Assembly (NCBI GenBank): GCA_016214285.1
Contig: JACROV010000017.1
Coordinates: 1 to 32,926 of the forward strand
DNA length: 32,926 nt
Direction: 5' to 3'
Source of the DNA: Candidatus Omnitrophota bacterium
GTDB lineage: Bacteria > Omnitrophota > Gorgyraeia > Zapsychrales > Zapsychraceae
Of this stretch, positions 1 to 32,926 are shown piece after piece. How positions within the stretch are numbered: the first letter of the stretch is position 1; each line of letters begins with the position of its first letter. The translations under genes were made by a program, and so were the position numbers. The notes under the pieces are model-generated. The model did no database searches. It was not told where the DNA came from and saw only the letters and a program-made list of their open reading frames with translations.

Positions 1-1
1 G

Positions 2-124
2 ATTCAAGCGGCCAAGGTTAAAGCCCGAGGTTTTCGCACCTTTCGTTATTTTAAGATTGTTGTCTTTTTAATAACGGGTAAACTCAATTTTGCTCAACTC
101 AATAAGCATTACTTACCCATTTGA
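2..124 (+). CDS. IS transposase, C-terminal fragment (ISL3-like), cut by window edge
   Basis: An open frame enters from the left edge and gives 40 residues before TGA at 122-124. It is too short for the ORF track. The peptide contains KARGFRTFRYFK followed by a hydrophobic stretch and ITGKL. This resembles the conserved C-terminal helix of ISL3-type DDE transposases, where an ARGYR/ARGFR motif is typical. Base composition is AT-richer than in def downstream. The rest of the gene lies outside the window, so I cannot tell whether it is intact. No matching terminal inverted repeat could be identified in the bases after the stop. The family call is from memory of the motif; a transposase of some kind is more certain than ISL3. 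Confidence 0.6.
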   Translation: MQAAKVKARGFRTFRYFKIVVFLITGKLNFAQLNKHYLPI

Positions 125-290
125 AATTCAAAGGAGCCTCAAAAAATAATTTGACAATTTGCATATTGTTGTTCGCTGATCGGTAACGTGGCGAGAAACG
201 TTGTTCGTCGGTGGGTTACGTAACCGAAAGACGATTCCTCCCCGCAGGGAGCCTACTCGGCAGTTGCGCCACCGTTTGACGATATCCTTC
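125..290. other. Gap between transposase remnant and def
   Basis: No gene is seen in this stretch. It holds a TTGACA at 151-156 without a convincing -10 at normal spacing, a perfect 12-bp palindrome GGTTACGTAACC at 214-225, and a copy of the GC-rich palindromic element listed separately. An open frame from TTG 201 runs into def, but its first 30 residues are low-complexity and repeat-derived. Confidence 0.5.
237..261 (+). repeat. GC-rich palindromic element (family P), copy 1
   Basis: The core CCTCCCCGCAGGGAGCCT matches, in the same orientation, the element inserted in aceE (minus strand) and the one between holA and rpsT (minus strand). The central CTCCC...GGGAG is a short palindrome. Here it lies just upstream of the def ATG. 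If translated from TTG 201 it would give PPRREP, the same peptide that the element gives in AceE. Confidence 0.7.
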
Positions 291-803
291 ATGACCACCA
301 CTGTTCCCTTAAAAATCAGATTATATGGAGACCCTTGCCTTCGGAAAAAATCCGTCCCCGTCGTTTATGTCGGGCCCACGGAACAATCTTTGCTCTTTGG
401 CCTGCTGGCTGCCATGCGCGAGAACAAAGGGGTCGGATTGGCCGCTCCCCAGGTGGGGGTCAACCGGCAGATCTTTGTCGCGGATATCGGTGACGGGCCG
501 ATGGCTTTCATTAACCCCAAGATCATCAGAAAATCCGGCGGTGATGTTATCGAGGAGGGATGCTTGAGCATCCCCGGGGTGACGGTAATGGTCCGGCGGC
601 CCGAAAAGATCGTCGTGCGTTATATCGATGAGAACAACCAGCCCCATGAAAAGATCTATGAAGAAATGATGGCCCGGGTCATCCAGCATGAAATGGACCA
701 CCTCGACGGGAAATTGATTGTCGATTACGCCGGGATCAAGGAAAAGATCAAACTGCGCGCGCGACTCAGGGAACTTAAACGCAAACAGAAGGGAATGGAA
801 TAA
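291..803 (+). CDS. def: Peptide deformylase
   Basis: This is a 170-aa metallo-hydrolase that removes the formyl group from the initiator methionine of new proteins in the cytoplasm. All three family motifs are present: GVGLAAPQVG (residues 47-56), EEGCLSIPG (88-96, metal ligand Cys91) and QHEMDHLDG (132-140, ligands His133 and His137, catalytic Glu134). Length is normal for the family. I chose ATG 291, because the domain starts right after it (PLKIRLYGDP) and the upstream extension from TTG 201 crosses a palindromic repeat. No strong Shine-Dalgarno is visible before 291. The stop codon overlaps the lipA start by one base (TAATG), so the two are probably translated in a coupled way. The identity is not in doubt; the start is less certain. 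Confidence 0.95.
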   Translation: MTTTVPLKIRLYGDPCLRKKSVPVVYVGPTEQSLLFGLLAAMRENKGVGLAAPQVGVNRQIFVADIGDGPMAFINPKIIRKSGGDVIEEGCLSIPGVTVMVRRPEKIVVRYIDENNQPHEKIYEEMMARVIQHEMDHLDGKLIVDYAGIKEKIKLRARLRELKRKQKGME

Positions 804-1720
804 TGGCTTGTCTTCTTGAGAACAATACGGGGGCGGCCGTTACTCCGTTGCCATCGTGGTTCAAGCAGGATCTTCCGGACATGGTGAAGACCCGGGAGAT
901 GAAAAATTCGTTCCGTCAGGCGGGCCTGCACACCGTCTGCGAAAGCGCGTTGTGTCCCAATCTGGGCAAGTGTTGGGGGCGCGGCGTGGCCACCTTTATG
1001 ATTTTAGGCGAGGTGTGCACCCGGGCGTGCCGCTTTTGCGGGGTGAAGACCGGCCGGCCCATGACCGTTGATCCGCAGGAACCGCGTCAGGTTGCCTCGG
1101 CCGTCCAGCGGCTTAACTTGCGCTACGTCGTCGTCACTTCGGTCGCCCGTGATGACTTGGCTGATGAAGGCGCCAGCCAGTTTGCGCAAACCATTCATGC
1201 CATTCGCCCTGTGATGCCGCAAACCAAGATCGAAGTTCTGATCCCTGATTTCTCCAATAAACCGGAATCCCTTGAACAGTTCGTGACGGCACGCCCGGAG
1301 GTGATCAGCCACAATATGGAAACGGTGCGCCGGCTGTCTCCCGATGTTCGTCCGCAGGCGGATTATGAGCGTTCGCTGGCGGTTCTGGGGAACCTCAAAA
1401 AATTCGCTCCATCGGCTTTTATTAAATCAGGATTTATGGTCGGTCTGGGCGAGACCGGCGCGGAGATCACCGCATTGATGCGCGATCTGGCCGCGGTCGG
1501 CTGCGATATGCTTACCATCGGACAATATTTAGCTCCTGGACGTAAAAAACGTTTCTTGCGCGTCCAGCGGTTTGCCCGGCCGGAAGAATTTGAGAATTAT
1601 AAAACAGTTGGCCTGAAGCTCGGGTTCAAACACGTGATGAGCGGCCCATTGGTGCGCAGTTCTTATGTCGCGGAAGAAGGATACCGTGAATGTTTTGGAA
1701 AAACGGTACATGGTGAATAG
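803..1720 (+). CDS. lipA: Lipoyl synthase
   Basis: This radical SAM enzyme inserts two sulfurs into protein-bound octanoyl groups to make lipoyl cofactor. It is 305 aa, normal length. The auxiliary cluster ligands are C46, C51 and C57 (CESALCPNLGKC). The radical SAM motif CTRACRFC supplies C72, C76 and C79. The C-terminal RSSY (285-288) carries the conserved serine that binds the auxiliary cluster. The start overlaps the def stop. No lipB is present in the window. Its likely substrate, the E2 lipoyl domain, is encoded at 27984-29267 on the other strand. The last codons (HGE and stop) lie inside the left arm of the inverted repeat at 1709-1780, so the very C-terminus is repeat-derived. Confidence 0.96.
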   Translation: MACLLENNTGAAVTPLPSWFKQDLPDMVKTREMKNSFRQAGLHTVCESALCPNLGKCWGRGVATFMILGEVCTRACRFCGVKTGRPMTVDPQEPRQVASAVQRLNLRYVVVTSVARDDLADEGASQFAQTIHAIRPVMPQTKIEVLIPDFSNKPESLEQFVTARPEVISHNMETVRRLSPDVRPQADYERSLAVLGNLKKFAPSAFIKSGFMVGLGETGAEITALMRDLAAVGCDMLTIGQYLAPGRKKRFLRVQRFARPEEFENYKTVGLKLGFKHVMSGPLVRSSYVAEEGYRECFGKTVHGE

Positions 1721-1780
1721 TTAATGGTTAATGGCGGATGGTTATGAAGACCATTTACTATTAACGATATACCATTAACC
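1709..1780. repeat. Inverted repeat, word family GGTTAATRG (family 1)
   Basis: The left arm iterates TGGTGAATAGTTAATGGTTA. The right arm carries the complement (CCATTTACTATTAAC, ACCATTAACC). The arms are imperfect and made of a repeated 7-9 nt word rather than one unique sequence. It covers the lipA stop codon. The same family recurs at the 3' end of pyrE (24250-24325). Confidence 0.75.
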
Positions 1781-1786
1781 AAACTT

Positions 1787-2779
1787 ATGCGTTCAAATGT
1801 GTTTATAAAAAACGTATTTTCGTTTCTTCTGCGCGTCGGGTTAAGCGGCGCGCTGTTGTGGTATCTTTTTTCGAAGATCGACATGGTCAGGATATGGGAG
1901 GTCTTGCGCGGCGCGCGCCTTGAATTCCTGGTCTATGCCGGCCTTGTTTTCTTCGTCGTCAATCTTGTCCTTCTCGCGCGCTGGTTTATCTTCATCAAGG
2001 CTTTGGAAGTCACCTCTTCCGCGCGGGACATCGTGCGGTATTATTTCGCCGGGCTGTTCGGCAATCTTTTTCTGCCGAGCACCATCGGCGGCGATATCCT
2101 CAAGATCTACGGTTTGTGCCGCAATAGTTCCCAGAAAACGAGGGTCGTTGCTTCGGTCTTGCTGGACCGCTTGAGCGGGTTCGCCGCAATCGTGGTGGTC
2201 TCGGTGATGGCCTTTACCCTGGGATACCGGTTCTTCCAGGAGGGCGTCATTGTGGTCCCGATTATCGGGATGGCTGTTCTGGCCGGGGGGTTTGCCTGCG
2301 TCTTGTTCAACGAAAAGCTCTTCAGTTTTTGTTGCGGTATTTTTGCCAAATTGCCAAAGGTCCAAAAGGCCCTGATGGGCCTTCATTATGATATCGCTTT
2401 GATGAAGGGTAAACGCCGCGAGGGTTTTAGCGCGATCGCCGTTTCCTGTCTGTCGCAGGCCGTTTACGCGGTGTGCTGGTATCTGATCGCGCGGGCGCTC
2501 TCCCAGGACGTTGACCTGGTCTATTTTTTTATTTTTGTTCCTCTGACGTGTGTCGCGGCCTCGTTCCCGTCGCTCGGGGGTTTAGGCGTACGGGAGATCG
2601 GGACCGTCTATCTTTTTGGCAAGGTCGGTATGAATTCGGAGATCGCGGTCAGTATTTCACTTGTTAACTTTATATTCATGGTCCTGATCGGGCTGCTCGG
2701 CGGGCTCAGCTATGTCCTTACACTATCTTCTGGACGGATACAACATCATCCATCAGATGCCTCCCCTGAACAAGCTTGA
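1787..2779 (+). CDS. Lysylphosphatidylglycerol synthase TM region / UPF0104 family membrane protein
   Basis: This is a 330-aa polytopic inner-membrane protein of the MprF/AglD flippase-like family (PF03706 type). About eight hydrophobic segments can be seen, beginning with LLRVGLSGALLWYL. Family landmarks are GNLFLPSTIGGDILKIY near residue 100, LLDRLSG, and FPSLGGLGVRE near residue 265. Members flip or bind lipid-linked molecules, or are fused to lysyl-PG synthase domains; this one has only the membrane domain, so a catalytic function cannot be assigned. Its 3' end overlaps the next gene by 68 nt. It heads a run of envelope genes that includes the Mla transporter, which suggests a role in lipid handling. 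That role is inference. Confidence 0.8.
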   Translation: MRSNVFIKNVFSFLLRVGLSGALLWYLFSKIDMVRIWEVLRGARLEFLVYAGLVFFVVNLVLLARWFIFIKALEVTSSARDIVRYYFAGLFGNLFLPSTIGGDILKIYGLCRNSSQKTRVVASVLLDRLSGFAAIVVVSVMAFTLGYRFFQEGVIVVPIIGMAVLAGGFACVLFNEKLFSFCCGIFAKLPKVQKALMGLHYDIALMKGKRREGFSAIAVSCLSQAVYAVCWYLIARALSQDVDLVYFFIFVPLTCVAASFPSLGGLGVREIGTVYLFGKVGMNSEIAVSISLVNFIFMVLIGLLGGLSYVLTLSSGRIQHHPSDASPEQA

Positions 2780-3200
2780 GGATCAGCGCCAGCAGCTGAT
2801 CCAATGGATCGAATCCCGCGCTCCGCAGGGGAGCTTGCGCAATACGGTGACCGTTGTTTTTGACGGCAGATCGGATGTCTGGGGCGGCGGTGCGGTGCCC
2901 TCACCGGTCCAGATTATTTTTTCGCGGGAGGAAAGCGCCGACGAGAAGATCATCCGGATGGTCGAAGAGGCCGCGCACAAGAAAAGCGTCGTTGTCGTGA
3001 CCGACGACCGGTCGCTTCAGTACTCGGTGCGCGCCCTTGGGGCGAAGGTCAGCGGCGTCCAGACATTTTTGGGGCAGGGAGCGCCTGTCCCGGTCCGCCG
3101 GCCTGAGTCGGGGAAAGATATTTCGAAAACTTTGGAACACAAGATCACTTCTGAATTCACCAAGATCTGGTTAGAGAAGAAAAAGGGTAAAAAGACATGA
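2712..3200 (+). CDS. YacP-like NYN-domain ribonuclease
   Basis: This 162-aa protein opens with YLLDGYNIIH, the classic N-terminus of YacP/Rae1-type NYN (PIN-like) nucleases, with the catalytic Asp in LLDGYN. Further acidic motifs typical of the fold follow: VVFDGRSD (about residue 50) and VVTDDRSLQY (about residue 97). In Bacillus the homologue Rae1 cleaves mRNA on the ribosome. The start at ATG 2712 lies inside the preceding membrane-protein gene (68-nt overlap). The stop overlaps the mlaE start as ATGA. The C-terminus is lysine-rich. The family call is firm. The biological target is unknown here. Confidence 0.85.
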   Translation: MSLHYLLDGYNIIHQMPPLNKLEDQRQQLIQWIESRAPQGSLRNTVTVVFDGRSDVWGGGAVPSPVQIIFSREESADEKIIRMVEEAAHKKSVVVVTDDRSLQYSVRALGAKVSGVQTFLGQGAPVPVRRPESGKDISKTLEHKITSEFTKIWLEKKKGKKT

Positions 3201-3967
3201 AGGCGCTGATCGATTGGGGAATGGGATATGTCGCGCGCTCAGGGAGCGCGGTGTGTTTCTTGGGAGAGATCACCGGACACATTGTCCGGGGGCGTATCCG
3301 CTGGCCGGAGGTCCTCAAACAGATGTATGAGCAGGGGATCCAGTCTGTGATGATCATCGTCCTGACTTCACTCGCCTCCGGCGCGGTTTTGGCCTTGCAG
3401 GGATACACGGCGATGGTACGTTTCGGCGCCAAGGAATATATCGCGCATCTGGTCGGGCTTTCGTTGGTGAGGGAGCTCGGCCCTGTTTTTACCGCGCTTA
3501 TCTTTTCCGGTAAGGCCGGGGCCCGGATCGCGGCGGAACTGGGCACGATGAGCGTCAACGACCAGGTGCTGGCCACCCGCACGATGGGGGTCGACCCGGT
3601 CGAATTCCTGGTCGTCCCGCGGATGGCAGCCTGTTTTTTGGTTTTGCCTGTCTTGACGATCATCGGAGAGATCGCGGGGATTACCGGCGGCTATCTTATC
3701 GCCACCCTGGAGGCCGGTATCCCGGGGACGTTTTACATCAACCAGACGATCAAAGCTATCCAGTATGTGGATTTCTGGGGAGGGTTTGCTAAAGTATTCT
3801 TTTTTGCTGTCATTATCGGGTGGATCTGCTGCTATCAGGGATACTCGACCAAAGGCGGTTCGCTGGGTGTCGGGCGGTTCACCACCAAGGCTGTTGCTTT
3901 TTCTTATATTTTTGTTATCTTGTCTAATGCGGTATTAACTAAAATTATACTGACACTGTGGGGGTAG
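3197..3967 (+). CDS. mlaE: MlaE-family lipid ABC transporter permease
   Basis: This 256-aa inner-membrane permease belongs to the MlaE/TrbI (DUF140) family. It forms the membrane channel of an MCE transporter that moves phospholipids between the two membranes. It has an amphipathic N-terminus, then about five membrane segments. The conserved central region SLVRELGPVFTALIFSGKAG (about residues 93-112) and the later MGVDPVEFLVVPR are diagnostic. A typical YSTKGGSLGVG motif occurs near residue 220. The start is coupled to the preceding nuclease (ATGA overlap). It is followed by a small lipoprotein, then MlaF and MlaD, so the core transporter is complete. MlaA, MlaB and MlaC are not seen in this window. 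Confidence 0.93.
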   Translation: MKALIDWGMGYVARSGSAVCFLGEITGHIVRGRIRWPEVLKQMYEQGIQSVMIIVLTSLASGAVLALQGYTAMVRFGAKEYIAHLVGLSLVRELGPVFTALIFSGKAGARIAAELGTMSVNDQVLATRTMGVDPVEFLVVPRMAACFLVLPVLTIIGEIAGITGGYLIATLEAGIPGTFYINQTIKAIQYVDFWGGFAKVFFFAVIIGWICCYQGYSTKGGSLGVGRFTTKAVAFSYIFVILSNAVLTKIILTLWG

Positions 3968-3968
3968 A

Positions 3969-4304
3969 ATGAGAGTCATTAGTCTTCAGTCATTAGTCTT
4001 TAGTCTGTTGTTTCTGGCGGGTTGTATGACGCAGACGGGCAACGTGGGCAACCTCCAGAGTTATTCCGCTCCGGCGCTTGAGGCGAAATGGATCCGCGAC
4101 GGCGAACCGATCGAATTCGAGGGAGCATTGTGGTACCCGGCCGACGGGATCGAAAGCTTGATGGATTCCGAGGTGTATCATATCGGCGAATATAAAGGCA
4201 CGCAGTTTTTTATCGACAAGCTCGATGTGCGCCCGTATGAACGTCTTTATACCAAGTACGGGAAAAATCAGTTCCGCTATTTCGAGAAGGAGAAACAGCC
4301 GTGA
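3969..4304 (+). CDS. Small lipoprotein of unknown function between mlaE and mlaF
   Basis: This 111-aa protein begins with a lipoprotein signal ending in the lipobox LAGC (Cys19). I do not recognise the mature domain. It is acidic-aromatic, with ALWYPADGIESLMD and YHIGEYKGTQFFIDK, and has no clear repeats. It sits between mlaE and mlaF and overlaps mlaF by four bases (GTGA), so it is almost certainly co-expressed and may be an accessory subunit of the lipid transporter. The entire hydrophobic core of the signal (SLQSLVFSLLF) is encoded by iterated AGTCTTTAGTCTG-type words identical in style to the intergenic repeats elsewhere. That makes this N-terminus probably repeat-derived. It is a real gene, judging from its operon position and tight spacing. 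Confidence 0.75.
   Translation: MRVISLQSLVFSLLFLAGCMTQTGNVGNLQSYSAPALEAKWIRDGEPIEFEGALWYPADGIESLMDSEVYHIGEYKGTQFFIDKLDVRPYERLYTKYGKNQFRYFEKEKQP
3970..4006 (+). repeat. Single arm of AGTC(T/A)T-word repeat inside a signal peptide (family 2)
   Basis: AGTCATTAGTCTTCAGTCA and the following AGTCTTTAGTCTG are iterations of the same word seen as a two-armed inverted repeat at 21905-21973. Only one arm is present here. It lies wholly inside the coding sequence and encodes residues 2-13 of the lipoprotein signal. Confidence 0.6.
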
Positions 4305-5017
4305 TCCAGGTGCAGCATCTGCACAAATCGTTTAACGGTCAGCAGGTGCTTGAAGACATCAACCTGCAGGTAAAAAAAGGCGAGATCCTGATCGTTTTAG
4401 GTGAAAGCGGGACGGGAAAAAGCGTTTTGCTCAAACACCTGATCGGGCTGCTTAAGCCGGATCAGGGAAGTGTTTTGATCGAGGCGAGAGATATTACAAG
4501 AATGTCTGAGCGGGAACTTTTGGGTTTGCGTAAGGACATCGGTTACTTGTTCCAGGAAGGGGCGCTGTACGATTTTATGAACGTTTTTGAGAACATCGCT
4601 TTCCCGTTAAGAGAACATACGGCTTTCGATTGGAAAACCATCCGGGAAAAGGTGCAGAGTATTTTGAGGCTTATCGGCCTGGAAGGGATTGAAGAGAAGT
4701 ATCCGGCCGAATTAAGCGGCGGGATGAAAAAACGCGTGGCCCTGGCCCGGGCGATCATCCTGGATTCCAGGATATTGCTGTGCGATGAGCCGACCTCGGG
4801 GCTTGATCCTTTGCGCAGCCGAGACATTTCGGCTCTGATCCGCGACGTGGCGCGCAAACTGCACTGCACGACGGTCGTCACTTCCCATGACATCCAGAAT
4901 TCGTTGCGCATTGCCGACCGGTTGGCGCTTTTGCAGAACGGCCGGATTGCCGCCGTGGGCACGCCGTCGGAATTTGAGGCCTCCAACAATGTGTTCGTGA
5001 AGGAGTTCATCAGCTGA
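4301..5017 (+). CDS. mlaF: MlaF-family lipid ABC transporter ATPase
   Basis: This is a 238-aa ATP-binding subunit of the MCE lipid transporter. The Walker A motif is GESGTGKS (34-41), the Q-loop lies in LFQEGALYD, the signature is LSGGM (138-142), Walker B is ILLCDEP with catalytic Glu163, and the H-loop is TSHD (His195). The MlaF-typical GGMKKRVALARA follows the signature. All catalytic residues are intact. It starts with GTG overlapping the preceding lipoprotein stop. Its own stop overlaps the mlaD start (TGATGG), a layout usual for this transporter. It would drive lipid movement through MlaE in the inner membrane. Confidence 0.95.
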   Translation: MIQVQHLHKSFNGQQVLEDINLQVKKGEILIVLGESGTGKSVLLKHLIGLLKPDQGSVLIEARDITRMSERELLGLRKDIGYLFQEGALYDFMNVFENIAFPLREHTAFDWKTIREKVQSILRLIGLEGIEEKYPAELSGGMKKRVALARAIILDSRILLCDEPTSGLDPLRSRDISALIRDVARKLHCTTVVTSHDIQNSLRIADRLALLQNGRIAAVGTPSEFEASNNVFVKEFIS

Positions 5018-5688
5018 TGGATAAAAAGGAGCTGACCAAAGAGCTGCTGGCCGGATTATTTTTCTTTTTGGGGATATTTCTCCTAGTGACGTTTGTCATT
5101 ATCCTGGGAGGCAACAAGGGGCTGGCCCAATCCAGATTCCAGGTCACGGTGCTCTACCGTAATGTCGGCGGGTTGATGGAGGGCGCGCCGGTACGCCTGT
5201 CCGGTGTTAACGTCGGTACGGTGGACAGGATTGAATTCCTTAACCAGGAGTTCGACGGCCGCCGCGTTGAGGTGACGCTCAATATTCTTTCGCAATACCG
5301 AAAACAGCTGGAGAATAATCTGCGCTTTACGATCCAGACGGAAGGGATCCTGGGAGAGAAATTGATCGAGATCGATGTTCTGCGCGAAGGGCCGCGGGTC
5401 GATCTGAAAAATTCCGTTATCGGGGAGGACCCGCTGGATGTCGAGGACATGGCCGAGGTCTTTGCCAAGGCGGCCGAATCCTTTACCGCCACCGCCGATC
5501 AATTGAGCAAGATCGACGTTGTCGGCCTTAGCCGCGTCCTGGAAGATAGTTCGCGGTCCCTTTTGGTCACCTCCCGCGGGATCAACGAGATCATGGAAGA
5601 ATTGCAGGAGATCACCAAAAAAACCAAACGTTTGCTGGACCGCGTTGAACAGAAAGTCATCGAAGGGAACTTGTTTAAGGTATTTTAG
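5017..5688 (+). CDS. mlaD: MlaD-family MCE-domain protein
   Basis: This 223-aa protein is the periplasmic, membrane-anchored substrate-binding subunit of the Mla transporter. It has a single N-terminal membrane helix (LLAGLFFFLGIFLLVTFVII, about residues 10-29). The MCE domain follows, with YRNVGGLMEGAPVRLSGVNV (about 48-67) and a TEGILGEKLIEID stretch. The C-terminal part (about 145-215) is predicted helical. MCE proteins form hexameric rings that pass lipids across the periplasm. The gene is directly coupled to mlaF. No lipobox is present, so it is held by its helix. Confidence 0.93.
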   Translation: MDKKELTKELLAGLFFFLGIFLLVTFVIILGGNKGLAQSRFQVTVLYRNVGGLMEGAPVRLSGVNVGTVDRIEFLNQEFDGRRVEVTLNILSQYRKQLENNLRFTIQTEGILGEKLIEIDVLREGPRVDLKNSVIGEDPLDVEDMAEVFAKAAESFTATADQLSKIDVVGLSRVLEDSSRSLLVTSRGINEIMEELQEITKKTKRLLDRVEQKVIEGNLFKVF

Positions 5689-5702
5689 CGAGGCGTCGAG
5701 AT

Positions 5703-6779
5703 ATGGAAGAAACCGTTATAGGAAATATCATTGTCCCTAACTGGATCATCCTGCCGTTGATCTTCCTGGTATGGGTCATGGCGCTATTGTCGTTCAAGCG
5801 CATAGCGTTCGGGGTGGTCCGCCGGCTGGCGGCGAGGACACGGACCAAGTTCGATGATATTTTTATCCGGACCTCCGATACGCCCCTGACGCTTGTCATT
5901 CTTGCCAGCGGGGGAGTGGTTATTGAACCGTTGGTCTCCGCCGCCTATGCCGGAGCCGCTCATTATTTTCCGGTCATTTTTAAAGCGGCTGTCATCATTT
6001 CCCTGATCATTTTCATGGAGCGGTTTTTGACCAGCGTTATCCATGAATATTCCGAGCGGGTGGAGATTTTGAGAAGTTCCGGCGGGTTTATCCGCGGGGT
6101 CACGCGGGTCATTGTCGTCGGGTTGGGTTTGCTGGTCTTGCTGGACAGCTTTGACATTTCGGTGACCCCTGTCCTCGCTTCTTTGGGAATAGGTTCTCTG
6201 GCGGTCGCCCTGGCTTTGCAGCCGACGCTGGAGAATCTCTTCGCGGGGGTCCAGATCGTCATCGACAAGCCGATCCAGGTTGGGCATTTCATCAAACTGG
6301 AATCCGGTGAAGAGGGCTACGTGCACAGGATCGGGTGGCGTTCCACGTGGATCCGGTTGCTGCCGGATAACATGGTGATCATCTCCAACAAAAATCTTGT
6401 GAACGCCAGGATCCTTAATTACTGTTATCCGGTCAAGGAACTCGCGGTCATCGCGGAAGCCAGCGTGCATTATCAGTCAGACCTCGAGCAGGTCGAGCGC
6501 GTCACCGTTGAGGTGGCCAAGGAAGTTTTGCAGGAATCTTCCGGCGGCGTCAAGAACTTCCAGCCGTTCATCCGGTATCATACCTTTGGAGATTCCGGAA
6601 TTCATTTTAGCGTGAGCCTGCGGGCGAAAGAATTTGTCGATCAGTATCTGATCAAACATGAATTCATCAAAAAGCTCCATAAGCGCTATATGGCCGAGGG
6701 GATCGTGATCCCGTACCCGGTCCGCGCGGTCAATTATGAACAGGAAAAGGCGTTGTCGGCGCCCGGCCAAAAGTCATAG
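5703..6779 (+). CDS. MscS-family mechanosensitive channel
   Basis: This 358-aa protein belongs to the small-conductance mechanosensitive channel family. Three or four membrane helices occupy about residues 10-165, and the pore-lining helix is GIGSLAVALALQPTLENLFAG (about 155-175). The beta domain follows with IDKPIQVGHFIKL and the typical signature WRSTWIRLLPDNMVIISNKN. It would release osmolytes on hypo-osmotic shock, from the inner membrane. It begins 14 nt after mlaD and is probably in the same transcript. The length fits the YnaI/YbdG-like shorter members. The family is certain; the exact paralogue is not. Confidence 0.92.
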   Translation: MEETVIGNIIVPNWIILPLIFLVWVMALLSFKRIAFGVVRRLAARTRTKFDDIFIRTSDTPLTLVILASGGVVIEPLVSAAYAGAAHYFPVIFKAAVIISLIIFMERFLTSVIHEYSERVEILRSSGGFIRGVTRVIVVGLGLLVLLDSFDISVTPVLASLGIGSLAVALALQPTLENLFAGVQIVIDKPIQVGHFIKLESGEEGYVHRIGWRSTWIRLLPDNMVIISNKNLVNARILNYCYPVKELAVIAEASVHYQSDLEQVERVTVEVAKEVLQESSGGVKNFQPFIRYHTFGDSGIHFSVSLRAKEFVDQYLIKHEFIKKLHKRYMAEGIVIPYPVRAVNYEQEKALSAPGQKS

Positions 6780-6806
6780 GGACATGGACAAGAAAGGATG
6801 TGACGC

Positions 6807-7100
6807 GTGTTTGTCTTGAGCAATCTTTTTATGGCGTGCGCCAAAATGGCCGAACTCATCCTCACGGTTTTGTACTGGCTGATCCTGGTCCGCGCGCTCA
6901 TCAGCTGGGTGAACCCTGACCCCTTTAATCCGGTCGTTCAGTTCTTGACCCGCACGACCGAACCCATCCTGCAGCCGATCCGCAGGCTCTTGCCGCCGAT
7001 GGGCATCGATATTTCGCCGATCATCGCTTTCTTGGCCATCATTTTTCTGAAATCATTTTTGGTGGCCACGTTGTTCGATATCGGCATGCGGTTGAGGTGA
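6807..7100 (+). CDS. YggT family membrane protein
   Basis: This 97-aa protein has two membrane segments (about residues 12-30 and 70-92) and the YggT family motif LVRALISWVNPDPFNPVVQFL followed by RTTEPILQPIRRLLPPMG. Family members sit in the inner membrane and are linked to cell division, osmotic adaptation or thylakoid/septum organisation. No enzymatic role is known. The start is GTG 6807, preceded by AAAGGATG. It lies 27 nt after the MscS gene and upstream of YbaB, with a possible promoter between it and YbaB. Confidence 0.88.
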   Translation: MFVLSNLFMACAKMAELILTVLYWLILVRALISWVNPDPFNPVVQFLTRTTEPILQPIRRLLPPMGIDISPIIAFLAIIFLKSFLVATLFDIGMRLR

Positions 7101-7115
7101 TCGGGTAAATTAGTC

Positions 7116-7144
7116 TTGAAAATCGTTTGCAAAATATATAAGAT
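7116..7144 (+). promoter_or_regulatory. Candidate sigma70 promoter upstream of ybaB
   Basis: TTGAAA at 7116-7121 is followed, after a 17-nt spacer, by TAAGAT at 7139-7144, with an overlapping TATAAG. The region is locally AT-rich and lies 33 nt before the ybaB start. An AAAAGGG ribosome site follows at about 7165-7171. Confidence 0.4.
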
Positions 7145-7176
7145 GGCATACAACTTTAGAGAAAAAAAGGGTATTT

Positions 7177-7467
7177 ATGCTCGATAAAATGAAACAGTTG
7201 ATGGAAATGAAGCGGCAAGCCGATCAGATCAAGCGGGAACTTGAGAGCGTGACCGTGGATGTCCAGGAAGTCCGGGGGATCAAGATCACCGTTAACGGTT
7301 CCCAGCATTTCAAGTCGATCGAGATCGATGAAGCTCTTTTAACCGCCGCCAATAAAGCGCGGTTGCAGGCCGATCTGTTGCGCAGTCTCAACGCCGCCAT
7401 TGGGAGATCCCAGGGTGTGGCGGCCCAGAAAATGAAATCTATTTTACCGGGGTTCCCGGGCATTTAA
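7177..7467 (+). CDS. YbaB/EbfC family nucleoid-associated protein
   Basis: This 96-aa protein starts with a helical K-M-Q-rich region (MKQLMEMKRQADQIKRELE), then the family strand VTVNGSQHFKSIEIDEALL in the form ITVNGSQHFKSIEID (about residues 36-50), and a final helix with the usual LPGFPG tail. Members form tweezer-like dimers that bind DNA and help organise the nucleoid. In many genomes the gene accompanies dnaX and recR, but neither is found here. A ribosome site AAAAGGG precedes the ATG at good spacing. Family confidence is high. Confidence 0.88.
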   Translation: MLDKMKQLMEMKRQADQIKRELESVTVDVQEVRGIKITVNGSQHFKSIEIDEALLTAANKARLQADLLRSLNAAIGRSQGVAAQKMKSILPGFPGI

Positions 7468-7502
7468 TCGCAATCCATAACACATTATTGAAAGGGGTTT
7501 GT

Positions 7503-7736
7503 ATGCCGTACGATCAGTCGCTGGACGTGGAAACATTCAAGGAAACCAAAGAATTTGAAAAAACGCGCGTTACCGTGGGGGTTTTTTCCTACAACAACGG
7601 CGCCAAAAAGCTGCAATTATCGCGTGAGAACCTGGACCAGAACGAGCAATGGCGTTTTGCCAAGCTGGGTCGTCTGACCAAGGAAGAGGCCAGGGAGATC
7701 ATCCCCATCATGATGAAGGCTGCCGAAAAGATGTAA
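7503..7736 (+). CDS. Small conserved-looking protein of unknown function, 77 aa
   Basis: I do not recognise this protein. I chose ATG 7503 over the upstream TTG 7488 because GAAAGGGG (7490-7497) lies 5 nt before it. The product is soluble, charged and shows no signal or membrane segment. It reads as a short beta strand region (TRVTVGVFSYNNGAKKLQLSR) followed by a helical end (LTKEEAREIIPIMMKAAEKM). The arrangement resembles a small DNA- or RNA-binding or PC4-like fold, but this is only an impression. It lies between ybaB and greA with short gaps, hinting at a nucleoid or transcription context. Confidence 0.7.
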   Translation: MPYDQSLDVETFKETKEFEKTRVTVGVFSYNNGAKKLQLSRENLDQNEQWRFAKLGRLTKEEAREIIPIMMKAAEKM

Positions 7737-7749
7737 CCAAAGGATTGCC

Positions 7750-8226
7750 ATGACCACTGGAATTTATTTAACGCGCTCTGGCTATCAGAAATTGCATGGT
7801 GAGCTGGAAAACCTTCAGAAACAGCGGCGCCAGATCGCCAAGGCTATCGGAGAGGCCCGGTTGCAGGGCGATATCTCCGAGAACGCCGAATACGACGCGG
7901 CCAAAGATGCCCAGGCGCATAACGCGGCCCGGATCGCCGAGCTGGAGGGCAAGCTGGCGGCGGTGAGGATCATCGAGGATGAAAATATCCCCTCCGACAA
8001 GATCTTCATCGGCGCTGTCGTGACGCTAAGGGACGTTGATTCGGGAGAACAGTTGAAATACATGATGGTTTCACCCGAGGAAGCCAGCTACGAGGAAAAC
8101 AAGCTTTCCATTTATTCTCCCGTGGGCAAGGGGCTGATGGGCCGCGCCGCGGGAGAAGAGGTCCAGATCAAGGTTCCCGCCGGCACTCTGAAATATAAAA
8201 TTGTTAAGATCGAACGGCCCAAATAA
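7750..8226 (+). CDS. greA: Transcription elongation factor GreA
   Basis: This 158-aa factor rescues backtracked RNA polymerase by stimulating transcript cleavage. The N-terminal coiled coil (about residues 10-75) carries the family motif GDISENAEYDAAKDAQ (40-55), including the two tip acidic residues D41 and E44 that coordinate magnesium in the polymerase channel. The C-terminal FKBP-like domain contains GAVVTLRDVDSGE and SPVGKGLMGRAAGEEVQIKVP. Length is exactly as expected. AAAGGAT precedes the start. It is followed by a 220-nt repeat-filled gap, so it probably ends its transcription unit. Confidence 0.96.
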   Translation: MTTGIYLTRSGYQKLHGELENLQKQRRQIAKAIGEARLQGDISENAEYDAAKDAQAHNAARIAELEGKLAAVRIIEDENIPSDKIFIGAVVTLRDVDSGEQLKYMMVSPEEASYEENKLSIYSPVGKGLMGRAAGEEVQIKVPAGTLKYKIVKIERPK

Positions 8227-8436
8227 AAATAATCAAGACGCAAGAAACAATCATCAAATAAATTACAAATTTCAAGCGCCAAACCACAAACAATAGACAA
8301 TACTAAATGACCGGATCCCAAAATATCGCGTTTAAAGATCGTTTTATAATTTGAATTTTGGTATTGTGTATTGCTTGTAATTTGTGATTTGTTTATTGGA
8401 TATTGCCTGGTTATTGTCTCTTGGTTATTTCAACTT
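8227..8436. repeat. Long inverted repeat, word family CAAATTACAAACAATA (family 4)
   Basis: This fills the whole gap between greA and the next gene. The left arm holds AAATTACAAATTTCAAGC and CCACAAACAATAGACAATAC. The right arm holds TTTGGTATTGTGTATTGC, TTGTAATTTGTGATTTG and GGATATTGCCTGGTTATTG. The words are iterated and the arms are complementary in bulk, not base for base. No other gene is present in the gap. Related copies: 23520-23685, 25774-25912, 27834-27976. Confidence 0.75.
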
Positions 8437-8447
8437 GGGAGTTAACT

Positions 8448-9479
8448 TTGGTTAATATTGGTGTCATCGGGTGCGGCCAGTGGGGTCCCAACCATATCCG
8501 TATCTTCTCGCGATTGTCCAATTCGCGCGCCGTCATGTGCGCTGATCTTAGCGCCGACCGCCTGAGAACGATCAAGGAAAACTTTCCGCACATACAAACA
8601 ACGACGGACTATAAAGATATCCTGAAAAACCCGGATATTCATGCCGTTTGCATCGCTTCTCCCACCAACACGCATTTTAATTTCGCCAAAGAAGCCCTGG
8701 AGCGCGGCAAACATGTTTTCTGCGAAAAACCGTTGGCCCTGAAGACGGAAGAATGCGCGCACCTCCAAAAAATGGCCGCGCAAAAGAAAAAGATCCTCAT
8801 GGTCGGGCATGTATTTTTATTTAACGCGGGGATCAAACAGTTGAAAGAATATGTCCGTTCGGGCGAACTCGGCCGTGTTCATTACGCTCACTCAACGAGG
8901 ACCAATCTCGGGCCGTTTCGCTATGATGTCAGCGCCCTGTGGGACCTGGCGCCCCATGATATTTCCATTTTTAATTATCTCTTTGACAGCTCGCCGGTGA
9001 ACGTTTCGGCGCGCGGACAAAAATGCCTGGGCACCGAACGCGATGACCTGGTCTTTGGCACTTTAGAATACCCGCCGAAGGCTCCCGCGGAGGGCAGCAC
9101 GGTCGCTCACGTTCATGTCAGCTGGATCGATCCCAAAAAGGTGCGGCAGATCACCATTGTCGGTGAAAAAAAGATGGTCACGTGGGATGACCTGGACGAC
9201 GTTGGCCCGATAAAGCTCTATGACAAGCACGTCGAAAAATCCAGCGCGTATTATCTGACGTACGGAGAATTCAGGCTGTTGTCCAAGGAAGGCGGGATCA
9301 CGATTCCCAAGATTGATCTGAGCGAACCGCTGAAGACCCAGGACCAGTATTTTGTTGATTGTGTTGAGCGCAACGTTTCTGCGGATCTTGCCGACGCGGG
9401 CAAGGGACTCGACGTGGTCAAGACGCTGATCGCTCTGCAGAATTCCATTGAGCGCCAAGGGGCGTGCGTACATCTTTAA
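8448..9479 (+). CDS. Gfo/Idh/MocA family oxidoreductase (WlbA/WbpB-like)
   Basis: This NAD-dependent sugar dehydrogenase has a Rossmann start VNIGVIGCGQWGPNHIR and the family signature CEKPLALKTEE near residue 95. I chose TTG 8448, preceded by GGGAG (8437-8441). The tracked start at 8403 would add 15 residues translated from a repeat arm. Mature length is about 343 aa. It is followed by a WlbB/WbpD-like acetyltransferase and a glycosyltransferase. By analogy it could oxidise UDP-GlcNAc-uronic acid at C3 on the route to diacetylated amino-uronic sugars for surface polysaccharide. The matching aminotransferase and epimerase are not in the window, so the pathway assignment is inference. Confidence 0.85.
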   Translation: MVNIGVIGCGQWGPNHIRIFSRLSNSRAVMCADLSADRLRTIKENFPHIQTTTDYKDILKNPDIHAVCIASPTNTHFNFAKEALERGKHVFCEKPLALKTEECAHLQKMAAQKKKILMVGHVFLFNAGIKQLKEYVRSGELGRVHYAHSTRTNLGPFRYDVSALWDLAPHDISIFNYLFDSSPVNVSARGQKCLGTERDDLVFGTLEYPPKAPAEGSTVAHVHVSWIDPKKVRQITIVGEKKMVTWDDLDDVGPIKLYDKHVEKSSAYYLTYGEFRLLSKEGGITIPKIDLSEPLKTQDQYFVDCVERNVSADLADAGKGLDVVKTLIALQNSIERQGACVHL

Positions 9480-9605
9480 ACCCGGAATACGAAGCACGAA
9501 ACTCGAAATAAATTCGAATGACCAAAATATAAAGAACCAAAACAAAACATTTTAGAACTTTAGAATTTTGGATTTGTTTCGGATTTCGTGTTTCGGATTT
9601 TGAGC
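9480..9605. repeat. Inverted repeat, word family CGAAGCACGAAA (family 5)
   Basis: The left arm is AATACGAAGCACGAAACTCG and continues as CAAAATATAAAGAACCAAAAC. The right arm is GATTTGTTTCGGATTTCGTG plus TTTCGGATTTT. It fills the entire gap between the two sugar genes, which are otherwise likely co-transcribed. Other copies are at 10908-11042 and 18528-18710. Confidence 0.75.
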
Positions 9606-9607
9606 AA

Positions 9608-10174
9608 ATGATGAGTTACTTCAAACATAAAACCGCTCTGGTAGACAAGAAAGCCAAAATCGGCAAAGGCACCCGTCTGTGGGCTTTTACGAACGTCAAG
9701 GCCGGTGCCGTGATCGGCCGCGGCTGTAATATTTGCGACGGCAGTTTTGTCGAAGGCGGGGCGGTCGTCGGCGATAACGTCACCATCAAGCACCATGTGG
9801 CCGTCTTTGACGGAGTGACTATCGGCGACGGTGTTTTTGTCGGGTCGAACGCGGCGTTTATCAACGACCGGCATCCGCGCAGCAAGAAAAAAAAATGGGT
9901 GCTGGAAAAGACGGTCGTCGGTAAAGGAGCAACGATCGGCAGTAACGCGGTCATTATGTGCGGGATCAGAATCGGGGCTCACGCGGTTGTGGGAGCGGGG
10001 AGTGTCGTGACCAGGGATGTCGCGCCTTTTACGGTCGTCTACGGTAATCCGGCCTCGGTCAAAGGTTATGCCTGCCATTGCGGGCGCAAGCTTGATAAGA
10101 ACTTAAAATGTTCATGCGGGAAGCGATATTCAAAAGATCAATTGAAAGTAAGAAGTGACTTCTTACTCTTATGA
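9608..10174 (+). CDS. Left-handed beta-helix acetyltransferase (WlbB/WbpD-like)
   Basis: This 188-aa protein has hexapeptide repeats typical of LbH acyltransferases over about residues 12-155 (IGKGTR, VIGRGC, VVGDNV, TIGDGV, VVGKGA, TIGSNA, RIGAHA, VVGAGS). The insertion carrying FINDRHPRSKKKKW matches UDP-amino-sugar N-acetyltransferases of the WbpD type. The C-terminus has two CxCG pairs (CHCGRKL, CSCGKRY), which look like a small zinc-binding tail. It would acetylate a UDP-linked amino-uronic sugar with acetyl-CoA in the cytoplasm. It overlaps the next gene by 4 nt (ATGA). The pairing with the upstream dehydrogenase supports the WlbA/WlbB interpretation. Confidence 0.87.
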   Translation: MMSYFKHKTALVDKKAKIGKGTRLWAFTNVKAGAVIGRGCNICDGSFVEGGAVVGDNVTIKHHVAVFDGVTIGDGVFVGSNAAFINDRHPRSKKKKWVLEKTVVGKGATIGSNAVIMCGIRIGAHAVVGAGSVVTRDVAPFTVVYGNPASVKGYACHCGRKLDKNLKCSCGKRYSKDQLKVRSDFLLL

Positions 10175-10902
10175 ACAAGATCCTGGTCTGTCCCGTTGCT
10201 TTCAATGAGAACGTCAAGCTAAGGAGCGCCATCGAACGGTTCCTTAAGAGTCCCGCGAGGGACAGAGCGGATTATTTGATCGTGGACGATGCCTCGACCG
10301 ACGGGACGACGGAGATGATCCATAGTTTCGCCGCGCGCGGGGTGCAAACGATCCGGCATGAGAACCGCGGCGGGGTCGGCGCCGCCATTCGCACGGCGAT
10401 CAAATACGCCATCAGCCATGGATATGAAGTCCTGGTGATCATGGCCGGGAACGATAAGGATAACCCCGATGAAATTCCCCGGCTCATTGACCCCATTATC
10501 CGGGAAGGTTATGATCTCGTCCAGGGTTCGCGGTATTTAAGTCCTGAAGGTGCCGGCGGCGATATGCCTTTTTACCGGAAGGTGGCGACACGCCTTCATC
10601 CAATGCTGATGTCGCTTGTCGTCGGGAAGAAACTGACCGACAGTACTAACGGATTCCGGGCTTTTCAGTTATCGATATTCGAAAATAAGGCGATCGACGT
10701 CGATCAGGACTGGCTGGATCATTATGAACTGGAACCTTATTTGTTGTATAAAGCCATTACGCTGGGATGCAAGTTCAGAGAGGCTCCGGTAACGAAAATC
10801 TATCCGCCGCGGAAACTGGGGTACACAAAAATGCGTCCTATTGTCGGATGGTGGAGCATTTTGAAACCGGTAGTTTATCTGGGTTTGAGGATTAAAAAAT
10901 AG
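10171..10902 (+). CDS. Family 2 glycosyltransferase (DPM1-like)
   Basis: This 243-aa GT-A fold enzyme opens with ILVCPVAFNENVKLRSAIER. The nucleotide-binding DDASTDGT appears near residue 38 and the variant MAGNDKDNPDEIPRL near residue 88, in place of a textbook DxD. The later LTDSTNGFRAFQ and REAPVTKIYPPRKLGYTKM match dolichyl-phosphate-sugar-synthase-like GT2 enzymes. There is no C-terminal membrane segment, so it is probably peripheral. It would transfer a sugar to a lipid carrier or growing glycan. It is coupled to the acetyltransferase by an ATGA overlap, which places it in the same surface-sugar unit. Confidence 0.88.
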   Translation: MNKILVCPVAFNENVKLRSAIERFLKSPARDRADYLIVDDASTDGTTEMIHSFAARGVQTIRHENRGGVGAAIRTAIKYAISHGYEVLVIMAGNDKDNPDEIPRLIDPIIREGYDLVQGSRYLSPEGAGGDMPFYRKVATRLHPMLMSLVVGKKLTDSTNGFRAFQLSIFENKAIDVDQDWLDHYELEPYLLYKAITLGCKFREAPVTKIYPPRKLGYTKMRPIVGWWSILKPVVYLGLRIKK

Positions 10903-10907
10903 TACGT

Positions 10908-11042
10908 CTAAATTCGAAGCACGAAATCCGAAACAAGCACGAAATTTAAAACACTAAAAATTCAAAAAATGAAGTTGTTTTAACCATTTGAATTTAAAGT
11001 TTTGAGTTTGTTTCGGGTTTCGTACTTCGAATTTCGGATTTA
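10908..11042. repeat. Inverted repeat, word family CGAAGCACGAAA (family 5)
   Basis: The left arm is AATTCGAAGCACGAAATCCG followed by AAACAAGCACGAAAT. The right arm is GTTTGTTTCGGGTTTCGTAC and TTCGAATTTCGGATTT. It fills the gap between the GT2 gene and the small lipoprotein gene. A ribosome site (AAAGGGGGA) for the next gene lies just after it. Confidence 0.75.
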
Positions 11043-11057
11043 CACAAAGGGGGACAT

Positions 11058-11330
11058 ATGAACAAGAAAATAATTTTGTTGTTTTTAGTATCGGCCATCG
11101 TTGGGTGTACTTATGCCGGCGAACGGGAATTAAGCGATTATATCAATAAACCTTCCACGATAGTTCAGGACCCGCATTTCGGGAATTACAAAGAAAAACT
11201 TGACGCGCTTGAGAAGCAGTATTTGGAGAAAGAGATCACGTACGCGCAATATCTGGAGCAAAAGACCGCCCTGGACGATCAATATAATAAGGAAGTCGAG
11301 GAGCGCAACCAAAAGATCATGGGGCAATAG
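11058..11330 (+). CDS. Small coiled-coil lipoprotein
   Basis: This is a 90-aa protein with a conventional lipoprotein signal (MNKKIILLFLVSAIVGC, lipobox IVGC, Cys17). It is not repeat-derived, in contrast to several other lipoproteins in the window. The mature part is charged and helical. Its stretch LEKQYLEKEITYAQYLEQK resembles the SHOCT-type short helical motif (one helix, turn, ITxxxYxxxK). AAAGGGGGA upstream is a good ribosome site. It sits before a TrmH-type methylase, possibly in the same transcript. Function is unknown; it is likely anchored to the inner or outer membrane. Confidence 0.8.
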   Translation: MNKKIILLFLVSAIVGCTYAGERELSDYINKPSTIVQDPHFGNYKEKLDALEKQYLEKEITYAQYLEQKTALDDQYNKEVEERNQKIMGQ

Positions 11331-11349
11331 CCCCTCAAGAGAGGTCATG

Positions 11350-12075
11350 ATGAAACTGTTCGGTAAAAATCCGGTGATGGAACGTTTGCGGTCGAACCCG
11401 CAGAGCATCCGCAAAATCTTTATCCAGCCCGGCCTGCCGGAGGCCGCCTACATTTACAAAAAGGCCAAGCAGCACGGGATCCCGGTCTTCGCGGTCCCGG
11501 ACGCGAAGTTCGCGAAGATCAGCCGGACGCGCAATACCCAGGGCGTTCTGATGGACGTCGATGATTTCGCGTACGTCCCTTACGATGAATTATTGGAGAC
11601 CGCGGGAGAAAAAAAGCGTACCATTGTCTTTTTGGACAGCCTCAATGATCCCCAGAACCTGGGCGCGATCATAAGAAGTTTGGGTTGTCTGGCGGGGTTC
11701 GCCGTTGTTTTGCCAACGCATGATTCGGTCGGCGTCACCGAGGCCGTCTTGCGGGTCGCCTCCGGCGGGGACAATTACATCCCTGTCGCCCGGGTCGCCA
11801 ATTTGAACAACGCTATCAAGGCGGCCAAAGAGGCCGGATATACGATCGCCGGGGCCGTCGTCGATGGCGGGCAAAGCCTGTTTGAGACCAGCTTGCCGTA
11901 TCCTTTGGGCCTGGTCGTCGGGTCAGAGCAAAAAGGGATCCGGGACGTCATCCGCAAGTATTTGGACCTGGAGTTGACGATCCCCATGCCGGTCAACACC
12001 CTGTCATTTAACGTGGCGCACGCCACAACGATTTTTTGCTATGAGATCGCGAAACAGAAAAAAAACGCCAAATAA
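11350..12075 (+). CDS. TrmH/SpoU-family RNA 2'-O-ribose methyltransferase (RlmB-like)
   Basis: This is a SPOUT methylase that modifies ribose in rRNA or tRNA with SAM. The N-terminal substrate-binding domain begins KLFGKNPVMERL. The SPOUT motifs follow: LDSLNDPQNLGAIIRS (motif 1), LGLVVGSEQKGI (motif 2) and LTIPMPVNTLSFNVAHATTI (motif 3). I placed the start at ATG 11350 (ATG 11347 is possible), next to GAGAGG at 11339-11344. The tracked start at 11200 reads through the previous gene in another frame and is rejected. The length of about 242 aa fits RlmB/TrmH. It overlaps the HD gene by 35 nt. Confidence 0.9.
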   Translation: MKLFGKNPVMERLRSNPQSIRKIFIQPGLPEAAYIYKKAKQHGIPVFAVPDAKFAKISRTRNTQGVLMDVDDFAYVPYDELLETAGEKKRTIVFLDSLNDPQNLGAIIRSLGCLAGFAVVLPTHDSVGVTEAVLRVASGGDNYIPVARVANLNNAIKAAKEAGYTIAGAVVDGGQSLFETSLPYPLGLVVGSEQKGIRDVIRKYLDLELTIPMPVNTLSFNVAHATTIFCYEIAKQKKNAK

Positions 12076-12658
12076 GAACAATAAATCCGTCGTGAACGCC
12101 GTCAATCTTTTCGCCGAAGCGGGACTGCTCAAGAGGATCAAACGCAGCGGCTGGTGGGTGGCCGGCATCAAAGACCCCGAGAGCGTGGCCGAACATTGTT
12201 TCCGGTGCGCCGTCATGGCCTATTACATCGCGCACCTGGAGAAGGCGAACGTTTCCAGGGTGATGATCATGGCGTTGTTCAACGACGTGCATGAATCGCG
12301 CATCAATGACCTGCACAAGATGGGGCATTTTTACATTGATTTTAAGGAAGCGGAGAAAATGGTCTTTAAAGACCAGATCAAGGATCTGGACCGGTCCGTC
12401 AAAGGAGAGCTGGAGATCCTGCGTAAAGAATATGAGGCCCAGCGGACGAAGGAGAGTTTGGTTGCCAGAGATGCCGATATCCTCGAGTGCTTGCTCCAGG
12501 CCAAGGAATATTACGACCACGGCTATCTTAAGGCCGCGAAGTTTTTCAAGGCCGCGCCGGAGCATTTAAAGACGAAAACCGCCCGGCGGTTGTGGCGCGA
12601 GATTCAACAATGGGACAGCAGTGCCTGGTGGGAAAGGGTAGTTAAATTTGAAAGGTAG
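12041..12658 (+). CDS. HD-domain phosphohydrolase-like protein with an altered HD motif
   Basis: This 205-aa protein of the YfbR/HDDC2-like HD superfamily (COG1896 type) has the usual first metal histidine in DPESVAEHCFR (about residues 45-55). The motif that normally reads HD reads FNDVHESRINDLHKMG here, so His is replaced by Asn. The last Asp appears in ARDADILECL. Family members remove phosphate from 5'-deoxynucleotides. With one metal ligand changed, the activity is uncertain. The frame opens at ATG 12041 inside the methylase gene; GTG 12092 is an alternative start. The 3' end overlaps the M48 gene start region. Confidence 0.82.
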   Translation: MRSRNRKKTPNKNNKSVVNAVNLFAEAGLLKRIKRSGWWVAGIKDPESVAEHCFRCAVMAYYIAHLEKANVSRVMIMALFNDVHESRINDLHKMGHFYIDFKEAEKMVFKDQIKDLDRSVKGELEILRKEYEAQRTKESLVARDADILECLLQAKEYYDHGYLKAAKFFKAAPEHLKTKTARRLWREIQQWDSSAWWERVVKFER

Positions 12659-13547
12659 AGTTACCGGACATCCGGTGACCCGGATATCCGGATATCCGGG
12701 TCTTCTAGTCCCGGGTTCCCGGATAGCCGGATTCCCAAAATTCTTAGTCTGTAGTCTCTGGTCTGTAGTCTTTGGTCTGTTCCTGCAAGGCTGCGCCACG
12801 ATGTACAACCCCGCCATGGGCCGCGAAGAATTCATCTTGATCTCCACGCCCTCCGAAGTGGAAATGGGCAAAAGTATCCACGAGAGCATTACCCGGGAAT
12901 ATAAGCTTTCCAGGAATCCGGCGCAGGTCGACAGGGTCCGCCGTATCGGTGAACGTGTCGCCAAAGTTTCCGACCGGCAGGATTATGAGTATCATTTCTA
13001 TCTTATCGAAGAAGACGAGATGAACGCCTTCACGACGCCGGGCGGCAATATTTACGTTTATACGGGTTTGCTGGAAAAGCTTAAGAACGACGACCAAGTA
13101 GCGTCGGTGTTGGCCCATGAGATCGGGCATTGCGCCGCGCGGCATACGGTCAAGAAATTTCAGGCAGCGCTGGGATATGATCTGATCAGCAGAATTGTCC
13201 TCAGCCGTATCGGTGACGGGACCGCCCGGCAGATCACGGAGTTGAGCTCCAACGCGGCCATGAGCATCATTTTTTCCGCCTACAGCCGCAAGGATGAATA
13301 TGAAGCGGACCGGCTGGGGGTCAAGTATATGCATCTGGCCTGTTTCGATCCCGGCGCCAGTATCGAAACGTTCAAGATCCTGGAGGCCGATTCCAAAGGC
13401 CCCGACGTTCCGCTTATTTTGCGCAGTCATCCCTATATCCATGACCGTATCCGCATGGCGGAAGAAGAGATCAAAGCTCTGGGGAGCAAATATGGGCCTG
13501 CCTGCCGACGTAACTTATCGTTTGCCCAAATTCCTATTGTCCTGTAA
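12648..13547 (+). CDS. M48 family metallopeptidase lipoprotein (BepA/LoiP-like)
   Basis: This zinc peptidase of the periplasm or outer membrane has HEIGH at 157-161 and the third ligand in DEYEADRLG (Glu219). The N-terminus runs from TTG 12648. About 30 residues (such as VTRISGYPGLLVPG) come from CCGGATATCC-type repeats, then the hydrophobic core FLVCSLWSVVFGLFLQGC comes from AGTCTGTAGTC-type repeats and ends at the lipobox (Cys49). The N-terminal start is therefore uncertain, but the lipobox is convincing. BepA-like enzymes degrade stalled outer-membrane proteins such as LptD; BamD-like and LptE-like genes lie 2.6 kb downstream. A second M48 lipoprotein gene is at 24905. Confidence 0.87.
   Translation: MKGRVTGHPVTRISGYPGLLVPGSRIAGFPKFLVCSLWSVVFGLFLQGCATMYNPAMGREEFILISTPSEVEMGKSIHESITREYKLSRNPAQVDRVRRIGERVAKVSDRQDYEYHFYLIEEDEMNAFTTPGGNIYVYTGLLEKLKNDDQVASVLAHEIGHCAARHTVKKFQAALGYDLISRIVLSRIGDGTARQITELSSNAAMSIIFSAYSRKDEYEADRLGVKYMHLACFDPGASIETFKILEADSKGPDVPLILRSHPYIHDRIRMAEEEIKALGSKYGPACRRNLSFAQIPIVL
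12657..12782 (+). repeat. CCGGATATCC-word repeat followed by AGTCTGTAGTC-word arm (families 3 and 2)
   Basis: The first part iterates near-palindromic words such as CCGGATATCCGG and CCCGGATAGCCGG. The second is a single arm, TTAGTCTGTAGTCTCTGGTC, then TGTAGTCTTTGGTCTG. Both lie inside the M48 reading frame and encode its N-terminal region and signal core. Family 3 recurs at 22320-22425; family 2 at 3970 and 21905. Confidence 0.7.
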
Positions 13548-13593
13548 AATGACGGCTTAAGTAAAAAAGTCGATCCCCCATCCTGCTTGAAAT

Positions 13594-13600
13594 AGGAGGA
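13594..13600 (+). promoter_or_regulatory. Strong Shine-Dalgarno site for the hydrolase remnant
   Basis: AGGAGGA lies 6 nt before ATG 13607 and is the strongest ribosome site in the window. It supports that start and shows that the truncated frame was once a properly expressed gene. Confidence 0.7.
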
Positions 13601-13606
13601 GTCAGA

Positions 13607-14035
13607 ATGCGCGTCATTTTTGCCATCCACGGGATCCGGAGCGCGAAGAAAGATAATTGGGTCTATAAATTTGCCGATTTCGTCGGCAAAGACCCGAGGT
13701 TTAAAGATGATCTCTCCGTTCCGTATCCATACGGGTTTCTTCTCGCTCTCGATTCTGTTAATCCCAAGACAAAATTTGATCATGTCAAAATGGTCATGAG
13801 GGAATTACGCGCGCTCACCGGCAAATATCCCGATGCCGGATTGAATATCGCCGCTCATAGTTACGGCACGGAATTAAGTTACCAGGCCATCAAGCGAAGC
13901 GGGGAGGACGGCAAGCCGCCGATCAAAGTCAACAAACTGATCCTCATCGCGAGTATCGTCTCCGCCCATCTCGAATATATTCTAGCCTTAATAAATTCTT
14001 CAATTCTTAATTATTTAATAGGGTTATGCCCTTGA
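13607..14035 (+). pseudogene. Truncated alpha/beta hydrolase
   Basis: The first 120 residues look like an alpha/beta hydrolase. There is an opening FAIHGIRS (oxyanion region) and a nucleophile elbow AAHSYGTE (about residues 84-91, G/A-x-S-x-G type), followed by NKLILIASIVS. At about 13975 homology and base composition change abruptly. The last 22 residues (ALINSSILNYLIGLCP) come from AT-rich DNA and the left arm of an inverted repeat. The C-terminal third, including the catalytic His, is missing. The likely reason is insertion or recombination with the mobile DNA that follows. It probably encodes no active enzyme, although the start and ribosome site are intact. Confidence 0.7.
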
Positions 14036-14110
14036 CTACCACTTCCAGCATACGATGGGCACGAAATCCTGTTGCACTGTTCATCAAAGGCATAACCCTA
14101 TTATTTAATT
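14009..14110. mobile_element. MITE-like inverted-repeat element (102 bp)
   Basis: Two 25-nt arms face each other: TAATAGGGTTATGCC on the left and GGCATAACCCTATTA on the right. They match at 22 of 25 positions, with a 52-nt interior that has a weaker internal hairpin (GATGGGCA / TGTTCATC). It has no coding capacity. It sits at the junction where the hydrolase ends and the restriction-modification remnant begins. Just beyond the right arm is AGAAGGGGACAGATTTG, which resembles a sequence I remember around REP-type elements with Y1 transposases. No transposase is nearby, so any movement would be in trans. Confidence 0.55.
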
Positions 14111-14436
14111 CACTTAGACAGAAGGGGACAGATTTGCATCCTCAAATTTTAGTTAGTGATCTTAAAAAGCTACCTATAAAGAATCTTCCCTTTCAGGACC
14201 AAAAACCGTTTCTTGTTTTGGTTGAGAGAATATTGGCTTTAACTAGAACAAATGATTATGAGAAAAATCTGGAGAAACAATCCAAGGTGAAAGGTTTTCA
14301 ATGCCAAATCGACCAGACGGTCTACAAGCTTTACGGCCTGACGGAAGAGGAAATCAAAATCGTGGAAGGTGATTCGAGCGCGCAGAACACCAGCGAACTC
14401 GTCAAAACCCGCTTCGACAAGGCGGGGAGTGTATAG
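14026..14436 (+). pseudogene. C-terminal remnant of a type IIG restriction-modification enzyme
   Basis: From about residue 45 the frame reads like the C-terminal specificity and tail region of Eco57I/TaqI-like restriction-methylase fusions: KKLPIKNLPFQDQKPFLVLV, then QIDQTVYKLYGLTEEEIKIV and EGDS at the end. That YxLYGLTEEEIxIVEG ending is highly characteristic. The first 40 residues come from the inverted-repeat element and are not part of the family. The methylase and nuclease domains, normally about 800-1000 residues, are absent. It is thus a 5'-truncated gene, now fused to mobile DNA. It marks the site as a former defence locus. Confidence 0.75.
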
Positions 14437-14521
14437 ACAAAGATGGGCGAAATCGGTTACTTTAAAATAAGTATAATAAAAAAGGCATCAATTTTATATA
14501 AATGATATACTTTTAACAAAT

Positions 14522-15211
14522 ATGAGCAAAGTCTATCCAAACTCTCCACTAGTTGAAGTTGTTTTTGAGATTCGATATCCAGCAGATTTATCAATAAAAT
14601 GCAATATCGATAAATATGCTCATCGGATAAAAAATAAATTCCCGCTGATTGTTCCCCATCCCGAGTTAGCTGCCCACCTGTATGCATTTAGTAATAATCA
14701 AAATACCGAGATAGTAAAAGTCGGACTAGATAGATTTTCGTATCATGCGAAAGAATATAAGAATGGCTTTGAGTCTTTTGAAAAGATCGCATTACAACAT
14801 GTAAGTGAATTTATTGAAATTTACAAGATTGAAACCACGGTTAGAACAGGCCTCAGATACATTAATCATATCCCTATAGTTAAAGTCAATGGATGTATTC
14901 CGCTGGAGCGATATTTAAACTTTGATTATAAACTGCCCGGTACCGGATCAATGCCGAATAAATATGAATTACTCCATACCATTCTTGTGGTTAAGGTGGG
15001 GGATGGTAAGTTACAAATAGTTATCGAATATAGGGAAAAACCAGACCTGATCAATTCTGAAATTTTAGTCTTAGATTTCGACTATTTTTTAACCGGCCAG
15101 CTAAAAAGTAGTGAAGTAAATTGTCATATCCAGGAATCACACACGCATACTAAAAAAATATTCGAAGATTTAATAACCGATGAGTATCGTCGAGTTATGG
15201 AGAGCGGCTAA
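14522..15211 (+). CDS. TIGR04255-like protein, first gene of a three-gene cassette
   Basis: This 229-aa soluble protein opens with YPNSPLVEVVFEIRY. I recognise this as the N-terminal signature of the sporadically distributed TIGR04255 family, whose function is not established. It continues with a mixed alpha/beta pattern (TTVRTGLRYINHI near residue 115, then two long strands VIEYREKPDL and EILVLDFDYFL). There is no signal or membrane segment. Base composition is clearly AT-richer than in flanking genes. The stop overlaps the next start (TAATG), so the three genes form a tight unit. A TATAAT occurs at 14472-14477 and a TATACT at 14506-14511 upstream, without clear -35 boxes. It is intact, unlike its neighbours on the left. 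Confidence 0.75.
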   Translation: MSKVYPNSPLVEVVFEIRYPADLSIKCNIDKYAHRIKNKFPLIVPHPELAAHLYAFSNNQNTEIVKVGLDRFSYHAKEYKNGFESFEKIALQHVSEFIEIYKIETTVRTGLRYINHIPIVKVNGCIPLERYLNFDYKLPGTGSMPNKYELLHTILVVKVGDGKLQIVIEYREKPDLINSEILVLDFDYFLTGQLKSSEVNCHIQESHTHTKKIFEDLITDEYRRVMESG

Positions 15212-15612
15212 TGACAGTTCTTACGTGTGATCCTGATCTGCAGGAAAAACAGGATTTTTTCTCCGCTATCGCCAGGAAAAAGGAGTCATTGCATATCTCT
15301 GTCCCGGTTTTTGATCCGCTTCCTGCTTCAACAGTAGTTATCTATACGATTTTTTTTGTGAATTACCCAACGATTAAATTTTTTAAGCCAATAAAGCTTG
15401 TATTCGAGCGCGGGGCTGAAACGGGTGCGTATATTATCGGAAATGAAGAGTTTAATAAATATGGTATCGGCAAGACAAAAGAGGATGCCCTAAAAGAATT
15501 TGAACAGAATGTTGTTTCAGATTATTTTGATTTAAAAATGTCCGATCATAATAAGCTTACACAAGACGCGAAAGATTTATTGATGATATACGGCGGGTAT
15601 TTTTCAGAGTGA
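15211..15612 (+). CDS. HicB-like small protein, second gene of the cassette
   Basis: I do not know this 133-aa protein by name. Residues about 65-110 (KLVFERGAETGAYIIGNEEF, then KYGIGKTKEDALKEFEQNVV) have the strand-strand-helix pattern of HicB/UPF0150-like antitoxins, where a GxGxTxxEAL motif begins the helix. The C-terminal part (KLTQDAKDLLMIYGGYF) looks helical. There is no DNA-binding domain that I can see. The position, between a TIGR04255-like gene and a HicA-like gene with overlaps at both ends, supports an antitoxin or regulatory role. That function is inference. The translated product is complete. Confidence 0.62.
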   Translation: MTVLTCDPDLQEKQDFFSAIARKKESLHISVPVFDPLPASTVVIYTIFFVNYPTIKFFKPIKLVFERGAETGAYIIGNEEFNKYGIGKTKEDALKEFEQNVVSDYFDLKMSDHNKLTQDAKDLLMIYGGYFSE

Positions 15613-15908
15613 GCATAATTCCTAAAAAAGATTTTATAAAAGGGTTACAAGATAAAGGATTTGAATATTCCCCTTCCGGAAGACAGCCCCATGAGAAGTT
15701 GAGATTAATCGTAGATGGAAAGAAAACAGGCATATCAGTTCCCATTTCGCGTGGTTCTAAAATTAAAGAATACGGCAGTGATTTAATTAATCTTGTCAAG
15801 CGGGAGTTGCGATTGGATACTAATAAACAGGTTGTTGATCTTATTGAATGTCCTTTGTCATATGATGATTATGTCAATCATTTGAAAGACAGGGGTGTAA
15901 GGTTTTAA
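15609..15908 (+). CDS. HicA/YcfA-like small protein, third gene of the cassette
   Basis: This 99-aa protein starts at GTG 15609, overlapping the previous stop (GTGA). Residues 5-65 resemble the HicA double-stranded-RNA-binding-like fold: DFIKGLQDKGFEYSPSGRQP, then HEKLRLIVDGKKTGISVPIS. The single histidine (about residue 28) sits where the catalytic HicA histidine would lie. The C-terminal extension DLIECPLSYDDYVNHLKDRG is a motif I have seen in longer YcfA-like proteins. HicA toxins are mRNA interferases held by HicB, so a toxin role is plausible. It is not demonstrated. There is no downstream partner; the next 220 nt hold no gene. Confidence 0.62.
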   Translation: MSIIPKKDFIKGLQDKGFEYSPSGRQPHEKLRLIVDGKKTGISVPISRGSKIKEYGSDLINLVKRELRLDTNKQVVDLIECPLSYDDYVNHLKDRGVRF

Positions 15909-16129
15909 AATTATTTTCCTGACGATACTCTTAAGAAAATCTTGCCATATTAACGGATGGGATGAGTTTAAGAAATACACCCGCCACGCCTATGGGCCGA
16001 AAGGTCTACGCGCATCTCTGGCGGGTTTCCAATTTACAAATCAACCGCTTGATCGAGCTGGGTAATCAAATTCTTTTGATGGTTTTAGACGGGTCATAGG
16101 GCTGGATTGATTGACAAACATAATAGAGT
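15909..16129. other. Gap after the cassette, no supported gene
   Basis: This stretch returns from AT-rich to average composition near 15960. A 45-codon frame (15962-16099) opens with MSLRNTPATPMGRK and has no ribosome site. I do not call it. The right part holds the candidate promoter for the bamD-like gene. The right end of the island is probably between 15908 and about 15960. Confidence 0.5.
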
Positions 16130-16139
16130 ATGCTAAAGT
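16111..16139 (+). promoter_or_regulatory. Candidate sigma70 promoter for the bamD-like gene
   Basis: A perfect TTGACA (16111-16116), a 17-nt spacer and TAAAGT (16134-16139) lie directly before the gene. If this is correct, the start at ATG 16130 overlaps the -10 box and translation would begin at ATG 16148 on an almost leaderless mRNA. Confidence 0.35.
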
Positions 16140-17110
16140 TTGCCAATATGCGTCGAGTTATAATATTAATATTATTCTTTTTGTTGAGCGGCACGACCTT
16201 GGTGCCTTCCCGCGGGTTTGCTTTCTGGGTCTGGACGCCGGAAACCAATAAATGGGTGAACCCCAAATATTCGGTCAAAGATACTCCTTCCGAACAGCTC
16301 GAATACGCCCTTGCCTTTTACAAATCCCAGGAATATAAAGAAGCTATCCAGGAATTGCGCAAGCTGATCGATCATTATCCCCGGGCCCGGGAAGCCGCCG
16401 ACGCCCAATATTACATCGGTGCCTGTTGGGAACAGATGGACAATCCCCAGGAAGCGTTCAAAAGTTACCAGGAGGTGGTCGACAAATATCCCTTTAGCGA
16501 GCGTTCGGCCGAGATCGTCCAGAAGCAGTACGATATCGCCGTGAAGTTGCTTGAAGGCCGGGATAAACGCGGGGTTTTGGCTAAGACGTTCTCCCTCACG
16601 GATTACACGGCCATCGATATATTCAAAGCGGTCATCAAGAACGCCCCTTACGGCAATCTGGCGGCGCCATCACGCTACAAGATCGGATTATATTACCTGG
16701 AAAATGGTTTGTATCAGGAAGCGAGGGATGAATTTGAGAAGGTGATGAACGATTATCCCGAGAGCGAGTGGGCCAAGGCCGCTAAATATCAGATCGCCGT
16801 TTCGGACAGCAAGCGTTCCACCGACGCTCAATACGACCAGAAGATCACGCAGGCCGCGGTCAAAGAATTCAAGGAATTCGCCGAACACTATCCCGACGCG
16901 GAACTTTCCCAGCAGGCCAAAGAGCAGATCCAGGGGTTGCGCGACAAGGAAGCGGAAAGCAATTTCCATATCGCCCAGTTTTACGAGAAGAACAAAAAAT
17001 ATGAATCGGCCAAGATCTATTATCAGAGGATCGTGGATGAGTTCCAGAATTCCCGCTGGACAGCCCAGGCGCTTAACAAGATCCGCGAATTGAGCCAGAA
17101 GGTGCAATGA
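16130..17110 (+). CDS. BamD-like TPR outer-membrane assembly protein
   Basis: This is a periplasmic protein of 326 aa (320 if it starts at ATG 16148, MRRVIILILFFLLSG). The signal peptide appears to end at SRGFA. Tetratricopeptide-type repeats follow through the whole chain, as in BamD/YbgF: LEYALAFYKSQEYKEAIQEL, IDHYPRAREAADAQYYIGAC, YLENGLYQEARDEFEKVM, NDYPESEWAKAAKYQIA. BamD is usually a lipoprotein, but there is no lipobox cysteine here. It may therefore be a soluble or differently anchored variant, or a CpoB-like protein. It is followed at once by an LptE-like lipoprotein (ATGA overlap), which supports an outer-membrane assembly role. A promoter candidate overlaps the start. Confidence 0.8.
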   Translation: MLKFANMRRVIILILFFLLSGTTLVPSRGFAFWVWTPETNKWVNPKYSVKDTPSEQLEYALAFYKSQEYKEAIQELRKLIDHYPRAREAADAQYYIGACWEQMDNPQEAFKSYQEVVDKYPFSERSAEIVQKQYDIAVKLLEGRDKRGVLAKTFSLTDYTAIDIFKAVIKNAPYGNLAAPSRYKIGLYYLENGLYQEARDEFEKVMNDYPESEWAKAAKYQIAVSDSKRSTDAQYDQKITQAAVKEFKEFAEHYPDAELSQQAKEQIQGLRDKEAESNFHIAQFYEKNKKYESAKIYYQRIVDEFQNSRWTAQALNKIRELSQKVQ

Positions 17111-17694
17111 ACAGAGACTATAGACCATCGACTATAGACTATCGACCGGCGTCAGTTATGTTCTCCCGATTTTTCAGGTCTATGGTCTATGGTCTATGGT
17201 CTATGGTCTTGATCGCCGGTTGCGGCTACACCACGAAGTCAACACTTCCTTCCAGCATCAAGACGATCCATGTCGAAACCTTCAAGAACAACATCGATTT
17301 TGCCGCTGAAGGGAGGCGCAATCTCTATTTGCCCCTGCTGGAGATTAAGGTCCGGAACGCGGTTATCAACCGATTTTTATTCGATGGGAATTTGAAGATC
17401 TCCGAGGCCGACAAGGCAGACCTTGTTTTGAAGGGACAGCTCCTGAGTTATGACCGGTCGGCGCTAAGGTATACGGATAATGGCGATGTCCAGGAGTACC
17501 GTGTCCACATTACGGTTTCTTTGGAGATGCACAACGCCCAAAGCGAAGAGGCTGTCTGGACGGAAACAGGGTTTGGGGGGGAAGCGACGTATTTTGTGAC
17601 TGGCGCGTCGGCCAGATCCGAGGAAGCCGCGGTTGAGGACGCCATTACGGACCTTGCCCGCCGGATCGTAGAACGCACGGTGGAGGATTGGTAA
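17107..17694 (+). CDS. LptE-like lipopolysaccharide assembly lipoprotein
   Basis: This 195-aa lipoprotein has lipobox IAGC (Cys39 from the ATGA-coupled start 17107; Cys22 from ATG 17158). The mature N-terminus GYTTKSTLPSSIKTIHVETF and the helix-strand pattern fit LptE, which helps LptD place LPS in the outer membrane. Later strands LVLKGQLLSYDRSALRY and YRVHITVSLEM agree. The start at 17107 overlaps the bamD-like stop. The signal region is encoded by an inverted repeat: the left arm gives NRDYRPSTIDYRP and the right arm gives RSMVYGLWSMVL. LptE homologues are weakly conserved, so the name rests on context as well as sequence. Confidence 0.78.
   Translation: MNRDYRPSTIDYRPASVMFSRFFRSMVYGLWSMVLIAGCGYTTKSTLPSSIKTIHVETFKNNIDFAAEGRRNLYLPLLEIKVRNAVINRFLFDGNLKISEADKADLVLKGQLLSYDRSALRYTDNGDVQEYRVHITVSLEMHNAQSEEAVWTETGFGGEATYFVTGASARSEEAAVEDAITDLARRIVERTVEDW
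17111..17212. repeat. Inverted repeat inside the lptE signal region, word GTCTATGG
   Basis: The left arm ACTATAGACCATCGACTATA and the right arm GGTCTATGGTCTATGGTCTA are complementary in words (CTATAGACC / GGTCTATGG). Both arms are read by the LptE-like frame and encode its charged N-terminus and its hydrophobic core. It is related to family 2. Confidence 0.7.
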
Positions 17695-17699
17695 GAATT

Positions 17700-17822
17700 T
17701 AAAATGCCTAATGACAAATGGTCCAATGTCAAATTAATGACAAATATCCAATGACAAATGACTTAACTCATTTGTCATCGGGCATTAATTTGACATTTTT
17801 CATTTGTTCATTTGACATTAAA
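17700..17822. repeat. Inverted repeat, word AATGACAAATG (family 4 variant)
   Basis: The left arm is AATGACAAATGGTCCAATGT, then CAAATATCCAATGACAAATG. The right arm is CATTTGTCATCGGGCATTAA, then CATTTGTTCATTTGACATT. It fills the gap between the lptE-like gene and holA. It could fold strongly in RNA or DNA. Confidence 0.75.
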
Positions 17823-17846
17823 AAAGTCGTTTGATCTCTCTGCTTT

Positions 17847-18503
17847 ATGACCTATCTCCTGCTGGGTGAAGATTCTCTCGCCAAAGATCAAAAGATCACC
17901 GAGCTAAAAGAAGAAATCCTTCCTTCCACGGATGCCCTCGCGTTCGATTATGAAAGCCTCGATGGCGCTGAAGTGGACGCGCGCGTGCTGCACAAAGCGC
18001 TTCTGGCTCTGCCCGTCATCGGCCGCCGCAGACTGGTCGTCCTTCGTTGCGTACACAAACTCGATGCGCAATCTAAAGAGATACTTTCGCGATGTGCCGC
18101 CCAGAAACGGGATGACATAGTTGTTGTCCTGGAAGCCGGTGATACGCAAGCAACCAACGCCTTTATGAAAAGCCTGGCGGCGCATTCGAAAGTCATCAAC
18201 GTTGCGACCCGCAAACGCCAGAATGTCTTTGATGTGACCAACGCTTTATCGGCGCACGATCCTGTTGAGGCCTGCGCGATATTGAACAATTTATTCGCGC
18301 AAGGGGATCATCCGCTGCAGATCGTGGGCGGGCTGATCTGGTTTTGGGGCAAATCACGGCTCAGATTATCCGATGAAAATTTTCGTAAAGGTTTGGAGGC
18401 GCTTCAGGAAGCGGACCTGAACATCAAACGCAGCCGTCTAAAACCCGAACATGGGGTAGAACTGCTGGTCGTCAAGCTCGCGGGATTATACGGCAAAGGG
18501 TAG
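17847..18503 (+). CDS. holA: DNA polymerase III delta subunit, short form
   Basis: This is the clamp-loader subunit that opens the sliding clamp at replication. It opens with TYLLLGEDSLAKDQKITELK, as in HolA. Domain I then runs to about residue 115, with a strand-rich ALPVIGRRRLVVL and VVVLEAGD. The C-terminal domain is recognisable from LFAQGDHPLQIVGGLIWFW and LQEADLNIKRSRLKPEHGVE. It is 218 aa, against about 340 in typical HolA. The missing part corresponds to the middle lid region (domain II). No frameshift is visible, so it is probably a compact natural form. The gap after it holds a long inverted repeat, opposite rpsT. Confidence 0.82.
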   Translation: MTYLLLGEDSLAKDQKITELKEEILPSTDALAFDYESLDGAEVDARVLHKALLALPVIGRRRLVVLRCVHKLDAQSKEILSRCAAQKRDDIVVVLEAGDTQATNAFMKSLAAHSKVINVATRKRQNVFDVTNALSAHDPVEACAILNNLFAQGDHPLQIVGGLIWFWGKSRLRLSDENFRKGLEALQEADLNIKRSRLKPEHGVELLVVKLAGLYGKG

Positions 18504-18527
18504 CTCTTGAATGACAGGATGGAAGTT

Positions 18528-18710
18528 GATTTTAAATACGAAGCACGAAATCCGAAACAAATTCAAATGGCCAAAACAGCAAAACCCAAACAAAACATTT
18601 TGAATTTAGGATCTTGCCGTTAGGCTCCCTTTGGCCAAAGGCTCCCTGCGGGGAGGAGGAATTTTTAATTTTTTTCGAGTTTCGTGCTTCGAATTTCGAG
18701 TTTGATCGTC
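18528..18710. repeat. Inverted repeat (family 5) with a nested GC-rich element
   Basis: The outer arms are AAATACGAAGCACGAAATCC and GAGTTTCGTGCTTCGAATTT. A copy of family P sits in the middle (18625-18662). It fills the gap between the convergent genes holA and rpsT and could act as a two-way transcription stop. There is no gene here. Confidence 0.75.
18625..18662 (-). repeat. GC-rich palindromic element (family P), copy 2, nested in an inverted repeat
   Basis: On the plus strand it reads AGGCTCCCTTTGGCCAAAGG then CTCCCTGCGGGGAGGAGGA. The second half is identical over about 20 bases to both copies inside aceE. The centre CTTTGGCCAAAG is a 12-bp palindrome. It splits the loop of the surrounding family 5 repeat, so it entered after that repeat formed, or uses it as a safe target. 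Confidence 0.7.
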
Positions 18711-18718
18711 TGTGATTT

Positions 18719-18985
18719 CTAGGCGGAAATGGTCTGGACGAGTTTGCTGAAACGGGCCTTGCGGCGGGAGGCCGTATTGTCGTGCAGGACATGGCGCTTG
18801 GCGGCCTTATCCAGTTTTTTGTAGACCAGTTTTAAAGCGGATCGCGCTTCCGCGACGTTCTTGGCGGTTATCAAAGCCAGAAAATTTTTAATAGTTTTTC
18901 TTAGATCCGTCTTGATATCGAGATTATGCAGATGGTGTCTTCGATTCCTGCGCAGGTCCTTGATGGCGGTTCTTCGTTGTGGCAC
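18719..18985 (-). CDS. rpsT: 30S ribosomal protein S20
   Basis: This 88-aa protein is a basic, helical S20 of the small ribosomal subunit. Typical features are the RRTAIKDLRRNRRHHLHN N-terminus, the TDLRKTIKNFLALI helix, and KNTASRRKAR-like DNTASRRKARFSKL near the end. It starts with GTG 18985. An AAAGGAG site (18994-19000, minus strand) lies 8 nt before it, which fixes the start. A near-consensus promoter lies 49 nt upstream, inside the first codons of murJ. It is transcribed alone and converges on holA. Confidence 0.95.
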   Translation of the reverse strand: MPQRRTAIKDLRRNRRHHLHNLDIKTDLRKTIKNFLALITAKNVAEARSALKLVYKKLDKAAKRHVLHDNTASRRKARFSKLVQTISA

Positions 18986-19033
18986 AGCAATGACTCCTTT
19001 TTGATGACTCGTCCGGCAGAAAATTTATGCACA

Positions 19034-19062
19034 AATATAACAAATAAGGGTATCCGTGTCAA
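19034..19062 (-). promoter_or_regulatory. Sigma70 promoter of rpsT
   Basis: Reading the minus strand: TTGACA (19062-19057), a 17-nt spacer, TATATT (19039-19034). This is close to consensus and correctly placed for rpsT. The -35 box overlaps the GTG start of the divergent murJ gene. Confidence 0.75.
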
Positions 19063-20648
19063 TCAATAAATTGCTCCACAAAGATTCCCACCGTTCCTTG
19101 ATCAAATCGACATCGATCCTTTCGCTGGGGACCTTAAGTTCCCGTATCCTGGGTTTGGCGCGCGACGTTATTGTGGCCAAGCTGCTGGGAACGGGATTCC
19201 GGGCCGACGCTTTTTTTGTGGCTTCCAAGATCCCCAATTTATTCCGGGATCTGGTCGGCGAAGGGGCCATGAACGCCGCCGTCGTGCCGGTTTTGTCCGA
19301 ATACAAGGAAAAAGAGGATATAAAGACCTTTTGGGAATTTGCCAATACCCTTTTGGTCTGGTCCATGATCGTTTTAAGTGCGATCACCATTTCAGGCATC
19401 ATCGCCGCGCCGGTGGTCGTTCGGGTGATCGCGCCGGGGTTCATGGCGGACCCGGAAAAACTTGCCTTGACCATCAATCTGACCCGGTTCATGTTCCCGT
19501 ATCTGATCTTCATCGGGCTGACCGCTTACAGCATGGGGATCCTGTTCTCATTTCGTTCTTTTGCGGTCCCCGCCTTCAGCCCGTGTCTTTTGAACATTGC
19601 CATGATCGTGGCCGTGCTGATCTATTCCCGCGCCATGCGGGATCCTGTTCTGGGGTTGGCCATCGGGGTGCTGGCAGGCGGGGTCCTGCAGCTCGCGGCC
19701 CAATGGATACCGTTGATCAGGATGGGCATGCCTTGTCGAAGGCCGAAAACTTTGCGCCATCCGGGGGCCGTCAAGATCGGAAGGCTTCTTATCCCGCGCC
19801 TGTTAGGCGGCGGCGTGTACCAGCTGTCCATTCTGCTCGACACCTTTTGCGCTTCCCTTTCATCGATCGTCGGGCAGGGAGGGATCTCCGCCATTTATTA
19901 CGCCAACCGTATTATCCAGGGCCCCATGGGCATTTTCGGCGTGGCGATGGCCTCGGCGGTCTTGCCCACGCTCTCCGGGCTGTTTCACCGCAACGACGTC
20001 GCTTCCCTCAAGCGGACGATCATATTTTCGCTGGAAAATATCTTTTTCGTGATGTGTCCGAGCATGGTCGTCCTGGTCCTGCTTTCGGAGCCCATCATCC
20101 GGATCTTTTTTGAAAGGGGGGAATTTGGCTTATATTCGACGATGATCACCTCCTCGGCGCTTTCCTATTACGCGATAGGGCTGTTAAGTTTCGGCGGGAT
20201 CAAGATCCTGGTATCGGTCTTTTACGCCCTGCAGGACACCAGGACGCCCGCCCTGGTGGCGGCGTTTTGCCTGGCTATTAACGCGACTTTGAATTTTATT
20301 CTTATGTTTCCGCTGAAGGTCAGCGGTATCGCGCTTGCCAGCGCCGTTGCCGGGACGGCGGATTTCCTCATTTTGTTTTATATCCTGGATAAACGTTTGG
20401 GCGGATTTGACACGGATCTGTTCCGGTATTTTTTCAAGGTTTTCACGGCGGCGGCCATGACCGGCGTGACTGTCTTCTGGCTTTGGCAGTATCTCACTTT
20501 TATCCATGCGATCTTAAGGTTTGTTATTATCGGTGTTGCCGGGATCTGTGTCTACGAAGCGATCTGCCTGGCCTTTCGCGTCGATCAGGCGCGCAAGATT
20601 TGGGATTGGGTTAGAGGCGTGAAACATGAATATCCAGGAAAGAATTAG
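19056..20648 (+). CDS. murJ: Lipid II flippase MurJ (MviN family)
   Basis: This 530-aa polytopic protein has about 14 membrane segments and the MOP-superfamily features of MurJ: SRILGLARDVIVAKLLGTGF with the conserved Arg residues, VRVIAPGFMADPEKLALT, and ISAIYYANRIIQGPMGIFGVAMA. It flips the peptidoglycan precursor lipid II across the inner membrane. The start is GTG 19056 with AAGGG (19046-19050) before it; the -35 box of the divergent rpsT promoter overlaps this start. The end overlaps uvrC by 23 nt, so the two are co-transcribed. A 260-codon frame in +1 register over the gene is a shadow. Confidence 0.94.
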   Translation: MSINKLLHKDSHRSLIKSTSILSLGTLSSRILGLARDVIVAKLLGTGFRADAFFVASKIPNLFRDLVGEGAMNAAVVPVLSEYKEKEDIKTFWEFANTLLVWSMIVLSAITISGIIAAPVVVRVIAPGFMADPEKLALTINLTRFMFPYLIFIGLTAYSMGILFSFRSFAVPAFSPCLLNIAMIVAVLIYSRAMRDPVLGLAIGVLAGGVLQLAAQWIPLIRMGMPCRRPKTLRHPGAVKIGRLLIPRLLGGGVYQLSILLDTFCASLSSIVGQGGISAIYYANRIIQGPMGIFGVAMASAVLPTLSGLFHRNDVASLKRTIIFSLENIFFVMCPSMVVLVLLSEPIIRIFFERGEFGLYSTMITSSALSYYAIGLLSFGGIKILVSVFYALQDTRTPALVAAFCLAINATLNFILMFPLKVSGIALASAVAGTADFLILFYILDKRLGGFDTDLFRYFFKVFTAAAMTGVTVFWLWQYLTFIHAILRFVIIGVAGICVYEAICLAFRVDQARKIWDWVRGVKHEYPGKN

Positions 20649-21906
20649 GACACTGCCTCTTGCCAGCGGCGTGTATTTGATGAGAGACGCGGCCGGCCGC
20701 GTCATTTATATCGGCAAGGCTGTTTCACTGCGCAAACGCGTGCGATCGTATTTTCTCCCGAAGGGAGCCTGCTGGCGCCCCAGCCGCGGAGTTTCCAGCA
20801 AAACGGACGTATTGGTCAATGAGATCCGCGCGATCGACCATATCGAGACCTCCAGCGAGGCCGAGGCGCTGTTTCTGGAAGCCAGCCTGATCAAGAAATA
20901 CCAGCCGAAATATAACGTCGAGCTTAAAGATGATAAAAGTTATCCTTACATCGAAATTACCGGCGAGCCGTTCCCGCGGATCTCGCTCATCCGGCGCATC
21001 GCCTTTGAGCGCGGCCAGGCGCGGGACGCCAAAGGTGCCGTGTATTACGGCCCGTATGTCAGCGCGGGGTTGATCCGGGAGGCGCTGACGATCATCCGCA
21101 GGATCTTTCATTTCCGCGCGTGCGATCCTTTCCCGCGTGAGGCGTGTCTGGATTATCATATCGGGCTCTGCGACGCGCCATGCATCGGCAATATCACCAG
21201 GAAAGATTACGCCCGTAACATCCGCAACGTGCGCCTTATCCTCGAAGGCAAAAAGGATGTTCTCTACAAAAATCTTAAAGTAGAAATGGAGGATATGTCC
21301 CGAAAGCACGAGTTTGAACAGGCCGCCGGGACCCGCGACCAGATACGGGCCATCGGCGCCTTGTATTCGGGCACGAGGGACATCAACTATTTCAAGGGAG
21401 CCGAGCAATTGCAACGGGCGCTCAACTTGCCGCGGCTGCCCGAACGCGTCGAGACCTTTGACATTTCCAACATCATGGGTAACCAGGCCGCCGGGTCGAT
21501 GGTCTCGTTTTTTAACGGTAAGCCGGATAAATCGAATTATCGCCGATTCCGTATCAGGGAGGTGGAGGGCATCGACGATTTTCGAATGATCGCCGAGGTC
21601 ATCCGCCGGCGCTACAGCCGTTTGAAAAGAGAAGAGCTTATTTTTCCGGATCTAATCATCGTTGATGGCGGCAAAGGGCAGTTATCCGCGGCGGTCGAGG
21701 CGTTGGTGTCGCTGGAAGTCCGGATCCCGGTCATGGCCATTGCCAAGCGGCAGGAGGAAATCTTCCTGCCCGGGAAAAGGGATCCCGTGCGACTACCGCC
21801 GGATTCCCTGGCCCTGCAACTGGTGCAGCGTATGCGCGATGAGGCGCACCGTTTCGCGGTTTCGTATCACCGTAAGCTGCGGCATAAGAATGTATTTGGA
21901 GTTTGA
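20626..21906 (+). CDS. uvrC: UvrC-type excinuclease, C-terminally short, with an inserted palindromic element
   Basis: This nucleotide excision repair nuclease has an N-terminal GIY-YIG domain (SGVYLMRD, VIYIGKAVSLRKRV, residues 14-39), the interdomain region with KYQPKYNVELKDDKSYPYI, a UVR-type helical motif (about 215-245), and the RNase H-like half with ETFDISNIMGNQAAGSMVSF and LIIVDGGKGQL. MRDEAHRFAVSYHRKLR is the last conserved block. It stops at 426 aa. Full UvrC is about 600 and continues with (HhH)2 and further regions, so those DNA-binding helices are missing. The stop codon sits at the edge of an inverted repeat. Residues 44-58 (LPKGACWRPSRG...) are extra compared with usual UvrC and derive from a palindromic element. 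Confidence 0.88.
   Translation: MNIQERIRTLPLASGVYLMRDAAGRVIYIGKAVSLRKRVRSYFLPKGACWRPSRGVSSKTDVLVNEIRAIDHIETSSEAEALFLEASLIKKYQPKYNVELKDDKSYPYIEITGEPFPRISLIRRIAFERGQARDAKGAVYYGPYVSAGLIREALTIIRRIFHFRACDPFPREACLDYHIGLCDAPCIGNITRKDYARNIRNVRLILEGKKDVLYKNLKVEMEDMSRKHEFEQAAGTRDQIRAIGALYSGTRDINYFKGAEQLQRALNLPRLPERVETFDISNIMGNQAAGSMVSFFNGKPDKSNYRRFRIREVEGIDDFRMIAEVIRRRYSRLKREELIFPDLIIVDGGKGQLSAAVEALVSLEVRIPVMAIAKRQEEIFLPGKRDPVRLPPDSLALQLVQRMRDEAHRFAVSYHRKLRHKNVFGV
20755..20779 (+). repeat. GC-rich palindromic element (family P), degenerate copy 3 inside uvrC
   Basis: CTCCCGAAGGGAGCCTGCTG matches the family core CTCCCCGCAGGGAGCC with a few changes and keeps the CTCCC...GGGAG palindrome. It falls in the loop after RVRSYF of the GIY-YIG domain. 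It keeps the frame and encodes LPKGACWRP, with about 8-10 residues more than usual in this loop. Confidence 0.6.
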
Positions 21907-21973
21907 GTCATCAGACATCAGACTTCAGTCGTCAGATTTTGTCTGAAGACTGACGACTGATGACTGAAGACTG
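21905..21973. repeat. Compact inverted repeat, word AGTC(A/T)TCAG (family 2)
   Basis: The left arm is AGTCATCAGACATCAGACTT, then CAGTCGTCAGA. The right arm is TCTGAAGACTGACGACTGAT and GACTGAAGACTG. The arms are nearly complementary around a short TTTTG loop, so a strong hairpin is possible. It begins at the uvrC stop codon and ends just before the ogt ribosome site (CTGGAGG). Confidence 0.8.
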
Positions 21974-21982
21974 GAGGCCAGA

Positions 21983-22309
21983 ATGAACAATAAATCAGAA
22001 ATCACGCTAACAAAGTTCCAATGGAAAGTGCTTTCGGTCACGTCCACGATTCCCCTGGGCGAGACCAGGTCGTATCAGTGGGTCGCCCGAAAGATCGGAT
22101 CGCCGAAGGCGGTGCGTGCCGTCGGGCAGGCCCTGCGGCGGAACCCGTACCCTGTGATCATCCCGTGCCATCGGGTCATTCATGTCAATGGTTCCCTGGG
22201 CGGGTACACCGGCCGTTTTGGTAAGCGCAAGGCGCAATTATTGAGCAAAGAACGCGAGATCGCTGCTGAAATGACAAAATCAGTTGAATCCGCGCGCGGC
22301 GCGCAGTAG
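21983..22309 (+). CDS. Ogt/MGMT-like O6-alkylguanine DNA methyltransferase domain
   Basis: This 108-aa protein consists of only the C-terminal active domain of methylated-DNA-protein cysteine methyltransferases. It has the winged-helix region VLSVTSTIPLGETRSYQWVA, RAVGQALRRNPYPVIIPCHR with the acceptor Cys62 in PCHRV, and the following HVNGSLGGYTG. It transfers an alkyl group from O6-alkylguanine to itself and is used once. The active-site residues are present, so it is not an ATL protein. The start is supported by CTGGAGG about 10 nt upstream. It follows uvrC, so both repair genes may share a transcript despite the hairpin between them. Confidence 0.9.
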   Translation: MNNKSEITLTKFQWKVLSVTSTIPLGETRSYQWVARKIGSPKAVRAVGQALRRNPYPVIIPCHRVIHVNGSLGGYTGRFGKRKAQLLSKEREIAAEMTKSVESARGAQ

Positions 22310-22319
22310 AATAAAATAT

Positions 22320-22425
22320 TTAGAAGGATATCCGATGATCCGGGAATCCGGAATTAGGAAAACCGGATATCCGGATACCCGGATTTCCCAGTCACGGATG
22401 ATCGATGTCCGGATAACCTGTAGAG
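22320..22425. repeat. Palindrome-rich repeat, word CCGGATATCCGG (family 3)
   Basis: Words such as GATATCCGATGATCCGGGAA, CCGGATATCCGGATACCCGG and GTCACGGATGATCGATGTCC are iterations of CCGGATATCC and close variants, many of them palindromes in themselves. It fills the gap between ogt and the pil ATPase gene. The other copy lies in the M48 N-terminus at 12657. Confidence 0.7.
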
Positions 22426-22432
22426 AATAATT

Positions 22433-23515
22433 ATGACCCTCAAAGAACTATTCCAGCTCATGTGCGACAAGGAAGCTTCGGACCTGTACCTGAGGACCGG
22501 GGCCACCCCCCGCGCCCGCGTTAACGGCAAGATCGAGACGATCATTTCAGAGCCTTTGTCCAAACCCGACATGCAGGGCATCACGAACCTTTTGTTGGCC
22601 AGCGAGGTCCGTAAAAAGCATTTTTTGGAAAATTACGACATCGATTTTATCCACGAGGAACCGCAGGTGGGGCGCTTTCGGATCAATATTTTTATGCAGC
22701 GCGGGACCCCGGCCGTCGTCGCGCGCCACGTCCATATGCGGGTCAAAGATTTTGAGCAGCTTAATTTGCCGGCGGAATTGCTTAAGCAGGCTTGCGATGA
22801 ATCCAAAGGGCTTTTTTTAGTCTGCGGGCCCGCCGGAAACGGTAAATCGACCACCATCGCCAGCATGATCGAGTACATCAACGCGGTGTCGCCCAAGCAT
22901 ATCATCACCATTGAAGACCCCATCGAATTCTTGTTCCAGGACAAGAAAAGCATCGTCAACCAGCGCGAACTCGGCCTCGACGTCCAGTCTTATCCGATGG
23001 CGCTCAAGCACGTGACCCAGCAGAGCCCGGATATTATCTTTATCGGCAATATCCGCGACGAGCCGACCATGCGCGCGGCGATCACGGCGACCGAGCTGGG
23101 GGCGTTCGTCATCAGCACGTTCCACACGATCAACGCGGTCCAGACGATCATCCGCGTCGTCAATTTTTTTCCTCCGCACCTGCACGATGAGGTCCGGATG
23201 CAGCTTTCGCTTATTTTAAAAGGCACCATTTCGGTACGGCTCCTGACCCGCAAAGACGGTCATGGCCGCGTACCCGCGGTTGAAACGATGGTGGTCACCC
23301 CGACCATCGCGCGCTTGATCCGCGACGGGGAGATCCGCGAGATCCAGATGTATATCGATGAGGGCGCGCTTTTCGGGATGCAGTCGTTCAAAAAATCATT
23401 GGTGAAGCTGGTCAAAGACGGCCTGGTGGACCCGATCGAAGCGCGCAATTACGCGGACAGCAAGGATGAGTTCGACCTTGAGCTCAAAGGGATCAAACGA
23501 TATACCGATTCATAA
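22433..23515 (+). CDS. PilT/PilU-type twitching ATPase with altered Walker B
   Basis: This 360-aa hexameric AAA-type ATPase belongs to the type IV pilus retraction family. The N-terminal PAS-like domain opens SDLYLRTGATPRARVNG. Walker A is GPAGNGKSTT (about residues 133-142), the Asp box contains TIEDPIEF, and the His box is STFHTINA. The Walker B motif reads PDIIFIGNIRDEPT, whereas PilT and PilU have GExRD. The catalytic glutamate is therefore Asn. Either the subunit hydrolyses ATP poorly, or it depends on a second ATPase, as PilU depends on PilT. No other pilus gene is in the window. The C-terminal part ends in a PilU-like acidic tail region. Confidence 0.88.
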   Translation: MTLKELFQLMCDKEASDLYLRTGATPRARVNGKIETIISEPLSKPDMQGITNLLLASEVRKKHFLENYDIDFIHEEPQVGRFRINIFMQRGTPAVVARHVHMRVKDFEQLNLPAELLKQACDESKGLFLVCGPAGNGKSTTIASMIEYINAVSPKHIITIEDPIEFLFQDKKSIVNQRELGLDVQSYPMALKHVTQQSPDIIFIGNIRDEPTMRAAITATELGAFVISTFHTINAVQTIIRVVNFFPPHLHDEVRMQLSLILKGTISVRLLTRKDGHGRVPAVETMVVTPTIARLIRDGEIREIQMYIDEGALFGMQSFKKSLVKLVKDGLVDPIEARNYADSKDEFDLELKGIKRYTDS

Positions 23516-23519
23516 CGAT

Positions 23520-23685
23520 TCTATAAATTCCAATGAACAAATTCCAAATCACAAGCAAATCACAAATTTTAATGACCCAAAATCAAAACATAAATAAAAG
23601 CATGCCGGATTTTGGTCATTGTGTATTTGGTATTGGATATTGTTTGTAATTTGGTATTTGTGATTTGGTCATTAAAACCATCTGT
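23520..23685. repeat. Long inverted repeat, family 4
   Basis: The left arm has AAATTCCAATGAACAAATTC and CAAATCACAAGCAAATCAC. The right arm has TTGGTCATTGTGTATTTGGT and TTGTTTGTAATTTGGTATTTG. It fills the gap before pyrE. The pyrE ribosome site (CGAGG) follows. Confidence 0.75.
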
Positions 23686-23696
23686 CGAGGTATTAT

Positions 23697-24263
23697 ATGG
23701 ATGTATTACGTAAAGAACGACAGGATTTGTTAGAGCTTTTGACCAAAGAAGCTTATGTTAAAGGAAAAGTTATTCTTTCCTCCGGGAAAGAAAGCGATTA
23801 TTACGTCGATGCCCGCCGGGTCACGTTGACGGCCAAAGGCGCTTACCTTTGCGCGCGTTTGATCCTTGATCACGTCAAGGATGAGTCGTATGATGCCATC
23901 GGCGGCCCGACGCTGGGGGCGGACCCGATGTTGGGCGCGATCGGTGTTGTGAGCCTGCAGGCCGGGCGGCCGGTCAACACTTTTATCATCCGCAAAGCCC
24001 CCAAAGCCCACGGGAAACAGCGACAGGTCGAAGGCCCCGCGCTGCGAAAAGACAATAAGGTTATCCTGATCGATGACGTCGCCACGACCGGCAAAGCCTT
24101 TCTGGAATCGCTGGATGTCCTCATCCCCATGGGGGTCCGGGTCGTGAAAGCGGTATGTGTTCTGGACCGTGGGGAAGGCGCCCGGGAGGCCTTGGCGGCC
24201 AGGGGCTGCGAGCTGGTCTCCATTTTTGACATTTCAGAAATCCACAAACAGGTGAATGGTTAA
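23697..24263 (+). CDS. pyrE: Orotate phosphoribosyltransferase
   Basis: This 188-aa enzyme joins orotate and PRPP to make OMP in pyrimidine synthesis. It opens with a helical region and ILSSGKESDYYVDARR, the orotate-binding loop. GGPTLGADPMLGAI follows. The PRPP-binding motif is VILIDDVATTGKAFLESL (about residues 119-136). The lysines of KAPKAHGKQRQVEG form the flexible catalytic loop. All key residues are present. The last codons (HKQVNG and stop) are encoded by the left arm of a family 1 repeat. Neighbouring pyr genes are not found here, so it is a stand-alone unit. Confidence 0.95.
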   Translation: MDVLRKERQDLLELLTKEAYVKGKVILSSGKESDYYVDARRVTLTAKGAYLCARLILDHVKDESYDAIGGPTLGADPMLGAIGVVSLQAGRPVNTFIIRKAPKAHGKQRQVEGPALRKDNKVILIDDVATTGKAFLESLDVLIPMGVRVVKAVCVLDRGEGAREALAARGCELVSIFDISEIHKQVNG

Positions 24264-24325
24264 TAGTTAATAGTAAATGGGAAGAAATATTCACCATTAA
24301 CCATCCGCCATTTACTATTTACCCG
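24250..24325. repeat. Inverted repeat, word GGTTAATAG (family 1)
   Basis: The left arm is GGTGAATGGTTAATAGTTAA, and the right arm is CACCATTAACCATCCGCCAT and TTACTATTTACCC. It overlaps the pyrE stop codon on the left and ends just before maf. It closely matches the repeat at 1709-1780. Confidence 0.75.
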
Positions 24326-24329
24326 ATCA

Positions 24330-24908
24330 ATGAAACAACTCATTCTCGCTTCGCAGTCTCCGCAGCGCAGAAAACTGCTCAAGTTCTTGGGTCTGCGATT
24401 TGCTGTCAAGCCCAGCCGCGTCCAGGAGATCAGCAAGATCAAAACGACGTGTTCGGCGTTGGTGCAGGAAAACGCCCTGCGCAAAGCCCTCGACGTCGCG
24501 TCCCGTCTCAAAAGCGGGGTGGTAATCGGGGCGGACACGCTTGTGTACGTCGGGAACAAGCGTATCATCGGTAAACCGCGCGATCTTAAAGATGCCCGGC
24601 GGACCCTCAAAATCCTTTTTTCCCGCCCGCAATGGGTCTACACGGGGGTGGCGGTCATCGACGCGGCCACCGGCAAAACGCTGGTCGATTACGAGAAAAC
24701 CAAGATTTTTATGGTCCCGTTGACTGACGCGGAGATCACCCACTATCACCGCCGGATCAACCCATTTGACAAAGCCGGCGGTTTTCAGATCGAAGGATGG
24801 GGAAGCATCTTTATCCATCGCATCGAAGGATGTTATTCGAACGTGATCGGCCTTCCCATGGCGAAACTTGCCGGAATGCTGAAAAAAGTCGGCATCTCAA
24901 TATTATGA
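24330..24908 (+). CDS. maf: Maf family nucleotide pyrophosphatase
   Basis: This 192-aa house-cleaning enzyme hydrolyses non-standard or methylated nucleoside triphosphates. Family motifs are LILASQSPQRRKLL at the start, VVIGADTLVYVGNKRIIGKP (about residues 64-83), and the C-terminal block DKAGGFQIEGWGS then GCYSNVIGLPM. In usual Maf the first motif reads SxSPRR, close to SQSPQRR here. The stop overlaps the start of the M48 lipoprotein gene (ATGA). The upstream gap is a repeat, with no clear ribosome site. Identity is secure; the exact substrate (dTTP/UTP or m7GTP type) is not clear from the sequence. Confidence 0.92.
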   Translation: MKQLILASQSPQRRKLLKFLGLRFAVKPSRVQEISKIKTTCSALVQENALRKALDVASRLKSGVVIGADTLVYVGNKRIIGKPRDLKDARRTLKILFSRPQWVYTGVAVIDAATGKTLVDYEKTKIFMVPLTDAEITHYHRRINPFDKAGGFQIEGWGSIFIHRIEGCYSNVIGLPMAKLAGMLKKVGISIL

Positions 24909-25038
24909 GAGAAGAGAAGATGGAAGATAGAAGATGGAAAAAGATTGAGAAAAAACAGCCGCCTCTTTCTTCTTTTTTAGCCGCGCTCCGGTTTCGTCTT
25001 TCTTTTTTCCATTTTCTATTTTCTATCTTCTGCCTCAT
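24905..25038. repeat. Inverted repeat, word GAAGATAGAAGATGG, fully inside coding sequence (family 6)
   Basis: The left arm GAAGATGGAAGATAGAAGAT and the right arm TTTTCCATTTTCTATTTTC then TATCTTC are complementary. Both arms are read in one frame as the N-terminus of the M48 lipoprotein. The arms are separated by about 50 nt. Confidence 0.75.
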
Positions 25039-25768
25039 GATTTTAAGTGGTTGCAGCACCGAGTACAATCTCGCCACGCAACAGCAGGAAACGCTGATTT
25101 ACGGGACGGACAAAGAGGTGAGTATCGGCGAGGCCGTGTCGGCGAAAATGGAACAGCAGTATGATGTGGTGACCGACGTGGACGTCAATGAACGCGCGCG
25201 GCGCATCCTGGAGCGCGTCACGGCGGTCTGCGACCGCAAGGACATCGTGTATTTCGTCAAGGTGCTCGATAAGGATGTGATGAATGCCGTCAGTTTGCCG
25301 GGCGGCTACGTTTATATTTTTAAAGGATTGATGGACAAACTCGAAACGGATGATCAGATCGCCGGAGTTATCGCCCATGAAGTCGGTCACATCACGGCCA
25401 GGCACGCCGTCAAAAGGATCCAGAACGCCTATGGGGCCATGATCCTGCAGGGACTGGCGACACGCTCCAGCGCCAAGGTGGCCCAGGGGGTTAACTTCGC
25501 GTTGATCTCTCTTTTTTCGGAATATTCCCAGCAGGATGAATTCGAGGCCGACCGCCTGGGCGTCAAGTATATGAAGAAGGCTGGATATGATCCCAACGCG
25601 ATGGTCCAGGTGCTTGTCAAGTTAAGGGAAGAGCAGGAAAAAAGCCCGGCGCAGGAATACAGCTACTGGCGCACGCACCCGTTCATCCCCCAAAGGATCT
25701 CCGTCGTCAACCAGGCCATTACGGGCAAAATGGATTTTAAGGATTACCTGAACTTGATGGGGGAATGA
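24905..25768 (+). CDS. M48 family metallopeptidase lipoprotein (second copy)
   Basis: This is a 287-aa zinc metallopeptidase anchored by a lipobox, LSGC (Cys50). The zinc site is HEVGH (158-162) with the third ligand in DEFEADRLG (Glu214). The tail YWRTHPFIPQRI matches BepA/LoiP-type proteins that watch over outer-membrane biogenesis. I chose ATG 24905, coupled to maf by an ATGA overlap; the tracked start at 24797 reads through maf. The N-terminal region is made from an inverted repeat: the left arm gives MREEKMEDRRWKK and the right arm gives RLSFFHFLFSIFCLM, right before the lipobox. It is clearly related to the M48 gene at 12648. Confidence 0.88.
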   Translation: MREEKMEDRRWKKIEKKQPPLSSFLAALRFRLSFFHFLFSIFCLMILSGCSTEYNLATQQQETLIYGTDKEVSIGEAVSAKMEQQYDVVTDVDVNERARRILERVTAVCDRKDIVYFVKVLDKDVMNAVSLPGGYVYIFKGLMDKLETDDQIAGVIAHEVGHITARHAVKRIQNAYGAMILQGLATRSSAKVAQGVNFALISLFSEYSQQDEFEADRLGVKYMKKAGYDPNAMVQVLVKLREEQEKSPAQEYSYWRTHPFIPQRISVVNQAITGKMDFKDYLNLMGE

Positions 25769-26313
25769 TATTAATGAACAAATTACAAATTACAAATTAC
25801 AAGCAATGGACAATATCCAAATTACAAAATATCAATAAAATTTTATCATTTGGTCATTGTTGTTTTTGGTATTGTTTATTGTTTGTGATTTGTGGTTTGT
25901 TGTTTGGAATTTCTAGCAGGAGTTTTTCTCAAAATACCAGCCAGGTCTGCTTTAAAGAAAAATGCATCAACGTTGAAGTGGTCCAGAAAGAAGAAGAGCT
26001 TCACCGCGGGCTGCAGTTTCGAAAATCCCTCGATCCCGATAGCGGGATGTTATTTGTTTTCAAAAAAAGCTGGCCGTACGCGTTCTGGATGAAAGACACG
26101 CTGATCCCTCTGGATATGATCTGGATGGACGACACGCGAAGAATCGTTCATATCGAACATAACGTCCCACCCTGCACGGCGGATCCCTGCCCAAGCTACC
26201 CGCCCCGACATGAGGCGTTGTATGTCCTGGAGATCAACGCGGGATACGCTGAAGAACTCGGATTAAGACTGAGAGACACGGCGGAATTTAGATTAAAAGG
26301 GGCAGAGAAATAA
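25765..26313 (+). CDS. DUF192 family exported protein
   Basis: This 182-aa protein belongs to DUF192, a small beta-barrel domain of unknown function usually exported. The core is visible as VEVVQKEEELHRGLQFRKSL, GMLFVFKKSWPYAFWMKDTL, PLDMIWMDDTRRIVHIEHNV, and ALYVLEINAGYAEELGL. It starts at ATG 25765 (ATGA overlap) or ATG 25774. The first 60 residues come from a family 4 inverted repeat: left arm MNKLQITNYKQWTISKLQNI, right arm SFGHCCFWYCLLFVICGLLF. This gives a long signal peptide with a cleavage site near SRSFS. There is no clear lipobox. The 3' end enters a family 6 repeat, convergent with lpd. Confidence 0.83.
   Translation: MILMNKLQITNYKQWTISKLQNINKILSFGHCCFWYCLLFVICGLLFGISSRSFSQNTSQVCFKEKCINVEVVQKEEELHRGLQFRKSLDPDSGMLFVFKKSWPYAFWMKDTLIPLDMIWMDDTRRIVHIEHNVPPCTADPCPSYPPRHEALYVLEINAGYAEELGLRLRDTAEFRLKGAEK
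25774..25912. repeat. Long inverted repeat (family 4) fully inside coding sequence
   Basis: The left arm has AACAAATTACAAATTACAAA and GCAATGGACAATATCCAAAT. The right arm has TTTGGTCATTGTTGTTTTTG, GGTATTGTTTATTGTTTGTG. It is the same family as the intergenic repeats at 8227, 23520 and 27834, but here both arms are coding, at the start of the DUF192 gene. Confidence 0.78.
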
Positions 26314-26425
26314 GAAGCAAGAAACAAAGATAAGATGCAAAGAATCAAGAGACAAGAAGCAAGAGAACCAGCTCTATTTTTTTTATTCTTTGCTTCTTTA
26401 TTTCTTACTTCTTTGCTTCTTTGCG
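26300..26425. repeat. Inverted repeat, word AAGAAGCAAGAAAC, between convergent genes (family 6)
   Basis: The left arm has AAGAAGCAAGAAACAAAGAT and CAAGAAGCAAGAG. The right arm has CTTTGCTTCTTTATTTCTTA and CTTCTTTGCTTCTTTGC. It covers the stop codons of both DUF192 (plus) and lpd (minus); the lpd C-terminus KEAKK is encoded by it. Confidence 0.75.
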
Positions 26426-27832
26426 TGGTCGATAGATATGCGTGGCGTGGCCGAAGAAACTTTCGGCGGCTTCCATGATCGTTTCGGAGGTCGTGGGGTG
26501 AGGATGGATGGCCAGCTTGACGTCTTCGGCGACCGCGCCCATCTCAACGGCCAGAACACCTTCCGCAATCAATTCCCCTGCGCCCGGTCCGACAATAGCC
26601 ATTCCCAGAACACGTTGAGTATCGGTATCCAGGATCAGCTTGGTCAATCCATCGGTACGATTTAAGGTCATGGCCCGCCCGGACGCGCCCCACGGGAACT
26701 TGGCGACCGTGATGGCGCGGTTTTCCTGCCTGGCCTGCGTTTCGGTCAGGCCGCACCAGGCGATCTCGGGATCGATGAAAACGACCGCGGGGATGGCCTT
26801 GGGTTCGAACGCGGTTTTCTTGCCGGCGATCGCGTCGACGGCCACGCGTCCTTCGTGCGAGGCCTTGTGCGCGAGCATGGGTTCGCCGGCGACATCTCCG
26901 ATGGCGAAGATCGCGGAATCGGTCGTGCGCCGCTGAAGATCCACCTGAACAAATCCTTTGGGAGTGACTTTCACCTTTGCATTTTCCAATCCCAGATCAC
27001 TGGAATTCGGCTTGCGGCCAATGGCGATCAAAATTTTATCATACGTCTGCTGGCTGGTCTTCCCATCGGGATTTTCGAAGGTAACTTTCACGTTCTTTGC
27101 GGTCGTCTCGACTTTGGCGACTTTGGTGCCGAGCATGATCGATTTAAAGATGGTCTTCAGGCGTTTTTCCAGGACATTGACCAGATCACGGTCCGCCCCG
27201 GGGAGAAGCCCCGGCGTCATCTCCACGACGGAAACTTCACTGCCTAATTCGGCGTAAACTGTTCCCAGTTCCAGCCCGATGTACCCGCCGCCGACGACCA
27301 ATAACGATGAAGGGATCGTTTGAAGTTCCAGCCCCGTCGTTGAGTTGAGAATGAGCGGCGAGTCCGGTACATTGGGTAAGAGAATCGGACGTGAGCCCGT
27401 CGCTAAAATGGCATACTCGAATCGGACATTCTGCGATGAGCTGTCCGGTCTTTTGACTTTAACAGTATTGGAATCGACAAAGGTTGCTTTGCCCTGGATA
27501 AATGTGACCTTGCGGCTTTTGGCCAGCAATCCGAGGTTCCCGGTCATTTTGGAAACAATATCGTTTTTCCATGACCGTAATTTGTCGACATCGATGGCCG
27601 GCTCGTTGAATACGATTCCGAATTTTTTGGCATCTCTCGATTCGCTGACCACTTTGGCGGCGTGAAGGAGCGCTTTGGAAGGGATACATCCCCGGTACAG
27701 GCAGACTCCGCCGGGATGGAGTTCCGTGTCAACGAGAGTAACTTCCATTCCTGAGTCCGCGGCATAAAACGCGGCCGCGTAACCGCCGGGCCCGGCGCCG
27801 ATGACTAGCAATTGTGTTTTGATTTCGGACAT
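26405..27832 (-). CDS. lpd: Dihydrolipoamide dehydrogenase (E3)
   Basis: This flavoprotein re-oxidises the dihydrolipoyl arm of E2 and passes electrons to NAD. I start it at ATG 27832 (475 aa); the tracked start six codons earlier lies in a repeat. The FAD motif is GAGPGG (12-17), and the redox-active disulfide is C44-C49 in GGVCLYRGCIPSK. The NAD motif VVGGGYIGLELG lies near residue 185. The C-terminal active-site base is in HPHPTTSE. It is the last gene of the aceE-aceF-lpd operon, and its C-terminal KEAKK comes from the repeat at 26300-26425. It serves pyruvate dehydrogenase here and possibly other 2-oxoacid complexes. Confidence 0.95.
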   Translation of the reverse strand: MSEIKTQLLVIGAGPGGYAAAFYAADSGMEVTLVDTELHPGGVCLYRGCIPSKALLHAAKVVSESRDAKKFGIVFNEPAIDVDKLRSWKNDIVSKMTGNLGLLAKSRKVTFIQGKATFVDSNTVKVKRPDSSSQNVRFEYAILATGSRPILLPNVPDSPLILNSTTGLELQTIPSSLLVVGGGYIGLELGTVYAELGSEVSVVEMTPGLLPGADRDLVNVLEKRLKTIFKSIMLGTKVAKVETTAKNVKVTFENPDGKTSQQTYDKILIAIGRKPNSSDLGLENAKVKVTPKGFVQVDLQRRTTDSAIFAIGDVAGEPMLAHKASHEGRVAVDAIAGKKTAFEPKAIPAVVFIDPEIAWCGLTETQARQENRAITVAKFPWGASGRAMTLNRTDGLTKLILDTDTQRVLGMAIVGPGAGELIAEGVLAVEMGAVAEDVKLAIHPHPTTSETIMEAAESFFGHATHIYRPRKEAKK

Positions 27833-27833
27833 A

Positions 27834-27976
27834 TGAATTTTAATGACCAAATTACAAGCACCAAATCACAAACAATGGACAACACCAAACTTCCAATGGC
27901 CGAAACATTTTATTTGCAAATTTTGGTATTGTGATTTGTACATTGTTTGTAATTTGGAATTTGTTCATTGGGATTT
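27834..27976. repeat. Long inverted repeat (family 4) between aceF and lpd
   Basis: The left arm has AATGACCAAATTACAAGCAC, CAAATCACAAACAATGGAC. The right arm has TTTGGTATTGTGATTTGTAC and ATTGTTTGTAATTTGG. It lies inside an apparent operon and could fold in the polycistronic mRNA. Confidence 0.75.
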
Positions 27977-27983
27977 CTTAAAA

Positions 27984-29267
27984 CTACTTTTCCAGCTCCG
28001 TCGTAAACGGTTGTTCGAGCGCTTCGCAAACCCAGCGCAGGAAACGCGCGCCGTTGGCGCCGTCGATCAGGCGATGGTCGTAGGAAAGAGAAAGCGGGAG
28101 CATAAAATGCGGAGAGAGCACCAGTTTGCCATTGACATAATACGGTTCCCACTGGGCGCGCGCAACGCCGAGAATAGCGACCTCGGGCCAGTTGACGATG
28201 GGGGTAAACTGCGTCCCGCCGATGCCGCCGAGATTAGTGACCGTCATGGACCCGCCCTGCAATTCATCCAGAGAGATTTTTTTGTCCCGGACGCGCTGGG
28301 CGGTCGCGTTGAGCTCATCCGCCAGCTGGTAGATGGTCTTGCGGCCGACGTCACGGATGACCGGCACGATAAGCCCGCGGTCGGTATCAACGGCGACGCC
28401 GATATGACAATATTTCTTGTAAATGATCTCCTGAGTCGTCATGTCGATCGAGGCGTTAAATTCGGGAAATGTTTTCAGGGCCGCGGCCAGGACTTTTAGA
28501 AGGAACGGGGTGACGGTCAATTTGCGTTCCGGCGTGGAATAGCGTTTGCGCAACTGTTCCAAATCGGTAATGTCGGCTTTGTCGAACTGTGTGACATGGG
28601 GAATTGTCGTCCAGCAAAGTGTCATGTGCTCCGCGGTCTTTTTGCGGATGTTGTTCATCGGCTGGCGGTCGATAGTGCCCCATTTGCTGAAATCCGGTAA
28701 TGGTTTGGCCGCGACACCCGTCGGCGCCATTGTCGCGCGGGAAGTATTGAGCGCTTTGGCAAAGGCCTTGACGTCTTCAACGGAAATTCTTCCGCCGGGG
28801 CCGGTCCCGGGAACCTGGGCGACGTTAATGCCTATTTCACGGGCGAAGCGGCGCACGGAAGGTGCGGCCGGGACATCCATAGGGACTTCCGGTAAAACAG
28901 CGGCTGCTGTTTGCGGCCGTGCCGCATAGGTTGCGGGTGCGGGCCGCGGGCTTCCCGGGGCCGCGGCAACAGAAGCCGCTGGCGTGGATTGCGGGGTTTC
29001 TTTCGGCGTGGTTTTCCCAACGCCGGAAGTTTTTCCCTCCGCGACGCGCATGACGAGCTGGCCGATCTTGACCTCTTCGCCTTTTTTGATCAAAATTTCT
29101 TTGATGGTCCCATCGCAAGGAGAGGGGATCTCCAGGGAAGCTTTATCCGTTTCCATTTCCAGAAGCGGCTGGTCTGCCTTGACAACATCACCGACCGCGA
29201 CAAGGACGGCGACGATATTGCCGGATGTGATGTTCTCACCGACGGCGGGTAATTTGAAGTTTAACAT
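27984..29267 (-). CDS. aceF: Pyruvate dehydrogenase E2 (dihydrolipoamide acetyltransferase)
   Basis: This 427-aa core protein transfers the acetyl group to CoA. It has one lipoyl domain with the lipoylated lysine in METDKASLEIP (Lys42), a long Ala/Pro-rich linker (about 85-130), a peripheral-subunit-binding domain (SVRRFAREIGINVAQVPGTG), and the catalytic domain ending with SYDHRLIDGANG (His398, Asp402). There is only one lipoyl domain, where E. coli has three. It lies between aceE and lpd on the same strand. Its lipoylation would need LipA, encoded at 803 in this window. All catalytic residues are intact. Confidence 0.95.
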   Translation of the reverse strand: MLNFKLPAVGENITSGNIVAVLVAVGDVVKADQPLLEMETDKASLEIPSPCDGTIKEILIKKGEEVKIGQLVMRVAEGKTSGVGKTTPKETPQSTPAASVAAAPGSPRPAPATYAARPQTAAAVLPEVPMDVPAAPSVRRFAREIGINVAQVPGTGPGGRISVEDVKAFAKALNTSRATMAPTGVAAKPLPDFSKWGTIDRQPMNNIRKKTAEHMTLCWTTIPHVTQFDKADITDLEQLRKRYSTPERKLTVTPFLLKVLAAALKTFPEFNASIDMTTQEIIYKKYCHIGVAVDTDRGLIVPVIRDVGRKTIYQLADELNATAQRVRDKKISLDELQGGSMTVTNLGGIGGTQFTPIVNWPEVAILGVARAQWEPYYVNGKLVLSPHFMLPLSLSYDHRLIDGANGARFLRWVCEALEQPFTTELEK

Positions 29268-29296
29268 CTATCTTAACCCCTGGATGGAAGTCTCGC

Positions 29297-29352
29297 GTTA
29301 AGTGTTATGTTTTATGTGTTATGCCTGACCATGAAACATAACACATGACACG
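29297..29352. repeat. Short inverted repeat, word TGTTATGTTTTATG (family 7)
   Basis: The left arm AGTGTTATGTTTTATGTGTT and the right arm ATGAAACATAACACATGACA are complementary in words, with a short loop. It fills the gap between the aceE stop and aceF and may form a strong hairpin in the mRNA. Confidence 0.75.
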
Positions 29353-29353
29353 T

Positions 29354-32119
29354 TTACGAAATCATCGGATTCAGCTTCTTGGGATTTATTTCCAGCTTTT
29401 TGGCCGCTTGCTTGAGCACATCGGCTTTGATCTTTTTTTCCTTCGCGAGGGTCACCAGCGTGCCGAAGACGATATGGCGCGCGTCGACCTCAAAAAAGTC
29501 CCTGAGGGCTTTGCGGCTGTCGCTGCGTCCGAACCCGTCGGTCCCCAGCGATAACATCGGGCCCGGGACCCATTGCGCGATGCCATCGGGCATGATCTTC
29601 ATGTAATCCGAGGCGAAGATGAACACGTCGCCCTGGCCATGAAGGCATTTGGTCACGTAGGGGATTTCAGGCTTTTGCGCCGGGTTGAGCATGTTCCGGC
29701 GTTCGACGTGCAGGGCCTCGCGGCGCAGTTCATTGTAGCTGGTCACGCTCCAGACATCCGCGGCCACCCCATAATCTTCTTCCAGGATCTGCTGGGCCTC
29801 AAGGACCTGGTGAATGATGGCTCCACTGCCGAACAGTTGCGCGCGCGCCGCCGCTTTCTTCTTCCCGGAGGATTTGAATTTATACATGCCCTTGAGGATG
29901 CCGTCCCGGACACCTTCAGCCGGCAGGCTCCTCCCCCTCGGCCAAAGGCTCCCTGCGGGGAGGGGACCTATGGCTGCGGCCAAAGGCTCCCTGCGGGGAG
30001 GAGGCATCGGCGGCATGGCGTAATTTTCGTTGCCGACGCTGATGTAATAAAGAATATTTTCCTGTTTTTTGTACATGCGGTCGATGCCGTCACGGATAAT
30101 GACGGCCAGTTCGAAAGCGAAGGCCGGGTCATACGTGACGATGTTCGGGACGGTGGATAAAAGCACGTGGCTGTGGCCGTCCTGGTGCTGGAGGCCTTCA
30201 CCGTTAAGCGTGGTGCGTCCCGCGGTCCCGCCGATCAAAAAGCCGCGGCAGCGCGAATCCGCCGCCGCCCAGACCAGATCGCCGACGCGTTGCGGGCCGA
30301 ACATCGAATAATAGATGTAGAAGGGGATGGTGTTGATCCCTTGCGTCGAATACGCCGTACCGGCGGCGATAAACGAAGAAATGGCGCCGGCTTCATTGAT
30401 GCCTTCCTCAAGGATCTGTCCGTCCTTGGCCTCCTTGTAATAGAGGAGACTGTCTTTGTCCACGGGTTCATAGAGCTGTCCGACGTGTGAATAGATTCCG
30501 CACTGGCGAAAGAGGGCCTCCATGCCGAAGGTGCGCGCCTCATCGGGGATAATGGGGACGATGAGCTTGCCGATCTCTTTATCCTTGAGAAGTTTGGTCA
30601 GGATCCGGACGTAGGCCATGGTGGTCGAGACCTCGCGGCCCGCAGTCCCTTTGTAAAATTCTTCGAATAATTCGTCGGAGGGCGCGGGCAGCGGCTGGCT
30701 GGTCTCATGACGCGCGGGCATGTAGCCGCCTAAAGCCTTGCGGCGTTCATGCAGATATTTCATGACTTCGGAATCCGGGCCGGGTTTGTAAAACGGCGTT
30801 TCGGCGACGTCTTTGTCGGAGATCGGGATGTTAAAGCGCGTGCGGAATTGTTTCAGTTCGTCCTCGTTGAGCTTTTTCTGCTGGTGGCTGATATTTTTTC
30901 CTTCGCCGCTTTCGCCGAGGCCGTAGCCTTTGATGGTCTTGGCGAGGATAACGGTCGGCTTGCCTTTGAAGTCGACGGCCGCCTTGTAAGCCGCGTAGAC
31001 TTTTACGGGGTCATGCCCGCCGCGGCGCAGGTTTTCCAGGTCCTCGTCGCTTAAATGCCGGACCATCTCCAGCAGGCGCGGATCAGTGCCGAAGAAATTT
31101 TCGCGGATGTAGGCGCCGGATTCGACGGAATATTTCTGGTATTGGCCGTCGATGACCTCGCCCATGCGTTTGGCCAGAATGCCTTCCGTATCTTTTTCCA
31201 GCAAGGGATCCCAGTCTTCGCCCCAGATGACCTTGATCACGTTCCATTGGGCGCCGCGGAAGATCGCTTCGAGTTCCTGGATGATCTTGCCGTTGCCGCG
31301 CACGGGGCCGTCGAGGCGCTGGAGGTTGCAGTTGATGACGAAGATAAGGTTGTCGAGATGTTCGCGCGAGGCCAGATGGATCGCGCCGAGCGATTCCGGT
31401 TCGTCGCACTCGCCATCGCCCATAAAGACCCATATCTTGGCGTCGTCTTTCGGTTTCAGGCCCCGGTCTTCAAGATAACGCATGAACCGGGCCTGGTAAA
31501 TACCGGTTAGAGGCGCGAGCCCCATGGAAACGGTGGGGAACTGCCAGAAATTCGGCATGAGCCACGGATGGGGATAGGAGGAGAGCCCGCCGCCTTCTTT
31601 TAATTCCCGTCGGAAATTTTCGAGTTTTTCTTCGCTTAAACGGCCTTCCAAAAATGCCCGCGCGTAGACGCCGGGAGAGGCGTGTCCCTGGAAATAAACG
31701 AAATCGCCGCAAAAATTGTCCGTGCGCGCGCGGAAGAAATGATTGAACCCGACCTCGAACAAGGTCGCGGCGGAAGCGTAGGTGGAAATATGCCCGCCGA
31801 TGCCGGCCTCAGCGTGGTTGCCGCGAACGACCATCGCCATCGCGTTCCAGCGGATGATGCTTTTGATCTGGCGCTCAAGGTCACGGTTACCCGGATAGGA
31901 CGGTTGTTTGCTTTTGGCGATGGTATTAATATAGGGTGTGTTAACGGTAAAGGGGAGTGTGACGCCGGCTTCCTGGGCGCGGATCTGTAGCTGCTGGAGG
32001 ATCTTTTGGGCTTGTTCCGGGGACCCGTGCTTGAGGACATAATCCAGGGAACTCATCCATTCTTTGATCTCTATGTCATCGACCTCGGCTGCCCGACGAC
32101 GAAGCTCATCCGCGCTCAT
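29354..32119 (-). CDS. aceE: Pyruvate dehydrogenase E1, homodimeric AceE type, with a 28-residue insertion
   Basis: This is a 921-aa thiamine-diphosphate enzyme that decarboxylates pyruvate and acetylates E2. The TPP-binding motif is MGDGECDEPESLGAI (233-247), and the AceE signature VINCNLQRLDGPVRGNGKI follows. The pyrimidine-domain and transketolase C-terminal regions are recognisable (GSGAIIHQVLEAQQIL). AAAGGAAA precedes ATG 32119. Relative to AceE proteins, residues 707-734 are extra: the usual join MPAMP/EG is split as MPPMP...EG by a stretch starting PPRREPLAAAIG. It is the first gene of the operon. Being a surface or linker loop, the insertion need not abolish activity, but this is untested. 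Confidence 0.95.
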   Translation of the reverse strand: MSADELRRRAAEVDDIEIKEWMSSLDYVLKHGSPEQAQKILQQLQIRAQEAGVTLPFTVNTPYINTIAKSKQPSYPGNRDLERQIKSIIRWNAMAMVVRGNHAEAGIGGHISTYASAATLFEVGFNHFFRARTDNFCGDFVYFQGHASPGVYARAFLEGRLSEEKLENFRRELKEGGGLSSYPHPWLMPNFWQFPTVSMGLAPLTGIYQARFMRYLEDRGLKPKDDAKIWVFMGDGECDEPESLGAIHLASREHLDNLIFVINCNLQRLDGPVRGNGKIIQELEAIFRGAQWNVIKVIWGEDWDPLLEKDTEGILAKRMGEVIDGQYQKYSVESGAYIRENFFGTDPRLLEMVRHLSDEDLENLRRGGHDPVKVYAAYKAAVDFKGKPTVILAKTIKGYGLGESGEGKNISHQQKKLNEDELKQFRTRFNIPISDKDVAETPFYKPGPDSEVMKYLHERRKALGGYMPARHETSQPLPAPSDELFEEFYKGTAGREVSTTMAYVRILTKLLKDKEIGKLIVPIIPDEARTFGMEALFRQCGIYSHVGQLYEPVDKDSLLYYKEAKDGQILEEGINEAGAISSFIAAGTAYSTQGINTIPFYIYYSMFGPQRVGDLVWAAADSRCRGFLIGGTAGRTTLNGEGLQHQDGHSHVLLSTVPNIVTYDPAFAFELAVIIRDGIDRMYKKQENILYYISVGNENYAMPPMPPPRREPLAAAIGPLPAGSLWPRGRSLPAEGVRDGILKGMYKFKSSGKKKAAARAQLFGSGAIIHQVLEAQQILEEDYGVAADVWSVTSYNELRREALHVERRNMLNPAQKPEIPYVTKCLHGQGDVFIFASDYMKIMPDGIAQWVPGPMLSLGTDGFGRSDSRKALRDFFEVDARHIVFGTLVTLAKEKKIKADVLKQAAKKLEINPKKLNPMIS
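29918..30001 (-). repeat. GC-rich palindromic element (family P), tandem pair inserted in frame in aceE
   Basis: Two 25-bp copies, identical to each other (29939-29963 and 29977-30001, 38 nt apart), contain GGCTCCCTGCGGGGAGG on the plus strand. The outer ends GGCTCCTCCCC and GGGGAGGAGGC are near-inverted. The insertion is 84 nt, exactly 28 codons, so the frame is kept. The two copies are read in different frames (PPRREPLA versus LPAGSLWP). Confidence 0.88.
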
Positions 32120-32436
32120 ATGTTTCCTTTTCCGATCTTAATCGTTAAATTTTTCAGGTGACTTCCGGGGTATGAAAACCTTTTGGGAAATCAGGTTGCC
32201 CCCGCTGTTTTGCTCGTAAGGGGGTACCCCTATTGTTTTACTCGTTGACATTGATAGTAACTCGTAAAACTAAGCATGGGGGGCACCAATTTTTCTCTGA
32301 AAAATTGGTGCCGGAGGAGAGATTTTCCCGTCCTTTCTATCTATCATGGTAGACGGGATCCCGCTTTCAATGATCTTTATTTAGAACGAGCGGGAGAACT
32401 CTCAGAGGATCACCCTCATCCAGAAAAACTAAATAA
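32120..32436. other. Upstream region of the PDH operon, no gene
   Basis: This 317-nt stretch lies between aceE and the tRNA gene. It holds three related words (TTTGCTCGTAAG, TTTACTCGTTGA, TAACTCGTAAAA) between 32210 and 32270, a perfect GGGGTACCCC palindrome at 32221-32230 with flanking G and C tracts, and a 14-bp hairpin described separately. I could not find a convincing minus-strand -35/-10 pair for aceE. The words and palindrome are candidate operator sites. Confidence 0.45.
32282..32312. other. Perfect 14-bp hairpin
   Basis: GGCACCAATTTTTC pairs perfectly with GAAAAATTGGTGCC around a 3-nt loop (TCT). No U tract follows on either strand, so it is not a standard intrinsic terminator. It lies between tRNA-Leu and the PDH operon. 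Confidence 0.7.
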
Positions 32437-32519
32437 TGCCGGAGGTGGGACTCGAACCCACACAGCCAAAGGCCACACGCCCCTGAAACGTGCGTGTCTA
32501 CCAGTTTCACCACTCCGGC
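32437..32519 (-). tRNA. tRNA-Leu (anticodon CAG)
   Basis: The reverse complement folds as a class II tRNA of 83 nt. The acceptor stem pairs GCCGGAG with CTCCGGC, with discriminator A. The D arm reads TGGTGAAACTGGTAGACA. The anticodon loop is TTCAGGG with CAG, held by CACGT/GCGTG. A long variable arm (GGCCTTTGGCT) is typical of leucine tRNA. The T arm is GTGGG-TTCGAGT-CCCAC. CCA is not encoded. A strong promoter candidate lies about 190 nt upstream. Confidence 0.93.
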
Positions 32520-32537
32520 CCGGCTACGTCCAAATGC

Positions 32538-32667
32538 TTCCACTTTGGACTTCGCCGGGCTTCGCTAAGCAGGGCTACGGGTGAAGTCCAAAGTGAAAGC
32601 AATACCAGAAAAGGCTGGCCGTTGTCCTGCGAAGCTCTAAAACTTTCGTTTGAGAGCTTCGCAGGAC
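32538..32667. repeat. Two inverted repeats between tRNA-Leu and its promoter
   Basis: The first pairs CACTTTGGACTTC (32541-32553) with GAAGTCCAAAGTG (32583-32595). The loop contains GGGCTTCGCTAAGCAGGGCT. The second pairs GTCCTGCGAAGCTCT (32624-32638) with its exact complement (32653-32667), plus AAAC/GTTT in the loop. Neither belongs to families 1-7 or P. In an RNA starting at 32711 both would be strong leader hairpins. Confidence 0.75.
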
Positions 32668-32710
32668 CGGCAATTCTTTAGAAAGATTTTCTTGCCCGAA
32701 TGTCTTCAAG

Positions 32711-32739
32711 AGTATATCGACAAAGGGTTTGGCTGTCAA
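32711..32739 (-). promoter_or_regulatory. Sigma70 promoter, probably for tRNA-Leu
   Basis: On the minus strand: TTGACA (32739-32734), a 17-nt spacer, TATACT (32716-32711). It is close to consensus. The first gene downstream is tRNA-Leu, 190 nt away, beyond the two inverted repeats. Confidence 0.7.
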
Positions 32740-32926
32740 CTATTTGCTCTGCGCAAAAGGTCATGGGTTTTAACCCCGGCAAGATTGATAGTGTCAAAAG
32801 TTCTATGAAAAGTACACGTGGCGAGGGCGGATGATATGAAAATTTTTGATAAAGGATCTTGCAATTTTTTGTCACCCCCCGAATGTTTTAATCGGGAGTT
32901 GAGGAATATATAAACTGGATTTTGGA
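32740..32926. other. Right edge, no supported gene
   Basis: A 25-codon frame from ATG 32836 and a TATATAA near 32907 are seen. Neither is convincing. It could be the upstream region of the next gene. Confidence 0.3.

Follow-up and report, generated by a model that had tools for sequence, protein, structure and literature searches.

Rickettsia palindromic elements (RPE) are hairpin repeats of about 100-150 bp and are treated as tolerated insertions (Ogata et al., 2000; reviewed in PMC2229807). The review describes them both between genes and in frame inside conserved protein genes. Among the small mobile sequences of enterobacteria, RU-1 and RU-2, one putative exported protein has been reported (Delihas, 2007, PMC2759123). 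Nematomorph mitochondrial genes contain coding palindromes with both inverted-repeat arms translated, and the arms encode conserved regions (PMC6649704). REP/BIME elements are defined in PMC3733652 by a palindrome of 20-40 bp with a GTAG or CGTC tag. Coding palindromes as a kind are known from RPE and from RU-2. Literature searches for such repeats in Omnitrophota yielded nothing relevant.

In the uncultured Omnitrophota bacterium studied here and in its relatives, the DNA indicates that short N-terminal export tags have repeatedly been overwritten by unrelated hairpin repeats which are still readable as tags. As with RPE, hairpins occur between genes and in frame inside conserved genes, where the frames are open and translation is predicted. 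RPE families share sequence according to the review (PMC2229807), whereas the copies described here do not follow one family consensus; many word families share words and not loops. The coding copies here also differ from RPE in lying in leaders, while a GC hairpin in aceE of the same genome does look RPE-like. Compared with the single putative exported protein of RU-1/RU-2, the genes concerned comprise LptE, two M48 lipoproteins, DUF192 and GspG, in different genera and with repeats of several unrelated families. Translation of both arms, known in nematomorphs, is predicted here, but the leader is expected to be cleaved. Within these searches, the repeated occurrence in one set of conserved envelope genes, the several unrelated families, a two-family chimera and the contrast to cytosolic genes are new.

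The window, i.e. the whole stretch of DNA analysed, comprises 32,926 bp and is the entire contig C1 of a 1.82-Mb genome in 104 contigs. Genome samples covered about 731 kb of its own genome (G000), 591 kb of a sister genome (G005) and 335 kb of a third (G019). All genomes are metagenome-assembled, and gene and signal calls were made by simple scripts of the author. The ortholog comparison covered 150 N-termini of five genes (LptE, DUF192, the lipoprotein at 3969 and both M48 lipoproteins). Ortholog queries consisted of mature parts only, so that the N-terminus had no influence on the search. The cases are partly related by descent, and the ortholog counts are therefore not all independent events. 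Coordinates are collected in Table 1.

Table 1. Genes, leader elements and intergenic elements of the window (positions in nucleotides of the window).
Feature	Position	Strand	Remarks
Small lipoprotein gene, hydrophobic core coded by AGTC words	3969-4304	+	single arm, ~3976-4012; orthologs L226-L230
Hairpin element in spacer	10910-11034		upstream of ordinary lipoprotein gene 11058-11330; inverted-repeat score 30
HD-domain phosphohydrolase gene	12041-12658	+	Pfam HD_3 1.9e-25; stop 12656-12658 overlaps M48 gene start
M48 peptidase lipoprotein gene (M48a), TTG start	12648-13547	+	Pfam Peptidase_M48 1.9e-36; alternative start GTG 12675-12677
CCGGATATCC-type palindromic element (CCGG element), in frame	12663-12735	+	codes TGHPVTRISGYPGLLVPGSRIAGF; perfect 26-nt palindrome 12677-12702
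AGTCTGTAGTC-type 3' arm (AGTC arm), in frame	12741-12782	+	codes hydrophobic core FLVCSLWSVVFGLF; 2 and 1 stops in other frames
Lipobox LQGC	12783-12794	+	+1 Cys codon 12792-12794; from sequence
LptE gene	17107-17694	+	Pfam LptE 5.4e-16; start ATG overlaps BamD-like stop (ATGA)
LptE leader arms AGACTATAGACC / GGTCTATGGTCT	17115-17147, 17177-17209	+	inverted-repeat score 23
Intergenic CCGG element copy	22330-22404		upstream of ORF 22433-23515
Second M48 lipoprotein gene (M48b)	24797-25768	+	Pfam M48 5.7e-32
M48b leader arms AGAAGATGG / CCATTTTCT	24915-24942, 25004-25031	+	inverted-repeat score 22
DUF192 protein gene	25765-26313	+	Pfam DUF192 1.6e-30
DUF192 signal arms CAAATTACAAATT / GGTATTGTTTATTG	25779-25821, 25864-25906	+	inverted-repeat score 23

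The M48a leader extends from 12648 to 12794. Its TTG opens the frame MKGRVTGHPVTRISGYPGLLVPGSRIAGFPKFLVCSLWSVVFGLFLQGC and lies within the final codons of the HD gene, at the identical place in the orthologs L009, L019, L021, L022 and L031. The HD/M48 junction is found upstream of many M48 orthologs. A sequence-only reading had described this N-terminus as a chimera of two repeat families, and the analysis bears this out: a CCGGATATCC-type element is followed by a AGTCTGTAGTC-type arm that ends at LQGC. Nor is there an in-frame start that leaves out both repeats. TTG 12648 and GTG 12675, both 5' of the AGTC arm, are the only candidates; the next start in frame, ATG 12801, comes after the cysteine. 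The N-terminus (MKGRVTGHPVTR...FLVCSLWSVVFGLFLQGC) shows an n-region with K/R, a hydrophobic core and a lipobox with the +1 cysteine; export, lipidation and cleavage are predicted. Each of the 30 M48a orthologs fetched was assigned a lipobox. Besides the Pfam match, membership in the M48 peptidases is indicated by the HEIGH motif (HExxH), which is invariant in alignment A1. With about 48 residues counted from TTG or 39 counted from GTG, the leader is long, and its h-region falls below the usual strength. Further copies of the CCGG part occur in the window (Table 1), at L036 and L068 of the same genome, and at L104 of G005.

The AGTC arm of the window gene has no complementary 5' partner. M48a orthologs of G003 and G005 retain both AGAC/GTCT arms, with start codons between them. 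In the window genome, 5' arm and loop are absent and a CCGG element stands in their place. The chimera probably formed when the CCGG element replaced the 5' arm and the loop of an older AGTC element. A second chimera, in which a GGTCTTTGGTC arm follows a CCGG element, is located at L104 4628-4850 (G005); it has an inverted-repeat score of 39 and encodes a predicted signal of a GGDEF-domain protein (L104 4595). Since this arrangement recurs at the GGDEF gene, two-family chimeras exist at two different genes.

Matching of leader DNA against a library of intergenic arms recovered some families and missed the AGTC arms. For this reason, chance was assessed by 5000 random synonymous recodings of the same peptide. 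Direct repeats inside the M48a leader were rare among the recodings (p=0.002 for the AGTC part, p=0.0008 for the CCGG part), as were the inverted repeat of the CCGG part (p<0.0002) and a 13-nt direct repeat in the 3969 lipoprotein (p<0.0002). A pattern search for AGTC words revealed no excess over a reversed control and was dropped as evidence. The spacer hairpin at 10910-11034 provides a natural contrast: the element lies outside the leader, and the leader of the downstream lipoprotein at 11058 is non-repetitive (p=0.61).

Local inverted repeats of comparable strength number 17 in the window versus 0-1 in shuffles, and 164 in the 731 kb of the genome; a 295-kb part held 67, with none after shuffling. 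They belong to many word families and a few MITE-like families. The word families differ from one another, their loops are unrelated and vary in length, and fixed ends of the MITE type were not seen among the word elements. Arms reach about 60 nt and loops up to about 190 nt. One MITE-like element of the window, at 14009-14110 (TAGGGTTATGCCCTTGA, a 48-nt loop, TCAAAGGCATAACCCTA), has many copies in the genome sample. It ends the ORF 13607-14035, and a gene seems to have been split by it.

The earlier count of five repeat-coded signals among seven signal-bearing window proteins was reproduced (genes at 3969, 12648, 17107, 24797 and 25765), the exceptions being the 11058 lipoprotein and the BamD-like protein at 16130. 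All five repeat-coded leaders belong to abutting genes. Both ordinary leaders follow spacers, one of them the element-bearing spacer at 10910-11034. At LptE, the ATGA overlap with the upstream gene (CAATGA junction) is kept in G000, G005, G001, G003 and G021, and the whole element is situated 3' of it. This overlap pins the start, so that the leader includes the loop as well as both arms. The BamD-like leader contains a perfect 16-nt AT palindrome at 16160-16175 (ATAATATTAATATTAT), rare under synonymous recoding. It was set aside because it is a member of no word family seen in this analysis.

The extension of this count to signals in general was not supported, with a much lower genome-wide share and elements no commoner at exported-protein genes. 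By eye, 4 of 14 convincing lipoproteins in the G000 sample were repeat-coded, all four in the window. The corresponding count in G005 was 5 of 13, four being orthologs of window genes. The window is locally rich in such leaders, and its 5/7 is not a genome-wide value, because only about 1 of 18 sampled lipoproteins other than window genes and their orthologs is repeat-coded. The listing of the 335-kb sample of G019 contained no new element-coded leader. Enrichment at exported-protein genes was tested and none was seen: an element lies near the start in 99 of 780 genes without predicted signal (12.7%), in 20 of 164 with an SPI signal (12%) and in 4 of 27 with a strict SPII signal (15%).

The two gene classes differ in what the element does at the start. 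In G000 and G005, elements near starts are necessarily coding in about 13 of 16 exported-protein genes and in 0 of 18 cytosolic ones (Fisher 6e-7), the class having been assigned by hand in these 34 cases. At cytosolic genes (DnaE, NadE, LexA, RecR, PanB, PurH, PyrF and others), the start codon follows the element. The median spacer to the upstream gene is -1.5 nt for element-coded leaders versus 54.5 nt for ordinary ones (p=0.002), a statistic that partly depends on the use of leftmost starts, since an open element shifts these upstream. In prepilin-like proteins, the leader ends in a word-element arm just before the KG|FTLIEL or KKG|QSILEY site (L104 15507, L110 15112). The pattern is one of position plus tolerance, not of recruitment. 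Prepilin-like leaders ending in arms were also noted at L110 15769 (G005) and L070 626 (G000).

Many orthologs of the five genes possess an ordinary leader whose ATG comes immediately after the upstream stop. In others, an inverted repeat occupies this place, and its family differs between genera. The M48b leader is built of AGAAGATGG words in G000, G005 and G021, of AAATCCGAAATTCG in G003, of ACCAATAACC in G038 and of CACAGGACAC in G034; in G019 it is a MITE. M48a leaders show AGAC/GTCT words in several genera and CAAATTACAAATC in G017. The ortholog searches show that, in different genera, leaders of the same genes have been taken over by several unrelated word families and by one MITE. In 28 of the 150 N-termini, a local inverted repeat ends within 75 nt of the mature start. 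Where the distance is 61 nt or less, 25 of 26 have an open frame and a start preceding the 3' arm; a few of these open cases (L033, L163, L138) are weak or fall outside the word elements, and some share a common descent. The exception, L202, whose element ends 52 nt upstream, is closed and starts after the element, and the same holds for L028 (66 nt). Among intergenic A-first elements, 62 of 294 frames (21%) pass the same test. Element-coded leaders are longer than ordinary ones (median 34 versus 19 residues, p=7e-6) and have slightly weaker h-regions (2.67 versus 2.92, p=0.003). G019 harbors a different repeat (TACTGACTTCCGCAAAAGTAATGG ... CCATTAGTTGTGCGGAGGTCAATA; L336-L349) near several gene starts and in its M48b leader (L173).

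The findings are probably best explained by hairpin elements that arise at the DNA level, hit leader DNA without targeting, and are tolerated and reused there, with export by them predicted. The genome holds many families of inverted repeats, DNA-level elements in this reading, made of short repeated words. Their members lie where genes meet, predominantly in tandem arrays of genes, with no preference for exported proteins. Where a spacer is present, the element would sit within it and the gene would start after the element. Between abutting genes, the sole dispensable junction DNA would be the leader segment of an exported protein, and an element could survive there if its frame is open. For a leader, basic or polar residues ahead of a hydrophobic core would suffice. 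If the 5' arm of an inverted repeat is A-rich, this arm would supply polar or basic residues and its T-rich complement hydrophobic ones. Because the reverse complements of A-rich codons are hydrophobic, such an A-first repeat reads as n-region and then h-region on either strand. The demands on a leader are small and are roughly met by an A-first repeat, so that elements would be tolerated and become a working leader. The mature protein would stay ancestral, as would its lipobox or cleavage site. Random sequence is reportedly often able to serve as an export signal (Kaiser et al., 1987).

A stronger version regards hairpins with A-rich 5' arms as a standing supply of export leaders that repeatedly and adaptively replaces old signal peptides, nested two-family chimeras included. 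This is unlikely. Signal-like sequences were found in 9 of 90 A-first strands and in 0 of 50 T-first strands of intergenic elements (p=0.03), and the rate for A-first elements is low, 10% versus 6% in shuffles. A-first geometry helps, yet it is not sufficient for a signal, and the effect of a ready-made signal is weak.

Regulatory RNA hairpins, in which the arms pair in the mRNA and control downstream translation with coding as a side effect, would account for a folding of the window elements that is much stronger than that of shuffles (z -4.0 to -8.3) and for their place near starts in tandem gene arrays. Selection for RNA hairpins would favour G-T over A-C mismatches on the sense strand. In the arms of tandem arrays, the two are equally frequent in three genomes (147:139, 91:83 and 24:22), so that selection at the RNA level was not seen there. 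Furthermore, one of the AGTC arms has been lost from the M48a copy, and about 13% of all genes carry an element, whatever their class. A regulatory role of this type is accordingly quite improbable, and the complementarity of the arms would have DNA-level reasons, either recent insertion or template switching.

In an annotation artefact, T-rich arms would be open by chance, the real starts would follow them, and leaders of this kind would not exist. Cytosolic genes do behave in this way: at DnaE, LexA, RecR, PanB and others, leftmost starts run into the 3' arm and an ATG follows. The leaders of exported proteins argue against it. M48a lacks any start between the AGTC arm and the cysteine, the start of LptE is fixed before the element by the conserved ATGA overlap, and all 30 LptE and all 30 M48a orthologs, with or without elements, were assigned a lipobox. 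The open frames of leader-region elements (25/26) also exceed the 21% expected, and an artefact is considered very unlikely. Targeted recruitment, i.e. insertion into or selection in leaders of elements as better or switchable export signals, is scarcely credible: it would suit the strikes of different families on the same genes in different genera and the n-region-then-h-region order of A-first geometry, but exported-protein genes are not enriched for elements, element-coded h-regions are the weaker ones, and abutting genes explain the position.

Under the preferred reading of untargeted, tolerated elements, leader regions would be a place where repeats turn into protein. Signal peptides evolve fast and seldom show where they came from; in these genes, the donor DNA can still be recognised. 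Many genera offer the same gene for comparison, with or without an element, and several unrelated families have had this effect. Two testable questions follow, namely what the minimum requirement for a leader is, and why repeats spreading between genes enter certain genes and not others. For annotation, repeat DNA may form the leader where genes abut, and start calls of cytosolic genes falsely extend back into repeats.

The RPE-like hairpin in aceE (29354-32119) is located at 29930-30015 on the minus strand. It is GC-rich, contains two GGCCAAAGGCTCCCTGCGGGGAGG copies and adds about 28 in-frame residues to the pyruvate dehydrogenase E1. In relatives aligned on both flanks, query residues 1 to ~100 and 129-200 were matched and the insert was absent. 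Among the genomes searched, it occurs in the window genome only and represents a clean RPE-like insertion in a cytosolic enzyme.

Follow-up and report, generated by a model that had tools for sequence, protein, structure and literature searches.

Palindromic or short repeats that enter protein-coding genes have precedents in the Yersinia RU-2, Rickettsia RPE and Neisseria opa repeats. The passages of Delihas (2007, PMC2759123) describe the RU-2 (YPAL) palindromic element in YPO1552 as having a single main locus and a single conserved sequence, whereas the Omnitrophota hairpins reported here consist of degenerate 7-nt words, fall into several families, involve several exported genes and carry different words at one site in sister species. 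The Rickettsia palindromic elements (RPE; Ogata 2000, reviewed in PMC2229807) resemble these hairpins in lying both between genes and in frame inside protein genes. In the passages of that review, however, RPEs occur in many conserved kinds of protein, including enzymes such as guanylate kinase, and heptad structure goes unmentioned, whereas coding use in the Omnitrophota is at the N-termini of exported proteins. The TAACTGA heptamers of Beggiatoaceae are likewise intergenic tandem 7-nt words, often found 5' of genes, but they consist of one word repeated directly and very rarely in inverted pairs, have stops in the forward frame and have no use in signal peptides (MacGregor 2015, PMC4679880). 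The CTCTT pentamers of Neisseria opa also lie in a region encoding a leader peptide, but they vary in number to switch expression and have no inverted arms (PMC3960869). No description of heptad hairpins or of repeat-derived signals in Omnitrophota was found in the open literature searched, nor was a case that combines heptad hairpins of several word families with use in several exported genes and turnover at a single site.

The hairpin between maf and the M48 gene

The window (the whole stretch of 32,926 nucleotides that was analysed) forms contig 1 of a MAG of 1.82 Mb, and the close named relatives of this MAG are mostly Candidatus Omnitrophota MAGs. On the + strand, the gene maf (24330-24908; PF02545), which encodes a cytosolic protein and served as a control, is followed by an M48 metalloprotease gene (24905-25768) whose ATG overlaps the maf stop codon as ATGA and whose start is shared by an 86% identical ortholog. 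The M48 protein scored 111.9 bits against Peptidase_M48 (PF01435, E 4e-32), above the Pfam cut-off of 20.3, and fell below the curated NCBIfam cut-offs for BepA (96/570 bits) and LoiP (72/365 bits). It is related to LoiP and BepA and is not an equivalog; among solved structures, the M48 family peptidase 3c37 is the nearest to it in sequence. It is a predicted lipoprotein with the lipobox LSGC (25043-25054, + strand), in which the Cys50 codon occupies 25052-25054 and the Cys and the following EYN are conserved in orthologs.

The junction is covered by a palindromic heptad hairpin (24896-25047, no strand assigned) with a gapped inverted-repeat score of 35, 104/152 matched positions and a lag-7 identity of 0.51 compared with 0.273 for the genome. 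Its ungapped left arm, GAAGATG GAAGATA GAAGATG and so on (24915-24942, + strand), encodes the charged n-region MREEKMEDRRWKK in the M48 frame; the loop (24943-25003, + strand) would be translated in that frame as an n-region linker; and the ungapped right arm, TTTTTTCCATTTTCTATTTTCTATCTTC and its neighbours (25004-25031, + strand), encodes the hydrophobic core (S)FFHFLFSIF. The earlier note had proposed that the M48 lipoprotein signal is built from both arms. Its charged left arm and its LSGC frame were as described, but the right arm proper encodes only (S)FFHFLFSIF, and the RL and CLM that had been assigned to it are flanking codons. As RNA, positions 24909-25038 have a predicted fold of -50.1 kcal/mol, whereas shuffles average -29.1 (z -5.67, 0/200 shuffles). 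A chance palindrome was rejected from these shuffles and from a dinucleotide control with no inverted repeat at a score of 35. An assembly artefact was also rejected, as separate MAGs (UBA10147, NC_groundwater_1780 and Bin_37_8) have the same class of element at the same site.

Direct reading of the window found no ATG, GTG or TTG in the M48 frame between 24922 and 25037. The ATG at 25037 lies only five codons 5' of the lipobox Cys and would leave M-I-L-S-G-C with neither an n-region nor an h-region, and a start downstream of the repeat was rejected. Because no workable in-frame start lies downstream, the usable starts are 24905 and 24920, which coincide with the left arm or lie at it, and export of the protein would therefore require translation of both arms. 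Immediately before the lipobox the sequence reads SIFCLM-IL-S-G-C, with a hydrophobic core and, by direct reading, no charged residue in the preceding six positions. The PROSITE lipoprotein rule places the Cys near residue 15-35. The Cys is residue 50 from the ATG at 24905 and residue 45 from that at 24920, both outside this range, and residue 31 in one ortholog (G021). The start at 24905 thus gives a long signal, which counts against the signal reading. On balance, translation through the repeat and lipidation at Cys50 are predicted, in agreement with the earlier note.

Heptad hairpins across the genome

The survey covered about 1.56 of the 1.82 Mb, about 33 kb of which reads N, and identified 184 inverted repeats with a score of at least 35, compared with 0 in the dinucleotide control. 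Pooled hairpins had autocorrelations of 0.397, 0.364 and 0.315 at lags 7, 14 and 21 (0.273 for the genome at lag 7), and 120 hairpins passed the heptad filter. Among the 112 with two flanking genes, 108 sit between co-directional genes, with medians of 2 nt from the stop upstream of them and 15 nt from the body that follows, and about 80% of array bases fall outside compositional coding sequence.

The left arm is A-rich in 77 of the 120 hairpins, and the polarity is opposite in 30. In the majority polarity the left arm is polar and positive (+2.3) and the right arm hydrophobic (mean KD +1.24). Shuffled right arms are as hydrophobic as real ones, so that the arms are pre-adapted as signals by composition and not by evolved coding; the idea that they had evolved toward hydrophobicity was rejected on the same result. 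As 7 = 1 mod 3, a perfect heptamer array reads as one 7-residue cycle in all frames. In the real, imperfect arms the amino-acid content common to frames is 0.578, versus 0.458 in shuffles. Stops occur in about half or more of the hairpin frames, and the tolerated elements are therefore a filtered subset.

A rival reading is that the hairpin is primarily an RNA element of the maf/M48 operon, acting as a stabiliser or as a processing or attenuation site, with its coding use a by-product. We regard this as a serious contender with somewhat less than an even chance of being correct. Placement exactly at co-directional junctions and the RNA fold (z -5.7) argue for it, as do mismatches on the transcript strand, where G.U exceeds A.C both genome-wide (321 vs 263, p 0.018) and in coding elements (89 vs 58, p 0.013), although this excess is weak and the samples are partly related. 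Against it, many sister species have no hairpin at the same junction. The RNA-element reading is compatible with the explanation preferred below, as it concerns why the hairpin is kept.

The 120 hairpins cluster into groups of 66, 22, 8, 8, 6 and 2 plus eight singletons, and the GAAGATR element of the M48 junction is one of the singletons. ACAAATT-type words, as in the DUF192 gene, belong to the largest dispersed cluster, which confirms that the two genes use different word families. Dispersed families with common arms (the clusters of 66, 22, 8, 8 and 6), together with sister species that have different words at the same junction, would fit a classical mobile MITE inserted with target duplication. 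This origin is nevertheless unlikely: flanking direct repeats show no excess (3.55 vs 3.50 +- 0.09), although fuzzy element edges limit this comparison, the words appear degenerate and not copied, and the GAAGATR element has no family.

Two other repeats were noticed. A second palindromic family lacks heptad structure; it has AATAGGGTTATGCC... ends, reads MPLTTTSSIRWARNPVALFIKGITL and overlaps the N-termini of predicted coding sequences at 14009-14110 of the window and at C4:15777-15884, C70:2368-2530 and C73:5213-5316 of the genome (G000). A GC-rich repeat, GGCCAAAGGCTCCCTGCGGGGAGGAGG (29940-30007), occurs twice inside a large ORF (29354-32119), which by eye we take to be pyruvate dehydrogenase E1-like, with one intergenic copy at 18633-18662.

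Exported genes, cytosolic controls and relatives

Three other exported genes in the window have word arrays in their signal regions, both in this genome and in relatives. An ACAAATT-word hairpin (25779-25906, no strand assigned; inverted-repeat score 49) gives the signal peptide of the DUF192 protein, which has no start of its own after the array and a compositional coding start only at 25933. A GACTATA-word hairpin (17109-17214, no strand assigned; score 30) gives the signal of the LptE lipoprotein, for which orthologs were compared (compositional coding start 17203), and a GTCTGTA word array (12744-12770, + strand) gives the h-region of a second M48 lipoprotein (compositional coding start 12765). 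With the first M48 gene, whose coding composition starts only at 25055, the composition-based start coincides with the array's end or falls close to it in all four.

Arrays overlapped the first ~21 codons in 27 of 95 orthologs of the four exported proteins (6/28, 8/30, 4/17 and 9/20 per gene) and in 0 of 55 orthologs of the only two cytosolic control genes, maf (0/28) and pyrE (0/27). Just upstream of the start, arrays were present in 13 of the 55 controls (9 maf, 4 pyrE). The Fisher p of 1e-6 for exported genes versus maf and pyrE is optimistic, since related genomes were treated as independent and the four exported genes were chosen from the window because G000 shows the repeat there; with G000 left out of the same lists, the counts are 23/91 and 0/53. 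Some orthologs use the right arm only, or start after the left arm.

Within the genome itself, an array lies close upstream of 149 genes, and the start follows the array in 141. The clear exceptions are M48, DUF192, a TPR/GH2-like protein whose N-terminus resembles a signal and a prepilin-like protein, all of exported or membrane types; a further four appear to reflect edge effects of the array caller or short N-termini. Hairpins over the h-region were also counted automatically under a stricter rule, which misses cases using the right arm only and gave 4/27 lipoproteins versus 5/267 other N-terminal hydrophobic segments. The prepilin-like protein (G000:C44:14997-15380, L073) scored just below the Pfam cut-off for N_methyl, and its array PVPCTLYPEKGIILVEVLLAVVVL encodes the n-region of the leader.

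The N-termini of the M48 lipoprotein were compared in sister genomes, as the earlier note had suggested. The ATGA overlap and the frame are kept while the length of the junction varies: among ATGA-start orthologs, including those with word arrays (G000, G005, G003, G021, G004 and G029), the maf stop and the lipobox Cys are 53 to 188 nt apart, always by a number that equals 2 mod 3 and with the frame open. GAAGATR words occupy the junction in G000, G005 and G021, CGAAATN words in G003, G004 (as a left-arm remnant) and G029, TTCGCGN in G026 and CCAATNA in G038; G030, G015, G031 and G012 have a short, plain signal from the same ATGA and no hairpin. In a Maf+M48+PyrE tree, in which the split separating G000 and G005 has only 68% support, G003 (CGAAATN) adjoins G000 and G005, followed by G004 (CGAAATN), with G021 (GAAGATR) outside; this order requires at least two word changes at the maf-M48 junction. 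The finding of different words at one junction goes beyond the independent origin that the earlier note had claimed from the M48 and DUF192 genes.

In about 20 relatives, including L009, L018 and L025 (G020, G017 and G007), maf and M48 form one uninterrupted frame, in which the lipobox follows immediately on the last residues of Maf (MLKKVGVSIL). This arrangement is either a fusion or an internal start for which the Maf C-terminus serves as the signal n-region. The MAG behind L243 (SBBO01000045.1) carries the locus that matches G004, a member of the window's genus; its public label, Planctomycetales bacterium, looks doubtful.

The variable junction length would also fit a phase-variable contingency locus, at which gain or loss of a 7-nt word shifts the frame and switches the lipoprotein, as pentamers do in Neisseria opa. 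The unit is no multiple of three, the repeats lie within the leader region, and the coding CTCTT repeats of opa are a known parallel (PMC3960869). This explanation is nonetheless improbable, given that the frame is open in every ATGA-start ortholog, that degenerate words should slow slippage, that most arrays are non-coding, and that the targets include housekeeping proteins such as LptE and M48 proteases. Least credible of all is a true M48 start elsewhere with the repeat as an untranslated insertion, which would suit the late onset of coding composition at 25055 but is opposed by the lack of an in-frame start between the left arm and the ATG at 25037 and by the conserved frame and ATGA overlap.

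Probable origin and meaning of the predicted repeat-built signals

We consider it very probable that hairpins at gene junctions encroach on the following gene, in which signal peptides alone can accommodate them. The maf-M48 junction is occupied by an imperfect hairpin of 7-nt words, of a kind dispersed in this Omnitrophota genome. At other sites, hairpins of this kind fill the co-directional gap, from right after the upstream stop to before the next start; here the two genes overlap (ATGA), so the hairpin lies inside the first M48 codons and would be translated. The left arm, rich in purines, would then supply an n-region that is polar and carries net positive charge, while the T-rich right arm would supply the hydrophobic core that ends at the lipobox. 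Signal peptides would tolerate the hairpin because nothing is required of them beyond charge, hydrophobicity and a cleavage box, and heptad arrays would add to this tolerance because a 7-nt unit yields a similar peptide in each frame. Purifying selection would be the filter, and the hairpin may have a role at the mRNA level or none.

More tentatively, and with odds against it, new signal peptides in Omnitrophota may arise recurrently from heptad hairpins, which are frame-tolerant and which exported genes would adopt repeatedly, with the words replaced over time. The peptide of an array is nearly equal in three frames and the arm order of a palindrome is the same on both strands, so any A-left hairpin inserted at an operon junction could provide a positively charged n-region and, after it, a hydrophobic core.

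One caution is that start codons assigned automatically can be wrong in genomes of this kind. The hairpins would represent a multi-locus case of non-coding repeat DNA becoming a working part of proteins, in which the signal peptides of housekeeping lipoproteins (LptE, M48 proteases) are built from the arms and, in sister species, remade from different words. Such natural replicates would make the origin of signal peptides testable.
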